NCBI GenBank assembly: GCA_949902595.1
Contig: CATLDC010000002.1
Coordinates: forward strand, 1 to 64,000
Direction of reading: 5' to 3'
DNA length: 64,000 nucleotides
Origin: an uncultured Candidatus Melainabacteria bacterium
GTDB lineage: Bacteria > Cyanobacteriota > Vampirovibrionia > Gastranaerophilales > Gastranaerophilaceae
Numbering within the stretch: the stretch's first letter is position 1; the number at the start of each line of letters is the position of its first letter. The notes beneath the pieces are model-generated. The model was not told the DNA's origin. It saw only the letters and a list, made by a program, of their open reading frames with translations, and did not search any database. The position numbers and the translations under genes were made by a program. Shown piece after piece: positions 1-64,000 of this stretch.

Positions 1-132
1 CCACCGTAAGATGAGATCTCTCATAGCATAAGCTAGTAAGTCCCGTCGCAGATTACGACGTTGATAGGATGCAGGTGTAAGAGTGGCAACATTTTCAGCC
101 GAGCATTACTAATAGGACGAGGGCTTTCCTTA
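1..132 (+). rRNA. 23S ribosomal RNA, 3' end (partial)
   Basis: The sequence matches the conserved 3' terminus of bacterial 23S rRNA, including the TTGATAGGATGCAGGTGTAAG segment region and the terminal ACTAATAGGACGAGGGC stretch that pairs with the 5' end of the molecule. Only the last ~130 nt are present. The exact 3' end is uncertain by about 10 nt. It is followed by 5S rRNA in the usual order. Confidence 0.93.
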
Positions 133-199
133 ATAAGAAAGTTCATTGCGATTATGAAGTTTATATCTTATGTGATTTCCAGCGTATGCAAAAGAATTC

Positions 200-314
200 G
201 CTGGTGACCAAGCGTAGGTAAACCACCCGTTCCCATCCCGAACACGGTCGTAAAGACCTACTGCAGCGACAATACTTGGCGGGCCACCGCCTGGGAAGAT
301 AGCCCGTTGCCAGC
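200..314 (+). rRNA. 5S ribosomal RNA
   Basis: The conserved 5S core is present: CTGGTGACCA near the 5' end, then ACCACCCGTTCCCATCCCGA, then CTTGGCGGG and CGCCTGGGAAGATAG. The ends were set by pairing the 5' GCTGG with the 3' CCAGC, giving about 115 nt. It lies ~70 nt after 23S and before a strong terminator, so this is the distal end of an rRNA operon. Confidence 0.95.
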
Positions 315-326
315 ATCTAATTTAAG

Positions 327-367
327 AAAAGACTCAAATTGACATCCATCTATTTGAGTCTTTTTTC
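327..367 (+). terminator. Intrinsic terminator of the rRNA operon
   Basis: An 11-bp stem (AAGACTCAAAT paired with ATTTGAGTCTT) is followed by a run of T residues, 13 nt after 5S rRNA. Confidence 0.9.
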
Positions 368-424
368 GTAATCTTGGTGGGGACACTGACGTTTTTACAA
401 TACTGTAGATTATTTTTCAAACGC

Positions 425-745
425 TTACTGTACCTTCTTACATAGGTTGCGCAAAGTATCTATAGCACCCTGGTCACCTTTTTCTGCCCTTTGAACCAGT
501 GCCGTTATTGTTAAATATTTCTCTGAAAACTTGGTATCTTTTAATTTCTGAAAATTAGCACTTATCGCTTCATGACGCTTTCTGAAAACATCTGGTGCTA
601 TGCTGAAAGACGAGTCTGGTGGTAAAATAAAATTTGGTTTATCTTTAATAAAAGATTCTACCGCTTTCTTCGTAACATCCTCTTTTTTTCCCCTGAATCC
701 AATCGCCTGTGGGCTAATACTTCCAACCTGTGATACTGATACCAT
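425..745 (-). CDS. Small lineage-specific hypothetical protein
   Basis: A 106-residue protein of unknown function. ATG is preceded by a plausible Shine-Dalgarno (AAAGGATGG, 9 nt upstream). There is no signal peptide or TM segment; the C-terminal half is predicted helical and charged. The N-terminus carries the segment AIGFRGKK, which resembles the short F-[RKQ]-G N-terminal signature shared by several other unknown proteins in this window. It lies alone, convergent with the rRNA operon. No domain was recognised. Confidence 0.6.
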   Translation of the reverse strand: MVSVSQVGSISPQAIGFRGKKEDVTKKAVESFIKDKPNFILPPDSSFSIAPDVFRKRHEAISANFQKLKDTKFSEKYLTITALVQRAEKGDQGAIDTLRNLCKKVQ

Positions 746-938
746 TGTTAATCCATCCTTTCTTAAATCTACTACACATTTTATTTAAAACATATAAATA
801 TTTAAACTTGACGATTTTCGTTTTTTTTTTTACAAAACTTAACAATAGCCTGCTAAATATCAGCCACCTTTCTAATAGACATATTGGCATAATAAAGTGT
901 ATATATAATAAGGTAGCAGTTATAGGAAGGGGATATAA

Positions 939-1148
939 ATGACGCATTTTACAGCGCGCGAATTGGAGGTTTTGGACTTATTGGTAGATGGTTATAGCAA
1001 CAAGGATATTGCTCGCGAGCTTGTTATTTCTATACACACAACTAAAGCTCATGTGTCAAGCATTTATAAGAAATATGGAGTTACTAACAGAGTGCAGGCT
1101 GTAAGCAAAACTTTGGAGCAAAAGATGAAAACCTGTCTGAGTGGGTAA
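939..1148 (+). CDS. Stand-alone LuxR/GerE-type HTH DNA-binding protein
   Basis: The 69-residue protein is essentially a single LuxR C-terminal HTH: FTARELEVLDLLVDGYSNKDIA, followed by the recognition helix region TTKAHVSSIYKKYGVTNR. This is the GerE arrangement, a DNA-binding domain with no receiver or ligand-binding domain. ATG has a good SD (AGGAAGGGG) upstream. It is monocistronic with its own terminator. In this family such minimal proteins are transcriptional regulators; how its activity is controlled and its target genes cannot be read here. Confidence 0.88.
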   Translation: MTHFTARELEVLDLLVDGYSNKDIARELVISIHTTKAHVSSIYKKYGVTNRVQAVSKTLEQKMKTCLSG

Positions 1149-1251
1149 GATAGAAATAGGCCACATCGGTAATATGCAAGATACGTAGTTTTAGGTTAAA
1201 TATAAGTATATTAATTAAATCTTTTTCATACTTCCAGCTATTCTTAATTCC

Positions 1252-1278
1252 AAGAGCCTTTCAAATGGCTCTTTTTTT
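1252..1278 (+). terminator. Terminator of the LuxR-type regulator
   Basis: Stem AAGAGCC/GGCTCTT with an 8-nt loop, then eight T residues. The 100 nt between the gene end and this hairpin show nothing recognisable. Confidence 0.85.
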
Positions 1279-1283
1279 TCGCA

Positions 1284-1322
1284 AAAAAAAAGAGGCTAAA
1301 GGAAAATCTTTAACCTCTTTTA
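1284..1322 (-). terminator. Terminator of the rpsB-tsf operon
   Basis: The inverted repeat AAGAGG(C)TAAAG / CTTTA(A)CCTCTT is followed on the minus strand by a T run, 19 nt past the tsf stop codon. A-rich and T-rich flanks on both sides make it potentially bidirectional. Confidence 0.8.
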
Positions 1323-1340
1323 TAGTATTTTTTAGAAAAA

Positions 1341-2204
1341 CTATTTGCCTAGCTGGCTCATAACTTCGTCTGCGAAGTTTTCGTTTTTCTTTTCAAGACC
1401 TTCGCCCAGAACGTATCTGTCAAACTTAACAATGTTGAATTTGCCAGAAATTAATTGTTCGATTGTTTGGTCTGGATTCTTAACGAACGGTTGTTCGATT
1501 AAGCATCTGTGTGCCATCAACTTATTAACACGGCCTTCAACAATCTTAGCTCTGATTTGCTCAGGCTTGTTAGCAAGGTCTTCTTTACCCATTTCGATTC
1601 TTGTTTCTTCTTCGATTACAGAAGCAGGAATGTCTTTTCTTGAAACAAATTCAGGAGCAGAAGATGCGATGTGTAAGCAAACGTCTTTTGCAAGAACTTC
1701 ATCTTTGTTGTCTGTAGAAAGAAGAACGCCGATTTTACCGTTGTGAATGTATGTAGCAGCGTTGCCTTCGTATCTAACAAATCTTCTGATAGTAATTTTT
1801 TCACCGATAGAAGCGATTTTTTCTTTGATAACGTCTGCCACAGGTTTGCCACATTTAGGGCAAGTTGTAGCAAGAAGAGCGTCAACATCAGCAGGGTTAG
1901 CTTCTGCAACCAGTTGAGCCAAACCGTTTGTTAATTCAATAAATTCTTCATTCTTAGCAACGAAGTCTGTTTCGCAGTTAACTTCAATCATAGCACCAAC
2001 TGAATCAGAAACGAATGAACCGATTCTGCCTTCAGCAGCGATTCTGCCCATTTTCTTGTCAGCAGAAGCCATACCTTTTTGGCGAAGCACTTCCATTGCT
2101 TTATCCATATCACCGTCAACTTCTACAAGAGCTTTTTTAGCATCCATCATGCCAGCGCCTGTTTTGTCGCGAAGTTCTTTTACCATTGTAGCTGTAATAT
2201 TCAT
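1341..2204 (-). CDS. tsf: Elongation factor Ts
   Basis: EF-Ts, the guanine-nucleotide exchange factor for EF-Tu, 287 residues. The N-terminal UBA-like domain (VKELRDKTGAGMMDAKKAL) and the EF-Tu-contact motif TDFVAKN (residues 79-85) are intact. SD AAGGAG lies 7 nt before ATG. It sits 65 nt downstream of rpsB in the usual rpsB-tsf pair. One odd point is a CPKC pair (Cys115, Cys118) in the core domain, not typical of EF-Ts. A lone CxxC cannot complete a zinc site by itself. Confidence 0.97.
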   Translation of the reverse strand: MNITATMVKELRDKTGAGMMDAKKALVEVDGDMDKAMEVLRQKGMASADKKMGRIAAEGRIGSFVSDSVGAMIEVNCETDFVAKNEEFIELTNGLAQLVAEANPADVDALLATTCPKCGKPVADVIKEKIASIGEKITIRRFVRYEGNAATYIHNGKIGVLLSTDNKDEVLAKDVCLHIASSAPEFVSRKDIPASVIEEETRIEMGKEDLANKPEQIRAKIVEGRVNKLMAHRCLIEQPFVKNPDQTIEQLISGKFNIVKFDRYVLGEGLEKKNENFADEVMSQLGK

Positions 2205-2269
2205 GTATATTTCTCCTTATTTAGATAGGTGGGGCAAGATTTTTGCCCCATTCTCATATAATTAATTTC

Positions 2270-3028
2270 TTAAACGCTTGCAACTTCAACGCCGGCATCT
2301 GCTGCTGTGATTGATTCAGCTTTGCCCTTTGTTGCGTTGTTTTCTCTAAGCTGCTTACCTTCCAAAACAGCGTCAGCAAGTTTTGAAGTGATTAACTTGA
2401 TAGAGCGGATAGCGTCATCATTACCAGGAATGATATAGTTGATGCCGTCCGGATTAGCGTTTGTATCAGCCAAACAAATAACAGGGATGTTCAATTTGTT
2501 AGCTTCTGCAATAGCAATATCTTCCTTAGCTTGGTCTACAACGAAGATAATGTCCGGTAAACCGCGCATTTCTTTGATACCGCCCAAAGTCTTGCTCAAT
2601 TTTGATAATTGTCTGTTAAGTTGAGCCTGTTCTTTCTTAGGTAATTTTTCTGCGTGACCTGAAGAAATAAAATCTTCAAGCTCTCTAAGCTTGTTAACTC
2701 TGCCTCTGATTGTTTCAAAGTTGGTTAACATACCGCCTAACCATCTTCTGTTGATGTAGAATGCGCCAGAACGGTTAGCTTCTTCTGCAACAACTTCAGC
2801 AGCCTGTTTTTTTGTACCAACAAAAAGAACATTTCTGCCTTTTGCAGCGTATTCTCTAACTGCATCGTAAGCAGCGTCAAGCAAATCAGTGGTTTTTCTC
2901 AAATCTAAGATATAGATACCATTTCTTGCGCCGTAGATATACGGTTTCATTTTAGGGTTCCAGTGTTGTGTTTGGTGTCCGAAGTGAACGCCTGCTTCTA
3001 AAAGTTCAATAAGTGATGCTGTTGACAT
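2270..3028 (-). CDS. rpsB: 30S ribosomal protein S2
   Basis: Ribosomal protein S2, 252 residues. The family N-terminus ([18 protein letters not shown] type, here [18 protein letters not shown]) and the block [14 protein letters not shown] are present, as is the [10 protein letters not shown] segment. SD AAGGAGA lies 7 nt upstream of ATG. It is first gene of the rpsB-tsf operon, preceded by a leader of about 150 nt that may carry autoregulatory structure. Confidence 0.97.
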
Positions 3029-3185
3029 CTTTGTCTCCTTTTTTTAACTTGTTTTACTACGGACTGCACTTCTCCATCGGGATTTAAATCAACTTTGTAG
3101 TTTCAAACCGGCTTTTGAGTTTACCCCCCGACTAGGGCTTAGCCTATCGAACTAGTGTAGTCAACTATAATCGTAGTATAAACAT
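3029..3185 (-). promoter_or_regulatory. 5' leader region of rpsB, possible ribosomal-protein leader
   Basis: About 150 nt separate rpsB from the next gene. The segment contains short inverted repeats, including GACTA (3130-3134) with TAGTC (3158-3162) enclosing GGCTTAGCC, and a GGGGGG run. rpsB leaders often bind S2 for autogenous control, but I do not recognise a specific conserved leader motif, so this rests on context. Confidence 0.35.
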
Positions 3186-3216
3186 GTTTTTCTGGCAAGT
3201 TCAGTTGTTACAAGCG

Positions 3217-3876
3217 TTACAATTTAATCTTTTTGTAATCCTTGATTATAAGCTCGGGATAATTCGACTTGAGAGCCCTGATTACTCCACCCGTGAGCGG
3301 ACGGGTAAAATCCGGTTCAAATTTTAAGTTCATTTTGCGCTTGCGCTTCAATTCCGGAAAAAGCTTTTTGAATCCGGATTTAAGATTGACAAGATACTGC
3401 TCTGCAAACTCCGTAGTGTTAAGCCAAGGATCAAGCACGACTGTGTTTCTGCCTCTTAGTTCGTACTTATTGTTTGGCAGTACTTCATTGTCTGTAATAA
3501 TTGCAACCTCGTGAAACGCCATTTTGTCATTGTTGCAAAACATTTTTCCGGAATAAATGTTTTTCTGTCCGTTAACCTTGCCTATAATCTCTGCAAGCTT
3601 TGCTTCGTCATAACAATTGCCTATTTTTGCAGTTTTAAGCGCTTCGACAATGTTTTTGTACAAAGCCTTTTCGTTTTCTTCCAGCTTCAAACGCTCGCCT
3701 GCTAGCTTTAACTGCATATTAAAATACATCGGTCCCCAGAACATGTCCTTAACCTTGTCGTCTCCAATCATATTTTGTACCCTGCTTGTTGAAACATGAG
3801 GGTACTGCGAGTGCGCTTTTCTTGTAATAACGTCGGCTTTGCGCGTTATTTGATTTCGGCTCGTAAATGTAATCAT
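3217..3876 (-). CDS. Unknown protein with papain-like Cys-His-Asp signature
   Basis: A 219-residue protein if it starts at the ATG that follows an extended -10 box (TGCTTTAAT, then 6 nt, then ATG); reading upstream adds 39 less plausible residues. No signal peptide. The C-terminal two thirds show GNCYDEA (Cys88), MAFHEVAI (His122) and VVLDPWL (Asp149), the order and local sequence typical of papain-fold transglutaminase/peptidase/toxin domains. The basic tail (KRKRKMNLK) is notable. Function is inferred from the triad only. It could be a protease, amidase or an inactive relative. Confidence 0.55.
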   Translation of the reverse strand: MITFTSRNQITRKADVITRKAHSQYPHVSTSRVQNMIGDDKVKDMFWGPMYFNMQLKLAGERLKLEENEKALYKNIVEALKTAKIGNCYDEAKLAEIIGKVNGQKNIYSGKMFCNNDKMAFHEVAIITDNEVLPNNKYELRGRNTVVLDPWLNTTEFAEQYLVNLKSGFKKLFPELKRKRKMNLKFEPDFTRPLTGGVIRALKSNYPELIIKDYKKIKL

Positions 3877-3882
3877 AATATT

Positions 3883-3891
3883 ATTAAAGCA
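3883..3891 (-). promoter_or_regulatory. Extended -10 promoter, predicted leaderless start
   Basis: TGC followed by TTTAAT ends exactly 6 nt before ATG at 3876, with no Shine-Dalgarno. Transcription would start at the A of ATG. Confidence 0.45.
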
Positions 3892-4014
3892 GAAAAATAC
3901 TTCCAAAAACTCCGGTTTACAAAACTTTACGTTATGTTTGTAAAAAATATATATGCATGATATTATCCTTGTATACAGAATCCAAACAATCACAATAAAT
4001 GAAGGAGATGCCCT

Positions 4015-6282
4015 ATGTTAGATTTTTTGTTCAAAAAAGAAACAGGAAATGCTTGCGAGAATTTGAACAGTTTTTATTCTAAGTTGAAAGAAGTGTATTC
4101 TTTTGGCTCAATTTCTGATGAGAGAAAGGAATATTTAAAATCTACAGTGGAAAAATACGGCTACCTTCCTTACCCGCAAATCAAAGCTCTTGAAGAATTG
4201 AGCGACGCGGAAGTTCTTTATGCGCTTGAGTCAAAATGGGAGGCAAACGGAGTTTTTAAAGACGGTAAGTTTGAGTTTTCAAAATCAAGCGTGCTTGCAA
4301 GAAACAATGTTAAGGATTCAAGATGGCTCCAAAAAGAAGGCCACGATATTAAGTTGACCAACCTTGCAGGTCTTGGTAACGGAAACGGTGAAACAAACGA
4401 GGCTGGGAAGTTTATGGACTGGATGAGACAGCTTCTGATTTTGCCTTCCGGAAACCTTCAAAACAATATTTTCGGAACAACGATGTATTTGATTCCGTTC
4501 CACCCGCGCGAGTTTGGATGTGCTTATCTTCCGACTGCAAGCTCTGTAAGCTCTGAACTCGAAGATAAGAACATCACAGAAAAAACAGGCTTGAATGCTG
4601 ATGGTCAGGTGAAGACATTTATCCTGATGACCCAGCTTGCAGGGCACCCTGTTATTTATGATATACTTCCGCAAACCGGAAGATTCTCCAAGATTGTTCT
4701 TACAACTCCTGATTGCGCAAGATGGTTTGACATAAACGCGCTTATTGAGGAGCTTTCTAAAAATGTTGATACAGCTGCTGAAAAACTTGCAGATAAGTAT
4801 TCAAAAGATGATTTGGCAATAGTTTCAGGAATTTACAAAAAAGATATCAAGGGCGAAGGCTACGGAGATTTGTCTGAGCATTACCGTAATATTTTCAACG
4901 AGATTGATGAATTGTTAAAAGAAACAAAGATTTTTCTTTCCAATTCAATGCTTGAAAGAAGCATTCAGGACAAGCTTCATAAAAAAGCACGTATGATTAT
5001 TAATAATACGGCAGGTAATTCTAAGGGCAAGAAGCTTTCAGAAAACGAGATTACAAATCAGGGCGAAATCATTCAGGCGCTTATTGCAGAAGGTATGTGG
5101 CCTGCACCTGGTGGAGCCTGGTGTTCAGCAGGTGTTCCTGTGTTTGACAAAATGAGTGATGGGGCTTCTTATCCGACTTTCAAGCACTACAAGTTTGACG
5201 GGGAAGATGTTACGCATTTTGCTAACCTTGATTGTCAGACTCCTTATTACTTTGTTTGTCTTGAAAACGGCAAGTACAACAATGATGTAATCAAATTCTT
5301 CATTGACTATATGAAGAATTTGCAGGAGGAATTTAATTTTGACGGGTTCAGAGTTGACCACATTGACCACATTGTTGACGAGGTTTCTGAAAAAGATGGT
5401 ACTCCTATAAGCTACAGAGCTCCGAAAAAAGTTTTGGGAATGCTTAACACTGCTATGAAAGATAAGGTTCCATATTTTGCAACTCTTGCAGAATATATGT
5501 TATGGGATAATTTTTACAAAGAATACCATGAGGACATGAATTTTGATGTTCTCTGGGGTAATGACATTGTTTCACAGAGTTACAAAACTCCGGAAGCTAT
5601 AGCAGAGGATAATTTGAATCTTGCAAACTACAATTCTTCTTCAAAGAAATCCACTCCGCTTTCAATCCTGAAGTCATACAACAATCAGGACGGTGAGTTT
5701 GAAGCGATTGACAGATACCCTGGACAGTTAGGTCAGGCTGGCGCGCTGTTCAAATGGTTCAAATATAAGTTTTTACCGGGCGGACGCAACGCGCAGAGAC
5801 CTGTTATGTATATTGACGGTGACGAATCATTTACCAAAACCGGCATGGAATACGTTATAGGAAACGAAGTCTCTATGGCGAGAGCCAAAGAATATGACTT
5901 CTTTGCAAAATTTGACGCCATAGACAGGTTTGTGAAAAACTCTCCTGTGATTACAGATGGCGAAGCGCATATTATAAGGCAGGATGAAGACGGCTTTGTT
6001 GTATGGCAGATTCAGAAAGAGGGGCTTAAGAACTCAATTCTTGTTGTCGGGAATTACAACTCTCCGACTGAAAAATTCTGTACTGATAACGGAGTAGAAC
6101 TTAGAGAAGGCAGAGAAGTTTTCGACAAAACAATCGAGCTTTCATGCGACTACTCAATTGTTTCAGAATTCCGCTTTGACGGTTCTGACTACATTGAAGA
6201 AAAATTCGTTGCAGCAACCAACTCGCTTTCGTTTGGAAAGCTAATGCCTGCTGAATTTAAGTTCTTTACAGTAATAAAATAA
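4015..6282 (+). CDS. GH13 (alpha-amylase superfamily) glycoside hydrolase
   Basis: A 755-residue cytoplasmic enzyme (no signal peptide) with the GH13 catalytic barrel. Region II is FDGFRVDHID with nucleophile Asp448 preceded by the usual arginine two residues before it; the general acid is in LAEYM (Glu493). The ~340-residue N-terminal part is divergent. ATG has a strong SD (GAAGGAG). It probably acts on alpha-glucans such as glycogen or maltodextrin; the exact specificity cannot be told. It is monocistronic with its own terminator. Confidence 0.75.
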   Translation: MLDFLFKKETGNACENLNSFYSKLKEVYSFGSISDERKEYLKSTVEKYGYLPYPQIKALEELSDAEVLYALESKWEANGVFKDGKFEFSKSSVLARNNVKDSRWLQKEGHDIKLTNLAGLGNGNGETNEAGKFMDWMRQLLILPSGNLQNNIFGTTMYLIPFHPREFGCAYLPTASSVSSELEDKNITEKTGLNADGQVKTFILMTQLAGHPVIYDILPQTGRFSKIVLTTPDCARWFDINALIEELSKNVDTAAEKLADKYSKDDLAIVSGIYKKDIKGEGYGDLSEHYRNIFNEIDELLKETKIFLSNSMLERSIQDKLHKKARMIINNTAGNSKGKKLSENEITNQGEIIQALIAEGMWPAPGGAWCSAGVPVFDKMSDGASYPTFKHYKFDGEDVTHFANLDCQTPYYFVCLENGKYNNDVIKFFIDYMKNLQEEFNFDGFRVDHIDHIVDEVSEKDGTPISYRAPKKVLGMLNTAMKDKVPYFATLAEYMLWDNFYKEYHEDMNFDVLWGNDIVSQSYKTPEAIAEDNLNLANYNSSSKKSTPLSILKSYNNQDGEFEAIDRYPGQLGQAGALFKWFKYKFLPGGRNAQRPVMYIDGDESFTKTGMEYVIGNEVSMARAKEYDFFAKFDAIDRFVKNSPVITDGEAHIIRQDEDGFVVWQIQKEGLKNSILVVGNYNSPTEKFCTDNGVELREGREVFDKTIELSCDYSIVSEFRFDGSDYIEEKFVAATNSLSFGKLMPAEFKFFTVIK

Positions 6283-6342
6283 GTTTTAATAATGGAGTAT
6301 ATTTACGATTAAGTAAACTACGATTAAGTAATATAGGGATTC

Positions 6343-6371
6343 GCCGGATAGAGATATCCGGCTTTACTTTT
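6343..6371 (+). terminator. Terminator of the GH13 gene
   Basis: A perfect 8-bp stem GCCGGATA/TATCCGGC with a GAGA tetraloop, followed by a T-rich tail. A 13-nt direct repeat TACGATTAAGTAA (6304-6316 and 6319-6331) lies just upstream, of unknown meaning. Confidence 0.8.
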
Positions 6372-6446
6372 GGGTTAAACGGGGGTAAATGGGGCGGGGT
6401 AAATGAGGATATGTGTAACGAAATGTAACAATTTTTCCCGAACCCC

Positions 6447-6474
6447 TAAAGTTTTTCCCCTTTTGTGCCGATAA
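6447..6474 (+). promoter_or_regulatory. Sigma-28 (FliA-type) promoter
   Basis: TAAAGTTT, a 12-nt spacer, then GCCGATAA. Both halves are exact matches to the classical flagellar sigma-28 consensus; the spacer is within 1 nt of the enterobacterial optimum. It lies 33 nt before the SD/ATG of the next gene. A GTG inside this -10 element opens the same reading frame but is unlikely to be the start codon. Confidence 0.8.
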
Positions 6475-6506
6475 CACTAGTACAAGGGACAAAAAGGACG
6501 CACAAA

Positions 6507-7610
6507 ATGGGAATGGCAGCATCGCAGGCCCGCCTGCTCACAATCACAGCAAGAATGCATGATGTCGAGTATCAAGCGCAATCCATCCAGAACGCGAAGA
6601 TACAGCTAGCGACACAGTCCGACCAGGTATACAACGAGTACCTAGAAGCGATGGATGCTACTTCTCTTACTATTAAGGACACCTTTGGAAACCCTGTTGT
6701 TGCAAATTTTAACAATCTCTGCTCAATAAACGCTGTAGAATCCGGCATGAACAAGTACGCTATTAAGACTGACCGCGACGAGTTGGTCGTGCCTGCAAGC
6801 ATTAAAGATGGCTATGAGGACTTTATTTATGGTAATCCTGAAAACAAAAACGACCCATATGCTTTCGCGTTTTTCATGATGAACATGGAAAGCATCAACA
6901 ACCTTGAGGATGGTGATGTTGCTGCTGTAAGAAAAGCAGAAGCTGCTGTTAGCGCAAAACATGCTGATGACAAGAGTCTAACTTCTATTCAGGAGAGCAT
7001 GGATGCGATTCTTGCGAAGGTTGATGAAGGTGATTACAACAATCTTAACGAAGAGCAGAAGAAAAAATATGACGAGCTTGAAAAGAGTTTGCAGTACAAG
7101 CTTTACCAGAAGTATGCTGAAGAGGTTTACACAGAAGCGACTATGGGTGATGAGGACTTCAACCAGACTGAATTTGACTACTATGTGCGTATGTTCCGTG
7201 AGATTCAGGCAGCTGGCGGGTCATGTGTAAGCATAAGTGTATACGATGGTCCGAGTGGTGATGCTGCGAACGATTCTGACTGGTTAAAGAACATGATTGG
7301 AAGCGGAAAGTTTTCCATTGATATTGTAAATCAGAATAAAAAGACTGGTGAAGTAAGTTTTGGTGCGACTTCTGTAGCTAGTGACACTTATCTTGGTGAG
7401 ACAGCGACATCGACTGTGGACAAGCAGGCGCTTGCGAAGGCTGAGGCCAAGTATGAGAACGAGACCCGGAAGATAAATCAGAAGGACAAGAAGTTTGACA
7501 TGGATCTTTCGAAGTTAGAGACTGAGAGGACCGCTCTTACGACTGAATATGATTCCGTTAAGAAGGTTATAAATGACAACATTGAACGTACGTTTGGTAT
7601 ATTCAGTTAA
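6507..7610 (+). CDS. Sigma-28-controlled helical protein of unknown function
   Basis: A 367-residue protein starting at ATG after SD AAAAAGGACG. The N-terminus (AASQARLLTITARMHDVEY, then a long helix to about residue 50) and the C-terminus (a coiled coil with KKFDMDLSKLETER and a terminal IERTFGIFS) are helical. The middle is acidic and mixed. There is no signal peptide. Helical ends flanking a variable middle, plus a sigma-28 promoter, resemble flagellin/hook-type secreted axial proteins, but I recognise no defined family. I associate the AASQARLL start with Melainabacteria proteins. Confidence 0.75.
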   Translation: MGMAASQARLLTITARMHDVEYQAQSIQNAKIQLATQSDQVYNEYLEAMDATSLTIKDTFGNPVVANFNNLCSINAVESGMNKYAIKTDRDELVVPASIKDGYEDFIYGNPENKNDPYAFAFFMMNMESINNLEDGDVAAVRKAEAAVSAKHADDKSLTSIQESMDAILAKVDEGDYNNLNEEQKKKYDELEKSLQYKLYQKYAEEVYTEATMGDEDFNQTEFDYYVRMFREIQAAGGSCVSISVYDGPSGDAANDSDWLKNMIGSGKFSIDIVNQNKKTGEVSFGATSVASDTYLGETATSTVDKQALAKAEAKYENETRKINQKDKKFDMDLSKLETERTALTTEYDSVKKVINDNIERTFGIFS

Positions 7611-7643
7611 TAGATTTCCCTTTTTTCCCTTTTCCCTTTTTCC

Positions 7644-7674
7644 GCTTGAGCACAGCTCAAGCTTTTTATTTTTT
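7644..7674 (+). terminator. Intrinsic terminator
   Basis: Stem GCTTGAG/CTCAAGC with loop CACAG followed by TTTTTATTTTTT, 33 nt past the sigma-28-controlled gene. Confidence 0.88.
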
Positions 7675-7686
7675 GGGTTAAATGCA

Positions 7687-7724
7687 CGTTCCCTCTCCTT
7701 AGGGAGAGGGTTGGGGTGAGGGGG
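7687..7724 (+). repeat. REP-like palindromic repeat, copy A
   Basis: CGTTCCCTCTCC-TTAG-GGAGAGGG then TTGGGGTGAGGGG. Related copies are at 16117-16180, 25576-25616 and 55705-55745. All share a CCCTC(T/C)CC hairpin followed by a GGGGTG(A/G)GG tail. Confidence 0.8.
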
Positions 7725-7732
7725 CAATATTG

Positions 7733-8560
7733 CTAAAACTTATATAGCGCCCTCGCATTATTACACAGCAAATCTTCTAACAGCTTCGCGTCCTTAAAAT
7801 GTTCCGCAATCTTAGACTTGAAAGTCTCCAGATTCTTCACATACAAATCATTTTGCTGATTAAACTCCCCAACAGGAGCATCAGACGCCCACATTATTCT
7901 GTGTGTAAAATCGCCCTTAGAAGTGTTTCTCAACCTCTCAATAAGCATAATCGTGTCTTCAAGATTCCCAGTACCAAAATCAATCCATGAAACATCCACA
8001 TATAAAGTCGCCCTTTCGTTCTCAATCGAATCAACCAGAATATCCACAGCAGCATCATGCGAAGGTTTAGGGCCGGTTGAAAGGTGTCCGAGAATGATAG
8101 GAACATCCGGAAACTGTCTTACCTTTTCATAAATCAACTCCGGTGATGAAAACCTTGATTTTATATGCCCGGAATGATAAAGACATGGCTTTTTGAACTC
8201 TCTGGCAACCTCAAGGTATTTGTCGTACTTATCAGAGTTTGCCGGAAGCTTCATGCACTCCGGGTGAATCTTAAGCCCGATAAATTCAGGGTACTTTTCC
8301 AAAAGCTCTCTTATAACTTTGGTGTCAGGCATTCTATCAACCTGACAAACAGCAAGAGGCTTGAGTTTTGGATATTTTTGGGAAACCCGAATCATGTCAA
8401 TGTTGCATTCATATTCATCTTTGAAAGTATTGCTATCAATCCCTTCAAGGTTTGAGCAAATCGCGTAATCAATGCTTTCACCCAGAATGGACAACAAATA
8501 CTCCGGAGAAAAATCTCCCCAGAAAGAGTTACCGTAATGCACATGTGAATCAATTACCAT
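7733..8560 (-). CDS. Amidohydrolase family (metal-dependent TIM-barrel) protein
   Basis: A 275-residue protein of the amidohydrolase_2 type. It has the N-terminal metal motif DSHVH, then GLKIHPE, YHSGH, LGHLS and WASDAP near the C-terminus, which together supply the usual His/His/His/Asp metal ligands. The substrate is not evident. It overlaps the end of radA by 11 nt, so it is translated as part of the radA operon, though no functional link to recombination is obvious. Confidence 0.8.
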   Translation of the reverse strand: MVIDSHVHYGNSFWGDFSPEYLLSILGESIDYAICSNLEGIDSNTFKDEYECNIDMIRVSQKYPKLKPLAVCQVDRMPDTKVIRELLEKYPEFIGLKIHPECMKLPANSDKYDKYLEVAREFKKPCLYHSGHIKSRFSSPELIYEKVRQFPDVPIILGHLSTGPKPSHDAAVDILVDSIENERATLYVDVSWIDFGTGNLEDTIMLIERLRNTSKGDFTHRIMWASDAPVGEFNQQNDLYVKNLETFKSKIAEHFKDAKLLEDLLCNNARALYKF

Positions 8561-9923
8561 GCTTAACCCCGCGGGTAATGGCCTCCAGAATCCGCTTAAC
8601 CCTTACTATCTCGATTCCTTTAAATTCTTCCTGAAGCTCGTTTGATTCCGGAATAATTATCCGCTTGAACCCGAGTTTTTGTGCCTCATTAATACGTTTT
8701 TCTATATGATTAACTGCTCTGATTTCACCAGAAAGCCCGATTTCGCCAATAATCGCGGTATGAGAATCAAACACAACATCCCTTACGCAGGTCACAATCG
8801 CAAGCGCAATACCCAAATCCGCAGCAGGCTCGTTAACATCTATTCCACCAATTACGTTTACGTAAACATCCTGTTTTGAAAGATTCAGACCAATCCGTTT
8901 TTCCAGCACCGCAAGAATCTGAAGCACCCTTCCTGTGTCCACCCCGTTTGCAACCCTTCTCGGAGCAGGATAAGGGGTTGTTCCGACAAGCGCCTGAATC
9001 TCCACAAGAAGCGGTCTTGTGCCTTCGCTCGTCACAATAATTGTGCTTCCCGGAGTCTGGGTCTGGTTGTATTCTTTCAAAAAGAGTTCGCTGGGGTTAA
9101 CAACCTCGGTCAAACCTTTTCCGCTCATCTCAAAAATCCCGACTTCTGAAGTATTACCAAACCTGTTCTTGATTGAGCGCAGGATTCTATAAGTCTTGTA
9201 TTTATCGCCCTCAAACTGGATAACAGTGTCGACCATGTGTTCAAGAACCTTAGGCCCTGCAATATTGCCCTCTTTTGTCACATGCCCGATTACAATAATC
9301 GAGACATTTCTTGATTTTGCAATTTGCATAAGTGAATTGCAGCACTCTCTGATTTGGGAAACGCTTCCGGCAGAGCTTTGGATTTGAGAGGTATAAATTG
9401 CCTGAATACTGTCGACAATAACCAAATCCGGCTCCATGCTTTCGATATGTTTTTTGATAAGCTCCAGATTTGTCTGGGGATAAATATAAAGACAATCTGA
9501 TTTAACCCCAAGTCTTTCGGCTCTTAGTTTAATCTGACTGGCTGATTCTTCTGCCGAAACATATAGAATCTTTTTGTTATTCTTGCAAAGCTCACCTGAG
9601 GTTTGCAAAAGAATTGTTGACTTACCAATCCCCGGGTCGCCAGCAATAAGCACAAGCGAGCCCTGAACAATTCCGCCTCCGAGTACTCTGTCAAATTCTG
9701 AAATATTTGTTTTCATCCTTATTTCAGTATTCATCTCAATTTCGTTCAGGCGCATTGGCGGGGTTGTGTCAAAAACTTCCTGAACAGCGTCTTTTTTTGA
9801 AACAGGGGTATCTATTTCTTCGACAAATGAGCCCCAGCTTCCGCATTCAGGGCATTTACCCAGATAGCCGGCTGTTTCATAGCCGCAGTTTTGACATACG
9901 TATTTTGATTTAATCTTTGCCAT
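8550..9923 (-). CDS. radA: DNA repair protein RadA
   Basis: A RecA-like ATPase that promotes branch migration in recombinational repair; 457 residues. The N-terminal C4 zinc finger (CQNCGYETAGYLGKCPECG), Walker A GDPGIGKST (95-103), Walker B around VIVDS (168-172), the RadA signature KNRFG (252-256) and the C-terminal Lon-protease-like domain are all present. The start lies 4 nt after the stop of the LysM gene, so the two are cotranscribed. Confidence 0.97.
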   Translation of the reverse strand: MAKIKSKYVCQNCGYETAGYLGKCPECGSWGSFVEEIDTPVSKKDAVQEVFDTTPPMRLNEIEMNTEIRMKTNISEFDRVLGGGIVQGSLVLIAGDPGIGKSTILLQTSGELCKNNKKILYVSAEESASQIKLRAERLGVKSDCLYIYPQTNLELIKKHIESMEPDLVIVDSIQAIYTSQIQSSAGSVSQIRECCNSLMQIAKSRNVSIIVIGHVTKEGNIAGPKVLEHMVDTVIQFEGDKYKTYRILRSIKNRFGNTSEVGIFEMSGKGLTEVVNPSELFLKEYNQTQTPGSTIIVTSEGTRPLLVEIQALVGTTPYPAPRRVANGVDTGRVLQILAVLEKRIGLNLSKQDVYVNVIGGIDVNEPAADLGIALAIVTCVRDVVFDSHTAIIGEIGLSGEIRAVNHIEKRINEAQKLGFKRIIIPESNELQEEFKGIEIVRVKRILEAITRGVKHGN

Positions 9924-9926
9924 ACA

Positions 9927-10484
9927 TTATTGGTTCATCGGAATAATTAGCTTTTGACCGATAGAAAGCGCGTTCGGGTTAGCCATTTTGTTAGCATCCT
10001 GAATCATGTTAACTTTGTTCATGTCAAAAGAACCGTAAAATCTGATAACGATGCTTTCAAGCGTGTCGCCTTCCTTAACAACATACTCTTCGTTTGAAAG
10101 AACCGGAGCAGGAGTTGTTTTTGCAGAAGAAGTGTCTGCCGGAATAAATGTAAACTTGCCTGTGCCTGTTGAAACTTTCTTAGCCGGAACAACAACATCG
10201 TCTTTTGGTGTTGAAATATTTATAAGCAGACTTACAAAAGTTGTAATCAACAGAGTAACAATAACGCCTGCAATCAAACCTGTTACAAAGTAGACCTGCG
10301 GTGCTTTCTCGCTCTTTTGTTGTTTTACACCAAATGATTGCCACAAAGCGTCAAGTTCTTTATCCTTGCTCTGCTTTCTGTAAAAATCATCATCCTGATG
10401 TTCCCTGTTATAGCGGGTAAGCGCCTCCATCATTGCAACTTTTTCTCTTGTAATGTTTGATCTTCTCAGCGTTGTATTATTCAT
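9927..10484 (-). CDS. LysM-domain membrane protein
   Basis: 185 residues. A charged cytoplasmic N-terminus (1-60) is followed by one TM helix (about 64-90) and a Pro/Thr-rich linker. A C-terminal LysM domain (134-183: YVVKEGDTLESIVIRFYG ... LSIGQKLIIP) would face the periplasm and bind glycan of peptidoglycan. It lies directly upstream of radA. The partner or enzyme it might position is unknown. Confidence 0.85.
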   Translation of the reverse strand: MNNTTLRRSNITREKVAMMEALTRYNREHQDDDFYRKQSKDKELDALWQSFGVKQQKSEKAPQVYFVTGLIAGVIVTLLITTFVSLLINISTPKDDVVVPAKKVSTGTGKFTFIPADTSSAKTTPAPVLSNEEYVVKEGDTLESIVIRFYGSFDMNKVNMIQDANKMANPNALSIGQKLIIPMNQ

Positions 10485-10566
10485 AACTCCTCACCATTTA
10501 TAAGGTTTTATCCTTCTTAAAAGGTACCATAAAATATAAAATTGCGCAAATTTGTTACACTTATTG

Positions 10567-11418
10567 TTAACTTTTGTTAATAGAAAAATAAACTTCTTTC
10601 AACCTCTTCTTGCTAATGTGCGTATAAAGCTGTGTGGTCGAAACATCGCTGTGCCCGAGCAATTCCTGCACTATTCTTAAGTCTGCGCCGTTTTCCAAAA
10701 GATGGGTTGCAAAGCTGTGCCTCAATGTGTGCGGTGAAATATTTTTGTGAATCATCTTCCCGCGGGCATGGATGAAATTATATACATCCTGCCGGTTTAC
10801 AAACCTTCCGTTCTCAAGAATCAGAAGCTTTTTAGTAGTCAGGTTGTATTTCTTTATCAACAACTCACGTTCCGGCAAATATTCTTTCACAATGTTTTTT
10901 GCGGTCTCGCCGATTGGGATAATTCGCTCTTTCGAGCCCTTACCAAAACAGCGAACGTATTTTGAAGCCAAATCAATATCATTGATCTTGAGGTTAACAA
11001 GTTCTGAAACCCTGAGTCCGCAGCTGTACAGAAGCTCCATCATGACGTGTTCTAGCGGAGAAAGGTTGCTGTTAAGCATCTCTTCAACCTCTTTTACTGA
11101 AACAACCTTAGGAAGTCTTTGCGGGACTCTTGGCTGTTCCAATGTAGATGCCGGATTCTTTTCAATCACTCCGGTTGAGGCTGCCCATTTGAAAAACCCG
11201 CGCAGGGAAGCAATTTTTCGCATGACGCTTGTTGGCGCGAGCCGGCGTTCTCTAAGCATTCGAACAAAAGAATTAACGGTCATTCTGTCAACAGAATTAA
11301 TATCCTCAATTCCGCTGCTGAATTGGGAAAGGTCGCATTTGTACGCCTCTATTGTGTTAGGCGAAAGACCTTTTTCAAGTTCAAGGTATTCCAGATATTC
11401 GCCGATGGTTTGAATCAA
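10567..11418 (-). CDS. xerC: Tyrosine recombinase XerC/XerD
   Basis: 283 residues with an N-terminal SAM-like core-binding domain and a C-terminal catalytic domain. All catalytic residues are visible: Arg136 (GLRVSEL), Lys160 (GKGSKE), His230 and Arg233 (HTLRHSFA), His256 (LGHSDVSTTQLYTH) and nucleophile Tyr265. Size and sequence fit the chromosome-dimer resolvase acting at dif. XerC and XerD cannot be told apart here, so the symbol is tentative. No dif site was seen nearby. Confidence 0.88.
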   Translation of the reverse strand: MIQTIGEYLEYLELEKGLSPNTIEAYKCDLSQFSSGIEDINSVDRMTVNSFVRMLRERRLAPTSVMRKIASLRGFFKWAASTGVIEKNPASTLEQPRVPQRLPKVVSVKEVEEMLNSNLSPLEHVMMELLYSCGLRVSELVNLKINDIDLASKYVRCFGKGSKERIIPIGETAKNIVKEYLPERELLIKKYNLTTKKLLILENGRFVNRQDVYNFIHARGKMIHKNISPHTLRHSFATHLLENGADLRIVQELLGHSDVSTTQLYTHISKKRLKEVYFSINKS

Positions 11419-11450
11419 AGTGTTACTCTCTCTAAATGGTTGTATTTATT

Positions 11451-12602
11451 TTAGCACTTTTGTTTACTCTTCTCAACATCGTTTTTAATCATTTTATTCA
11501 ATATCGACGGCACGCCAAACCCGATTAAAGCACTCAATGCTGCCATATTTGTCCAGAACAAGGCTGTACCTATGACTTTATCCCGGCCTTGCAAATCTTT
11601 CAAGTGTTTATGCGGAGGAAGCCATTTATTAATAAAATTTTTATCGCAATTCTTATCTATTATTTTTGTATTCAAAACCCTGTCCGAAATCCTTGCAAGA
11701 ATGCTGCCTATTATTATATCACCCCCGAAAAACACCCCCCCGCCGACAGTTGAGCGCACAAGGTTATCCTTCATTTCAGTATTGTTTCGAGATGCCGAAG
11801 CAACTCCATAATAAGCGCACATCATTGTTAAGAACATGGGAAGACGCCGCATCAGTATTCCATCGTCATAGTCAAATTTTGCAGCATTTTTACTAATTTT
11901 TCCAAGAAAACCTGTTTTTGCGTTTGACAATAAAGCTTTTCTGATAAACACAGGAGAGGCAACAAGCAACCCGAGAATTGCAGCAAAGGAAAGCTTCATA
12001 TTTTTTTCTCTTTTTTCGAATTTTTCGGCACGTTTATCTGTCAGAGACTTTTCTGCCATATTAAACTCAGCTGAAAAACCTTTCCGTCCGGTTTTCCTTT
12101 TAGTCATCCAGTTATTAAAATACCCTATGCATCCAAGCGACCCCGCAGTAAAAAGATAATCAAATGCCAGCACAGCACATTTCGAATTAATTAGCTTTCT
12201 TCTCAAATTTTCATACCCGTTTTTTGCAATATCTTCTGTACTGAACTTGTATTTTTCAGCAAGATTTTCAATAGCTTTCTTTGTAGCGTCAGCGGTTTTA
12301 AGATTTTTATTTGAAATCTGTATTATATTGTTCTCTTTATTAAAAAATCCCTTGTAAGTTTTTGCAATACCTTTTAAAGCAAGCCGGTTTGTCAAAGGCA
12401 AGGTAATAAACGGAGTGGCAAACCCTATACTCCAGCCGATTAATACCCTGGAAAATCTTTCTCTGCGCTCATCCGGATTATTTGCCATAGCAACCATAGG
12501 CACATCAATAGACGCATCAACAAGAGCTTTATTGATTAAGACCCTGCTTTCAATAAAACTGCTAAATCCGCGGTGTGATATGTCATCGTACGCAATCTTC
12601 AT
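11451..12602 (-). CDS. Lineage-specific multi-pass membrane protein
   Basis: A 383-residue protein with roughly six hydrophobic segments separated by basic loops, e.g. LIGWSIGFATPFITLPL, FAAILGLLVASPVFI, GTALFWTNMAALSALIGFGVP. The N-terminus (MKIAYDDISHRGFSSF) lacks a signal peptide but carries a short RGF motif like other unknown proteins here. No family recognised. It lies between PBP4 and the Xer gene on the same strand, with 48 and 32 nt gaps. Its architecture resembles the protein at 45478-46785, but homology is not established. Confidence 0.7.
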   Translation of the reverse strand: MKIAYDDISHRGFSSFIESRVLINKALVDASIDVPMVAMANNPDERRERFSRVLIGWSIGFATPFITLPLTNRLALKGIAKTYKGFFNKENNIIQISNKNLKTADATKKAIENLAEKYKFSTEDIAKNGYENLRRKLINSKCAVLAFDYLFTAGSLGCIGYFNNWMTKRKTGRKGFSAEFNMAEKSLTDKRAEKFEKREKNMKLSFAAILGLLVASPVFIRKALLSNAKTGFLGKISKNAAKFDYDDGILMRRLPMFLTMMCAYYGVASASRNNTEMKDNLVRSTVGGGVFFGGDIIIGSILARISDRVLNTKIIDKNCDKNFINKWLPPHKHLKDLQGRDKVIGTALFWTNMAALSALIGFGVPSILNKMIKNDVEKSKQKC

Positions 12603-12650
12603 ATTGCTTATAAAACTTGTAAAGATTTTTTTTTTGCTAAAAGTAATCGT

Positions 12651-13982
12651 CTACAGCCTTAAATAAGCTTCTCTTACAAGATAATCCTCTAAAGTCTTCA
12701 TGTCAGACACTGTCGAAGTCGTGTCATTAATGATTATGCAAAACGCGTATTTATGCCCGCTTTTTGTGGTCAAAAACCCTGCAATCGAGCTTGAATCACC
12801 ATGCGTTCCGGTCTTTGCCTTCAAATTGTTCTTGATAGGAAGCATTCTGTGCGTGAGCGTTCCTTCACCCGGTGCTGCCATTCTCTGCAAAACTTTGTTG
12901 TCTTTGTTTTTCACAAGAAACTCTGAAATAAAATCAGCGCTTATTAAATTATTTTTTGAGACTCCGCTTGCGTCTGTAATTCTTATTTTGGAAGTATCAA
13001 GCCCCTTCTTTTCGCAATAAGAATTGAAAACCTTTATCCCAGTAATATCAGTCCCCTTATCGCCGTAAGCCTTTGCTCCCGCAAGTTTTGCCACAGTCTC
13101 TGACACCATGTTGTTGCTGTTTTTCAAAATATCATCAACCGCCTGTGAAACAGGGTGGGTAACCTTATCCAGCTGTTTGTCGGTATCAGATTTTTTATCA
13201 ACAATAAACGCCTGTTTGAGATAGACCTTTTTGTCTGCAAGCAGGTTCGTAAGTTTTATATTAAAATATCTTTTCAGGTTATTAGTCGGAATTGAAATCA
13301 CAACAGGCTTATTCACTGTACCTGTGAGCATCAGGGTATTTGCAGAGACAGAATTGTCTCTCGTTACATTAACGTCGTTCTTATCTCCTGTTACAACGTT
13401 ATTAAAGAACACAAGCGGATACTTGCTCGGGTTTATAATAGTTGCAAACTGACCTTTTTCTGTAGGCATAACAGTAATCCTCAAAAGATTTCCGTCAAGG
13501 TTGTAAGAATTGAATCTCGGCATAAGCACATTCATATCATCATCCCACTGCCAGCCTTCGCCCCAGTCTTTTTTCTCAAGGATGCTGTCATCAATATAAA
13601 TCTTTTTTGTCTCAAGGTTAACATTGCCAACGAGTTTTCTTAAATCAGAGCTCTTCAAATATGGGTCAGCGCCTAATTTTATCAAGAAACCGTCCTCGCC
13701 TCTTGCATAAATCTCTGTAGAAAATTCATAATCCTCGCCAAGAACCTCCATTGCAGGAACAAGAGTTAAGACTTTCTGGACAGAAGCCGGATGCATAAGG
13801 ATTTTGTCGTTCAGTGAATAAACAACCTCACCGGAGTTCAAGTCCTTGATTGAAATCGCGATGGAGTTTTTCTCAACCCCTGATTCATTTATTACGCTTG
13901 AAAAATCGCGCTTAACTGATTTTGCCTGGCATGCCGGAGCCATCATAAATATTGCAAGAATAAAAACTAATAATTTTTTCAT
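12651..13982 (-). CDS. dacB: D-Ala-D-Ala carboxypeptidase/endopeptidase, PBP4 family (S13)
   Basis: Periplasmic peptidoglycan peptidase, 443 residues with a signal peptide (cleavage near CQA-KS, residue 20). The S13 active site is present: SVQK (Ser67-Lys70), SGVSKNN (the SxN element) and KTGTHGDSSS near residue 390. The large insertion between motifs 1 and 2 is typical of PBP4. ATG overlaps the nitrilase stop by 4 nt (ATGA), indicating translational coupling. Confidence 0.92.
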   Translation of the reverse strand: MKKLLVFILAIFMMAPACQAKSVKRDFSSVINESGVEKNSIAISIKDLNSGEVVYSLNDKILMHPASVQKVLTLVPAMEVLGEDYEFSTEIYARGEDGFLIKLGADPYLKSSDLRKLVGNVNLETKKIYIDDSILEKKDWGEGWQWDDDMNVLMPRFNSYNLDGNLLRITVMPTEKGQFATIINPSKYPLVFFNNVVTGDKNDVNVTRDNSVSANTLMLTGTVNKPVVISIPTNNLKRYFNIKLTNLLADKKVYLKQAFIVDKKSDTDKQLDKVTHPVSQAVDDILKNSNNMVSETVAKLAGAKAYGDKGTDITGIKVFNSYCEKKGLDTSKIRITDASGVSKNNLISADFISEFLVKNKDNKVLQRMAAPGEGTLTHRMLPIKNNLKAKTGTHGDSSSIAGFLTTKSGHKYAFCIIINDTTSTVSDMKTLEDYLVREAYLRL

Positions 13983-14800
13983 TTTTTTATTACCTCATAA
14001 GAGTCCTTAATATCTTTCAAAACAGTGCACTTGTCTCTAAATTCGTACATTTTTTCGAGATTTGCCTCTGCGTAAATCCCGCCTTCAATCTCCTCAATCT
14101 CGTCCATAACCTTGCCCTCATAGTCAATAATCATGGAGTGCCCGAGATTCTCAGAGCCGTCTGCAAGCAGTCCGGTCTGGGTAAGTGCTACAAAATACGA
14201 TTGATTCTCAACCGCCCTTGCTGTCGTAAGGCTGTCCCAGTGGATTTTTCTGCCCTTTGGCCATGCTGCCATGTTAACAAGAATATCAGCCCCTGCTTTT
14301 CTATACGCCCTGTAAATCTCAGGAAAACGTATGTCATAGCATATTGTTAAGCCGAGCTTAACACCTTCTAGTTCAACCATGACAGGATTTTCACCCTTTG
14401 TAATATAATTCCCTTCATTGTCTCCGTAGTATGAGAACAGGTGGTTTTTGTTATAAGTGCATACAAGTTCACCTTTTCTGTTTATTACAGGGCAAGTGTT
14501 AAGAAGTTTTCCGGATTTTGATTCAACAAAGCTTCCGCCAACAACATTAACACTGTATTTTTTTGCAATTTCTTTAAGCATTTCAACTGCTTTTGATTCT
14601 TCAAGGGTCTCTGCGCTGCCTTCAAAATCAGGGCAATGCCAGCCCACAGTCCAGACTTCCGGCAGGAACACAAAATCAACCTCGCCGTATTTTTCAAGAT
14701 TTGCAGTAAGCAGATTCTTCACTGTTTCAATATTTAAACCAACATCCCCGATTACAGACTCCATCTGGATTGCGAGGAGTTTTACTTTTGTCTTTTCCAT
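13979..14800 (-). CDS. Nitrilase-superfamily carbon-nitrogen hydrolase
   Basis: 273 residues with the complete Glu-Lys-Cys triad: Glu48 (FLPEVW), Lys118 (YNKNHLF) and Cys154 (TICYDIRFPE). The WxxGW... and YDIRFPE context fits the omega-amidase / deaminated-glutathione amidase branch. It overlaps the upstream acyltransferase gene by 19 nt and the downstream PBP4 gene by 4 nt. The true substrate cannot be assigned from sequence alone. Confidence 0.88.
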   Translation of the reverse strand: MEKTKVKLLAIQMESVIGDVGLNIETVKNLLTANLEKYGEVDFVFLPEVWTVGWHCPDFEGSAETLEESKAVEMLKEIAKKYSVNVVGGSFVESKSGKLLNTCPVINRKGELVCTYNKNHLFSYYGDNEGNYITKGENPVMVELEGVKLGLTICYDIRFPEIYRAYRKAGADILVNMAAWPKGRKIHWDSLTTARAVENQSYFVALTQTGLLADGSENLGHSMIIDYEGKVMDEIEEIEGGIYAEANLEKMYEFRDKCTVLKDIKDSYEVIKK

Positions 14801-15453
14801 ACCCCGAATTTATAAACCTCATCAAACGCTTCCGGCGCTTTTTTCTCTAACTCTTCCAAACTCTGTTGAAGCTTTAGTCTTGCTTCTTCCTCATCTCCGT
14901 CTTGCGGTACATAAACAGGCTCTCCGTACAGATTAATCAGGTTTGTACCCAAAATTGGACACCTCATCTCATCCCAGGAAGGGAATTTAGCAAAGGTGAA
15001 GTTCTTAGAGTACCAGTAAACAGGCACAATCGGAACTCCTGCCATTTTCGCAATCTTGATTACCCCGTCTTTTACAACCTTTGCAGGGCCTTTAGGGCCA
15101 TCCACCATCATGGCGCAGTTTTCGCCTGATTTAAGGATAGAAATCATCTGCATAGTTGCTTCCACAGCGCCTTTTTTGCCTTTAGAACCGCGCACTGTTT
15201 TAAAGCCCCATCTTTCAACTACGTCTGCAATAATTTCGCCGTCTCTGGAGCGGCTTACAAGGACATGCAGTTTTTCCCTGTTGTTTATTCCGTGGATACA
15301 GAACTGATGGGCGTGCCACATTGCATAGATACAGGGCATCTTATCAGGATTATTAACTTCTATAATCCTTGTAAAAAGCTCCTGAATCTTCAAAACTCTG
15401 AAAACAAGATGTGAGACCTTGTTTATACTCTTCCCTTTTAATAATCTAACCAT
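14782..15453 (-). CDS. DUF374 / lysophospholipid acyltransferase-like protein
   Basis: 223 residues of the LPLAT superfamily, DUF374 branch, probably attaching acyl groups to lipid A or lysophospholipid at the inner membrane. Visible motifs are YAMWHAHQF (catalytic His region), VSRSRDGE, RGSKGKKGA and MVDGPKGPAK. First gene of the LPLAT-nitrilase-PBP4 run. ATG follows a TATAAT box by exactly 6 nt with no Shine-Dalgarno, so a leaderless transcript is predicted. Confidence 0.85.
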   Translation of the reverse strand: MVRLLKGKSINKVSHLVFRVLKIQELFTRIIEVNNPDKMPCIYAMWHAHQFCIHGINNREKLHVLVSRSRDGEIIADVVERWGFKTVRGSKGKKGAVEATMQMISILKSGENCAMMVDGPKGPAKVVKDGVIKIAKMAGVPIVPVYWYSKNFTFAKFPSWDEMRCPILGTNLINLYGEPVYVPQDGDEEEARLKLQQSLEELEKKAPEAFDEVYKFGVWKRQK

Positions 15454-15459
15454 GCAATA

Positions 15460-15465
15460 ATTATA
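15460..15465 (-). promoter_or_regulatory. -10 box of leaderless LPLAT transcript
   Basis: TATAAT is followed by 6 nt and the ATG at 15453. No SD is present. The divergent gene at 15513 uses its own TATACT box near 15488-15493 in the same 60-nt interval. Confidence 0.5.
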
Positions 15466-15512
15466 CTATAAAACCGGAAAAATATGGTATACTTAATTTA
15501 TTCGGAGGGGTT

Positions 15513-16109
15513 ATGAAAAAATACATACTGGCACTTGCTTTACTTTTACAAACAGCGGCTTTTGCGAACTTTAACGATATTTATGTTGCTGATATTCAGT
15601 ACGACTGGATAAACAAATCCGAGCTTGAAAAAGAGGACATAATAAACGAAGTGCATGACATTCTGTTTGAAAACGATGTGGTAAAGCAGAAGGATTTTAA
15701 ATCCCAATTCAAAGACATGCTTAAAGACAAGAACTATCCTGAAACATATTTTGCAGCGTCTGCCGGCTACAAGGAGTACAAAGGATACAACATTGCAGCG
15801 TTTTATTATAAAAAAATGAAGAGTATTTATATGTACGCGCTTCAGGACAAAAAGGATGTCACCAAGGCTTATTATTACGACGCGTTAGGTCACCTCAAGT
15901 ATGTTGATTTTATGAGCGGTGAGTATCCGGATTACCCTTATTCAGCGATTCAGTACAAGATTTCGGGGACTCCGGTCAGTGCAATCTATTATGTTTCGAA
16001 AGATTGTCAGTATTTATTTAAGCCGGATGGAGAATTTGAAGGAGTCTGGTATAAGTATAATCTGTATAACAAGGCGTCAAAAGTTATTTTGAAAAGAACT
16101 TCGTATTAG
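15513..16109 (+). CDS. Secreted hypothetical protein
   Basis: 198 residues with a clear signal peptide (MKKYILALALLLQTAAFA, cleavage near residue 18). The mature part is rich in Tyr, Lys and Asp (e.g. YKEYKGYNIAAFYYKKM) and probably beta-rich. SD GGAGGGG lies before ATG. It is divergent from the LPLAT operon. I recognise no domain; a periplasmic or surface role is inferred only from the signal peptide. Confidence 0.75.
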   Translation: MKKYILALALLLQTAAFANFNDIYVADIQYDWINKSELEKEDIINEVHDILFENDVVKQKDFKSQFKDMLKDKNYPETYFAASAGYKEYKGYNIAAFYYKKMKSIYMYALQDKKDVTKAYYYDALGHLKYVDFMSGEYPDYPYSAIQYKISGTPVSAIYYVSKDCQYLFKPDGEFEGVWYKYNLYNKASKVILKRTSY

Positions 16110-16116
16110 CCCTTTT

Positions 16117-16180
16117 CACCTCTCCATCAGGAGAGGGTGCAGCCGTTGGAGCGTCAGCGACTTACGGATGCGGGTGAGGG
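16117..16180 (+). repeat. REP-like palindromic repeat, copy B (with internal insertion)
   Basis: CACCTCTCC-ATCA-GGAGAGGG hairpin, then ~30 nt not found in the other copies, then GCGGGTGAGGG. It lies directly before the SD of pncC, so the apparent upstream extension of that frame is translated repeat. Confidence 0.7.
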
Positions 16181-16193
16181 TCAAAGGAGAAAA

Positions 16194-16685
16194 ATGAGCT
16201 TAGAAGAACAAATCGCAAAAATATTAATAGAAAACAGGCTTAAAATCGCAACAACAGAATCCTGCACCGGCGGGCTTTTGAGTTCAAAGCTCACAGATGT
16301 AAGCGGGAGCGCTGCTTATACTCACCTTAACTTCGTCACATATTCTAACGAAGCTAAACACAAGATTCTCGGAGTTCGTCTCCGAACTCTGGAAAACTTT
16401 GGCGCAGTAAGTGAAGAATGCTCCTACGAGATGGCTGCTGGCTTGCACAAGGCAACCGGAGCGGATATTTGCGTCTCCACAACCGGAATAGCGGGACCGA
16501 CCGGCGGGAGCGAAGACAAGCCTGTAGGCTTGATGTATTCGACGATTTACACGCCAAAGAAGTCTGTAACATTTGAAATACTTCGACCTTCTGATTTAGA
16601 AAGAACCAGAATGAAAGAAGAATTTGCAAATGCTGTATTAAAACGGGTTTTGAATTTTTTATCTGATACCTTTGCCAGCTCTTGA
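16194..16685 (+). CDS. pncC: Nicotinamide-nucleotide amidase (CinA C-terminal domain)
   Basis: 163 residues corresponding to the CinA C-terminal domain, which deamidates NMN in pyridine-nucleotide recycling. The motifs TTESCTGGLLSSKLTDVSGSA (in part) and STTGIAGPTGG are intact. The ATG after SD AAAGGAG was chosen; the frame stays open further upstream only through the REP-like repeat. The N-terminal CinA (molybdopterin-binding-like) domain is absent. Its 3' end overlaps the convergent oppC-like gene by 27 nt. Confidence 0.9.
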   Translation: MSLEEQIAKILIENRLKIATTESCTGGLLSSKLTDVSGSAAYTHLNFVTYSNEAKHKILGVRLRTLENFGAVSEECSYEMAAGLHKATGADICVSTTGIAGPTGGSEDKPVGLMYSTIYTPKKSVTFEILRPSDLERTRMKEEFANAVLKRVLNFLSDTFASS

Positions 16686-17735
16686 TTTCGGGTCAAGAAT
16701 GTCTCTTATTGCGTCTCCCAACAGGTTAAACGAAAGCACTGCAATAAAAATCAACAGCCCCGGAGTCAAGAGCCACGGACGGTAAAGAATGTTCGTAAAC
16801 TCCTGTGCTTCTTTTAACATGTTGCCCCAACTTGCATCAGGCTGCTGGATACCAAGCCCGAGAAAGCTCAAACCGGATTCTGCAAGAATGTAAGACGGCA
16901 CGCTAAGAGTCATTGCGATTATTACATAACTCGTTGTCTGCGGAAGAATGTGTTTCAGAATTATCCTCAAATTAGAAGCCCCGATTGTCTTTTCAGCCTG
17001 AACAAAATCCTCTTTCTTAATTGAGAGCACCATCCCTCTTACAACACGGGCAAACCCTGCCCAGCCAATCAGCGCAAGGATTACGACAATCAGGGCAAAC
17101 CTCTGCACGCTTGTCATGCCGGATGGAAGAATTGCTGCAAGGATTATGAGCAGGTAAAAACTAGGAATCGCCATTATCGCTTCTGCAAACCTCATCATCA
17201 AGGTATCAACAATTCCGCCAAAGTAGCCTGAAATTCCGCCGTACAAAAGCCCGATTGGGAAAACCACCAAAAGCGACAAAAACCCGACTGTCATAGAAAT
17301 TCTTCCGCCAAACAGAAGTCTTGAAAACACGTCTCTGCCGTTTATATCAGTTCCGAGAAGGTACAATTGCCCCCCTTTTTCTGCTGTTCCGAACAAATGT
17401 CTGTGAGTTGGAATCAAGCCAAGAAACTTGTATCCCTCGCCTTTTGGAAAGAGTCGAAGATAATACTTGTGGCTTCTGTCCTGTTTGAACACGGTTTGCA
17501 TAAGCGCAGGTTCGTATTCTCTTATATAGTTGTATGTATAAGGTCTGGAGTAATTCCCGTTCTCATCAATCGTATAAATCTTAGAAGGCGGCGCGTACGA
17601 CATGTCGCGGTTTGAATACGTGTTTGAATAAGGCGCAATAAAATCCGCAAGCAGGATTATCACGTACAGAGCCAGAAGGATTATGAACGCTGCTTTTGCA
17701 AACTTGTCTTGAAAGATTTTTTTAATTACTTCCAT
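16659..17735 (-). CDS. Peptide ABC transporter permease (OppC/DppC-like)
   Basis: 358 residues. One N-terminal TM helix is followed by a ~110-residue periplasmic stretch and five TM helices. The coupling EAA-like loop EKTIGASNLRIILKHILPQ is present. The periplasmic insertion (residues ~35-140, containing GTDINGRDVFSRLL) is longer than in most OppC proteins. It directly abuts the oppB-like gene, forming the heterodimeric pore of an oligopeptide importer. Confidence 0.9.
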   Translation of the reverse strand: MEVIKKIFQDKFAKAAFIILLALYVIILLADFIAPYSNTYSNRDMSYAPPSKIYTIDENGNYSRPYTYNYIREYEPALMQTVFKQDRSHKYYLRLFPKGEGYKFLGLIPTHRHLFGTAEKGGQLYLLGTDINGRDVFSRLLFGGRISMTVGFLSLLVVFPIGLLYGGISGYFGGIVDTLMMRFAEAIMAIPSFYLLIILAAILPSGMTSVQRFALIVVILALIGWAGFARVVRGMVLSIKKEDFVQAEKTIGASNLRIILKHILPQTTSYVIIAMTLSVPSYILAESGLSFLGLGIQQPDASWGNMLKEAQEFTNILYRPWLLTPGLLIFIAVLSFNLLGDAIRDILDPKSRAGKGIR

Positions 17736-18707
17736 TTATCCCCTCCCTCTAAGACGCGGATCTGTAATCATAAGTAGAATATCTGCAATAAGATTTCCGA
17801 GTATAAGCATAATCGTACCCATCATCAAAGACGCCATCACAAGATTGATATCTGATTTCATAACCGCCTCAAGAATAAGCCTTCCAAGCCCCGGATACTG
17901 GAACACATACTCGGTGAGAGCTGCCCCGCTCAAAAGCCCGGCAAACTCAAACCCAAGAAGTGTAATCATCGGGTTTATTGCGTTTCTTAGTGCGTGCTTA
18001 AATATAACCTTGCCTTCACTTAAGCCCTTTGCACGCGCAAATTTTACATAATCACTGTCAAGAACTTCAAGCATATTTGCCCTCATCTGGCGCTGCAAGC
18101 CGGATAAAGAAATCGTAAAAAGAACGATGACAGGCAAAACAAGGTGTTTTGAAATATCAACAAACTTACCGACAAAGCTCATCTCATTAAAGTTGTAGCT
18201 CGTGAGCCCGCCCACCGGAAACCAGCCGGTCTTCACAGCAAAAATCAACATCAGTATTGCAAAGAAGAAAGACGGAATCGCCATTCCGATACTGGATACA
18301 ACAGTCAGAATCCTGTCAAGCGCAGTTTCTTTTCTTACAGCAGCAAGCACTCCGAGCGGGAGCCCCACAATCCAGGTCATAAAGATTACGATTGTAGTCA
18401 GAAGCAAAGTGTTAGGGATTCGCTCTTTGAGTTTCGTTGAGACTTTTTCACCTGCTGACGTGTAGCCCAAATCACCTTTCACAAACGATTTTGCCCACGA
18501 AAAATACTGGACATAGATTGGCTTGTCGAGATTCAGGCGCTTAATCTCCTTATCAAGCGTTTCTTTGGATATAGAAGGATTCAGCCTCAATTCTGCAAGC
18601 GGGTCAACAGGCGAGAGGCGGATTATAAAAAAGCTGATGAGTGACACTATTATTAAAAGCGGTATCACCTGCAAAATTCTTTTTGATATGTATTTGAAAA
18701 ATTCCAC
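17736..18707 (-). CDS. Peptide ABC transporter permease (OppB/DppB-like)
   Basis: 323 residues with six TM helices and the typical OppB N-terminus (YISKRILQVIPLLIIVSLISF; SPVDPLAE). The EAA loop is ARAKGLSEGKVIFKHALRNA. It lies 11 nt downstream of the binding-protein gene and is followed with no gap by the OppC-like gene. Confidence 0.92.
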   Translation of the reverse strand: MEFFKYISKRILQVIPLLIIVSLISFFIIRLSPVDPLAELRLNPSISKETLDKEIKRLNLDKPIYVQYFSWAKSFVKGDLGYTSAGEKVSTKLKERIPNTLLLTTIVIFMTWIVGLPLGVLAAVRKETALDRILTVVSSIGMAIPSFFFAILMLIFAVKTGWFPVGGLTSYNFNEMSFVGKFVDISKHLVLPVIVLFTISLSGLQRQMRANMLEVLDSDYVKFARAKGLSEGKVIFKHALRNAINPMITLLGFEFAGLLSGAALTEYVFQYPGLGRLILEAVMKSDINLVMASLMMGTIMLILGNLIADILLMITDPRLRGRG

Positions 18708-18718
18708 GCGCGCGCCCC

Positions 18719-20545
18719 CTAGTCTACGTAAATCTCATCCAGATTATAAATCAGCCCGCTCAAAGGTGTCGGGAAGATGTTCTTGAACTTCTTCCTTATT
18801 GCAGTAATCCTTGTCGGAGAATACAGATATATTATCGGTTTCTGGTTATAAATTATTGTCTGATACCTGTCGTACAAAGGCTTGCGCTCTTCAAACGAAA
18901 GCTTGAGCGCGCCTTCTCTAAAAATATCATCGATTTCTTTTTCCCAATCAAGCCTGTCATCGACCTTGTAATCAGAAGGCCGCATGTTAAACATGTGCAA
19001 ACTCCCTTTTGAAGTCCAAACATTCTTGCCGTCATGCGGTTCAAGCGGAGAGCCAGTGAGCCCCATTATTGCCATGTCCCAGTCGTGGGTGTTTGTAAGT
19101 TTGTTTACAAGAGAATTAAACTCCACAGGCTTAAAATTAACCTTCATCCCCAAATCTTCCAAATCCTGCTTAACCATAACCCCTAAGGCTTCACGCTCAA
19201 GGTTTCCGGCATTTGTATAAAGATCAAATTCAACCCTGTTCCCGTCTTTGTCATACAGAATTCCGTCTCGGTTTACAAACCCTGCTTTTACAAGGCTTTC
19301 TCGCGAAACATTCGGGTTGCACGGATGCCCTTTTATGTAATTGTTTAGGTAAATCGAATTAAGGCTTTCTGCTGTAAACAAAGGCTCTGCAACACCTGAT
19401 GCGATATTCTGCACCATGTTTTTTCGGTCAAGCGCCCAGTCAATTGCAGCACGGAAGTCACGGTTTGCAAACCAGCTGTGCTTGGTCGGATTCACATAAG
19501 GCTTGCCGTTTTTGTCTTTTCTGTTGTTGAGGTTTATTACAAGAAAAAGAGTCCCAGTGTCAGGTCCGAGATTGTAGATTGTGTAATCAGAATCCGGCTC
19601 TTTGAGTTTGTATCTTGCAACATTTGACCCTCTAAGGCTCAAAACATCGACCTCTTTGGCTTCAAATTTCAGAATCTCGTTATTGGTGTCACCTACAATC
19701 ATGTAAACGAGTTTATTAAGATAAGGAAGTTTTTCTCCCTTGAGGTTAATCTTGTAATAATCAGGATTCCGCTCAAACACAACGCGCTGGGCAGCAACGT
19801 ATTCTTTAAGCCTGAACGCTCCGTTTGATACAATCGTCTTAGGCGGAGTATCAGGGCTCAAAAACGCATTGAACACAGATTCGCCCTTATCAGAATACGG
19901 TTTGAAATAATGTTTTGGAACAATCGGATAAGTAAGCTGTCTCAGAAACGGCGCAAACGGACGCGGGGTTGTAAATTTAACAGTGTAATCATCAATCTTC
20001 ACAAGCTCCGGAAGTTTTCCGTCCACCATCATCGCATCCATTGTAGAAGGGTTGCCAAAGCCTTTGAAAACAATTTCTTCGAAAGTGTACATAACATCGT
20101 CAGCTGTAATCGGCTTCCCGTCAGACCATTTGACACCATGGCGCAGGTGGATTGTGTAATCGTTTTCATCAATCTCAAACGATTTTGCAAGCAGCGGAAC
20201 GACTTTCCCGCTTCTCGGGTTTGTGGTCAAAAGCCCGTCATACATAAGCCCTGCCATTGAAGACGAAGTTGCGTCTTTTGTGTTACACGGGTTAAAGGTC
20301 TTAGGGCCTTCTCCGATGGTTGAGATAACGAGTTCGCCACCGAATTTTCCGACCGGAGCTTGTGACTGGAGGTAATCAACTCCGTTGATTGTAACGTTTT
20401 TTTCGTCGTCAGGATAATCGATGTTTTTCAATTCCTGATTCACGAATTTGTCAGGGAGTTTTTCAGGAACATCAGCCCGCATGCAGGCCTTGAAAAGCAA
20501 CCCCAAGATTATAACAAAAAAAATTACACTCAATATTCTCTTCAT
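18719..20545 (-). CDS. Peptide ABC transporter substrate-binding lipoprotein (SBP_bac_5)
   Basis: 608 residues. Signal sequence with a possible lipobox ending at Cys21 (LLFKAC) suggests a lipoprotein. The family hallmarks GPKTFNPCNT, YTIHLRHGVKWSDGKPITADDV and the C-terminal YLYSPTRITAIRKK are present. It is first of a three-gene importer cassette (binding protein, OppB-like, OppC-like); no OppD/F ATPase gene is present in the window, so the ATPase must be encoded elsewhere. Confidence 0.92.
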   Translation of the reverse strand: MKRILSVIFFVIILGLLFKACMRADVPEKLPDKFVNQELKNIDYPDDEKNVTINGVDYLQSQAPVGKFGGELVISTIGEGPKTFNPCNTKDATSSSMAGLMYDGLLTTNPRSGKVVPLLAKSFEIDENDYTIHLRHGVKWSDGKPITADDVMYTFEEIVFKGFGNPSTMDAMMVDGKLPELVKIDDYTVKFTTPRPFAPFLRQLTYPIVPKHYFKPYSDKGESVFNAFLSPDTPPKTIVSNGAFRLKEYVAAQRVVFERNPDYYKINLKGEKLPYLNKLVYMIVGDTNNEILKFEAKEVDVLSLRGSNVARYKLKEPDSDYTIYNLGPDTGTLFLVINLNNRKDKNGKPYVNPTKHSWFANRDFRAAIDWALDRKNMVQNIASGVAEPLFTAESLNSIYLNNYIKGHPCNPNVSRESLVKAGFVNRDGILYDKDGNRVEFDLYTNAGNLEREALGVMVKQDLEDLGMKVNFKPVEFNSLVNKLTNTHDWDMAIMGLTGSPLEPHDGKNVWTSKGSLHMFNMRPSDYKVDDRLDWEKEIDDIFREGALKLSFEERKPLYDRYQTIIYNQKPIIYLYSPTRITAIRKKFKNIFPTPLSGLIYNLDEIYVD

Positions 20546-20579
20546 AAATATAAGAATATCACGTTTGAAAAAATTTTGC

Positions 20580-22151
20580 TTAGTCCAAAGGGGTAGTTTT
20601 ATAAATCTTGAACCTAAAATCAGCCCCTATCTCTTTTTCAAGCGTGTAGTTATCCTCGATATACTTCTTAATATTTACCCCATAATCCGCCCCAAACTCT
20701 TTGTAATAATAATTTGAAGTATCGTAGTTGCTTGTAACAATGTATTCCGGCTTAACAAAATCCAGCCTGCTTATAATAAGTTTTTCGCCAAATGTCTCAA
20801 CATACATCGGAATAAGAGAATAGAACTTGTTATCAGAGCTTCTGGCAGTTAAAAAATTCACCGCAAGACATTCGGGGTAAATAACCACCTTAGCGTCTTT
20901 TGGAATCTCTGATTCAAGATAGCTCACAAGCTCTTTGACCGCCTGACCGTAAAACGGTGCCGCGTAGACAACTCCGCGTCCTGTTTGGATTTTAACATTC
21001 TTTGAGCAAAGCTCTTTTGCGTTTTTTATAGAAAGAACCAAAGCGCATCCAAGAGTCAGAACAAGAAGCGGTTTTCTTAAGTCTTTCGGCACTAAGATAA
21101 ACAGAGAAATTAAAGCAAACGGAAGGAAAAATACGCCATAAGATTTCAGAGTAAGTGCAAAAAATATTTTCGCACTAATCAGGAGCGAAGCTAGCACAAA
21201 AAGCTTTTCGTCTCTGGTTAAAGTCTTGAATCTCCAGACAAAAAGTATCAGTATAAGCGGAAATACGTAAATCAGAAGCGCCGGTGAGACAGCAAAGTAA
21301 AGATAAACAAGAACGATTGGAATAATTTTCCAGGATCTGAAATACCAAACAAGAGCAAGCGGAAGTGCCATCTTCAAAAGATTAATCAAATAAACCGGAA
21401 CAAGCGCCCACTGGAACTCAAGCCCTGACACAGAATAAAACCAGTGCATTGATTTAGAAGAGAGCATTGCCAGAATTAACCCGAAAGAAGTTAGCAAGTC
21501 TTCAAATCTCAACCCTTGCAAAACTAGTGGAGTCAAAACAAGCAAAACCGGTATCACAAGCGCCGAAATATTTTTCCAGATATCCTTTTTCCCGCTTATA
21601 TACACAAGAAGCGGAAGCAAGAGTATAAACTCGTATTTTGAGCAAACCGCAAAAGAATACATTAGATAAGTGAGCGGGAATTTTTTATCCAAAGCAAACC
21701 AGACCGAGCCCAGAACGAACAAAAGTCCGTACAAAACTCCGTAAGAATACGGAAAAATCATATTAAAAACATTCGGAGAAAGCACAGCCCCTGCAATAAT
21801 AAACAACACAATTCCGAGGCTGCAATTTTCATCCAGAAACCGTTTTGCAATAAAGTAAACCAGGTTCAAAACACCGGCGCTGGCAAAGAGACCTGCAAAG
21901 TAAAGGACTTTCAGATTTACCCCGAAAATTTTGAACAGAAGTGCATTAAGCAAATACGCAAACGGTGCATAAATCGTGAAAATGTTTTTATAAAGCACCT
22001 TCCCTGCCGCAACTTCAGCCGGAATATAAGCTTCTCTAAAAGAGTCGACAATTATATCTCCGAACCTTCCATACCCGAGCCAGAACACCGCAAAAAGCAG
22101 GAGGTTAATAAGAATCAGGTGTCGGTTATTTTTCACAAAATTCATTACCAT
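20580..22151 (-). CDS. Multi-TM glycosyltransferase-like membrane protein (GT39/ArnT type)
   Basis: A 523-residue protein with about 11-12 TM helices. After TM1 comes the acidic loop DIIVDSFREAYIPAEV (Asp36), positioned like the catalytic acidic residue of PMT/ArnT-type GT-C enzymes, followed by KNIFTIYAPFAYLLNA. The ~120-residue C-terminal part is soluble. GT-C enzymes transfer sugars from polyprenyl phosphates in the periplasm. The acceptor is unknown. ATG lies 7 nt after a TAAGAT box preceded by TTGCTT at 17 nt, with no SD, so it may also be leaderless. Confidence 0.75.
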   Translation of the reverse strand: MVMNFVKNNRHLILINLLLFAVFWLGYGRFGDIIVDSFREAYIPAEVAAGKVLYKNIFTIYAPFAYLLNALLFKIFGVNLKVLYFAGLFASAGVLNLVYFIAKRFLDENCSLGIVLFIIAGAVLSPNVFNMIFPYSYGVLYGLLFVLGSVWFALDKKFPLTYLMYSFAVCSKYEFILLLPLLVYISGKKDIWKNISALVIPVLLVLTPLVLQGLRFEDLLTSFGLILAMLSSKSMHWFYSVSGLEFQWALVPVYLINLLKMALPLALVWYFRSWKIIPIVLVYLYFAVSPALLIYVFPLILILFVWRFKTLTRDEKLFVLASLLISAKIFFALTLKSYGVFFLPFALISLFILVPKDLRKPLLVLTLGCALVLSIKNAKELCSKNVKIQTGRGVVYAAPFYGQAVKELVSYLESEIPKDAKVVIYPECLAVNFLTARSSDNKFYSLIPMYVETFGEKLIISRLDFVKPEYIVTSNYDTSNYYYKEFGADYGVNIKKYIEDNYTLEKEIGADFRFKIYKTTPLD

Positions 22152-22161
22152 AAAATTAATC

Positions 22162-22218
22162 TTAACAAAGCTTTACAAAGAAAGCAATTTTGTTACACAG
22201 AAAAACTTTATATATATG
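22162..22218 (+). promoter_or_regulatory. Shared promoter motif, site 1
   Basis: TTAACA at 22162, TTTACA at 22172, GCAATTTT at 22184, then ACTTTATATATATG starting at 22205. The distance from GCAATT to ACTTT is 21 nt, the same as in the sister sites at 38402, 47308, 46855 and 58139. Confidence 0.7.
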
Positions 22219-22244
22219 TGTGTTAGTGAAAGGTATTTTACAGT

Positions 22245-22715
22245 ATGGCAATCAATCCATATACTCTAAATAGTTTATACGGTCAGGGCATTCTGGACTA
22301 CGTTCCGTACGATTTGTGCGGAGGCGCGAACGTTAGTGCGCTAAACGGGATGCAGAATCCATACTTAAATATGGCTGCTCAGGGCGGGCTTTATCAGAAC
22401 GCCGGAAACAGTATTGACACATTCAATGCAGCGGGGATGAATACTCAAATCGGAGGGGGAGAAGAAAAATACGGGTTTAACCAGACAGGATTCAGCAGCC
22501 CGCAGGGCGGGACATCCTCAAACGGGTTCAGGAATCTTTCCAACAAGTTTAACAGTGCAATTTCAAGTGTTAGCAATGCGCCGAATTTTATCAAAGGATT
22601 AGTCTCAGGTGCAATACTTTTAGGCACTTTAATCTTCTGTTTCAAGGGCAAAAAGAAGCCGCCTGTTGTTGAGAAGCAGAGTCTGTTTTCAAAATTACTC
22701 CACAAGAAAAAATAA
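22245..22715 (+). CDS. Lineage-specific Gly/Asn-rich protein with C-terminal TM
   Basis: 156 residues. The first ~110 are low-complexity, rich in Gly, Asn, Gln and Tyr (e.g. LNMAAQGGLYQNAGNS). One TM helix follows (about 115-134, LVSGAILLGTLIFCF) and then a basic tail (KGKKKPP...HKKK), consistent with a tail-anchored protein. SD is weak (GTGAAAGG). It is driven by shared promoter site 1. Function unknown. Confidence 0.7.
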   Translation: MAINPYTLNSLYGQGILDYVPYDLCGGANVSALNGMQNPYLNMAAQGGLYQNAGNSIDTFNAAGMNTQIGGGEEKYGFNQTGFSSPQGGTSSNGFRNLSNKFNSAISSVSNAPNFIKGLVSGAILLGTLIFCFKGKKKPPVVEKQSLFSKLLHKKK

Positions 22716-22756
22716 ATAACCTTACAAAATACCTTATTAATTAACCAAAATTTATC

Positions 22757-22777
22757 ACGCCGGAAGGCGTTTTTTTT
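22757..22777 (+). terminator. Intrinsic terminator
   Basis: ACGCC-GGAA-GGCGT stem-loop followed by eight T residues. An ATG immediately after the T run is not the likely tolC start. Confidence 0.85.
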
Positions 22778-22795
22778 ATGCTAAAATATTTTTGT

Positions 22796-24058
22796 ATGAA
22801 GAGAATCCTTTTAATAGCAGCACTGGCATTATTTACATCAACAGGTGCGTTTGCACAGGTCGTTAACACTGATTTAGACTCCATTATTCAAATCGGGCTC
22901 AAAGAGAACTGGGATTTGAAGATGAAGCGAATGGAGCTCAAGGCTGCAGAAAAAGACATAAAAATTGCAAACCGGCTTCAGAACCCGCAGATACAATCCA
23001 ACATCGTTATGGGAAATGTTGCGCTCGGGAACTCTTCCCAGGCTGGTTTAGCGCTTCCGGTTGAAGTGCTTAAGCGCGGAGTGAGAAAAAAAGCTGCAAT
23101 AGAGGCTTATTCAATCAAAGAAACAGAGCTAAAGCAAGCAGAGCACAACTACAAGCTTCAAATAATGCAGGCATATTTTGACATTCTGCACGCAAAATCC
23201 GTATACAAGATTCAGGAAGAGCGTCTCAAGCTTTTCAAGGATCTGGTAAAAATCACGACTGACAAGCCAAAGTATCCGGCTTACGAGATTGACAACCTCA
23301 AGGCTGACATTCAGTATGCGCAGCAGCAAATCGAGGTTAACCGCGCAAAATCAAACCTGCTTGCCAAGCAGTTTGAGCTTAACAAGATTCTGAACACCGG
23401 AGTGGACGAAGTAATGTACGACACAAAAGAGTCTTCATTATTCGGTAACTGGGCGTTTTTGGACATAAAAATTCCTGAATACAATTTTCTTGAAAACATT
23501 GCGCTTCAATACAGCTACATGGTTAAGCTTTCGCAGAAAAACATTGACAAGTCAGAGTTAGAACTTACGCTTGCAAAACGAAACAGAGTGCCTGATTTTT
23601 CTGTTGCAGGAGGTTACGCTTGGCAAACGCACAGGCATGCGCCTAACGATTTTGGAGGTGCGTTTGTGGGGTTTGGGATGGATGTTCCGGTGCTTTACAA
23701 TTTCACTCCGGAGATTCAGAAAGCACAGATTTATCTCGAGCGCAGCAAATCAGGCAAAAAGGCTTACGAACACCAGCTTAAGTACGAGCTAAAGAAGGAT
23801 TACAACATATTCAAGTACTCGGCTGAGAACATGGAGTATTCAAAAAAGATTCTGGAAGACTCACAAAAGATTGTCCAGCTTTCAACTGATGGGTACATCA
23901 AGGGCAAAAACTCTTACAGTGATTTAGTTATCAACGAAAACGGGCATCAGGAGGTTTTGAGCCAGTATCTTAATGCGATGTCCAAGCATTTTTACTCATA
24001 TCTTGAGTTAATGCAGGATATCGGGCATGATATTTTAATAGAAGAGGAATTACTATGA
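22796..24058 (+). CDS. TolC-family outer membrane efflux protein
   Basis: 420 residues with a signal peptide (MKRILLIAALALFTSTGAFA). Two OEP-type helical repeats contain long heptad-rich helices (e.g. RMELKAAEKDIKIANRLQNPQI). TolC-like trimers span the outer membrane for type I secretion or RND/ABC efflux. The internal ATG was chosen because the signal peptide begins there. It has no SD and follows a TAAAAT box by 8 nt. Its 3' end overlaps the HAD gene by 4 nt. No inner-membrane pump lies adjacent. Confidence 0.88.
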   Translation: MKRILLIAALALFTSTGAFAQVVNTDLDSIIQIGLKENWDLKMKRMELKAAEKDIKIANRLQNPQIQSNIVMGNVALGNSSQAGLALPVEVLKRGVRKKAAIEAYSIKETELKQAEHNYKLQIMQAYFDILHAKSVYKIQEERLKLFKDLVKITTDKPKYPAYEIDNLKADIQYAQQQIEVNRAKSNLLAKQFELNKILNTGVDEVMYDTKESSLFGNWAFLDIKIPEYNFLENIALQYSYMVKLSQKNIDKSELELTLAKRNRVPDFSVAGGYAWQTHRHAPNDFGGAFVGFGMDVPVLYNFTPEIQKAQIYLERSKSGKKAYEHQLKYELKKDYNIFKYSAENMEYSKKILEDSQKIVQLSTDGYIKGKNSYSDLVINENGHQEVLSQYLNAMSKHFYSYLELMQDIGHDILIEEELL

Positions 24059-24843
24059 TTAAGCTTGTTGCAACAGACATAGACGGCACAATACTTATAC
24101 CGGAAGGCGAGTTTACGCAGGGTGTAAAAAAATGCGTAAAAGAGCTTTGTGAAAAAGGGATAAAAGTTGTGCTGGTAACAGGCCGGATGCATGCAGCAGC
24201 AAGCCTTATTGCAAAAGACTTGGGGCTTGACACACCTGTCGTATCGTATCAGGGCGGGCTTATCAAAAACAACGGCGAGACGCTTTACCAGAGGTGTTTA
24301 ACCGAAGAGCAGGCTGAAAGGATTCTTGCGTGGGCAAAAGAGGAAAAAATCCACATCAATCTTTATAATGATGATATTTTGTTTTCGGAGAAAGTTTGTC
24401 CAGAGATTACGCGTTACTGCAACAATCTGCACACAAAGTACACGATAAAGCCGTTTTGCGAGATTGAGAAGACAAGAATCAACAAGCTTCTTGCAATTGA
24501 TTACGAGAATCCGGAGCGGATTAACCGGTATGAAAAAGAGCTCCCGCAGATTTTTCCTGAGCTTTACATCGTAAAATCCACCCCGTATTTTCTGGAGTTT
24601 TCTAATCCGGAGGGTTCAAAATACTGTGCTGTTAAGTATTTGCAGTCTCTCTGGGGTTTAAAAGACGAAGAGATTTTGACAATCGGAGACCAGAATAACG
24701 ACATTGCGCTCTTAAAAGCCGGCGGGGTCAAGGTTGCGATGGGTAATGCAACGGAAGAGCTTAAGGAGATTGCTGATTATATTACGGATTCGGTTTATGA
24801 AGACGGGTTTGTGAAAGCAATGGAAAAATTTTGTTTAAAATAA
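24055..24843 (+). CDS. Cof-type HAD-IIB phosphatase
   Basis: 262 residues of the Cof/YidA branch of the HAD superfamily. Motif I is DIDGTI (Asp8, Asp10), motif II is near VLVTGR, and motif IV is GDQNNDIALL. A Cof-type C2 cap lies between motifs II and III. Such enzymes dephosphorylate sugar phosphates, FMN or PLP; the substrate is not predictable. Start overlaps tolC by 4 nt (ATGA). Its stop codon coincides with the T tract of the convergent SRP RNA. Confidence 0.9.
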   Translation: MIKLVATDIDGTILIPEGEFTQGVKKCVKELCEKGIKVVLVTGRMHAAASLIAKDLGLDTPVVSYQGGLIKNNGETLYQRCLTEEQAERILAWAKEEKIHINLYNDDILFSEKVCPEITRYCNNLHTKYTIKPFCEIEKTRINKLLAIDYENPERINRYEKELPQIFPELYIVKSTPYFLEFSNPEGSKYCAVKYLQSLWGLKDEEILTIGDQNNDIALLKAGGVKVAMGNATEELKEIADYITDSVYEDGFVKAMEKFCLK

Positions 24844-25105
24844 AAAACCGTACCACTGCCTATCGAAATACAAATAAACTGATTCTGCCTGTAGAATCTA
24901 CTTCTTAGAAGTATAACACCCGCAAGGATTACCTTAGTGCTGCTATGTTTCCATCCTGACACGGTTCGATATCTTACGCCATCATAATCTAAGTTATCAA
25001 CAATCCTATAAACATAGGCAATTTACCTGCACCCCTCACAGCAGGCTCTGCACCCCGCAATAGCTTCGGGTCGAGAGAACGCTACGTCCCCGTGGAGTAC
25101 GGCAG
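24842..25105 (-). ncRNA. ffs: Signal recognition particle RNA, large bacterial type with Alu domain
   Basis: The diagnostic SRP apical hairpin is present (GTGTCAGGATGGAAACA, then TAGCAGCAC), which binds Ffh. Long-range pairings support a ~264-nt RNA. The 5' CCGTACTCCAC pairs with the 3' GTGGTACGG, TGCCTAT with ATAGGCA, CTTAGA with TCTAAG, and CGTAAG with CTTGCG. The 5' third therefore forms an Alu-like domain as in Bacillus scRNA. A T run ends the gene, and a TTGTAA-17-TACAAT promoter precedes it. Confidence 0.92.
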
Positions 25106-25110
25106 AGGTA

Positions 25111-25139
25111 ATTGTAACATAAAAACTACCCGATTACAA
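25111..25139 (-). promoter_or_regulatory. SRP RNA promoter
   Basis: TTGTAA (25134-25139), a 17-nt spacer, then TACAAT (25111-25116), ending 5-6 nt before the inferred RNA 5' end. It overlaps the last codons of the LD-carboxypeptidase gene. Confidence 0.75.
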
Positions 25140-26007
25140 GTTTGTTACCATGCAAATAGCTTCGCTTCCCAACCGGAATCGTTATTTTCTCCTGCGCATG
25201 CGTAATCTTAAACCCGCCGGCCACCGGGATACCGAGTTCTTGTGCAAGCTCTACAAAATACTCTTCCAGCCATTCAGGTTTATCTGCATCAAGAAAATCA
25301 CCCAATACGATTCCTTTGCATCTAATCCTGAATTTTTCAATATTCAAAAGCTGTTGAAACATCCTGTCTATCTTGTAAACAGGCTCGTTCAAGTCTTCCG
25401 CAAAGAATATGAAATCCGCATCCGGAATAAAATCCAACCCGCAGAGAGAAACAACAGTCGCCAGATTCCCGCCCCAGATAATTCCTTCTGCCTGACCTTC
25501 TTTGTAGGTTTTGTCTCCGCAAAATTCCAATCGGTTGCCGTTTATTGCTTCAAGAAAATTATGCCAGGTAAACATCGCCCCCTCCCTTGATGGGGAGGGT
25601 TGGGGTGGGGTACAGCATTCTGCCCCGAAATCACTACACGCCATCGCACCATGATAAGTCACCATGCCGGTCTTTTTGTATATCATAAGCAAAAGCGCAG
25701 TTACATCAGAAAAACCGGTGAAAATTTTCGGATTCTTTTTCAAAACTTCGTAATCAATCTTATTAACGAGTCTTATTGCACCATAACCGCCTCGTGCACA
25801 CATAATAATATCAATTTCAGGGTCTTCAAAAAACTTATATAGTTCTTCCAGCTTGCACTCATCAGAGCCAGCCAGATAGCGCTTCCTGTCAAAAATATTT
25901 TTTGAGAGTTTTACATTAAATCCCAATCCCTCTAGATTCAATTTGGCATTATTAAGTTTTTCCCTGTCGCATGCGCCTGAAAGCGCGATTATTCCGATTG
26001 TTTTCAT
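25126..26007 (-). CDS. ldcA: LD-carboxypeptidase (S66 family)
   Basis: 293 residues, MccF/LdcA family, cleaving the terminal D-Ala of tetrapeptides during murein recycling in the cytoplasm. The triad is visible: Ser100 (FTGFSDVTAL), Glu204 (FAEDLNEP) and His270 (KITHAQEKITIPVG). Residues ~132-144 (TPPQPSPSREG) are translated from an in-frame REP-like repeat and have no place in the family. They lie between the nucleophile and the acid and may form a surface loop. ATG follows an extended -10 by 6 nt, with no SD. Confidence 0.9.
   Translation of the reverse strand: MKTIGIIALSGACDREKLNNAKLNLEGLGFNVKLSKNIFDRKRYLAGSDECKLEELYKFFEDPEIDIIMCARGGYGAIRLVNKIDYEVLKKNPKIFTGFSDVTALLLMIYKKTGMVTYHGAMACSDFGAECCTPPQPSPSREGAMFTWHNFLEAINGNRLEFCGDKTYKEGQAEGIIWGGNLATVVSLCGLDFIPDADFIFFAEDLNEPVYKIDRMFQQLLNIEKFRIRCKGIVLGDFLDADKPEWLEEYFVELAQELGIPVAGGFKITHAQEKITIPVGKRSYLHGNKLVIG
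25576..25616 (+). repeat. REP-like palindromic repeat, copy C, inside ldcA
   Basis: CCCTCCC-TTGAT-GGGGAGGG hairpin followed by TTGGGGTGGGGTACAGC. The GTGGGGTACAGC tail is also present in copy D (55705-55745). The insertion keeps the reading frame of ldcA open. Confidence 0.85.
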
Positions 26008-26013
26008 ACAGCT

Positions 26014-26022
26014 ATTCTATCA
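26014..26022 (-). promoter_or_regulatory. Extended -10 promoter of leaderless ldcA
   Basis: TGA followed by TAGAAT ends exactly 6 nt before ATG at 26007. No Shine-Dalgarno is present. Confidence 0.55.
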
Positions 26023-26038
26023 CATTTTGTAAATAATT

Positions 26039-26101
26039 GTAACAACTTTAAGCTCAAAGCGCAATTTTTGAATTTTTTAGACGTTATTATATATATACAA
26101 G
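26039..26101 (+). promoter_or_regulatory. Shared promoter motif, site 2
   Basis: GTAACA at 26039, GCAATTTTT at 26061 (22 nt later, as in the other sites), then TTATTATATATATACAAG. The ACTT element is replaced by CGTT at the same position. It drives the small gene starting at 26119. Confidence 0.6.
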
Positions 26102-26118
26102 TTGAAAAGGATATGACT

Positions 26119-26379
26119 ATGGGTGCAATACCAGGAATCGAACAAAAATATCAATACGGTCAATACGGGCAGGGTGCCAAGATACCTTTTGGCGGGCTGA
26201 CAGTACAACCAAGGGTTACGACACCAACACCATCGGTTGACAACCCGTACGGAATCGCAATTCCACAAAATTATTCTTACACGACCAGCGAAAACGGTGA
26301 CAAGATAGCTACCGGACAGGACGGAGTCGGGCTGGCGCACAGGGACGCAAAAGATTATAACTTTATGTTAATCGCATAA
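26119..26379 (+). CDS. Small lineage-specific protein
   Basis: 86 residues starting MGAIPGIEQKYQYGQYG; the second ATG was chosen because it has the best spacing (8 nt) from AAAAGG. The N-terminal third is Gly/Gln/Tyr-rich, then Pro/Thr-rich. No signal peptide or TM. Like the gene at 22245, it is Tyr/Gly/Gln-rich and behind a shared-motif promoter. Function unknown. Confidence 0.6.
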   Translation: MGAIPGIEQKYQYGQYGQGAKIPFGGLTVQPRVTTPTPSVDNPYGIAIPQNYSYTTSENGDKIATGQDGVGLAHRDAKDYNFMLIA

Positions 26380-26382
26380 TTA

Positions 26383-26413
26383 AAAAAAGGCCTTTTTAAA
26401 AAGGTCTTTTTTT
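26383..26413. terminator. Bidirectional terminator
   Basis: AAAAGGCC/GGTCTTTT inverted repeat with A and T tracts on either side, between the convergent genes ending at 26379 and 26415. Confidence 0.75.
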
Positions 26414-26414
26414 A

Positions 26415-27524
26415 TTATCTAAGCAATTTATCTTCCTTCTTTTGAATTGCAACCAGCAAATCCTTCATATAATTAAACCCCTCATAGCAGGAAGCTTTCT
26501 CATAAAACATTCCAAGTTCTTCCGGTGTATTGATTCCACCAAGTTCTTGCAACAGGAGCTTTTCGTAGCGGCTTTTTAAAGACACTTTGAATCCGTTGAA
26601 ATCCTTTAAAAACTTCTCAACACCTTCAAGTATCTCAAAATCGTTGCAGGTCTCAATTTCTTTAAGGATTTTTACTTTTTCATCAACCCTGTTTGCAAGA
26701 GGTTTGAACATTTCTTTCGGAAATCTTTTTTTAAATTCTTTTTTCAATACCTCGCCATCAGTTGAGTAGTTGCAGTTATAAACAATTTTGTCAAAAGTGT
26801 TATAATTCTGGGCGTCAACGATTTTAAAACTGGCCTGCCCGTTATCATCGAATGTGGTGTATCCCTGTTTTCGCTGCTCAATCACGTCTTTATTCGGGAT
26901 TTCAAAAACCTCGCCTTCATATCCCACAACCTCAGGAAACCAAGAAGAATCGTGATAAACATTAACCTTTGCATCCGGATTGTGTTTTTTCATCAACTCA
27001 AACATGTTATTCAGGTTATCTTCATGCCTGTCGTACCAGCCAGAAGAGCCCGGAACAATAATTCCTGTTGTAAAGCTTTCCGGCATAAGAATTTTCATTA
27101 CAGAGTCAAGCGTATCTTTTGAAACATTATAAGCCGCGTGATAGAGCATGTGTGTTTTAGTTTTCTTGTTGTACAAATACATTGCAGAGCAATCATGTAT
27201 AAACGAGGTTGAGATTGGCACATTTGATTTTGTTTTTAGAAAACAAGAAGGAAAACCATCTTTATTGGTAGAGCGGCCTTTCTTTTTGAGTTTTTCAACC
27301 TCGTCTTTTGTAAAATTGCTCCAAAAATTCCTCATCGGAACAGAGCCCTTGCAAATAGTCCCGCCGAGTTTTCCGGGTTTGATTCCGGTGATGCGGTACA
27401 AGCCGAGGTTTCCTCGTACAAAAATATCTGCAAGAGACAGGTTTTTGAGCTTAAAGCCCTGAAAAGAAGGGGCACAAGGCCGAACCGGAGTTATTTTAGG
27501 ATATGCGCAATCAGAAATTCTCAT
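26415..27524 (-). CDS. Lineage-specific protein with CheD-like Cys-His signature
   Basis: 369 residues from the second ATG of a tandem pair. The N-terminus MRISDCAYPK ... SFQGFKLKN fits the signature of other unknown proteins here. Residues 110-135 read HDCSAMYLY ... THMLYHAAYN, with Cys112 and His129 17 residues apart, followed by GIIVPGSSGWYDRHEDN. Cys-to-His spacing and context match the CheD deamidase fold (T. maritima CheD, Cys27/His44). A helical C-terminal region of ~120 residues follows. It is probably a glutamine amidohydrolase/deamidase-like protein; the target is unknown. Confidence 0.6.
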   Translation of the reverse strand: MRISDCAYPKITPVRPCAPSFQGFKLKNLSLADIFVRGNLGLYRITGIKPGKLGGTICKGSVPMRNFWSNFTKDEVEKLKKKGRSTNKDGFPSCFLKTKSNVPISTSFIHDCSAMYLYNKKTKTHMLYHAAYNVSKDTLDSVMKILMPESFTTGIIVPGSSGWYDRHEDNLNNMFELMKKHNPDAKVNVYHDSSWFPEVVGYEGEVFEIPNKDVIEQRKQGYTTFDDNGQASFKIVDAQNYNTFDKIVYNCNYSTDGEVLKKEFKKRFPKEMFKPLANRVDEKVKILKEIETCNDFEILEGVEKFLKDFNGFKVSLKSRYEKLLLQELGGINTPEELGMFYEKASCYEGFNYMKDLLVAIQKKEDKLLR

Positions 27525-27560
27525 CATGTTTATTCTAAAAAACAAACATGGATTTTTTTG

Positions 27561-28289
27561 CTAGGTCTCCCGGTTTCGTGTTTTCAGCCACTCTTCTTTT
27601 GATAAATCTGAAACAATATTGCCGTCTTTGAATCTTATTATGCGTGAGCAATATTCCGCAATATCCGGTTCATGGGTTACAAGCACAATTGTCTTGCCTT
27701 CTTTTTCCCCAAACCCTTTATTGAGCCGGACAAAAAACTCCATCACTTCAATGCTGGTTCTTGTATCAAGATTTCCGGTAGGTTCGTCTGCAAGAATAAG
27801 CGGGGCGTCGTTTACAAGCGCTCTTGCAATAGCAACTCTCTGCTGCTGTCCGCCTGACATCTGATTTGGCATATGATTTTCACGGTTCTTCAAGCCAACT
27901 ATTTCCAGAGCTTCGCGCGCGCGTTTGTGGCGCTCTTCCTCGGGAATACCTTTGTAAATCATTGGGAGCTCAACATTTTCGAGCGCCGAGGTGCGTGAAA
28001 TTAGGTTAAAGCCCTGAAACACAAACCCGATTTTAAGGTTTCTCACCTGAGAGAGTTCTTCCGGATTGAGTGAAAACACATCCACGCCATCGAGGTAATA
28101 GCTTCCGCTATTGGGTTTATCAAGGGTGCCAAGCATATTCATGCAGGTAGATTTACCGGAGCCGGATGTGCCCATAATCGCTACAAACTCCCCTTTTTCA
28201 ACAGAAAAAGAGACTCCGTTCAATGCATTGAAACTGTCTTCGCCTGTTGTGTATGTTTTGATTACGTCTTTGATTTCTATAAGCGGCAT
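27561..28289 (-). CDS. ABC transporter ATP-binding protein (LolD/MacB type)
   Basis: 242 residues with Walker A GTSGSGKST, Q-loop FVFQGFNLI, signature MSGGQQQRVAIARAL, Walker B LILADEPTGNLD and H-loop VLVTHEPD. Sequence style fits the LolD/MacB/FtsE group acting with FtsX-type permeases. No permease gene is adjacent. The ATG at 28289 follows TATAAT by exactly 6 nt with no SD; a TTG inside the -10 box was rejected as start. Confidence 0.93.
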   Translation of the reverse strand: MPLIEIKDVIKTYTTGEDSFNALNGVSFSVEKGEFVAIMGTSGSGKSTCMNMLGTLDKPNSGSYYLDGVDVFSLNPEELSQVRNLKIGFVFQGFNLISRTSALENVELPMIYKGIPEEERHKRAREALEIVGLKNRENHMPNQMSGGQQQRVAIARALVNDAPLILADEPTGNLDTRTSIEVMEFFVRLNKGFGEKEGKTIVLVTHEPDIAEYCSRIIRFKDGNIVSDLSKEEWLKTRNRET

Positions 28290-28295
28290 AAGAGT

Positions 28296-28301
28296 ATTAT
28301 A
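28296..28301 (-). promoter_or_regulatory. -10 box of leaderless ABC ATPase transcript
   Basis: Perfect TATAAT ending 6 nt before ATG; no SD, and no convincing -35 hexamer. Confidence 0.5.
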
Positions 28302-28323
28302 CAATAAAATACGCGGTCTTATG

Positions 28324-28824
28324 TTATTTTTGTCCGAATATAAAACTATTTTCTTTTGTATTAGGACTCACAATCTGGTTTAACATATCCAAAAGAATTT
28401 CTGTAGAAGTGGCCTTGTCATTCTTTAATAAATTTGAGTCAATTCTCTGCTCTACAATTTCCCCATATTGGTTTCGTTTAACAACATAGTCCAGCTTGCC
28501 ATGCAAAGGAGGCACAGAGGTTAAATTTATACTATCAGCATTTCCACGCAAATCATCAGCTCTGCAAAGAAAAAATGAATAAACATCCTTTGATAATTTA
28601 TTTTCTGTACTGCAATGTGCGCTCAAAGCCAATATATTAGTATCGTTATTGTTTTTTAGTTTTCCGGCTAAATTTTTCAAAACATCATATTTGCCCTCAA
28701 TCACACAGTTATCAGCAAGTATGTTCCAATAATTCCCGTACCTGCAATTAGCCGGCGGAAGTTTTGTCTTAAACCCGGGATGCACGGATTTAGTATTGTT
28801 ATTTGATATAGGCAGTATTCTCAA
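28324..28824 (-). CDS. Lineage-specific hypothetical protein (TTG start)
   Basis: 166 residues. The start was set at TTG because it lies 4 nt after a near-perfect SD (AAGGAGGTG) and gives the N-terminus MRILPISNNNTKSVHPGFKTK, matching the MRIsPI...F+ signature of the protein at 62075. The body is mixed alpha/beta (e.g. TNILALSAHCSTE). A C-terminal helix NDKATSTEILLDMLNQI is similar to the fragment at 29548. Function unknown. Confidence 0.65.
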   Translation of the reverse strand: MRILPISNNNTKSVHPGFKTKLPPANCRYGNYWNILADNCVIEGKYDVLKNLAGKLKNNNDTNILALSAHCSTENKLSKDVYSFFLCRADDLRGNADSINLTSVPPLHGKLDYVVKRNQYGEIVEQRIDSNLLKNDKATSTEILLDMLNQIVSPNTKENSFIFGQK

Positions 28825-28889
28825 ATAGCACCTCCTTTTTGCATATACTAACATAAAACTAAACCTTAAAATAGCTTTTGCAGCTCATC

Positions 28890-28934
28890 TTAACAAACCG
28901 TAACATTGTATTCAGGAGAAAAATTTGTTATAAT
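28890..28934 (+). promoter_or_regulatory. Promoter of the toxin-antitoxin pair
   Basis: Direct repeats TTAACA (28890) and GTAACA (28900), 10 bp apart, precede TTGTAT (28906), a 17-nt spacer and TATAAT (28929). The repeats resemble those of the shared promoter motif, but GCAATT is absent here. Confidence 0.55.
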
Positions 28935-28956
28935 TAGAACTGTAAAGGAGTTACTC

Positions 28957-29202
28957 ATGGATATATCATTATCACCCAAGATAGAAAGATTTTTGCGTAT
29001 AAAAATAGCTGAAGGAGTTTATGACTCCTTAAACGAAGCTGTTAACGCAACATTGGGTATTGTTCTTACAAAAGAATGTATTTCTCAAGAAGAACTTGAT
29101 ATGTTGAATGATGACATCCAAAAGGGAATAGACGACGCGGTCTCTGGCAACCTATCTGATGCTTTTTCATTTTTAGATGAATTAAAGGCTAAATATGAAT
29201 AA
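28957..29202 (+). CDS. Antitoxin (ParD-like)
   Basis: 81 residues; ATG has SD AAAGGAG. The N-terminus (MDISLSPKIERFLRIKIAEGVYDSLNEAVNATL) resembles ParD-type ribbon-helix-helix antitoxins, and the acidic C-terminus (LDELKAKYE) is the usual toxin-binding tail. It overlaps the toxin gene by 8 nt. By analogy it neutralises the toxin and represses the operon. Confidence 0.82.
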   Translation: MDISLSPKIERFLRIKIAEGVYDSLNEAVNATLGIVLTKECISQEELDMLNDDIQKGIDDAVSGNLSDAFSFLDELKAKYE

Positions 29203-29494
29203 AAATGTTTTAATAACTCAAATTGCAAAAAACGACATTTTAGAAATTGCAGAATATATAGCTAAAGATAACAAAAGGTCTTCTGTTTCTATTGTAGAGA
29301 ATTTCTATAGAACATTCGACCTACTATCAGACTTTCCTGAAGCAGGTTCAACAAAAAATAACTTACGAGATAAAACTATTAGAATTTATACCGTGAGGAA
29401 AAATTTTGCCATTGTATATAGAATAGTTGATAATCATATCGAAATATTAAGAGTACTAACAAGATATCAAAATATTTTAGCCATATTGAATTAA
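29195..29494 (+). CDS. Toxin of the RelE/ParE family
   Basis: 99 residues with the RelE/ParE core: a helical hairpin at the start (AKNDILEIAEYIAKDN), then LLSDFPEAGS, then IRIYTVRKNFAIVYRIVDNHIEILRVL. Members either cleave mRNA on the ribosome (RelE) or poison gyrase (ParE); the ParD-like partner favours ParE. No catalytic assignment is possible by eye. Confidence 0.85.
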   Translation: MNKNVLITQIAKNDILEIAEYIAKDNKRSSVSIVENFYRTFDLLSDFPEAGSTKNNLRDKTIRIYTVRKNFAIVYRIVDNHIEILRVLTRYQNILAILN

Positions 29495-29547
29495 TAAATG
29501 AACATACTACTTATTTAAAAGGTGGAAACGCTTACACTTTACCCACC

Positions 29548-29655
29548 TTACTTGTTATAATCTACGAAATCAATATTTCCTGACAGAAGTTCCAATATAA
29601 TTTTGTTTCTCATAGCTGCTTTATCACTTTGTGTTGCAATATTAAAACACCTCAA
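29548..29655 (-). pseudogene. Truncated paralogue of the gene at 28324
   Basis: A 35-codon TTG-started frame with QSDKAAMRNKIILELLSGNID resembles the C-terminal NDKATSTEILLDMLNQI of the gene at 28324. The DNA upstream (TTTGTAAAGATG...GCAATTTT on the minus strand) also resembles that gene's upstream region (TTTGTTAAGATGAG...GCTATTTT). It looks like a duplicate that lost its middle, on the other side of the toxin-antitoxin pair. The similarity is short, so confidence is low. Confidence 0.3.
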
Positions 29656-29701
29656 CTCTTAAAATTGCTTTTTTGAGCATCTTTACAAACCTTAACATTA
29701 G

Positions 29702-29773
29702 TCCTATATACATAGGATTATCTTCATGCTAAGCTTATGTTACTTGAAAAAGAATTTTAAAAGAGCGTATTAC
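29702..29773 (+). promoter_or_regulatory. Promoter region of ppdK with a possible operator
   Basis: The palindrome TCCTAT-ATAC-ATAGGA (29702-29717) is followed by TTGAAA (29744-29749), an 18-nt spacer and TATTAC (29768-29773), 28 nt before ATG. Two TTTACA/TTAACA repeats 10 bp apart lie at 29682-29697. The palindrome could be a regulator-binding site. Confidence 0.4.
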
Positions 29774-29801
29774 TAATATTTATTTTAAAAAGGAGAAACA
29801 A

Positions 29802-32447
29802 ATGGCTGAAAAAAGAGTATGGCTGTTTAGAGAAGGTAACGCTGATATGCGTAATCTGCTTGGCGGAAAGGGCGCTAACCTTGCCGAAATGACTAATTTG
29901 GGCTTGCCTGTACCACCGGGATTAACAATCACAACTGAAACTTGTATGGATTATATTAATAACGGCAACAAAATGCCTGAAGGTTTGATGGACGAAGTTA
30001 AGGCAGCCCTAAAGGATGTTGAAGCTCAAAAAGGACAGAAGTTCGGCGATGCTGAAAATCCGCTTCTTGTATCAGTTCGTTCTGGTGCAAGAGTTTCAAT
30101 GCCTGGTATGATGGAAACAATCCTTAACCTTGGTTTGAACGACCAGACAGTAGAAGCAATGATTAAGCTTACTAATAATCCTCGTTTCTGCTACGACTCA
30201 TACAGAAGATTTTTGACTATGTTCGGTTCAGTTGCCTGGGAAATGGATAGGCAAAAATACTTCGAATCAGAATTAGAAAAAGTTAAAGAGCGCGAAGGCG
30301 TTAAGCAGGATACTGAAATTTCAGCAGAAGGCTTGAAATCACTTATTCCTGTTTACAAAAACTTAATCAAAGAAGTTACAGGAAAAGAATTCCCACAAGA
30401 TCCTTATGTACAGCTTCAAGAAGCTATTGAAGCCGTATTCCGTTCTTGGAACATTCCTCGTGCAGTAGCTTACAGAAACATGAACAAAATCGACCACAAT
30501 TTCGGTACTGCGGTTAACGTTCAGTCAATGGTATTCGGAAACATGGGCGACGATTGCGCTACAGGTGTTTCATTCACTCGTAACCCTGCTACAGGTGAAA
30601 ACAAATTCTACGGTGAATACTTAACAAACGCTCAGGGTGAAGACGTTGTTGCGGGTATCAGAACTCCAAAACCGATTGCTGAATTGGAAACTGAAATGCC
30701 TGATTTGTACAAACAATACGTTGATATCGCAAAAAAACTTGAACTTGGCTACAAAGATGTTCAAGATATGGAATTCACAATCGAAAGAGGTAAATTATAC
30801 ATTCTTCAAACTCGTAACGGGAAGAGAACTGCAGCTGCAGCTGTTAGAATTGCCGTTGAAATGTGTGAAGAAGGTATTATTACAAAAGAACGCGCTATCC
30901 AGTTAGTTGACCCTTATAGCGTAAACCAGATTCTTTTACCTTGCTTTGACGCTAAAGCTATGGAAGAAGCTAAGAAAATTGCACACGGTGTAAACGCTTC
31001 TCCTGGAGCTGCTGTTGGTAAAATCGTATTTGATACGGAAGAAGCTGCTCAAAGAGGCGAAGCCGGCGAAAAAGTTATCCTTGTTCGTGTAGAGACTTGT
31101 CCTGACGATATCCACGGTATGGCTGTTTCTCAAGGTGTACTTACTCTTCGTGGCGGCGCTACATCTCACGCAGCAGTTGTTGCAAAAGGTATGGGTAAAC
31201 CTTGCGTTTCAGGTTGTGAAGATATGAAAATCGACCTGGCTAACGAAACATTAACAGGGGCTGACGGTACTGTTTACAAAAAAGACGACATCATCTCTCT
31301 TGATGGCGGCAAAGGTATCGTTATGGCAGGTGCTGTTAAGCTTGTTGAAGCAAAAATTGATGATAACTGGAATAAGTTCTTCTCTTGGGTTGACTCTATT
31401 AAACAATTAAAAGTTGAAGCTAACGCTGATACTCCAAAAGATATTGAAAACGCATTGAAATTCGGTGCTGAAGGGGTTGGACTTTGCAGAACAGAACACA
31501 TGTTTATGGATCCGGACAGACTTCCTTGGGTTCAAAAAATGATTATTGCAGGAACTCCGGAAGCTCGCAGAGAAGCTTTAGACAAACTTCTTCCTATGCA
31601 ATATTCAGACTTCTACGCAATGTTCAAGGCTATCGGTGATAAGCCGATGACAGTAAGACTTCTTGACCCGCCTCTTCACGAATTCTTACCTTCAAAAGAA
31701 GAGTTAATCAAAGAAGTTGCAACTCTAAAAGCACTTAATCAAGATGCCAAAGAAAAAGAAGAAATGCTTCATATCGTTGAAAGCCTTTCTGAATCAAACC
31801 CTATGATGGGCTTGAGAGGCTGCCGTCTTGGTTTAACTTATCCGGAAATTAACGAAATGCAAGTAAGAGCAATCTTTGAAGCAGCATGTGATGTTAAAAA
31901 AGAAGGTATTGACGTTAAACCTTGGGTTATGATTCCGCTTATCGGACACGTTAACGAATTAAAGGTTGCAAAAGAAATCCTTGAAAAAGTTGCAGAAATC
32001 GTTATGCTTGAAAAAGGCGTTAAGGTTGAATACAAGTTCGGTACAATGATTGAAATTCCTCGTGCAGCTCTAACTGCTGATGAAGTTGCAGAATACGCAG
32101 AATTCTTCTCATTCGGTACAAACGACCTTACTCAAATGACATTCGGTTTCTCTCGTGACGATGCTGAAGGTAAATTCCTTAACAGATATGTTGAGAACAA
32201 AATCCTTCCTGCTAACCCGTTTGAAACACTTGACCAGAAAGGTGTTGGTAAGCTTGTAGAAATGTCAATGACATTAGGTAAAGCAGTAAATCCAAAACTT
32301 GTTGGCGGTGTTTGCGGCGAGCACGGCGGAGACCCGGATTCAGTTAAGTTCTGCCACAGAATCGGCTTGAACTACACTTCTTGTTCACCATTCAGAATCC
32401 CGCAGGCTAAGCTGGCTGCTGCGCAAGCGGTTGTTGAAGGGAAATAA
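29802..32447 (+). CDS. ppdK: Pyruvate, phosphate dikinase
   Basis: 881 residues, full length for PPDK, which interconverts pyruvate + ATP + Pi and PEP + AMP + PPi. The N-terminal ATP-grasp domain (LLGGKGANLAEMTNLGLPVPPG), the phosphohistidine loop GGATSHAAVVAKGMGKPCV and the C-terminal PEP/pyruvate barrel (GVCGEHGGDPDSVKF) are intact. SD AAAAGGAG lies 7 nt from ATG. In an anaerobic fermenter it may run toward pyruvate, saving ATP in glycolysis, or toward gluconeogenesis. Confidence 0.97.
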   Translation: MAEKRVWLFREGNADMRNLLGGKGANLAEMTNLGLPVPPGLTITTETCMDYINNGNKMPEGLMDEVKAALKDVEAQKGQKFGDAENPLLVSVRSGARVSMPGMMETILNLGLNDQTVEAMIKLTNNPRFCYDSYRRFLTMFGSVAWEMDRQKYFESELEKVKEREGVKQDTEISAEGLKSLIPVYKNLIKEVTGKEFPQDPYVQLQEAIEAVFRSWNIPRAVAYRNMNKIDHNFGTAVNVQSMVFGNMGDDCATGVSFTRNPATGENKFYGEYLTNAQGEDVVAGIRTPKPIAELETEMPDLYKQYVDIAKKLELGYKDVQDMEFTIERGKLYILQTRNGKRTAAAAVRIAVEMCEEGIITKERAIQLVDPYSVNQILLPCFDAKAMEEAKKIAHGVNASPGAAVGKIVFDTEEAAQRGEAGEKVILVRVETCPDDIHGMAVSQGVLTLRGGATSHAAVVAKGMGKPCVSGCEDMKIDLANETLTGADGTVYKKDDIISLDGGKGIVMAGAVKLVEAKIDDNWNKFFSWVDSIKQLKVEANADTPKDIENALKFGAEGVGLCRTEHMFMDPDRLPWVQKMIIAGTPEARREALDKLLPMQYSDFYAMFKAIGDKPMTVRLLDPPLHEFLPSKEELIKEVATLKALNQDAKEKEEMLHIVESLSESNPMMGLRGCRLGLTYPEINEMQVRAIFEAACDVKKEGIDVKPWVMIPLIGHVNELKVAKEILEKVAEIVMLEKGVKVEYKFGTMIEIPRAALTADEVAEYAEFFSFGTNDLTQMTFGFSRDDAEGKFLNRYVENKILPANPFETLDQKGVGKLVEMSMTLGKAVNPKLVGGVCGEHGGDPDSVKFCHRIGLNYTSCSPFRIPQAKLAAAQAVVEGK

Positions 32448-32463
32448 TAAATAGCAAAATAAA

Positions 32464-32493
32464 AAAGGGTGTATCAATGATACACCCTTTTTA
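32464..32493. terminator. Bidirectional terminator between ppdK and the integrase gene
   Basis: AAAGGGTGTATC-AAT-GATACACCCTTT, a 12-bp perfect stem with flanking A and T runs. Confidence 0.9.
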
Positions 32494-32495
32494 TC

Positions 32496-33038
32496 TCAAA
32501 GGCTAAACATCCTTAAATTATCATCAATAATCTCCTGCGTAACACCAATATACCTGAGTGTAATATCCTGTGATGAATGATTCAGGATTTTTTGCAAAAG
32601 AGCGATATCCTTTGTCTGCTTGTAAAAATGATAGCCAAATGTCTTCCTCAAAGAGTGCGTTCCGGTATGGTCTATCCCCAATGCGTCACACGCCTCTCTA
32701 ATTATTCTATATGCCTGGATTCTTGATATCGGGCGGTTTGATTTGCGGCTCTTGAATAAGTACCGGCAAAGCGGCTTGCGCTCAACATATTCGCTAATAA
32801 ACACTCTGATTTCTCTTGGGATTGGAAACTTCTTGGTCTTGCGGGTTTTCTTTTCTCTTATCTGCACGGTCTCCTTATTCTTCACATCCCTGACCCGCAG
32901 GCGCAGCAAGTCAGAAACACGCAGCCCTGTATTAATCCCCATCAAAAAGAGAAGCAGGTTACGCGAGCCGCTCTCACGAAGGATACGTTTTACACCATTA
33001 ATATACTCTTTGTTTCTAATTGGATCTACTACATTCAT
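32496..33038 (-). CDS. Tyrosine recombinase/integrase, catalytic domain only
   Basis: 180 residues containing the integrase catalytic residues: Arg in NTGLRVSDLL, Lys in EKKTRKTKKF, HSLRKTFGYH (His, Arg), the LNHSSQDITLRYIG block with the second His and nucleophile Tyr. The N-terminal core-binding (SAM-like) domain is missing. SD AAAGGAA precedes ATG. No att-like repeats or phage genes are near. It could be an invertase-type or orphan recombinase. Confidence 0.85.
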   Translation of the reverse strand: MNVVDPIRNKEYINGVKRILRESGSRNLLLFLMGINTGLRVSDLLRLRVRDVKNKETVQIREKKTRKTKKFPIPREIRVFISEYVERKPLCRYLFKSRKSNRPISRIQAYRIIREACDALGIDHTGTHSLRKTFGYHFYKQTKDIALLQKILNHSSQDITLRYIGVTQEIIDDNLRMFSL

Positions 33039-33155
33039 TTTTTGTTCCTTTCATTTTTACATAGTACAAAAGTATAACTTCCTGACTCCAGCACCCAGTC
33101 ATTCGGCTTAATACTTTCTACCTATATAAAAAGCATGAACAAAAATTTTTTTTTC

Positions 33156-34619
33156 CTATATTTTCCCAACGAATTTTATATTGCACTCACTAACGAGTTC
33201 TTCATTCGCAAGCACCGTCAGATTCTGGACAAATTCCGAAAGGATTACAAACACCATGTGGCGCAAATCCAAAGGAACAACAAGAATAGGGATCTCGATT
33301 TTCTTAGACGCAACAAATTTTTCTATCTTATCAACTATTGCCTCAACATCTGTCGCGTCGATTCTTATAATAGCGTCATCCTCATCCTTAAAGAATGAAT
33401 AAACTTTTTCCAGAGTATCCTCAGAAAGCTCAATTACACTAAGCTCGCCATCTTTTGACAGGTCTTTGACAATATGTTTTGAAAGCGCGAGTCTTACTTT
33501 GTCCAACAAATCTTCTTTTGTAGGCTCGTTTGCGTAGTCATTGATTTTTTCAAAGATATAAATAATGTTCTTTACTGAAACTCTTTCTCTGATTAAGCAA
33601 GTCAGAAGATACTTTAAGTCAGACGCTGTAATAAAATCAGGTATTATGTTATCAACAAGGAAAGAGTTGCTTTCCAGAACGATTTCCACATACTTGTTGA
33701 TGTCGTTGTAGTCCATAATATCAGAGACTTCTTTTATTGAAACATACTCAATTGCTTTTCCGATATACTCTACAGCGCTCATACCCTGAATCCAGAAGTC
33801 TTTGACCTTGTCTTTCTGAATCCAGATAAGCTCTTTGCCGGTAATCTCGTCAGCGAGTTCGATATCGTCTCCGTCTGCCTTGTACCCTTTTAGCTCTTCC
33901 TTGTAAAACGCCATATAGCCCGGGAAGACAACGGTGCGCAAAACTTCGATATCATGAATCTTGATATTGAACTCGTTTTGCATAAGCTCATCGCTGTTAT
34001 GAAAATGGATATGCGGAATCACGTACCCGAGAGTATCAGTAAGTTTTTGCCTGATTTTCACGGTCTCTGCAAGCAGGTTGTCGTTCTGCTCAAGAGAAAT
34101 AACTTCAAGAATCTCTTCAGAAAGATTCACGACGAACTTTTCTTCTTTAATTGTGGAATACATCGCCTCCGGAGAAATCTCGTTTACAAGCGCCTGCTTA
34201 AGAACGTCAAGCTGCTTCAACTCATCTGACATCTGGTTGTTTAATTGATTTTTTCTATCCGGAGAAAGGTTTTCGCTCTCAAGCTGGGATTTAATCTTTT
34301 TAATTCTGTCTTTCTGGTTGGAAATCTTTAGTTGAATCTCCTTGCAGGAAGCATAAGGGCTTGAAGGCGCTGCAAGCATCTTTTCCATGCGGTACTTAAA
34401 GCTTGTAATATTAACGATATCGTCCAAATCAGTGGCGTCTTCTTCCTGCTTTTCACGCATAAAGATACAATTGAAATCATAAGACGAGCTTGTTTCTACT
34501 TCGTGCATAGTGTACAAATCCCATCCGGCTTCTGACATCTCGTTAAGCAGATTTTCGAGCGCCTGCTTATCGTCTGTCGGAACTGATTTTATAACATATT
34601 GCATCTTTTTATTAAACAT
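33156..34619 (-). CDS. Soluble FlhA cytosolic-domain protein fused to DUF4177
   Basis: 487 residues. Residues ~6-55 (MQYVIKSVPTDD ... GWDLYTMHEVE) fit DUF4177. A coiled coil (~90-145) follows. Residues ~160-487 align throughout with the FHIPEP/FlhA C-terminal domain: LGYVIPHIHFHNSDEL, KELIWIQKDKV, IVLESNSFLVDNIIPDF, DLKYLLTCLIRERVSVKN, and the terminal LVVPLDLRHMVF ... NIKFVGKI. The eight TM helices of FlhA are absent. Start chosen at the ATG after GAGGA, overlapping deoA by 8 nt. In flagellated bacteria FlhA-C docks chaperone-substrate complexes; the role of a free copy is unknown. Confidence 0.8.
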   Translation of the reverse strand: MFNKKMQYVIKSVPTDDKQALENLLNEMSEAGWDLYTMHEVETSSSYDFNCIFMREKQEEDATDLDDIVNITSFKYRMEKMLAAPSSPYASCKEIQLKISNQKDRIKKIKSQLESENLSPDRKNQLNNQMSDELKQLDVLKQALVNEISPEAMYSTIKEEKFVVNLSEEILEVISLEQNDNLLAETVKIRQKLTDTLGYVIPHIHFHNSDELMQNEFNIKIHDIEVLRTVVFPGYMAFYKEELKGYKADGDDIELADEITGKELIWIQKDKVKDFWIQGMSAVEYIGKAIEYVSIKEVSDIMDYNDINKYVEIVLESNSFLVDNIIPDFITASDLKYLLTCLIRERVSVKNIIYIFEKINDYANEPTKEDLLDKVRLALSKHIVKDLSKDGELSVIELSEDTLEKVYSFFKDEDDAIIRIDATDVEAIVDKIEKFVASKKIEIPILVVPLDLRHMVFVILSEFVQNLTVLANEELVSECNIKFVGKI

Positions 34620-35940
34620 CGTCATCCTCGTCATTTCTAATAATTTCATATAACAAACTTTTGTGCGCAGGCTTGCTTTCACTTATGATAAAAGCCTCGT
34701 CGCAAAATCTCTGCGCAGCCTTTGTGCTTTCCTCGCAGTTTGAGTAAATTGTGTACAAAGTCTCGCCCTTTTTAACGTATTCCCCGCTTTTCTTGTTGAG
34801 ATAAATCCCGACACTGTAATCAATTGTGTTGCTGTATTTGTCCCTGCTGGCGCCGAGCAAAGAAGCTGCGTGTGCAATATTGTACGCGTTTATATTATGC
34901 ACATAACCGTTCTTCTTGGCTTCACACTCAATCTTGAAACACGGAAGCTCAAACCTGTCGTAATCGTCAATAACATCCGGATTTCCGCCCTGCGCTTTAA
35001 TTAGTTCGCGGAATTTTTCAAGCGCTTTTCCGGACTCAACAAGCCCTCTAAGGTAGTTAACCGCCTCTGTTGTATTCTCATACATGTCAAGGTTTTGAAG
35101 GATTATCGCAGCAAAAGAGTAGGTTAATTCTGCTAAATCGCCCGTTTTTATATTCCCCTTCAAAAACTCTATTGCCTCAATTATCTCAAGCGTGTTCCCG
35201 ATAGCGCGCCCGAGCGGCTCTTCCATCGAAGTCACAACCGCTGTAATCTTCTTTCCAAGCTGCTTACCGATATTCACTATAAGTCTTGAGAGGTGCACAG
35301 CATCTTCTGCTGTTTTCATAAACGCACCGGAACCATACTTAACATCAATAATTATTGTGTTTGTGCCTGATGCCAGCTTTTTCGAGATAATAGAAGATGC
35401 AATAAGCGCATCATTATCAACTGTTGCGGTTTGGTTTCTAAGAGAATGCAGCTTTTTATCAGCAGGCGCAAGGTTCTTGTCCTGCGAAGCGATTACTGCG
35501 TTGATACTGCTTACCTGATTTACAATAGCCTGCGTTGTAAGGTTTGTATTAAACCCCGGGATTGCTTCGAGTTTGTCAACAGTTCCGGCTGCGTGCCCGA
35601 GCCCTCTGTCTGCAAGCTTTGCAACAGGGATTCCGGCAGCAGCAAGCAGCGGGATGAGGGTTATTGTAACATTATCACCCACACCGCCTGTTGAGTGTTT
35701 ATCCACAACAGAGTTTTTCAGCTCGCCAAAGTCAATAGTGTCACCGGAAGAAGCAAGAGCTTCCGTAAAAAACGCGGTCTCGTCCTCATTCAGGCCTTTA
35801 AAGCACACAGCCATAAGCCATGCCGAGATTTGGGAATCGTTTGCAGACTCGCTCATAATTGTATTAACAATGTAGCAAATCTCGTCTCTGGTATGGTGAA
35901 GTCCCTGTTTTTTCTTTTCAATCAGGTCAACAAAGTTCAT
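34612..35940 (-). CDS. deoA: Pyrimidine-nucleoside (thymidine) phosphorylase
   Basis: 442 residues, full length. The family signature DKHSTGGVGDNVTITLIPLLAAAG and the phosphate/nucleoside-binding ADRGLGHAAGTVDKLEAIPG are intact. It cleaves thymidine, deoxyuridine or uridine with phosphate in nucleoside salvage. Its ATG immediately follows the ompH stop (sharing one base) and no clear SD is visible, so translational coupling is likely. Confidence 0.95.
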   Translation of the reverse strand: MNFVDLIEKKKQGLHHTRDEICYIVNTIMSESANDSQISAWLMAVCFKGLNEDETAFFTEALASSGDTIDFGELKNSVVDKHSTGGVGDNVTITLIPLLAAAGIPVAKLADRGLGHAAGTVDKLEAIPGFNTNLTTQAIVNQVSSINAVIASQDKNLAPADKKLHSLRNQTATVDNDALIASSIISKKLASGTNTIIIDVKYGSGAFMKTAEDAVHLSRLIVNIGKQLGKKITAVVTSMEEPLGRAIGNTLEIIEAIEFLKGNIKTGDLAELTYSFAAIILQNLDMYENTTEAVNYLRGLVESGKALEKFRELIKAQGGNPDVIDDYDRFELPCFKIECEAKKNGYVHNINAYNIAHAASLLGASRDKYSNTIDYSVGIYLNKKSGEYVKKGETLYTIYSNCEESTKAAQRFCDEAFIISESKPAHKSLLYEIIRNDEDDDV

Positions 35941-36389
35941 TATTTTTTAACGCCTTTTAGTTTTGCAATTACAATATCGGTAATATCAACACCGCCAACA
36001 AAAACACCTCTTTGATCCATAATTGCATCGAGTTTTTGCTCAACCATTACAGCTTTTGCAGCGTCTTTAATCTTTGTATAAACTTCCTGTTCTCTTTTGT
36101 TCTTCAAAGTAACATAAGCTGTTTCTTTTGCCTTAAATTCCTGTGCAACTTTTTCTTCAAAAGTCTGTTTCTTCAAAGGTGTATCCAAAGATTTGTATTC
36201 TTTTTCTTTATCAACAAGGAATTGCTGCATTTCCAGTCCTTTTGCGTCAACTTCTTTTGTAACCTGTTTTGCGTAATCGTAGTTTGCAATTACTTTTGCA
36301 TAATCGATATAACCAACTCCGCCTGCATTAGCAATACCTGTCACAGCAGCAAGCATAAGTACAACAAGCCCTAATTTAATTTTTTTCAT
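35940..36389 (-). CDS. Periplasmic chaperone OmpH/Skp family
   Basis: 149 residues with a signal peptide (MKKIKLGLVVLMLAAVTGIANA). VGYIDYAKVIANYDYA at the mature N-terminus and a long charged helical hairpin are typical of Skp/OmpH, which shields unfolded outer-membrane proteins. The internal ATG behind TTAGGAGG was chosen; the in-frame upstream codons include a TATAAT box. It directly follows bamA, as in many diderms. Confidence 0.88.
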   Translation of the reverse strand: MKKIKLGLVVLMLAAVTGIANAGGVGYIDYAKVIANYDYAKQVTKEVDAKGLEMQQFLVDKEKEYKSLDTPLKKQTFEEKVAQEFKAKETAYVTLKNKREQEVYTKIKDAAKAVMVEQKLDAIMDQRGVFVGGVDITDIVIAKLKGVKK

Positions 36390-36435
36390 ACAAAACCTCC
36401 TAATATCTATAATATCATTATACAATACTTTTTTA

Positions 36436-38334
36436 TTAGTACATCATATCGCCTGCACCAAACGTGAAGTATCCGTTAGGAGAACCGTTCGGGCCAGGGT
36501 TTGTAAGCGGGAAGCCGTAGTCAACAGACAGCGGACCAACACCCGGCATATTTATCTTCAAACCAATACCGGCAGTAATTGCATGAATCGGTCTGTCATA
36601 TAATGTACTAGAAATAGTAGGGTCAAACACACGCCCTGCATCAACCCAGAAAGTTATTCTCAAATTCTGCAAGAAGTTAACCTTGAGCCTGTCAACAAAC
36701 GGAATCGGAGTTGCGAGCTCTGCAGAACCCATAATGAACGACGTACCTGTACCAACCCCGTTAACCTTGTAACCTCTGATTGTATAAGGTCCGCCAAGAC
36801 GATAAGCCATAACTTCAGGCATGTCTGAACCGTGCGCCTTCAAACCGCCGCGGCCGGTGAAGGTCAAAGAAGACTTCCTGGCGATTGGAATATATTTTTT
36901 AGCCATTGCTGTTAAACGCCCGTTTGTTTTACCAAACCCGTCGAGTCCGAACGCTTCTTCATATCTAACAGAAGCAAGAGCACCGTGGCGCGGGTTAACA
37001 ACAGAGTCTCTGGAATCGTAAGCCAACCCCGGAGCTATTCTTAAGAACAATCCGCCTTCAAGCTGCTTAGCACGGTCTGCAATATTAAGGTTGTGCAGCC
37101 TGTACATAGAGCTTATGCCGGCAATATCACCTTCATCAAGGTTAATGTATTCAACACCGCCGGTTAATGTTGTTGACAGATGACGGTTGTATTTGAGTCT
37201 ATGAGCCACAGTACCTTCAATACCGATTCTGCGCTCAACTGCAAGCGGAATCTGGTAGCTGCCCAAGTCTCTGAAATAGATTTTGCTCATCAAAGAATTG
37301 TCAGCATTCAGAAAATGAGGCTCAAAAAAGCTCAATTCAGCCTGATAGTTCATGTGGTTCTTGATTGAAGAGTCACTCATCAGGATACCGGAACCAACCA
37401 GACCTGTAAGAGACACCCTCTGGTTCATTCCTCTAAAGTTGTTATCTGAGATACCCACAGAGCCGAACGCACCGGTTGCAGAATCCAAGCCGCCACCCAC
37501 TGAAACAGAAGCGGTTCTCTGTTCTTTTAGCTCAATTGTGATATCAAACTTATCCGGATCGTCTTCCGATACTTCAATCGTTCTGTTTACATCCTTAAAC
37601 GCCTGTGTGGAATACAGTCTAACCAAATCCTGTTTAACCTGGTTTTCGTTATAAACAGTACCTGGTTCTGTCATAATATTACGTTCAACAACATAACCCT
37701 TAGTTTTTTCGTTTCCGGTAATCAGAATCTTGTTAATCTTACCTTCCGTAATACTAAGGTTCAAAGTCCCATCCGGATCATCGTAAATCGAATCTATTTT
37801 GGATAGAATATAACCTTTTGAATAGTAGCAGTTATTAATCTTTTCCATTGCTTCGTTAATCGCGGTGATGTTTTGCGGCTTGCCTTTCAAAGGAAGCAGG
37901 TACTGCATAATCTCATCACCCGAAACAACTGTGTTACCTTCTATCGTAAAATCAGTAACAGGGATATTTTCCTCCAGAATAATCTTGAGTGAAATCGTTC
38001 CGTTTGAGTTCTTAACCGGAATCGCCTTCATTCTTTCTGTAAAATATCCGAGTCTGTAGATTGTCTTCAAGTCCTGCTGCATCTGGTCTTTGTCGTACAA
38101 ATCACCTTTTTTCAAAGACATTTTTGAAAGGATGTAGTCAGGTCTAATGATATTAGAGCCAAGAATCTCGATATCGTTAATATACGCTGTATTGCTGTCG
38201 TAAGAAGACTCTTCAATGTAGTCAAGTTCTTCTCCGGCTTCTTCTGCAAGGCAAGCACAATAAGGGGTTGATAAAGCTCCCAACACCATTGCAAAGATTA
38301 TTAAGTTTTTATATAAACCTGATAGATTAATCAA
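36436..38334 (-). CDS. bamA: Outer membrane protein assembly factor BamA (Omp85)
   Basis: 632 residues with an N-terminal signal sequence, about three POTRA domains (e.g. NDIEILGSNIIRPDYILSKMSLKKGD) and a 16-strand-type barrel ending FGAGDMMY. The L6 loop motif region YRLGGPYTIRGYKVNGVGTG contains the conserved RGY. The start codon appears to be TTG behind GTGGAGTGG. BamA inserts outer-membrane beta-barrels; its presence shows a diderm envelope. Confidence 0.95.
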   Translation of the reverse strand: MINLSGLYKNLIIFAMVLGALSTPYCACLAEEAGEELDYIEESSYDSNTAYINDIEILGSNIIRPDYILSKMSLKKGDLYDKDQMQQDLKTIYRLGYFTERMKAIPVKNSNGTISLKIILEENIPVTDFTIEGNTVVSGDEIMQYLLPLKGKPQNITAINEAMEKINNCYYSKGYILSKIDSIYDDPDGTLNLSITEGKINKILITGNEKTKGYVVERNIMTEPGTVYNENQVKQDLVRLYSTQAFKDVNRTIEVSEDDPDKFDITIELKEQRTASVSVGGGLDSATGAFGSVGISDNNFRGMNQRVSLTGLVGSGILMSDSSIKNHMNYQAELSFFEPHFLNADNSLMSKIYFRDLGSYQIPLAVERRIGIEGTVAHRLKYNRHLSTTLTGGVEYINLDEGDIAGISSMYRLHNLNIADRAKQLEGGLFLRIAPGLAYDSRDSVVNPRHGALASVRYEEAFGLDGFGKTNGRLTAMAKKYIPIARKSSLTFTGRGGLKAHGSDMPEVMAYRLGGPYTIRGYKVNGVGTGTSFIMGSAELATPIPFVDRLKVNFLQNLRITFWVDAGRVFDPTISSTLYDRPIHAITAGIGLKINMPGVGPLSVDYGFPLTNPGPNGSPNGYFTFGAGDMMY

Positions 38335-38401
38335 CTATCCACTCCACAGCGTTATATATTAATAATCATACCACAAATATGGAAATTGTTGTACGATTAT
38401 T

Positions 38402-38460
38402 GTACGAAATTTTTCACAGAAAGGCAATTATTTTCTGCCCGAAGACTTTATATATACAAG
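38402..38460 (+). promoter_or_regulatory. Shared promoter motif, site 3
   Basis: GTACGA at 38402, TTTCACA at 38412, GGCAATTATT at 38423 and ACTTTATATATACAAG at 38445. The SD follows immediately, implying a very short leader. Confidence 0.7.
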
Positions 38461-38470
38461 GGGGATATTT

Positions 38471-38980
38471 ATGCCGTCAAATAAATCATTTTTCGTAAAA
38501 AACGAAGCCTCGATATCCTTGCGCGACGGGAGCATTGGAGACTATCTGGGCGGAGGAATCAAATACAGCACCCAAGCAGGAAGTTATGAGGGCATGGTTG
38601 CATTCCGCGCGAACAAGGATTCAAAAGGCGGGTTTGCAGAATTTAAATACACCACCCCGAAAGTCAAGGATATGGCTCTTGAATCAAGAACAAGGGTTCA
38701 GATTGAAGACACCGGAAACAGCATGACAACAAGGCTTGCCGCTAAATACTCAACCAACATAGGGAAAATCAACATTTACGAAATCGCCGGAGCAACAGCA
38801 AAGTTCAAAGGCGGTCTCAAATCCCTCACCCCGTCCTCGCTGACCGGAGCCGGAATTAACGTAACACCGAAGCTCAACTGTTACGTTGAAGGCGAAGTCA
38901 GCAAGAGCTACAACGCACAGACAAAGAGCTGGGGAAAATTTTCTCCGGCTGCTTATGTAGGAGTGAAGTACACTTTCTAA
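38471..38980 (+). CDS. Small beta-barrel-like protein without signal peptide
   Basis: 169 residues. ATG follows a strong SD (AAGGGGGAT). Alternating hydrophobic/polar strands (e.g. GGIKYSTQAGSYEGMVAFRA) and a C-terminal aromatic ending (AAYVGVKYTF) look like an outer-membrane beta-barrel, but the N-terminus (MPSNKSFFVKNEASISLRDG) has no hydrophobic signal sequence. It is driven by shared promoter site 3. Function unknown. Confidence 0.65.
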   Translation: MPSNKSFFVKNEASISLRDGSIGDYLGGGIKYSTQAGSYEGMVAFRANKDSKGGFAEFKYTTPKVKDMALESRTRVQIEDTGNSMTTRLAAKYSTNIGKINIYEIAGATAKFKGGLKSLTPSSLTGAGINVTPKLNCYVEGEVSKSYNAQTKSWGKFSPAAYVGVKYTF

Positions 38981-38986
38981 ACACTA

Positions 38987-39012
38987 CGCCCTCTTCTTAA
39001 AAGAAGAGGGCG
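38987..39012. terminator. Strong hairpin between convergent genes
   Basis: A perfect 12-bp palindrome CGCCCTCTTCTT/AAGAAGAGGGCG with a 2-nt AA between arms. No T tract follows, so it may act as a transcription pause or mRNA 3'-end stabiliser for both convergent genes. Confidence 0.6.
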
Positions 39013-39028
39013 AGGATTCTGGATAATT

Positions 39029-40219
39029 CTATCCGACGATTGACTTATATATGAGACTGGATGCCTTTACAATAAAATCTTTTCCCTGAGGTGCGTTATG
39101 AGGGCGGTTTGCAAGGATAACAACAATGTATTTCTTGCCGTTTTGAGCGTACACAATACCAGCATCCCCGAGCATTGTTCCGATATCGCCTGTTTTATGG
39201 ATAAACAGAGCGCCTTCGCCCAGCCCTGCTGCGATTAGTCTGTTGTTTTTAACATGGCTCAGGTAATCAATAATGTATTCTCTTGAATTGATATTCAGGA
39301 ATCCCGGGTTATCGAGGTTATAAAGAATCTTAGCGATATCTTTTGCAGTTGTTTTGTTTGTTCCGGTCAAATCAGGGAGCCATGTTCTTACATAAGTTGT
39401 TGAGATTCCCCAATCTCTTAGCCCGATATTAACATCGTCCATGCCGCCCATTTTTGCCATAATCATATTTGTTGAAGTGTTGTCAGAGTCCTGAATCATT
39501 GTTTTTGCAAGAGAATCCAGTGAATATTTTCTGCCGGTTTGAGCGTATTGCAGATTTCCGGAGCCTGATGATTTGTAGTAATCAGTGAGAGTCATCTCGT
39601 CATAGATTGTCATCTGGTTTGCTTCAATAGATTTAAACAGGCGAACAAGCACAGGAAGCTTGATAATGCTTGCAGCAGAGTACATGCTGTCCGCATTAAT
39701 ATCAACATACTGTCCGTTTTCGTATTCCCAAACATAAACAGAAGGTTTGATTGTCGGGTACTGCGCCATCAAAGCCTTGAGTTGGCTCTTCAAACCTCCC
39801 ATTTCGTTTGTATGGTACATTGTTGTGACTTCGCTATGAGTTTTCTGGATAGTAGGAGTGAGCATCAGTCTGTTATTAAACAGGTCATTACTCAAATAGT
39901 TTGTCACAGGGTTTGCCATTGCGTACAAATCCGCTGCAACAGGTTTTCTGTAATGTTTTTGCGCCAGACCTTTTGCCGGTTCAACACTTGTTTGAACTTT
40001 ATCCGGAGTAAACACCTGATGAATCATCCTGTTAAAGGATACCGGGAACACAAAGTACATAATCACAGCAAGAAAAGAAAGCACAACCATCTGGCGAAGT
40101 AGGTTAAAGCTGGTTTGCTTTTTTGCAACGCGTTTTTTGGAAACACGTCTTACGACCTTTCTATCAGGTACAACATGAAGTCTTCTTGGTTCTGTTTTTT
40201 GCTGTTGATAGGCGTACAC
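39029..40219 (-). CDS. Membrane-anchored class A beta-lactamase-like serine hydrolase
   Basis: 396 residues: a basic cytoplasmic N-terminus, one TM helix (~43-60), a linker and a penicillin-recognising domain. The active-site motifs are SIIK (Ser184-Lys187), SDN (245-247) and KTG (342-344). The omega-loop Glu of class A beta-lactamases (ExxLN) is not seen at the expected place (WLPDLTGTN instead). It may therefore be a PBP-like enzyme or weak acylator rather than a resistance enzyme. GTG start behind TTGGAGGA. Confidence 0.8.
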   Translation of the reverse strand: MYAYQQQKTEPRRLHVVPDRKVVRRVSKKRVAKKQTSFNLLRQMVVLSFLAVIMYFVFPVSFNRMIHQVFTPDKVQTSVEPAKGLAQKHYRKPVAADLYAMANPVTNYLSNDLFNNRLMLTPTIQKTHSEVTTMYHTNEMGGLKSQLKALMAQYPTIKPSVYVWEYENGQYVDINADSMYSAASIIKLPVLVRLFKSIEANQMTIYDEMTLTDYYKSSGSGNLQYAQTGRKYSLDSLAKTMIQDSDNTSTNMIMAKMGGMDDVNIGLRDWGISTTYVRTWLPDLTGTNKTTAKDIAKILYNLDNPGFLNINSREYIIDYLSHVKNNRLIAAGLGEGALFIHKTGDIGTMLGDAGIVYAQNGKKYIVVILANRPHNAPQGKDFIVKASSLIYKSIVG

Positions 40220-40394
40220 TTAAGGTTCCTCCAAATCCCTCTATTATATTATCATCATATGCTTTTGGATTTAATCCTTCAAATAGTCGAATTCAAATCT
40301 GAACAACAAAAATATAGCCCGATATAACTAACTCCTCATACCAATGTTATCGGGGTAAATCCTCTTACAATATAAAAGAAAAAAGGAGTTCTTT

Positions 40395-40715
40395 ATGAAA
40401 AAGTTTTTAATATTATCAGCCATTCTATTCGCCTTACCTTCTTATGCAATGTGTCCTGTTGACGGTGGTGAGACAGTCTGCTCCCTGCCTGGTTTCAGGG
40501 AGCAGGTTTCACCTATCTACAAACCCGGAACAGGCATAAGTGAGTTTTCAGGCTCGCCTGAAGCACGGCTCAAGCCGCTTGACAGAAGCGATATCAGCAA
40601 GCAAATCAAAGGTGTGGTGCCGGATGGCAGTGATTTGAATTACAACTCGAGCTGTCAGTTCGGGGTGTGCATGCAAAACAGAAGCACGCCGTTGTTTGAA
40701 CAGCCAAAACAATAG
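40395..40715 (+). CDS. Small secreted protein with four mature cysteines
   Basis: 106 residues with signal peptide MKKFLILSAILFALPSYA. The mature chain has Cys in AMCPVDGGETVCSLPG and SSCQFGVCMQ, which could form two disulfides. SD AAAGGAG. No family recognised. Confidence 0.7.
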   Translation: MKKFLILSAILFALPSYAMCPVDGGETVCSLPGFREQVSPIYKPGTGISEFSGSPEARLKPLDRSDISKQIKGVVPDGSDLNYNSSCQFGVCMQNRSTPLFEQPKQ

Positions 40716-40727
40716 GAGTAAACAGGA

Positions 40728-40757
40728 GGGGCGCGCCTTAAGGCTCGCCCCTTACTT
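40728..40757. terminator. GC-rich hairpin between convergent genes
   Basis: GGGGCGCGCCTT/AAGGCTCGCCCC inverted repeat with one mismatch, followed by a T-rich tail. It serves the secreted protein gene and probably serS on the other strand. Confidence 0.75.
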
Positions 40758-40758
40758 A

Positions 40759-42021
40759 TTATATCTTGTCAAATCCTGCGTATTTTCTTAATACTTCCGG
40801 AATAATGATTGTTCCGTCTTCCTGCTGGAAGTTTTCCACAATCGCGGCAAAGGTTCTTCCAACTGCGAGCCCTGAGCCGTTAAGCGTGTGGACAAATCTG
40901 ATTTTTCCATCCTTATCGCGGTATCTGATGTTCGCGCGTCTTGCCTGATAGTCGCCAAAGTTTGAGCAGCTTGAGATTTCTTTATACGTATTATATGAAG
41001 GTAGCCAAACTTCAAGGTCGAAGCACTTGTTTGCGCTGAACCCGATATCAGCCGTACAAAGAGCGACTCTTCTGTATGGGAGCCCCAATTTTTCAAGACA
41101 AACTTCCGCGTTTCTTGTAAGTTTTTCGTGCTCATCTTTGCTTGACTCAGGAGTTGTAAGTTTTACCATTTCAACTTTGTTAAACTGGTGAACTCTAATC
41201 AGCCCTCTTGTATCTTTACCCGCAGAACCTGCTTCGCGTCTAAAGCACGGAGTATAAGCAGTCATATATTTAGGCAAATCATCTTCCGAAAGGATTTCGC
41301 CTGAATAAATATTTGTAACAGGGACTTCCGCAGTAGGTATCAAATACAAATCTTCGTCAACACATTTGTACATATCCTCAGCAAACTTAGGTAGCTGACC
41401 TGTACCGGTCATAGTTGCAGCGTTTGCCATAAACGGAGGCAGAATTTCTTCGTATCCGTGTTCTTCTGTATGCAAATCCAAGAAAAACTGAATAATTGCG
41501 CGCTCCAATCTTGCGCCTTTGCCTCTATACAGAGTGAATCTTGACTGCGAAATCTTAACCCCGCGCTCAAAATCAACAATCCCCTTTTCTTCACACAAAT
41601 CCCAGTGTGCCTTAGGGTTAAACGAAAATTTTGTAGGCTCACCCCAGGTTTTAACAGTCGGGTTATCGTCTTCTGATTGTCCGACAGGTGTTGTCTCATC
41701 CGGAATGTTAGGTGTTCTTAAAAGCAAATCTCTTTGAGCATTATCAAGTTCAACCTGCTTCTCTTCAAGAGATTTAATTTCATCCCCGAGAGCCCTGACT
41801 TCTTCCTGAATAGCGTCAGTATTTTCGCCATTCTTCTTCATCATACCGATTTTCTGCGATTCGTTTTTTCTCTTTGCTCTAAGCTCGTCTGCCTGAGCCT
41901 GAATCTTTCTTCTATCAGCATCAATCTCCAAAACTTTGTCAATAGAAAGTTCCGGATTTCTTCGCTTCAAAAGTTCATTAATCTTTTCAGGGTTTTCTCT
42001 AATCAGTTTAATATCTAACAT
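40759..42021 (-). CDS. serS: Serine-tRNA ligase
   Basis: 420 residues, class II synthetase. The N-terminal coiled-coil arm that binds tRNA-Ser (residues ~28-100), motif 2 ([24 protein letters not shown]) and motif 3 ([19 protein letters not shown]) are present. SD GAGGT is 9 nt before ATG. Monocistronic. Confidence 0.97.
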
Positions 42022-42078
42022 TCTTAATACCTCTTTTCTTGTCTTATTAGTAGCACAAAAAGAATGAAATGTATAGAT

Positions 42079-42103
42079 ATTGGTGGAGCAAGCTCCACCC
42101 TAC
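42079..42103 (+). repeat. 25-bp inverted repeat, left copy
   Basis: A hairpin GGTGGAGC-AA-GCTCCACC within a 25-nt unit; the identical unit in inverted orientation lies at 42329-42353. The two enclose the small membrane-protein gene. Confidence 0.85.
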
Positions 42104-42117
42104 AACTACAACTTTGC

Positions 42118-42306
42118 TTAAATAGCAACGACAATACACCCCAAAATAATTAACCCGATAATTATACAGTCAATTATTCGTTTAGCGGAATGTAAACCAT
42201 CATAATAACCTAAAACCTGTCTTACACATGCAAGGACTGCTATAATACAAAAAAGCAAAACTAATATTGGGTGGTCTCCCATTGCACGATATCCTAATCT
42301 CAACAT
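42118..42306 (-). CDS. Small two-TM membrane protein
   Basis: 62 residues with two hydrophobic segments (ILVLLFCIIAVLACV and IIDCIIIGLIILGCIVVAI) separated by a short polar loop (GYYDGLHSAKR). SD AAAGGAT is at proper distance from ATG. It sits alone inside a pair of perfect 25-bp inverted repeats between serS and queA. Function unknown. Confidence 0.6.
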   Translation of the reverse strand: MLRLGYRAMGDHPILVLLFCIIAVLACVRQVLGYYDGLHSAKRIIDCIIIGLIILGCIVVAI

Positions 42307-42328
42307 CTCTATCCTTTCAATAAATACA

Positions 42329-42353
42329 GTAGGGTGGAGCTTGCTCCACCAAT
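42329..42353 (-). repeat. 25-bp inverted repeat, right copy
   Basis: Exact reverse complement of 42079-42103. It lies just beyond the queA stop and just upstream of the small gene's SD. Confidence 0.85.
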
Positions 42354-42360
42354 TTCTTCA

Positions 42361-43404
42361 TTAATCAATAAACATGCAATCGCCATAACTGTAGAAACGA
42401 TATTTTTCTCTAATTGCTTCTTCGTACGCCTCAAAAATAAAATCCTTTGTTGCAAGCGCACTCACAAGCATAAGAAGCGTAGACTTTGGAAGATGGAAAT
42501 TCGTAATCAACTTGTCCACAACTCCAAATTCATACGGAGGGTAGATAAACAATTCAGAAGCGCCCTTACACGCTTGGATTCCGCCAAACATCTTATAAGC
42601 AGTCTCAAGAGTTCTCACAGTTGTCGTACCAACCGCAACAAGTTTTTTACCTTGAGCTTTTGCCCGATTAATCAAATCCGCTGTCTCTTGCGTAATCTCA
42701 AATGTTTCAGAATCCATATGATGGTCTAAAATATTATCACACTTAACCGGTCTGAAAGTCCCGATTCCGACATTCAGGGTCACATACCCGATTTGCACGC
42801 CTTTGTCTTTAAGCTTCTGCAAAATCTCTTCCGTAAAGTGCAAGCCCGCAGTCGGAGCTGCAACAGAGCCTTCGTTTTTTGCGTAAACGGTCTGGTATCT
42901 CTCTAAATCGAGTTTTTTGAGTTCTTCGTTTGTCATTTTTCGTTCAATATAAGGCGGAAGCGGGATATTGCCGACCCTGTGCAGAATCTCAAAGATATCA
43001 CCTTCATAAACCATCTGGACAAGCCATTTTCCGTCATCAGGAAGCGGCATTTTGACTTCGCAGCTCAATTCGTCAGAAATCTTTATCACAGTGCCGACTC
43101 TTACGCGTTTAGACGGTTTGATTAGAACTTCCCACTGTTTGTTATCGCGTTCCTTGAGCAGAAAGACTTCTATCTTTGCGCCAGTATCTTTATACCCGTA
43201 AAGTCTTGCAGGAATAACCTTTGTGTTATTCAGAATCAGAACATGGTTCTCATCCAGCAAGTCCACAATATCATAAAAATGTTTGTGCAAAATTTTGTGT
43301 TCGTCTCTTTTTAGCACGAGCATACGAGAGTTTTCGCGTTTATCGCTCGGGCGCTGTGCAATCAATTCTTCCGGCAGTACGTAATCAAATTCCGATAATA
43401 GCAT
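42361..43404 (-). CDS. queA: S-adenosylmethionine:tRNA ribosyltransferase-isomerase
   Basis: 347 residues. QueA transfers the ribosyl group of SAM to preQ1-tRNA in queuosine synthesis. The N-terminal FDYVLPEELIAQRPSDKR, VAAPTAGLHFTEEILQKL and the C-terminal NFHLPKSTLLMLVSALA are diagnostic. SD AAGGGG precedes ATG. It pairs functionally with tgt, encoded 14 kb away. Confidence 0.96.
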   Translation of the reverse strand: MLLSEFDYVLPEELIAQRPSDKRENSRMLVLKRDEHKILHKHFYDIVDLLDENHVLILNNTKVIPARLYGYKDTGAKIEVFLLKERDNKQWEVLIKPSKRVRVGTVIKISDELSCEVKMPLPDDGKWLVQMVYEGDIFEILHRVGNIPLPPYIERKMTNEELKKLDLERYQTVYAKNEGSVAAPTAGLHFTEEILQKLKDKGVQIGYVTLNVGIGTFRPVKCDNILDHHMDSETFEITQETADLINRAKAQGKKLVAVGTTTVRTLETAYKMFGGIQACKGASELFIYPPYEFGVVDKLITNFHLPKSTLLMLVSALATKDFIFEAYEEAIREKYRFYSYGDCMFID

Positions 43405-43508
43405 AGTTTCCCCTTAATAACTTAAGTTATTGTAGCACAAACATTTGTGTCATTCTCTTTTTGTTTGTGGAATAATAAGACTATAAATAAAAAGGAAGGA
43501 TATTAAAT

Positions 43509-44972
43509 ATGTCAGAAGTAAGAGTAAGAATAGCGCCTTCTCCAAGTGGAAATCTTCACGTAGGAACAGCAAGGACAGCTTTATTTAACTATTTATTTGC
43601 AAAGAAAAATAACGGTAAATTTATCTTAAGAATAGAAGACACGGACGCTGAAAGAACAAGTCAGGAATACGTTGACAACATTTTTGACAGCCTCAAAGCA
43701 CTTGGTCTTAACTGGGACGAAGGTCCGGACGTAGGCGGAGATTACGGTCCTTACACCCAGTCAGAAAGATTTGATATTTATCCAAAATATATTCAGGAGC
43801 TTCTTGACAAAGGTTTTGCATACGAATGTTTCTGCACTCCTGAGGAGCTTGAAGCAGAAAAGCAGCAGGCTGCTGACAACAAAAAGCCTTATGTTTACAC
43901 AAGAAAATGTGAAAATCTTACAGAAGACGAAAAGGCAAAGCTTAGAGCAGAAGGCCGCAAGCCTGCAATCAGGTTCAATGTTGCAAAGGCCCAAAAAGCT
44001 TTCCACGATTCTTCAATCCTTGAATTTAACGACCTTGTAAAAGGCAAGTTACACATGGATACAGACCTTATCGGTGACTTTGTTATCATGAAATCAAACG
44101 GCGCCCCGACTTACAACTACGCTGTAGTAATCGACGACGCTTTAATGAAGATTTCTCATGTAATAAGAGGTGAGGACCACATTTCAAACACCTACAAGCA
44201 AATTCTTATTTTTGAAGCATTAGGTTTTGAAGTACCGCGTTTCGGCCATTTAGGCATGATTCTTGCACCGGACAGAAGCAAGCTTTCCAAAAGACACGGT
44301 GCAACAGCGGTTTCTGACTTTGTTGAGCAGGGTTATTTAACAGAAGCGCTTGTTAACTTTGTTGCGCTTTTAGGTTGGGCACCTTCTGACGGAGAAGAAA
44401 TCAAGCCGGTTGAAAAAATCGCAGAAGACTTTAGAATCGGTGACATTTCATCTTCTAACTCAATCTTCGAGTACGACAAGCTCAAGTGGATGAACAGCCA
44501 CTACATCAAAATGCTTCCAAAAGAAGAGTTGAAAGAAAAGCTCAAGAAGTATTTGACAAAATACAACTTAAATGAATTAACAGAAGACCAGTACACAAGA
44601 ATGGTTGAAATCACATATGAGCCATTGACACTTCTTTCAGACATCACTGATGCTGTTGCGTATTTCTTCGGAGGAGACAGTGTAGAGATAGACGAAAAGG
44701 CCGCAGAAAACCTTGAGACAGATTTGTCACAGGAAGTTTTGAGAGCGTTTGTTGAGCAGGCTCAAGACTGGGAATGGACAGAAGAAAACCTTCACGAGAA
44801 GCTTGAAAAATTCAGGGCTGACTTCAAGGAAAAGGGTTACAAGCCTAAATTCACAATGTGGGCAATAAGAGCCGCTGTAACTGGAAGGCTTTGCGGGGCG
44901 GATATGACAGCAACGCTTGCAATCCTAGGTAAAGAGCATTCGTTGAACAGGGCGAAAAAAGCGATTAAGTAA
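43509..44972 (+). CDS. gltX: Glutamate-tRNA ligase
   Basis: 487 residues, class I synthetase. The HIGH-type motif is APSPSGNLHVGTAR and the KMSKS-type motif is DRSKLSKRHG. The C-terminal anticodon-binding domain is complete. SD AAGGAAGG. Because gatA is also in this window, this GluRS is likely non-discriminating and supplies Glu-tRNA-Gln for the amidotransferase, which is an inference. Confidence 0.96.
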   Translation: MSEVRVRIAPSPSGNLHVGTARTALFNYLFAKKNNGKFILRIEDTDAERTSQEYVDNIFDSLKALGLNWDEGPDVGGDYGPYTQSERFDIYPKYIQELLDKGFAYECFCTPEELEAEKQQAADNKKPYVYTRKCENLTEDEKAKLRAEGRKPAIRFNVAKAQKAFHDSSILEFNDLVKGKLHMDTDLIGDFVIMKSNGAPTYNYAVVIDDALMKISHVIRGEDHISNTYKQILIFEALGFEVPRFGHLGMILAPDRSKLSKRHGATAVSDFVEQGYLTEALVNFVALLGWAPSDGEEIKPVEKIAEDFRIGDISSSNSIFEYDKLKWMNSHYIKMLPKEELKEKLKKYLTKYNLNELTEDQYTRMVEITYEPLTLLSDITDAVAYFFGGDSVEIDEKAAENLETDLSQEVLRAFVEQAQDWEWTEENLHEKLEKFRADFKEKGYKPKFTMWAIRAAVTGRLCGADMTATLAILGKEHSLNRAKKAIK

Positions 44973-44976
44973 ACAA

Positions 44977-45005
44977 AAAAAGCGGGACTTACATCCCGCT
45001 TTTTC
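44977..45005. terminator. Bidirectional terminator after gltX
   Basis: AAAAAGCGGGA-CTTACA-TCCCGCTTTTT, between gltX and the convergent small secreted protein, overlapping the latter's last codons. Confidence 0.85.
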
Positions 45006-45411
45006 CGTATCTAACTGTTGTGTTCCCGTAGTTAACAGTTCTACCGTTCAGCCCCGGGTGGTACTGCATACCGCCGAATCCGCCTCTGTTATAGTAATTA
45101 TAATTCGGCACATTACGGTTTCTTATAGAGCCAACCTTGTTACCGTCTCCGTCATATACATAAGTCCTGCCATTTGGTCTCGGAACATAGGAGCGGGTTT
45201 TGTTTCCATTGCCGTCATAAACGACAGTTTTGCCGTTTGAGAACTCTCTGACCTTTGTTGTCAAATTGCCGTTTTTGTCATAGACATTAAATCCCGGAGT
45301 TCTTCCATGGTACACTCTGTTTCCATACGGATCATAGCTGTACTGTTGGAAAGCAAAAACATTACCTGACACAAACCCCAAAGCCAATAATACTAAAAGA
45401 AATTTTTTCAT
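44989..45411 (-). CDS. Small secreted protein with RHS-like YD repeats
   Basis: 140 residues with a signal peptide (MKKFLLVLLALGFVSGNVFA). Four short repeats of the YDxxGN type (YDPYGNR, YDKNGNL, YDGNGNK, YDGDGNK) resemble minimal RHS/YD units. An Asn/Gly/Tyr-rich tail follows. SD AAGGAGT. It is far smaller than any RHS toxin, so it is not a toxin cage; it may be a surface carbohydrate-binding or structural protein. Confidence 0.7.
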   Translation of the reverse strand: MKKFLLVLLALGFVSGNVFAFQQYSYDPYGNRVYHGRTPGFNVYDKNGNLTTKVREFSNGKTVVYDGNGNKTRSYVPRPNGRTYVYDGDGNKVGSIRNRNVPNYNYYNRGGFGGMQYHPGLNGRTVNYGNTTVRYGKSGM

Positions 45412-45477
45412 AAGGACTCCTTATATATGTATAACGAAATTTTTCTTATTTTGTTCAAATATTATATCAGGTTTTGT

Positions 45478-46785
45478 CTAAGAAATAATTCCCTCCTTGA
45501 TTAATTGCGCTCTGATATCTTTTTTGGTTTGAAATTCATCATCTTTATCAAATAACTTTCTCTTTAAAAGCATTACAGCTGGAGCCACCACACCCAAAGC
45601 CAAAATACAAACACCTATATTGGTTATTATTGATCCTCGTTTTAATTTTTTTAGGGTTGCAAAAAATTTTTCAGAAGATTCTCCTTTTTTCATAGATTCG
45701 GTATATTGTTTATAAAGTTCTTTTAGATTATTTTTCATTCCTTCAACTTGTTCTAAATCAATATATGCTCTTGAATCTATCTTATTAGTATTTTTATAAG
45801 AAGTAATAATCTTTGATTGTTTTGCCATTTTTACAATTGCATTATCTGGATTTTTATATAAAAAATCATACAATGCCAGAGGGTCTTTTTTACCATTGCT
45901 GGCTGTTTTTATTTTATCAAATGCAGCAAAACTTTCTTCAATACTTTTATCTGTAAAAATCGTTTTCAAATAATTATCTTCTAAGACTCTTGAATCCAAT
46001 GCAATATTACGATTGTGCTTATTTTGTGCATTATTTTCTAATAATTGTTGAATTTTTCCGCCTGCATAATACAAAAAACAAAGAGCAAAACCCTCTTTTA
46101 TTGCATATCCAATAAATTCTTGCGGAGTTCTGGAATCAAGCAATCTCTCTGATGTAATTGCACCGTCTACTACCCACATATTTTTTACAGAATTGTATGC
46201 CAAATTTTCGGCCATAGCCCCTAAAGACTTGAATGCAGGAGAATCCATTTTTTCAGATTTACTATTAACAATATTATTTTTCTTGTTTTGTTCGTTATTG
46301 TATTCTTCAATCAAATGTTTTTTTATCTGATTTTCAGTATATTTTTGCTTGAGTCTTGTAAGCACAATATAACTTGCTATTGCAAGCGTTGTTGACACCA
46401 AAAACTTAGAAGCAGCTAGCTTTTTAAATAATGCTTGCTTGTTATCAATCTTTTCTATAGAATTACGAATTTCTTCTGTTGGGGCATATTTTTTTGTTCT
46501 TTCAAAAATCTCTTTATTTTTTAAATTTCTTGCATCATATTTTGAATCAAGTCCTGCTGTTTTAAAAACAGTTTTATCATATAGCCATCTATATGCAGGA
46601 ACACCACCTAACCAAACAGCTTCTGTGCCAACCTCGTCAATAAGCCTGTCTTTTCCTTCTTCTTTACCGGTCACATATGAACCTGCTGTCATACCTGCAC
46701 TTGCAAACGCATCTTTGACTAAAAGTGGCACAAGGGAATTTTGACTACCCAAAACGGAGTATATTTTTGCAGCATTAATCATCAT
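45478..46785 (-). CDS. Lineage-specific membrane protein
   Basis: 435 residues with several hydrophobic segments (FLVSTTLAIASYIVL, EGFALCFLYYAGG, IITNIGVCILALGVVAPAVMLL) and long charged helical regions. It begins MMINAAKIYSVLGSQ, without a signal peptide. Base composition is visibly more AT-rich than adjacent housekeeping genes. It is driven by shared promoter site 7 and preceded by a 15-codon reading frame with its own SD. Function unknown. Confidence 0.7.
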   Translation of the reverse strand: MMINAAKIYSVLGSQNSLVPLLVKDAFASAGMTAGSYVTGKEEGKDRLIDEVGTEAVWLGGVPAYRWLYDKTVFKTAGLDSKYDARNLKNKEIFERTKKYAPTEEIRNSIEKIDNKQALFKKLAASKFLVSTTLAIASYIVLTRLKQKYTENQIKKHLIEEYNNEQNKKNNIVNSKSEKMDSPAFKSLGAMAENLAYNSVKNMWVVDGAITSERLLDSRTPQEFIGYAIKEGFALCFLYYAGGKIQQLLENNAQNKHNRNIALDSRVLEDNYLKTIFTDKSIEESFAAFDKIKTASNGKKDPLALYDFLYKNPDNAIVKMAKQSKIITSYKNTNKIDSRAYIDLEQVEGMKNNLKELYKQYTESMKKGESSEKFFATLKKLKRGSIITNIGVCILALGVVAPAVMLLKRKLFDKDDEFQTKKDIRAQLIKEGIIS

Positions 46786-46789
46786 AATC

Positions 46790-46837
46790 CTACAACCCCC
46801 ATAATAAATTCATTAACTTTTTACTGTGTTTGTTCAT
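46790..46837 (-). CDS. Possible 15-residue upstream ORF
   Basis: MNKHSKKLMNLLWGL followed by TAG, with a good SD (AAAGGAAGG, 7 nt before ATG). Its stop codon lies 4 nt before the ATG of the large membrane-protein gene, which has only a distant G-rich SD. This could be a leader peptide or serve translational coupling. It may also be chance. Confidence 0.35.
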   Translation of the reverse strand: MNKHSKKLMNLLWGL

Positions 46838-46854
46838 ACTACGACCTTCCTTTC

Positions 46855-46906
46855 ATTTTAAGTCTCGTCAATAATAAAAATTGCTACTGTTTTAATAAAT
46901 CTTTAC
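46855..46906 (-). promoter_or_regulatory. Shared promoter motif, site 7
   Basis: On the minus strand: GTAAAG at 46906, GCAATTTTT at 46884 (22 nt later) and ACTTAAAATG at 46863, at exactly the standard offset. It drives the uORF and membrane-protein gene. Confidence 0.55.
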
Positions 46907-46936
46907 AAACCTTCTACAACGATAGGCAAAGCAAAT

Positions 46937-46974
46937 AAAAAAGAACTTCCGCTTATAGGGAAGTTCTTTTTTTA
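46937..46974. terminator. Terminator downstream of rpoZ
   Basis: AAAAGAACTTCC-...-GGAAGTTCTTTT with flanking A and T runs; it serves rpoZ on the minus strand. Confidence 0.82.
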
Positions 46975-46994
46975 ATTTAATTCTATGATTAAAA

Positions 46995-47237
46995 CTAGCC
47001 TACAAGTTCGGTATCATCCGATTCAGAAGCCTTAACCATAATCGCATGTTCTACAGGATTTTCCTTTTTGTACGGATTTTCGTTAACTGCTTCTTCATAA
47101 CCAAACTCGTCTCGGGCTTTCTTCATTTGATTCTCATCAACAAGTTTTTTAGCAAGTTCTGCTATTTCATATACAAGCTTGTAGCGGTTGTCGCTGTTTT
47201 CGTTTAATTCCCAAGCTACTTTAATAATCTGATCCAT
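46995..47237 (-). CDS. rpoZ: RNA polymerase omega subunit
   Basis: 80 residues with the omega core: NRYKLVYEIAELAKKL followed by ENPVEHAIMVKASES and an acidic end TELVG, laid out like cyanobacterial omega proteins. SD GAGGT lies 5 nt before ATG and a TATAAT box just upstream. Monocistronic. Omega stabilises the beta' subunit. The family is short and divergent, so the call rests on two motifs. Confidence 0.72.
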   Translation of the reverse strand: MDQIIKVAWELNENSDNRYKLVYEIAELAKKLVDENQMKKARDEFGYEEAVNENPYKKENPVEHAIMVKASESDDTELVG

Positions 47238-47307
47238 ATTTACCTCATTATACTAACAATTATTTAAATTGTATAACACACATTTTTATTTGTCCAGAGG
47301 AAGAAAC

Positions 47308-47363
47308 TTAACATAACTTCACATAAAAGGCAATTTTTAGAAGTTTAAATACTTTATATATAC
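47308..47363 (+). promoter_or_regulatory. Shared promoter motif, site 4
   Basis: TTAACA at 47308, TTCACA at 47318, GGCAATTTTT at 47329 and ACTTTATATATACATAC at 47351; one of the cleanest matches. Confidence 0.72.
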
Positions 47364-47394
47364 ATACACGAGATATTTAAAAAAGGAGAAAATT

Positions 47395-47958
47395 ATGTCA
47401 GATCTTACAGTTGTAAACAGAGCTTCAACAAGAACACCTGGAGACGTAAAACAATTTAGTGTTTCAGTAAGCAGAAACATTGAGATAACAAATTATAATC
47501 CAACTCAAAGAGAACAATCTGAAGCCGGAGATATTAATGCAAAAGTTGGCCCTAAAAAGCCGGCTGAAATTTCTGTTGTTAATTTAAATGGGAGCATTCA
47601 GAAGAATCTAGCAACAATGGATTTATCACATAAAAGATACTCTATATTTAAACAGCTTGCAGCTTTAGACGGCAAAGCAGAGAACCTTTCAGACGAAGAT
47701 CTCTCAAAGGCAAAAGAGCTTATTGGAAAGGATGGTGTTACCAACGTTCGAAGAGACGCTGCTGCCGGAGTAACGACATTCGTATTTGATGACGGCTCTA
47801 TACTTAGATTTGATGTTGAGACAGATGCAGAGAAAAATGCAACTCAAACATCACAAGAATACAAGCTTGACATGACAGATGCAGAAGCATTAGAATTGCA
47901 CAAGAAATGCCGCAGCACACTCGAAAAAGTTGTAAGATGGATTCTTGGCACAAACTAA
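47395..47958 (+). CDS. Lineage-specific hypothetical protein
   Basis: 187 residues, cytoplasmic by composition. A Thr/Ser/Asn-rich N-terminal region precedes a predicted alpha/beta domain (GVTNVRRDAAAGVTTFVFDDGSILRFDVETD) and an amphipathic C-terminal helix (KCRSTLEKVVRWILG). Strong SD AAAAAGGAG. Driven by shared promoter site 4. Its stop overlaps the convergent map gene by 4 nt. No family recognised. Confidence 0.72.
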   Translation: MSDLTVVNRASTRTPGDVKQFSVSVSRNIEITNYNPTQREQSEAGDINAKVGPKKPAEISVVNLNGSIQKNLATMDLSHKRYSIFKQLAALDGKAENLSDEDLSKAKELIGKDGVTNVRRDAAAGVTTFVFDDGSILRFDVETDAEKNATQTSQEYKLDMTDAEALELHKKCRSTLEKVVRWILGTN

Positions 47959-48707
47959 TCCATCAAAGTTGTCATAAGAATCGGATCACCGTCTGTTGCA
48001 AGGACAGTATGTTCAAAATGCGCAGACGGTTTTCTGTCTTTTGTCACAACGCCCCATTTATCGTCTTCAACAAAGACTTCGTCATCACCGAGATTTAGCA
48101 TCGGCTCAATTGCAATAACCATACCCGATTTAATCAAAGTCTTGTCACCCACCCTGTAATTAAACAGGAACGGGTCTTCGTGCATGCTGTGTCCGACGCC
48201 GTGACCGCCATACTGGCGCACAATTCCGAGCTTATATGAGTTTGCAACATCTTCAATTGCGCCAGAAATATCATCCAGAACATTTCCGGCTCTCATCTTT
48301 TCAATACCGGCAAAAAGAGATTCTTCAGTAGCCTTCATAAGCATTTTTTTCTCTTCAGAGATTTCGCCCACAGCGTATGACCAGGCGCTGTCACCCACCA
48401 TACCGCCATAAGTTGCCCCTACATCAATTGCAATAATATCACCTTCTTTAAGGATTTCGGTTTCAGAAGGGATTCCATGTACGACTCGTTCGTTAACAGA
48501 AGCACAAATACAGCCCGGGAAGCCATTATAGCCAAGAAAAGTCGGGATTGCTTTATTCTCTTTAATAACTTTCATAGCTATATTATCCAATTCTTTTGTA
48601 GAGATGCCAGGTTCAACGACTTCTTTCATCTTCTGATGAACAAGTGCAACAATATGTCCGGCATGTCTCATTCTTTTAATTTCGTCACGTGATTTTCTGT
48701 TAATCAT
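47955..48707 (-). CDS. map: Methionine aminopeptidase, type I
   Basis: 250 residues. The dinuclear metal site is readable: AIDVGATYGGMVGDSAW (two Asp), GHGVGHSMHEDPF (His), AIEPMLNLG and the terminal HFEHTVLAT (two Glu). It removes initiator Met from nascent chains. SD is TGAGG, 12 nt from ATG, rather distant. Confidence 0.96.
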   Translation of the reverse strand: MINRKSRDEIKRMRHAGHIVALVHQKMKEVVEPGISTKELDNIAMKVIKENKAIPTFLGYNGFPGCICASVNERVVHGIPSETEILKEGDIIAIDVGATYGGMVGDSAWSYAVGEISEEKKMLMKATEESLFAGIEKMRAGNVLDDISGAIEDVANSYKLGIVRQYGGHGVGHSMHEDPFLFNYRVGDKTLIKSGMVIAIEPMLNLGDDEVFVEDDKWGVVTKDRKPSAHFEHTVLATDGDPILMTTLMD

Positions 48708-48802
48708 AATTAAATAACCTCAATTCTCAATTTTTATTTTAGGCTCAAAACAAACTGTTTTCAAGGCTTGAAAAATTTTCGAACAAATTTTTATCGAATT
48801 GC

Positions 48803-48830
48803 TTGACAACAGAGTTTGATTTGGTACTAT
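48803..48830 (+). promoter_or_regulatory. tRNA-Glu promoter
   Basis: Consensus TTGACA (48803-48808), a 16-nt spacer and TACTAT (48825-48830), ending 16 nt before the tRNA. Confidence 0.7.
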
Positions 48831-48846
48831 AGAAATTGTCGAGCGG

Positions 48847-48922
48847 GCCCCCATCGTCTAGAGGCCTAGGACAACACCCTTTCACGGTGTAGACAGCGAT
48901 TCGAATTCGCTTGGGGGTACCA
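48847..48922 (+). tRNA. tRNA-Glu (anticodon UUC)
   Basis: Cloverleaf with acceptor GCCCCCA/TGGGGGT, D-arm TCGTCTAGAGGCCTAGGACA, anticodon stem ACACC/GGTGT with loop CTTTCAC (anticodon TTC), and T-arm AGCGATTCGAATTCGCT. CCA is encoded. The sequence is close to bacterial tRNA-Glu. Confidence 0.95.
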
Positions 48923-48932
48923 TTTAAAATCT

Positions 48933-48956
48933 GGAGGCAATAAGCCTCCTTTTTTA
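48933..48956 (+). terminator. tRNA-Glu terminator
   Basis: GGAGGC-AATAA-GCCTCC followed by seven T residues. Confidence 0.92.
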
Positions 48957-49010
48957 GTGAGAAATATACTGTTTTGCCCGGTTCGAAAACCATTCTTTGC
49001 CCTTAAACTG

Positions 49011-49019
49011 TGCTATAAT
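49011..49019 (+). promoter_or_regulatory. Extended -10 promoter, predicted leaderless start
   Basis: TGC then TATAAT, ending exactly 6 nt before the ATG of the Abi-like gene. No SD. Confidence 0.55.
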
Positions 49020-49025
49020 TAACTT

Positions 49026-49656
49026 ATGATAGATATTAAATCTAAAGATGAATTAGTTGAGATTATTACACCTGTTAGGCTTGGTGCTTATGGAAATGGG
49101 GATAATTCTATTCTCTTAAATGAATATGTTTATAATCTCAAACTATCAGAAGCCTTTTATCCGGCTTTGTCATTATTAGAAATCACTCTTAGAAATCGGA
49201 TTTGTAATGCGGTTGAAAAACTTATCTGCAAAGATTGGCTTTTACAAGAACTCAACAAACAAAATATTTTATCCGATAAAGAGTATCAAAAACTTTTAGA
49301 ATCTGCAAATAAAATCAGAAAAAGCGGAAAGAAAATAACCAATGACAGACTGATTTCTGAAATGACTTTAGGATTTTGGATTCATCTCTGTACAAAATCC
49401 TATAGACCAAAATTATGGGATAAAAAAGGATTTTTTGAAGCAGTATTTCCTAATTATTCAAATAACGGAGAACTTAGAAAAATTGCACCTATTCAAAATG
49501 ATTTATTAAATATTTTACAGAATTTTCCACCACGAAATTATTATTAACGGCAATAAAACTCCTCAAGAACAATATCAATTTGTTTTAAATATGCTACATT
49601 TGTTGTCGACCGGCATGGAAAGCCTTTTAAATGATATAAGCCGTTTAACACCATAA
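49026..49656 (+). pseudogene. Abi-like (AbiD/F, Abi_2) protein, frameshifted
   Basis: The first 173 codons encode an Abi_2-type protein (LSLLEITLRNRICNAVE, SEMTLGFWIHLC, PKLWDKKGFFEAVFP) and stop early after LLNILQNFPPRNYY. In the +1 frame, the same DNA continues with IFHHEIIINGNKTPQEQY and about 25 more residues to a stop at 49656. FHHE is the end of the conserved RNRIFHHE motif of this family. A small deletion has therefore broken the C-terminal motif. Abi proteins cause phage-induced growth arrest. The gene is either recently dead or needs frameshifting. Confidence 0.8.
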
Positions 49657-49665
49657 CAAAGCAAA

Positions 49666-49705
49666 AACCCTAGCGACTCTGCAAGCAGGACATCAATCTA
49701 GGGTT
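49666..49705. other. Structured intergenic element
   Basis: AACCCTAG and CTAGGGTT (8 bp, perfect) enclose a second small hairpin CTGC-AA-GCAG. There is no T tract. It lies in the ~200-nt gap between the Abi pseudogene and the sugar transferase gene, which otherwise holds only a TATAAT box near 49816. Its role is unknown. Confidence 0.4.
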
Positions 49706-49857
49706 ATCCATTAATATTATAAGTCATTTTGTATAGTTTTTCAAGTTATAAACAAGCTGTTGCGAAAATATTCAAAGACAATGATTTAAAGTCTGTTATA
49801 TTTCCCTCAAATATGTTATAATATATAAGGCGAAGTGTTGAATATCAAGGAGAACAT

Positions 49858-51201
49858 ATGACAGTTTTATCCAAATCCAGTTGTGCGTTGACAGTCATTG
49901 ACGCGGTTATTATCACTCTTGTAACAATGTTTACATTTGTAAGCTTTGTTAGCGGGCTAATTCCGTTTATCGCAACTGTTTTGTGGGTCTTCGCTGCTAC
50001 TGTAAGCGTGCTTTACGCTAAAAAGTTTTACAGCATAAAAAAATTCGGATTCAAAGAAACCTACCTCCTCTTTGAAGCAATTACCGTATCAACTGTAATT
50101 GCAGGGATTCCGCTTCTCCTTATAGGCTTCAACACCGTGACCTTCCTGCTTCTTACCCTGAATGCAATAGGCATTTTTACAGGACTTCTTATTGTAAGAC
50201 TCGTTTATAGGCTTATCAATAAACGCAAAGCGCCTAAAAATGTCTTAATTGTAGGTGCCGGCCAGGACGGGAAGATGATTGCGGAAGAAATTCAGGTGCA
50301 TCCGGAGTTGAACATGCGCGTTGTCGGATTTCTTGACGATAATATGAACACGCTCGAAGACGAAGACTCCAGTGTTCCGATTCTTGGCTTGACCTGCGAC
50401 TCTGACGCAGTAATCAAAGATAACAATGTTAAAGTTGTAATAATTGCAGTAAAATCACGTATGGACTCTGTAATCCTAACCGATTTGGTTAAGGGCATTC
50501 CCCTTGGCGTAAAAGTGTGGAGAATGCCGAAGTTCTATGAAAAAATAGCTCACAAATACTTTGTGTCTAAAATGACCGTAAACTGGCTATTTTACGCCTG
50601 CGTGAGAAAAAAAGCCCTGTTATTTGCTTACATAAAACGCTTGTGCGATATAATTGCATCAATTGCGATTATGCTTGTGACACTTCCGCTTACCATTATT
50701 GCAGCGATTGGAATCAAGCTTTCTGATTTGGGGCCGGTATTCTTTTTCCAGACACGCATTGGAAAATTCGGGCAGCCGTTCAAGATGATAAAATTCAGAA
50801 CCATGTATCAGGACAAGGTTGAAGACGATTTTGACGATGATTTAACAGAAGTTGAAGCCAACGACAAGAGAATCATACCTTTTGGAAGAATTTTGAGAAA
50901 ATTCCACATTGATGAGCTTCCGCAGATGATTAACGTCTTAAGAGGCGAGATGAGTATTGTCGGGCCAAGACCGGTAAGAGAAGAAGTTTATTACGAAAAT
51001 AAGGAAAAAATCGCGTTCTGGGAATGCAGAAACTGGGTTCGCCCGGGTTGGTGCGGCTGGCAGCAGGTTAACTGCTGCAATCCTGACGCAGAAGAGCGGC
51101 TGGAATACGATTTGTACTACATCAAGCACAGAAACACGCTGTGGGAGTTTGCAATACTTATTCAGTACATTATTAAAGTTTTCAGCGGAAGATGTAAATA
51201 A
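49858..51201 (+). CDS. Polyprenyl glycosylphosphotransferase (initiating sugar transferase)
   Basis: 447 residues. The N-terminal part has about four TM helices, then a Rossmann-type domain (NVLIVGAGQDGKMIAEEI; VVGFLDDN), and a C-terminal bacterial sugar transferase domain with its TM helix (KRLCDIIASIAIMLV), KMIKFRTM, HIDELPQMINVLRGEMSIVGPRP. This is the WbaP/WcaJ architecture, which loads a sugar-1-phosphate onto undecaprenyl phosphate to begin exopolysaccharide or O-antigen synthesis. SD AAGGAG. No other polysaccharide gene is adjacent. Confidence 0.92.
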   Translation: MTVLSKSSCALTVIDAVIITLVTMFTFVSFVSGLIPFIATVLWVFAATVSVLYAKKFYSIKKFGFKETYLLFEAITVSTVIAGIPLLLIGFNTVTFLLLTLNAIGIFTGLLIVRLVYRLINKRKAPKNVLIVGAGQDGKMIAEEIQVHPELNMRVVGFLDDNMNTLEDEDSSVPILGLTCDSDAVIKDNNVKVVIIAVKSRMDSVILTDLVKGIPLGVKVWRMPKFYEKIAHKYFVSKMTVNWLFYACVRKKALLFAYIKRLCDIIASIAIMLVTLPLTIIAAIGIKLSDLGPVFFFQTRIGKFGQPFKMIKFRTMYQDKVEDDFDDDLTEVEANDKRIIPFGRILRKFHIDELPQMINVLRGEMSIVGPRPVREEVYYENKEKIAFWECRNWVRPGWCGWQQVNCCNPDAEERLEYDLYYIKHRNTLWEFAILIQYIIKVFSGRCK

Positions 51202-51260
51202 AAAAATAATCCAATTTTTCTGTTTCTGGTATAATAAATTTAAAATGGGAGAATGAAATT

Positions 51261-52724
51261 ATGCTAGAACTATTGAAAAAGAGTGCAATGGAACAGTCCA
51301 GAGCGCTTAAGAATAAGGAAATTTCCGCTGTTGAGCTTACACAGGCTTCTCTTGACAGAATCAAATCTATCGACGACAAGCTTGGCGCTTTCAATTCTTT
51401 GACAGAAGAAACAGCGCTTGAAACAGCAAAACAGGTTGACGAAAAAATTGCTAAAGGCGAAGAACTACCGCTTCTTGCAGGTGTTCCGCTTGCTCTTAAA
51501 GACAACATGAACCTTATCGGCTCAAAAACAACTGCTTCAAGCAAGATTCTTGAAAATTTTGTTTCACCATACAACGCAACTGCAACCCAAAAGCTTCTGG
51601 ATAACCTTATCCCAATCGTTGGTAAGGCTAACCTGGACGAGTTTGCAATGGGTTCTTCAAACGAAAACTCTGCGTTCAAAAAAGTTCACAACCCGTGGAA
51701 TCTGAACAAAGTTCCGGGCGGTTCATCAGGCGGGTCAGCAGCTTCTGTTTCTTCTTGCGAAGCAGCGCTCGCGCTCGGCTCTGACACAGGCGGAAGTATC
51801 AGACTTCCGGCAAGCTTCTGCGGTATTGTAGGTATGAAGCCAACCTACGGAAAAGTTTCCAGATACGGATTAATCGCGTTTGCCTCATCTCTTGACCAGA
51901 TTGGGCCTTTTGCAAGAACGGTTGAAGACGCTGCGGCTTTGTTGGAAGTAATTTCCGGATACGACCCGCATGATTCAACCTCGCTTAAGCTGCCTGTAGA
52001 AAACTACAGAGAAAGCCTTAACAACGATATAAAGGGTATGAAAATCGGGGTTATCAAAGAGCTTGTATCAGAGGGTTTGTCACCTGATGTTGAAAAAGCT
52101 ATGAAATCAGCTATTGAGACCTACAAGTCTTTAGGCGCTGAAATTGTAGAAATATCACTTCCAAACCTTAAGCACTCAATCGGAATCTATTACATTCTTG
52201 CAACAGCAGAATGCAGCTCAAACCTTGCAAGATTTGATGGTGTAAGATACGGGCACAGAACTCCTGACGCTAAAAACCTTCTTGAAATGTACTGCAAGAG
52301 CCGTGCAGAAGGCTTCGGACCGGAAGTTAAGCGCCGTATAATGCTTGGGACTTATGCTCTATCATCAGGCTACTATGATGCTTACTACAAAAAGGCACTA
52401 CAGATGAGAAGAGTTGTTACAGAAGATTTCTTAAAGGCATTCTCACAGGTTGACGCCCTGATTTCACCTACTTGTCCGAATACAGCGTTTGATTTGGGCG
52501 CAAGAACAGAGGACCCGTTAGCAATGTACCTTACTGATATTGCAACAATTTCTGCAAACCTTGCTGGTATTCCGGCTATTTCAATCCCTGCGGGATTTGA
52601 TTCAGAAGGTATGCCAATCGGGCTTCAAATCATGACACCGCAGCTTACAGAAGCGAAGTTGTTCAATGTTTCGTATAAGTTTGAACAGGCTCATGATTAT
52701 TACAAGCAGCTTGCAAATATTTAG
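51261..52724 (+). CDS. gatA: Glutamyl-tRNA(Gln) amidotransferase subunit A
   Basis: 487 residues, amidase-signature family. The Ser-cisSer-Lys triad is Lys80 (LALKDN), Ser155 (PGGSSGGSAAS) and Ser179 (GSDTGGSIRLPASFCG). GatA releases ammonia from glutamine for GatCAB. SD GGGAGA. gatB and gatC are not in the window. Confidence 0.96.
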   Translation: MLELLKKSAMEQSRALKNKEISAVELTQASLDRIKSIDDKLGAFNSLTEETALETAKQVDEKIAKGEELPLLAGVPLALKDNMNLIGSKTTASSKILENFVSPYNATATQKLLDNLIPIVGKANLDEFAMGSSNENSAFKKVHNPWNLNKVPGGSSGGSAASVSSCEAALALGSDTGGSIRLPASFCGIVGMKPTYGKVSRYGLIAFASSLDQIGPFARTVEDAAALLEVISGYDPHDSTSLKLPVENYRESLNNDIKGMKIGVIKELVSEGLSPDVEKAMKSAIETYKSLGAEIVEISLPNLKHSIGIYYILATAECSSNLARFDGVRYGHRTPDAKNLLEMYCKSRAEGFGPEVKRRIMLGTYALSSGYYDAYYKKALQMRRVVTEDFLKAFSQVDALISPTCPNTAFDLGARTEDPLAMYLTDIATISANLAGIPAISIPAGFDSEGMPIGLQIMTPQLTEAKLFNVSYKFEQAHDYYKQLANI

Positions 52725-52729
52725 AAGTT

Positions 52730-52767
52730 ATAAAAAAAGGGGCGTGCGAAGCACGCCCCTTTTTTAT
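52730..52767. terminator. Bidirectional terminator after gatA
   Basis: AAAAAGGGGCGTGC-GAA-GCACGCCCCTTTTT, a long perfect stem with A/T flanks. Confidence 0.92.
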
Positions 52768-52770
52768 TGC

Positions 52771-53478
52771 CTAATTACTCTTTCCTGCTCTATAACCACA
52801 ATACGAATAAATAAACGGCAACAGCCTTTCTATATGAAGCTTGTCTGCACACGGAAATTTGGCAAGCACAAGCACCCCGAGCGCATCATCGATGTTTGCA
52901 AGACAGTCTTTGAGGGTTAATTTCCTGTCAGGTCTTTTGTCATACGGGTCACAAACCTTGTTCGAGATTTCTGCGGCGCCAAACATTGACACAATAAGCC
53001 CTGCTGCAACAGAGGCAATTTTTGCCGGGATGTTGTTAAACTTTTTGCTGGTCTCACAGAGTTTTAACACCCCGCCAACCACCCATGCCGGAATCGCAGC
53101 ATTAAGAAACAAGAACACGCCTTCCCTAAGCTTATTTTTCTTAGTCTCAGCTGATTCAGAAATAATGCCAGCTGCCACACCGCCTGCAATAGAAGTCGCA
53201 GACAGAGTTATCATATCCTGCAATCCATACTTGAGTTTGAGCGGATTTTTCACGCCCTGTTTCTTCATCATAAAAAGCATTGGAACCACGGTACCGACAA
53301 CAGAGCCAATTCCCGCTTTGATTTTGTCTTCGCGGGTAACGTGGCGTTCCATGGCACGATGGCGCCTCGCAATAAACGGGCTTACAGGAGTTTTGCCTCG
53401 AAACCTGCTGTCGCCGTATTCCGGATACGAATCAAATCTTTCCAGTGCGGGATATTTGCTATTTACATTGTTGACCAT
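52771..53478 (-). CDS. Lineage-specific membrane protein with FRGK motif
   Basis: 235 residues from the ATG behind TCAGGT. The N-terminus MVNNVNSKYPALERFDSYPE ... SRFRGKTPVSPF shows the F-R-G-K motif seen in other unknowns. About four hydrophobic segments follow (IGSVVGTVVPMLFM, LSATSIAGGVAAGII, GVFLFLNAAIPAWVVGGV, IASVAAGLIVSMFG). A conserved-looking soluble tail has two cysteines. It is head-to-head with the small membrane gene at 53611. Function unknown. Confidence 0.7.
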   Translation of the reverse strand: MVNNVNSKYPALERFDSYPEYGDSRFRGKTPVSPFIARRHRAMERHVTREDKIKAGIGSVVGTVVPMLFMMKKQGVKNPLKLKYGLQDMITLSATSIAGGVAAGIISESAETKKNKLREGVFLFLNAAIPAWVVGGVLKLCETSKKFNNIPAKIASVAAGLIVSMFGAAEISNKVCDPYDKRPDRKLTLKDCLANIDDALGVLVLAKFPCADKLHIERLLPFIYSYCGYRAGKSN

Positions 53479-53537
53479 ACACTTTTTACCTGACCAAATT
53501 ATAGCGTACACAATTATTAGCCGCAATCTTTTCAAAC

Positions 53538-53590
53538 GTAAACTTTTGTAACAGTTAGGGCAATTATTAGTATTGATATGTTTTATTAGA
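53538..53590 (+). promoter_or_regulatory. Shared promoter motif, site 5
   Basis: GTAAAC at 53538, GTAACA at 53548, GGCAATTATT at 53559, then TTTTATTAG at the ACTTTATAT position. The upstream repeats and GCAATT are well conserved; the -10 part is weaker. Confidence 0.6.
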
Positions 53591-53610
53591 GTCAAAAGGA
53601 GTAAATGTGT

Positions 53611-53991
53611 ATGGGCATTGATACAAAGATTACAAGACAGCTTGATAATAATTATGTACAGGTTGATGTTACTTCAAAGAAGACAGAACCAAGGTATTTC
53701 AAGGTCCCTGCGCAGAAAGCAGACTCTTTTGCAAAGAATTACAAGAAAACAGATAAGAGAATATCATATCTTACAAACACAGCGTTTGTCGTTTCAACAT
53801 TTGCCGGATGTATCGGGGCTAATATGTTAACCAAGAATATGGCTAACAAGACCCTTAAGTTTGTATTGTGCACCGCAGCTGGAATTGGCGGAGCAATCGC
53901 TTCTATCTTTGCTACAAGCAGCTACATTGAGTCCCAGCAGGACAAGTTGATGAAAACACATCAGGCAAAAGAAATATATTACAAAGCTTAA
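53611..53991 (+). CDS. Small two-TM protein
   Basis: 126 residues from the second ATG (9 nt from SD AAAGGAG). Two hydrophobic helices (FVVSTFAGCIGANML and FVLCTAAGIGGAIASIFA) are followed by SSYIESQQDKLMKTHQ. This resembles one unit of the triple-repeat protein encoded convergently just downstream (helix pair followed by a Q/K-rich cytoplasmic turn). Function unknown. Confidence 0.65.
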   Translation: MGIDTKITRQLDNNYVQVDVTSKKTEPRYFKVPAQKADSFAKNYKKTDKRISYLTNTAFVVSTFAGCIGANMLTKNMANKTLKFVLCTAAGIGGAIASIFATSSYIESQQDKLMKTHQAKEIYYKA

Positions 53992-53996
53992 TTAAT

Positions 53997-55613
53997 TTAC
54001 GCTTCGTGTTTTGCAAACTGTCTGTAATCCTGCAATTCGTTTATTGATAACATATCTGCAACGCGGGATGCTTTTTTCTGTTCTTTTGTAATATATGCGT
54101 TTCCAATCATTACCGGTATAGTGCTCAAAAGTACTATGCCTATGTATTTAGAGAAGTTAGAAGCTGCGTCTAACGCATTTTTTGAATTAATATTTTTATT
54201 AAGAAAAGGCATACCCAGTAATACACCTATGCCGGAGCATATCCAGGTAAGCGGAGTAAGCAGGGATTGACCCAGTGCTTCGATGTTTTCTGAATACTTT
54301 TGAGAATTTTCATCAATCTTATTGAATGTCTTAAACGTATTGCGCTGCAATCTTTTTGCGTCTTTTATCTGCTCCGGAGTTAAATCCAGTTTTTCTATTG
54401 CTTTATAGAAATTCTTTTCCTTAGGAGCCTCATTCTTTTTGTATTTTGTGTATTCTTTCTTATCTTTCCACGCTGTTTTCAGGAAGTTGAGAAGCCCCTG
54501 TTTTTTATAATCAGGAACCTTAACGTCTGCAATTTCTCCGGCTTTTGCATCATCAACATAAACAAGTTGTTCAGGATTCCTGAGCAGTTCCTGCTTAACT
54601 TTGAACCTGCCGACTCTAGAGGCTTCTTTTTGAATCTGTGCACCGAATATGCTAGCTGTCATAGTAGCAAGCACACCGGCTACATAAGTTATTGCACTGA
54701 TTTTCTTTGCTGATTTAACCTTGCATTTATTAAGAATTTTTTCAAGTCCGATACTGAAAAGAGCGCTGAATCCCATAATTGTAGAGAGCCCTATTTGCAC
54801 AGCAAGCTCTGCGTTTTCCGCGTAGTCTTGAGATGCAATATCAATTTTTTCAACAAGCTTGGTTAAAAGCTGTTGGTCTTTTTTCGCTTTTTCTATTTCA
54901 GCAGGAGTTAATTCATCGTTAAGGTGCTTCTCATTTTCAAGCAGCTCCATATTAAACAACCTTCTTTGTTTTTTGTACTCTGAATCCTGACTCACGAGTG
55001 CTTTTAAATTACCCGAAGCTTTTTTGAACACGCTTTCTTTTTCAGGCTTCATCTTTTGTGCAATCCGGGCTGCTTCCTGAATCTGCTCATCAGTAAGCAC
55101 AGCAAATCCGTTAGGATTCTTGAGCTCTTTTCTCATTGCTTCAAAGCGTCCTTTGCGTGAAGCGCCAACTTCTATTTTTGCAGCCCAAGCTTGCAATGGA
55201 AATATAGATAAGGTACCTGCAACACCACCGATTGCTATAGGAATAACCTGATTTGCCCACTTTGGACATTTATATTTTTGAGTAATTTTACTCATAAATT
55301 TTGCAACAGGCTTAAGATTACCCACAAAAAAACCAAGTCCACTCCCTGCTAAGAGTGCTAGTTCTGTTCCCATCCCAATAGCCGATTCAGTTGCAACCTC
55401 CATATCCTCTGCGCGTTTTTGTGAATACTCATCCATTATATCAATAGCGCGTAAAAGAGTTTTTCCACGCTGGATATCTTCCTGATTCATCATCTCAGGG
55501 TGCAATTTTACGTATTCCTGTCTCTTAGTATCCAGAACATCACGCTGCGCTTTCCAGGCATCATAAGCAGGAGCGTATTTTTTATATGCTTTGTAGTCGC
55601 CAAACATTGACAT
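53997..55613 (-). CDS. Membrane protein with three internal repeats
   Basis: 538 residues. Three repeats of about 150-170 residues each start with a helical segment (DEYSQKRAEDMEVATESAIG; DIASQDYAENAELAVQIGLS; DENSQKYSENIEALGQSLLT). A two-TM hairpin follows, and each ends with a similar turn (VGASRKGRF; KEASRVGRF; KKASRVADM). The shared pattern is a Ser-Gln-(x)-Tyr/Arg-(A/S)-E helix and an (E/K)-A-S-R-x-G-R-F signature. SD AAGGCGG. No known family was recognised. Confidence 0.75.
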   Translation of the reverse strand: MSMFGDYKAYKKYAPAYDAWKAQRDVLDTKRQEYVKLHPEMMNQEDIQRGKTLLRAIDIMDEYSQKRAEDMEVATESAIGMGTELALLAGSGLGFFVGNLKPVAKFMSKITQKYKCPKWANQVIPIAIGGVAGTLSIFPLQAWAAKIEVGASRKGRFEAMRKELKNPNGFAVLTDEQIQEAARIAQKMKPEKESVFKKASGNLKALVSQDSEYKKQRRLFNMELLENEKHLNDELTPAEIEKAKKDQQLLTKLVEKIDIASQDYAENAELAVQIGLSTIMGFSALFSIGLEKILNKCKVKSAKKISAITYVAGVLATMTASIFGAQIQKEASRVGRFKVKQELLRNPEQLVYVDDAKAGEIADVKVPDYKKQGLLNFLKTAWKDKKEYTKYKKNEAPKEKNFYKAIEKLDLTPEQIKDAKRLQRNTFKTFNKIDENSQKYSENIEALGQSLLTPLTWICSGIGVLLGMPFLNKNINSKNALDAASNFSKYIGIVLLSTIPVMIGNAYITKEQKKASRVADMLSINELQDYRQFAKHEA

Positions 55614-55704
55614 TAAGATACCGCCTTCTGATTATATGAAAGCATACAAACACTATTTTTTGCGCTTTAACAAAGATTTTGTTACATTTGTTTACAGTTG
55701 TAAG

Positions 55705-55745
55705 GCTGTACCCCACCCTAGCCCTCCCCATCCAGGGAGGGAACG
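55705..55745 (-). repeat. REP-like palindromic repeat, copy D
   Basis: Read on the minus strand: CGTTCCCTCCC-TGGAT-GGGGAGGG, then CTAGGGTGGGGTACAGC, nearly identical to copy C. A stretch of short AGCTG(C)-type repeats (55751-55783) adjoins it. The rest of the 55614-55868 gap shows nothing else certain. Confidence 0.82.
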
Positions 55746-55868
55746 AACGCCCAGCTGCCTAGCTGCTCAGCTTCTTAGCTGCCTTCCTTCCACTTTACAT
55801 TTACCCCCTTTTGTGCTGTAATAAAGGTGGTTGCTTAAAATAAGCATATTCAAACATTAGGAGAGTTT

Positions 55869-56348
55869 ATGAGAACAGAAGAAAGAACATTCGTTGCAAT
55901 TAAGCCGGACGGCGTAAAAAGAGGACTTATCGGTAAGATTATTGAAAGATTTGAAAACAAGGGGTTCAAAATTGTTGCAATGAAGCTGCTGCAAGTTACA
56001 CCGGAATTGGCTGCTAAGCACTACGAAGAGCATTTCGGCAAACCATTCTACAACAGACTTGTTCACTATATTACAAGCGGCCCGATTGTCGCAATGGTAA
56101 TCGAAGGTTACGAAGCAGTTGAAAGCGTTCGCCACATGGTCGGCGCTACAAGCCCGCTCAAAGCTGATATGGGAACAATCAGGGCTGACTTTGCACAGAT
56201 TATGGAATACAACGTAATCCACGCTTCTGATTCTATTGAAAGCGCTCAAAGAGAAATCGGACTCTACTTCAAGCCGGAAGAAATCTTTGATAACTGGCAG
56301 TCTATGCTTGAGATGATTACTTTTGACGAAGAAAGATTTCAGGGCTAG
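55869..56348 (+). CDS. ndk: Nucleoside diphosphate kinase
   Basis: 159 residues. ATP-binding [15 protein letters not shown] at the start and the catalytic His118 in NVIHASDS are intact. SD AGGAGAG. It interconverts NDPs and NTPs. 13 nt before tgt, so the two are probably cotranscribed. Confidence 0.97.
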
Positions 56349-56355
56349 AGGATAA

Positions 56356-58110
<1,755 letters not shown>

Positions 58111-58138
58111 AAGCAACCTTTCATTTTTTTACACATGT

Positions 58139-58190
58139 TGCTTAAGTACCGGCAAGAAAAATAATTGCCCGATTGTAAACAAATTGTTAC
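58139..58190 (-). promoter_or_regulatory. Shared promoter motif, site 6
   Basis: On the minus strand: GTAACA at 58190, TTTACA at 58179, GGCAATTATT at 58169 and TACTTAAGC at the standard offset (ACTT at 58147). It drives the CNF/CheD-like gene. Confidence 0.65.
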
Positions 58191-58387
58191 ATTATATCGT
58201 CAATGCTATCTGCAATAGCTTTCTGTTCTTTCAGAATTATACTGATAATCGTGCCCAGCGCAGAGAGTTCGTAACCTTTTTCAAAATGATAATCGCAGTA
58301 ACTCTTTGCAATTTCAAGCAAATCAATGTTTGATATAACCTGTTCTTCGATTTCACAAATCTTTTTTAAACTCAATTCCATTTCCAT
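58187..58387 (-). CDS. Small helical protein
   Basis: 66 residues (MEMELSLKKICEIEEQV ... AIADSIDDIM), all predicted helix with acidic character. The ATG at 58387 was chosen because an upstream TTG lies inside the promoter. It has no SD and is exactly 6 nt from the -10 box. A second ATG two codons on is also possible. Function unknown. Confidence 0.55.
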   Translation of the reverse strand: MEMELSLKKICEIEEQVISNIDLLEIAKSYCDYHFEKGYELSALGTIISIILKEQKAIADSIDDIM

Positions 58388-58393
58388 ATAAAT

Positions 58394-58422
58394 ACTATAA
58401 CAAGTTGAGTCCAATTTGTCAA
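58394..58422 (-). promoter_or_regulatory. Sigma-70 promoter with leaderless start
   Basis: TTGACA (58417-58422), a 17-nt spacer, TATAGT (58394-58399), 6 nt, then ATG. A textbook promoter whose +1 falls on the start codon. Confidence 0.8.
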
Positions 58423-58450
58423 TAGCTAATTCGAAAATATATCAAAAAAG

Positions 58451-59341
58451 TTATCGATACAAAGCATTAGTCATTCCGGTTGTAATCAAGGATATGGAAT
58501 ACTTATCAGCTTTTTCAACAATTTCTTTTGATGCAAAAGGCAGAATAACGAGTCCGATTCTTCCCTGTGCAGCTGCATTAATGTCATGCACTGTTACAGC
58601 AAGGTCAGAAGCCAGAATTGCGTCTTTCGACATATCGCACGAATAATCAAGCGCAAGCTCAACAGATGCGGTTTGCAAGCCTTGAGAAATCGCTGTTGTT
58701 TTCAAGTCCTTTGCAATCACAATTGCCTGTGAGTTAGCGTGTTTTGCGACTTTCCAAGCAAAAACCGCGTCCTCAATCTGTTCCACGGTCGGCTTTGTTT
58801 TAGACACGACTTTGAATGTATCTTTATTAAGCTCGCTCAAATTTGGAGCCTGGGTAAGAGTTCCCAAAGGAGTTACTCTTATATCATTTGAAAGATATTT
58901 TTTGTAGTCTGCAAGCGAAGTATTGATTGTAACATAGCAGATTTCCAGTTTTTCAAGAATATCGATTGCATTTTTTGTATACTTTGGTGCAACGACTATG
59001 TTTGAAGGCTTTAGCGTTCGTACAACATCGCTGTCAACTTCCTGTGACACAACAAGCACGCTGTTCATAAAATCAATCGGGTTTGAATCCATTGTTTTTT
59101 CCACAGCCTCGCTCAAAGTTTTTCCAAGTGCCACTGCGCAGATTCCTGCGCCGGAGGTTGTAACAGCTGCGTTAACATCATAAAACTCGCTCACGACATC
59201 AAGCCCTTTTGTGATACTTATAATATTTACATAAGAAAGGTTCTTGCTTGTAGTGTAATCAATAGTTTTATCGTTCTTTTCTATGCTTGCGACCTGAAAT
59301 TCGTTCTCGCCGCTTGTTATATTCAAATCATCAATATTCAT
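58451..59341 (-). CDS. PurH AICARFT-domain homologue, probably inactive
   Basis: 296 residues align with the AICAR transformylase domain of PurH. KNLSYVNIISITKGLDVVSEF matches GKeLSYNNilD, KPTVEQIEDAVFAWKVAKHANSQAIV matches the FAWKVxKHVKSNAIV block, and ILASDLAVTVHD and TTGMTNALYR match ASDAFFPFRD and TGMRHFRH. The catalytic Lys-His of KHxNPCG is replaced by Ser63-Gly64 (TTSGAGICAVA), and the IMP cyclohydrolase domain is missing. SD AAGGAG. It probably no longer makes FAICAR; a regulatory or structural role is possible. Confidence 0.75.
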   Translation of the reverse strand: MNIDDLNITSGENEFQVASIEKNDKTIDYTTSKNLSYVNIISITKGLDVVSEFYDVNAAVTTSGAGICAVALGKTLSEAVEKTMDSNPIDFMNSVLVVSQEVDSDVVRTLKPSNIVVAPKYTKNAIDILEKLEICYVTINTSLADYKKYLSNDIRVTPLGTLTQAPNLSELNKDTFKVVSKTKPTVEQIEDAVFAWKVAKHANSQAIVIAKDLKTTAISQGLQTASVELALDYSCDMSKDAILASDLAVTVHDINAAAQGRIGLVILPFASKEIVEKADKYSISLITTGMTNALYR

Positions 59342-59350
59342 TGTTTCTCC

Positions 59351-61507
59351 TTATTGTCCTATCGGAGCGGAAGTCATTGGAATCGGCGCAAACTGTGCCG
59401 GTGCTTCTTCAACCCGTTCTGATTTAACCTCTACAGTCGGTGTTTCTTTTTTTCTGATTGGAGTAAGATTCTGAAGCATTTCCGCAGGTTTTATTGTATC
59501 AGGTTTTACAATAGGAGTCAAAGCCGGCTCAGGAGCTTCAGAAGCTGCGTTCTTCTCGCGCTCCTGTTCTTCCATAGCCTTCTTAGCCTCACTTTGTGGA
59601 ATAATAGATACTCCTGAAGCCTTGAACGGATTGAGTATAACTTCCGGATACTCAAAATCAGAGTTACCGTAAGGCTCTGTAGCCACAGCCATTACATCTT
59701 TCCAGATAAGAGCAGGAACGGTACCGCCGGTGATTCCGCCCATCTGGGAGTTATCATCGTTACCAACCCAAACTCCTGTCACGACATCCGGAGTAAACCC
59801 GATAAAGTAAGCATCTTTGCTGTCATCTGTTGTTCCGGTTTTGCCGGCAGCAGGTTTGCCGATATTTGCAGCGCGGCCTGTACCGTTTGTAATAACTGTT
59901 TTCATAATTGCTGTCATTGTTGCAGCTGTATTAATATTCAGAACCTTGCTTGTTCTGGCTTTTTTTGCTTCATAAAGGATTGTTCCCCTTGAAGATTCAA
60001 CCCTTTCAATAGCATACGGTTCAACCTTGAACCCTCCGTTTGCAAACACGCCGTAAGCTCTTGTCATCTCGAACAACTTAACGCTGTTTGACCCGAGTGA
60101 AATCGTGTAATCGTAAGGAATCGGAGTTGTAATCCCCATAACTCTTGCAAGCTGAATAACAGGTCTTACGCCGATTGCGTCCATTAACCTTGCAGTACAA
60201 ACGTTAGAAGACACCATCAAAGCTGTGTACAAAGGAATCGGACCTCTGTATTTGTTTCCGTAGTTGCGAGGAGTCCAGTCACCGGCCTTGAACGGCAAGT
60301 CATCAATCATATCGTTAGGAGAGTATCCTTTTTCGATAGCAGCTGTGTAAATAAACGGCTTAAACGCTGAACCTGATGGTCTTGCAGACTGAGAAACCCT
60401 GTCATACTGGCTCTTTGTGTAGTCCTTACCGCCTGCGTAAACAAGGATTCTGCCGTCAATCGGGCTGAATGAGAACACAGCAGCCTGATTCTTGTCACGG
60501 GTTAAACCCCATGCCTTGAGGTTCTTCACAATCGCCTCGTTGGCTTTGAGCTGCGCCCTGTAGTTAAGGGTCGTAATTACGCGAAGTCCGCCGTTTACAA
60601 TCTCGTCTTCTGTAAACCCGAGTTTTTGCAGGTCTTTCATAACATAGTCACAGAAATACGGGGCCCTGTTTGTTGCATACATTGCCGGCATGGTTGAAAG
60701 CTTGATAGGAGCTTTCTTAGCCTTATCAAGCGTTTCTTTGTCAATGTATTTCATCTTGTACATTCTCAAAAGCACCTGATTTCTGCGCTTTTCAGCAAGT
60801 TTTATATTATTGTAAGGCGAATACACAGAAGGAGCCTGCGGAAGCCCTGCAATCAGAGCCATTTCCGGTAAGGTAAGCTGGTTAAGGCTCTTGTTGAAAT
60901 AAATCTGGGCAGCGCCCTTAACACCGTAAGCGCCGGAGCCAAGGTATACGTTATTAAGGTACATTTCAAGGATTTTGTCCTTGGAAATTGTTTTTTCGAT
61001 TTGTGCAGCAACCTGCAATTCTTTGATTTTTCTTGTAAAAGTCTTTTCATTAGAAAGGAAAAGGATTCTTGAAAGCTGCTGGGTTATTGTACTTGCGCCC
61101 TGAACAACATGTCCTGCAAGCACGTTTGCAACCATCGAGCGCGCAAGCCCAATCATGTCGTAGCCCGGGTGTTTGTAGAAGTTTTTGTCTTCTGTTGCAA
61201 TAAGCGCTTTAACAAGGTCTTCCGGCACTTCTTTAAGCTCAACATTAGAGTAAGTATAAGCTGCGAAGGTTTTAATTACCTCTCCGTCGCTTGCGCAGAA
61301 TGTTGTAACGATATTCGGTTTAAGTGTATTAAGATTCTTAATCGGAGGAAGTGAAATCAGGTAGAGCTTCAAAGCTATCATGCCTGCAATCATCACGCCC
61401 AAGCCGAACACAATAAGTCCGGTTATCAAGCCCAGAATCGGATTATCAACCATAACCCTTTTTGAGCCGCCGCGTTTTCTATTTTTTGGAATGTTGTAGT
61501 TTCCCAT
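59351..61507 (-). CDS. Class A penicillin-binding protein (PBP1A family)
   Basis: 718 residues. One N-terminal TM helix is followed by a GT51 glycosyltransferase domain (ATEDKNFYKHPGYD, QGASTITQQLSR) and a transpeptidase domain with SAFK, SSN and KTGTT. A ~90-residue Pro/Glu-rich tail ends the protein. It polymerises and cross-links peptidoglycan. Start set at ATG behind AAAGG rather than the upstream TTG. It lies 9 nt before the PurH-like gene and may be cotranscribed with it. Confidence 0.95.
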   Translation of the reverse strand: MGNYNIPKNRKRGGSKRVMVDNPILGLITGLIVFGLGVMIAGMIALKLYLISLPPIKNLNTLKPNIVTTFCASDGEVIKTFAAYTYSNVELKEVPEDLVKALIATEDKNFYKHPGYDMIGLARSMVANVLAGHVVQGASTITQQLSRILFLSNEKTFTRKIKELQVAAQIEKTISKDKILEMYLNNVYLGSGAYGVKGAAQIYFNKSLNQLTLPEMALIAGLPQAPSVYSPYNNIKLAEKRRNQVLLRMYKMKYIDKETLDKAKKAPIKLSTMPAMYATNRAPYFCDYVMKDLQKLGFTEDEIVNGGLRVITTLNYRAQLKANEAIVKNLKAWGLTRDKNQAAVFSFSPIDGRILVYAGGKDYTKSQYDRVSQSARPSGSAFKPFIYTAAIEKGYSPNDMIDDLPFKAGDWTPRNYGNKYRGPIPLYTALMVSSNVCTARLMDAIGVRPVIQLARVMGITTPIPYDYTISLGSNSVKLFEMTRAYGVFANGGFKVEPYAIERVESSRGTILYEAKKARTSKVLNINTAATMTAIMKTVITNGTGRAANIGKPAAGKTGTTDDSKDAYFIGFTPDVVTGVWVGNDDNSQMGGITGGTVPALIWKDVMAVATEPYGNSDFEYPEVILNPFKASGVSIIPQSEAKKAMEEQEREKNAASEAPEPALTPIVKPDTIKPAEMLQNLTPIRKKETPTVEVKSERVEEAPAQFAPIPMTSAPIGQ

Positions 61508-61617
61508 AAACAACCTTTATCCCTTCTTACAGACAGGATTTCAGCCCGTCTGTTGTTTTTTTGTCTAAGTGTTAGTAATATATAATTAATATTTTATCAA
61601 ATAAAAATCGGAGTGGG

Positions 61618-62028
61618 GTGTTTTTAAGCGTAATGTTAAGTTTTTTGACAATTTTGAAAAATGAGTTCTTATCCTATTTTGTACCAGAAAAAATGGAATA
61701 CAAAATTACAGGCAAATGCCTTAAATGCGGAAAGTGCTGCCGCTACATGTACAGCTTTGACACCTACACCACAACCGATTTCAAGATTATGCAGTTCTTA
61801 TTCCCCGCATACAGGCGGTTTTACATAAGAGGAAAAGACGAGGATGGCAACCTGATTTTTGCCTGCAAATACGTGACAGACGAGGGCTTATGTTCTGTCT
61901 ACGACAAGCGGCTAAGGATGTGCAAGAATTATCCGGCAAAAAAGATTTTTTATCCGGGAAAGTTACATGAAGGCTGCGGGTACAGGGTTGAGGACAAAAG
62001 TTTTGAGACTTATTTAAAAAATAATTGA
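61618..62028 (+). CDS. YkgJ-type cysteine cluster protein
   Basis: 136 residues (GTG start; an ATG five codons later is an alternative). The Cys motif CLKCGKCCRY plus CKYV...GLCSVYDKRLRMCKNYP is the YkgJ/Fe-S or zinc cluster pattern. The N-terminus is hydrophobic. The metal and role are unsettled for the family. Confidence 0.78.
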   Translation: MFLSVMLSFLTILKNEFLSYFVPEKMEYKITGKCLKCGKCCRYMYSFDTYTTTDFKIMQFLFPAYRRFYIRGKDEDGNLIFACKYVTDEGLCSVYDKRLRMCKNYPAKKIFYPGKLHEGCGYRVEDKSFETYLKNN

Positions 62029-62053
62029 CAAACACACATCGATTTTATAAAAT
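62025..62053 (+). promoter_or_regulatory. Sigma-70 promoter
   Basis: TTGACA (62025-62030, overlapping the previous stop codon), a 17-nt spacer, then TAAAAT (62048-62053). Confidence 0.72.
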
Positions 62054-62074
62054 TAATTTAAAACTGGAGTATAT

Positions 62075-62398
62075 ATGAGAATAAGTCCTATCAAACAATC
62101 AAATAATTTTCGCGCAAATCAACCATCGACAGCAGAGACATCAAAAAAGAAAACAATTGCACACGGAGTTGAAACTGTAGGACTTTTGTCTCTATTATTT
62201 ACTGATGTACTTGACTTAAAATCTGGTAAAGAAGACGAGAAAAAACTTGAAGAGTTAAAGACTCTGCTCAATAAAAAGAACGAATCTTTTAAAGGCATTG
62301 ATGCTAACATGTTTCCGGACCTGACTATCAAAACCAAGCAGGAAATAAAAAAGCTTCCGGAGCAGGCAAAAAAAGTTATTAAAAATACCAAGCCATAA
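62075..62398 (+). CDS. Small lineage-specific protein with N-terminal MRISPI signature
   Basis: 107 residues. MRISPIKQSNNFRANQPS is the clearest example of the recurrent N-terminal signature. A moderately hydrophobic segment (VETVGLLSLLFTDVLDL) and a Lys/Glu-rich helical tail follow. SD CTGGAG is 7 nt from ATG. Function unknown. Confidence 0.68.
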   Translation: MRISPIKQSNNFRANQPSTAETSKKKTIAHGVETVGLLSLLFTDVLDLKSGKEDEKKLEELKTLLNKKNESFKGIDANMFPDLTIKTKQEIKKLPEQAKKVIKNTKP

Positions 62399-62403
62399 TG
62401 TTA

Positions 62404-62433
62404 TTGACAATTCCCGATAAATCACGATAAAAT
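62404..62433 (+). promoter_or_regulatory. Sigma-70 promoter of leaderless folK
   Basis: TTGACA (62404-62409), an 18-nt spacer, TAAAAT (62428-62433), 6 nt, then ATG; no SD. Confidence 0.75.
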
Positions 62434-62439
62434 TAAGCT

Positions 62440-62940
62440 ATGGCAATTGTGTACTTATCTTTAGGTTCAAATTTAGGCGACAGGCTGGGCTACTTGCAAC
62501 AGGTTGCGAGCTTGCTTGGCGCGCATCCGGAGATAAGTATTGTCGCAACTTCGTCCTTTTATGAAACAGAGCCATGGCAGATGGACTCCGAAAACTGGTT
62601 TGTAAACGCTATTGTCCAGATTTTGACAAGCCTGAGCCCTGAAAACCTGCTTGCAGAATGCCAAAGGGTGGAATCTCAACTCGGCAGAAAAAGAAACGCT
62701 GAAAACGCTTACACAGACAGGACTATAGACATTGACATCCTGTTTTACGATAACCAGATTTTAAACACCCCGACGCTCACAATCCCGCATCCGTATTTTT
62801 ACAAAAGGGCGTTTCTGATTGTTCCAATGCTTGAAATAGCACAGGATTTCATCCATCCGGCACTGAACAAAACCGTGTCAGAAATATACGACGAGCTTGA
62901 AAACCCTGAAATGGTTGTACTGTATGGAACACGGGTATAA
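62440..62940 (+). CDS. folK: 2-amino-4-hydroxy-6-hydroxymethyldihydropteridine pyrophosphokinase
   Basis: 166 residues, HPPK. SLGSNLGDR at the start, FYETEPW, NAIVQI and the signature DRTIDIDILFYDN are complete. It pyrophosphorylates the pterin before FolP in folate synthesis. Predicted leaderless mRNA. It overlaps the next gene by 17 nt. Confidence 0.95.
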   Translation: MAIVYLSLGSNLGDRLGYLQQVASLLGAHPEISIVATSSFYETEPWQMDSENWFVNAIVQILTSLSPENLLAECQRVESQLGRKRNAENAYTDRTIDIDILFYDNQILNTPTLTIPHPYFYKRAFLIVPMLEIAQDFIHPALNKTVSEIYDELENPEMVVLYGTRV

Positions 62941-64000
62941 AAACATTGCAATAATCGGGGCTGGTGCTTCCGGCTGTATTTGCGCGTATTATCTTCTTAA
63001 ATCAGGATTTGAAGTAACTCTTTTTGATTTCGGTTCACCCTTAAGAACCCTGCTTCCAACCGGCGGCGGGCGCTGCAACTTAGCCCATGCCGAATACGAT
63101 TTCAAGGAGCTTGCAAAGAATTACCCGCGCGGAGAAAAGTTTCTGTATTCCATATTTTCAAGGTTTTCGACCTGCGACACGCTCGCTCTGTTTGAAGAAA
63201 TTGGGATAGAAACATACACGCAGGACGACGGGCGGATTTTCCCGACCTCAAACAGCGCAAAAGATGTGCGCGAAAAGATTCTGACAAGGATTCAGAAAGC
63301 GCATTTTATCAAGGAAGGGGTAAAAGAAATCACCCCGCTTGATTCAGGGTTCAAAATCAAAACAGACAAGGCGGAATATCTGTTTTCCCATGTTGTTGTA
63401 TCAATCGGAGGCGGAAAAAGCATAAAGGGGTTGAAGCACAGTCTGATTCCTTTTACTCCTTCGCTTGTGGGTTTGAACGCTGACATAAAAGAGTTGTCAG
63501 GAGTCGTGCTCAAGAATGTTTACTCAAAGGACACAAAGCTCAATGGAGATATTCTCTTCACGCACTTCGGGATTTCAGGCCCTTTGACTTACAAGATTTC
63601 TTCAATAAAATCACGTGACAGGTATCCTTACAAGTTGTGTTTTGACCTGTATCCAAACGATTTGTCGCTACAGGATTTGCTGAACGCGAATCCGCACAAG
63701 GAGATAAAAAATATTCTCTCGAAATTTTTCCCACACAATTTTGTTAAATACCTGCTTTCAAACGATTCGGAGGTAAAGGCGCACAAGATTGACGGAAAGA
63801 CACGGGACAACATCCTGAACAGAATCCACAATTTTGAACTCAAAATAACCGGCGCCAACCGCGGCGAAGAGACCGTAACAGCCGGAGGAGTTGACTTAAA
63901 GGAAATTAATCCAAGGACAATGGAGTCAAAGCTGCATCCGGGGCTTTATTTCACGGGCGAAGTGCTTGACATTGACGGGTTTTGCGGAGGGTTCAATCTG
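62924..64000 (+). CDS. HI0933/BaiN-family FAD-dependent oxidoreductase (partial)
   Basis: 359 codons open to the window end; the C-terminus is missing. Start is ATG within the end of folK, giving MEHGYKNIAIIGAGASG. The FAD-binding GxGxxG lies at residues ~10-16, then LPTGGGRCNLAH, FTHFGISGPLTYK, and the family end block TVTAGGVDLKEINPRTM ... GLYFTGEVLDIDGFCGGFN. Members are flavoproteins of uncertain substrate. Confidence 0.93.
   Translation, partial: MEHGYKNIAIIGAGASGCICAYYLLKSGFEVTLFDFGSPLRTLLPTGGGRCNLAHAEYDFKELAKNYPRGEKFLYSIFSRFSTCDTLALFEEIGIETYTQDDGRIFPTSNSAKDVREKILTRIQKAHFIKEGVKEITPLDSGFKIKTDKAEYLFSHVVVSIGGGKSIKGLKHSLIPFTPSLVGLNADIKELSGVVLKNVYSKDTKLNGDILFTHFGISGPLTYKISSIKSRDRYPYKLCFDLYPNDLSLQDLLNANPHKEIKNILSKFFPHNFVKYLLSNDSEVKAHKIDGKTRDNILNRIHNFELKITGANRGEETVTAGGVDLKEINPRTMESKLHPGLYFTGEVLDIDGFCGGFNL

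Follow-up and report, generated by a model that had tools for sequence, protein, structure and literature searches.

A conserved soluble FlhA paralogue in the Gastranaerophilales and its probable kinship with a second type III export gate

Why would a bacterium keep a free, cytosolic copy of the docking domain of FlhA, a component of the flagellar export gate? The question is raised by one gene in a 64,000-nucleotide stretch of DNA (the window) from a member of the Gastranaerophilales, whose genome assembly comprises 2.10 Mb in 41 contigs. The Gastranaerophilales are a gut and groundwater order of non-photosynthetic relatives of cyanobacteria. A preliminary description of the window, made from the sequence, had read the gene product as a soluble FlhA cytosolic domain (FlhA-C) joined to a DUF4177-like domain and a coiled coil, and had proposed that it serves as a repurposed chaperone and cargo adaptor or as a regulator of export. 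We refer to this protein as sFlhA (Table 1).

Table 1. Coordinates of sFlhA, its parts, its neighbours and the system-B loci (positions without a contig name are those of the window)
Feature	Position	Strand	Basis or remark
sFlhA, 487 aa, soluble FlhA-C preceded by a new N-terminal region	33156..34619	-	profile, PDB and fold matches
N-terminal beta-alpha-beta-beta domain, residues 1-58, DUF4177-like	34446..34619	-	model and weak profile match
Helical hairpin, about residues 88-150	34170..34358	-	predicted model and alignment with FlhA-B
FlhA-C-like domain, residues 150-487, D1 to D4, altered chaperone dimple and hinge	33156..34172	-	profiles, fold, alignment
deoA-like pyrimidine nucleoside phosphorylase	34612..35940	-	overlaps sFlhA start by 8 nt; gene-order partner
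Skp/OmpH	35940..36425	-	gene-order partner
BamA/Omp85	36436..38334	-	gene-order partner
System-B loci	L035:4637-10713, L144:4519-15211, L172:3478-8038, L142:9010-10827		rod genes, SctQ-like protein, FlhB by sigma factor

The protein is indeed a copy of FlhA-C that has no transmembrane (TM) helices. It matches the Pfam FHIPEP profile (E = 5e-45, positions 321-655 of 657) and the NCBIfam FlhA profile (E = 7e-40, positions 314-678 of 678), and the FHIPEP-like part runs from about residue 130 to the C-terminus, where it reaches the last profile positions. The matches begin at profile positions 314-321, and the N-terminal gate-forming TM domain is missing. A single hydrophobic 19-mer occurs in sFlhA, and it lies within D4; both full-length FlhA proteins have 6-8. 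By sequence, the protein matches the solved FlhA-C structure of B. subtilis in the PDB (3mix, E = 7e-20). The structural match that had been proposed as a check is also found in an AlphaFold model built from 35 natural sequences (A2; mean pLDDT 76.5). Its top Foldseek match is the cytoplasmic domain of FlhA (6ch1, E = 4e-20), and VIA-align superimposes it on FlhA-C structures with a Z score of 26 across 322 residues. The complete cytosolic fold, D1 through D4, is thus present by both profile and fold comparison. The open reading frame spans 33156-34682 on the minus strand, and the conserved ATG at 34619 is preceded by an AGGA-type ribosome site.

The N-terminus is new, as the preliminary description had it, and a helical hairpin is predicted where a coiled coil had been proposed (helices 88-113 and 120-148), but the match to DUF4177 is weak. 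The N-terminal domain, which is the best conserved portion of the protein across the order, is modeled with strands at residues 6-14, 34-42 and 47-56 and a helix at 18-30. Thirteen of 18 homologues match the DUF4177 profile, consistently but below threshold (best E = 3e-4), and the protein in the window reaches 14 bits where the curated cut-off is 25. Foldseek returns no match at E <= 0.001 with residues 1-150, and most of the VIA-align matches to this region (Z up to 10) are to helical hairpins of a generic kind.

The missing TM half of FlhA might suggest a degenerate fragment, or a gene that a frameshift or an assembly error has severed from its membrane-spanning part. The probability of such an artefact is negligible because the same architecture is found in 180 of 183 Gastranaerophilales genomes, the dN/dS ratio is low, and the gene upstream is deoA rather than a TM-coding fragment. 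Two scans recovered full-length sFlhA in 54/56 and 130/131 genomes, and the combined figure counts genomes common to both scans once. The open frames of the 180 carriers range from 473 to 552 aa, and the new N-terminal domain is conserved. Two of the three genomes that lack the gene are 80% and 83% complete (G012 and G053); the third is G309. The gene is under purifying selection (dN/dS of 0.04-0.07 in the three pairs with finite dS). Among 161 sampled genomes of the phylum outside the order, 22 encode FHIPEP proteins and none encodes sFlhA; the best of these outside proteins reaches an E value of about 1e-68, and every sFlhA scores about 4e-135 or better. No soluble FlhA paralogue is described in the open-licence papers that we searched. 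sFlhA is therefore a real and conserved soluble paralogue of an export-gate protein, undescribed in that literature.

The preliminary description had noted that no flagellar operon was in view. This is correct within the window and fails for the genome as a whole, which encodes complete FlhA proteins from two export systems. A genome search finds two full-length FlhA proteins and two copies each of FlhB, FliF and FliP. One FlhA (FlhA-A) belongs to the flagellum, here called system A, and the other (FlhA-B) to a second and largely overlooked type III system, here called system B. System A has a fliP-Q-R-flhB-flhA cluster (contig L034) together with FliM, FliN and FliS. There are 19 flagellin-domain matches outside the window (contigs L054-L061), several of which sit in very long frames of 1059, 1090, 1481 and 2619 aa.

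System B has a fliE-fliF-unknown-fliH-flhA operon on contig L035, which in other genomes is accompanied by FlgF/G-like proteins, FlgB, FlgC, a lytic transglycosylase and FliI. A second cluster encodes an SctQ-like protein with two SpoA domains, FliO, FliP, FliQ, a small protein and FliR, and the FlhB-B gene adjoins a gene for a sigma factor. Pooled over genomes, the sctJ/N/Q/R/S/T/U/V core of a non-flagellar type III secretion system (T3SS) is found outside flagellar loci, and its members in system B are FliF-B, FliI-B (found in G044), the two-SpoA protein, FliP/Q/R-B, FlhB-B and FlhA-B. A non-flagellar T3SS is expected to lack the flagellum-specific genes fliE, flgB and flgC, and all three do occur in system-B operons. 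The position of FliG is taken by a conserved protein of unknown family (L035:6787-7839 and L144:9492-11025; a tandem pair in G044), which has no Pfam match and bears no convincing resemblance to FliG (hhalign probability 3.5). The small protein between FliQ and FliR (L172:4258-4659 and L174:8793-9149) is conserved, has 118-139 aa and a signal-like start, and likewise has no Pfam match.

Seven genomes, all 99% complete, have no flagellum (G059, G068, G084, G117, G123, G144 and G160). They lack FlhA-A, flagellin and FliS and encode a single SpoA protein, and they retain FlhA-B, FliP-B, the two-SpoA SctQ-like protein and sFlhA. The correspondence between sFlhA and system B is not complete. FlhA-B occurs without sFlhA in G309 and, together with the absence of flagellin, in two members of another family or lineage of the class (G133 and G162), and two draft assemblies have sFlhA with no FlhA-B detected (G226 and G279). 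Several non-motile Gastranaerophilales have been reported to carry a subset of flagellar genes that would not build a flagellum (PMC4040986; similarly MEL.A1, PMC3787301). Part of this subset would correspond to system B. The open-licence papers that we searched describe no type III system in the order.

The phylogeny that had been called for, to place the protein with flagellar or injectisome FlhA, puts it beside FlhA-B. In a maximum-likelihood tree of 57 sequences, built from the FlhA-C part under a C20 mixture, the 26 sFlhA sequences form a single clade (100/100) that is sister to the FlhA-B of the order (98/96). FlhA-A is placed apart and joins the flagellar FlhA and SctV references (100/100). 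sFlhA sits on a long branch (1.43), and a position for it outside all FlhA-B is not rejected by an AU test (p = 0.16). Position 480 in Salmonella-type numbering, which is taken here and below from an enterobacterial FlhA, is a gap in all 26 sFlhA and all 17 FlhA-B sequences and a T in 8/8 FlhA-A. The FlhA-B linker helix VQSQLGQLENVRQNMQDLVNPNRMY is collinear with sFlhA MSDELKQLDVLKQALVNEISPEAMY, and the second hairpin helix and the P-x-x-M-Y linker (residues 150-154) of sFlhA align with the FlhA-B linker. The duplicated piece therefore appears to include that helix. Judged from these alignments and the tree, sFlhA is most probably a duplicated, membrane-free offshoot of FlhA-B that has lost the TM domain and gained a new domain and the first hairpin helix. 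The view of it as a repurposed copy is upheld.

The residues of the chaperone cleft, whose mapping had also been proposed, show several changes in sFlhA. In Salmonella FlhA, D456, F459 and T490 bind FlgN, FliS and FliT, and linker residues 351 and 354 can occupy the dimple of a neighboring subunit and block chaperones (PMC8166844). The opening of the domain is driven by G368, which belongs to the moving GYXLI motif (PMC9431611). We compared these positions in 26 sFlhA, 8 FlhA-A and 17 FlhA-B sequences. Position 459 is F in 8/8 FlhA-A and Y in 15/17 FlhA-B; it is T, S or N in 24 of the sFlhA proteins and aromatic in none. T490 is found in 8/8 FlhA-A, in 15/17 FlhA-B and in no sFlhA, and the hinge glycine 368 is replaced by S in all 26. 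D456 (25/26) and W465 are retained. The conservation of P646 and P667, which make the closing contacts of D4, is gone, and conservation is lowest (0.43) in D4 itself, which forms the mobile wall of the cleft. The linker positions P351 and M354 agree with FlhA-B. If these positions act as they do in Salmonella, the plug (the linker) would be kept and the socket (the dimple) gone, which would fit a cap or a decoy better than a dock.

The gene row with deoA and bamA that was described for the window is confirmed, as bamA-skp-deoA in front of sFlhA. In 80 contigs from the nearest relatives, BamA and Skp precede sFlhA in nearly all, DeoA comes immediately before it in 54, and Skp lies within 6 kb in 78, either adjacent or across DeoA. 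The usual overlap of deoA and the sFlhA gene is 8-32 nt, which suggests that their translation is coupled. This order is confined to the gut family, and other families have unrelated neighbors. In one genus (g19; G123, G217, G065 and G291), sFlhA shares a 20-kb stretch with the sctQ-fliOPQR-B cluster or its fliR end. In another (g7), it lies directly upstream of fliJ-fliK-flgD-flgE, a hook operon that probably belongs to the flagellum, and on contig L096, from a relative, the flagellar flhA-A follows a short way downstream. Most genomes have sFlhA away from system-B genes, and those outside the gut family, g19 and g7 have no common neighbor. The gene order backs no single partner, nor does it exclude a link to the outer membrane. 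Small tyrosine-recombinase catalytic domains of 180-183 aa occur by sFlhA in the window (32496-33038, minus strand) and near FlhA-B (L035:13824-14375), and another lies between sFlhA and the flagellar flhA of a relative (L096:3148-3690). These recombinases are possibly linked to rearrangements.

We assign sFlhA to system B because it groups with FlhA-B and is retained in genomes without a flagellum. We consider this assignment likely, even though system B occurs without sFlhA in G309, G133 and G162, and sFlhA usually stands apart from system-B genes and in g7 precedes a hook operon. The suggestion that it regulates export may concern system B rather than the flagellum. The explanation that we favor, in which sFlhA is an offshoot of FlhA-B that acts on the system-B gate from the cytosol, as an accessory or a cap, has about an even chance of being correct. 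The protein would associate with the FlhA-B ring and, through its FlhA-B-like linker and conserved D1 and D3 surfaces, fill or line the docking ring; its own dimple would no longer accept chaperones. The N-terminal domain and hairpin might stand in for the membrane anchor as a module for oligomerization or partner binding, and sFlhA could then set when, or which, cargo arrives at the gate. That it is specifically a cap or a hetero-ring regulator is a tentative proposal. Somewhat unlikely is the idea of a decoy or cap that works in the cytosol and derives from the docking domain of the gate itself, with the linker "key" kept and the dimple "lock" lost. Such a protein would be a type III regulator of a new class, controlling an order-wide system that has so far been read as a degenerate flagellum.

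Other roles fit parts of these observations. Its position within bamA-skp-deoA, with overlapping genes and Skp close by, could place sFlhA outside type III export altogether, in outer-membrane biogenesis or in a stress or metabolic circuit, and its presence in the two drafts where FlhA-B was not found agrees with this. However, that gene order is a feature of the gut family, with hook or system-B genes nearby elsewhere, and BamA and Skp function outside the cytosol and sFlhA lacks any TM segment, so we regard this role as unlikely. Still less likely is a soluble adaptor or shuttle, as the preliminary description had offered, that collects chaperone-bound cargo in the cytosol and passes it to the gate. 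The complete FlhA-C fold and the retained D456 and W465 are compatible with such a protein, and an unusual chaperone could use the altered dimple, but F459 or Y459, T490 and G368 are lost in 26/26 sequences, the D4 wall is less conserved than the rest of the protein, and FliS and flagellin are missing from genomes that retain sFlhA. A canonical chaperone and cargo dock is accordingly unlikely. The setting in g7 and the nearby flhA-A on contig L096 would suit a function in the flagellum, for example as a switch in hook assembly. This is strongly disfavored and very improbable, as sFlhA groups with FlhA-B and persists where flagellin, FliS and FlhA-A do not.

A free, order-wide FlhA docking domain could reveal which activities of the FlhA ring are separable from the gate in the membrane. 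sFlhA also directs attention to another type III system, one that is present in common gut bacteria. In flagellum-less Gastranaerophilales, sFlhA is accompanied by a distinct export core that has an FlhA, a FliP and an SctQ-like protein of its own.

Compared with FlhA, sFlhA has the whole D1-D4 fold, the linker and the C-terminal strand, but it lacks the TM domain, carries the N-terminal domain and hairpin, and has lost F459, T490 and G368. Its nearest relative in the tree is FlhA-B, with which it has in common the linker helix, P351 and M354, and the gap at 480, whereas FlhA-B has a full TM domain and mostly Y459, T490 and G368. SctV has the same fold (VIA-align Z 18-24), but sFlhA scores 5e-24 with NCBIfam hrcV against 7e-40 with FlhA, and the tree does not join the two. 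FlhX/YlqH-type proteins, which are stand-alone soluble C-terminal domains of FlhB (NCBIfam TIGR00789 is an 84-residue FlhB-like model), are a precedent in that the cytosolic domain of an export-gate protein exists on its own; there the parent is FlhB and here it is FlhA, and in sFlhA key functional residues are gone and new domains have been added. The injectisome gatekeepers SctW, InvE and MxiC are cytosolic regulators at the cytosolic ring of the gate. The same mode of action is proposed here for sFlhA, which differs from them, compared by description only, in being itself an FlhA-C paralogue. The non-flagellar T3SS of Myxococcales, which has no secretin, resembles system B as an export core without flagellar filament genes (PMC3459982), but system B retains FliE and, in several genomes, FlgB/FlgC and FlgF/G-like rod genes.
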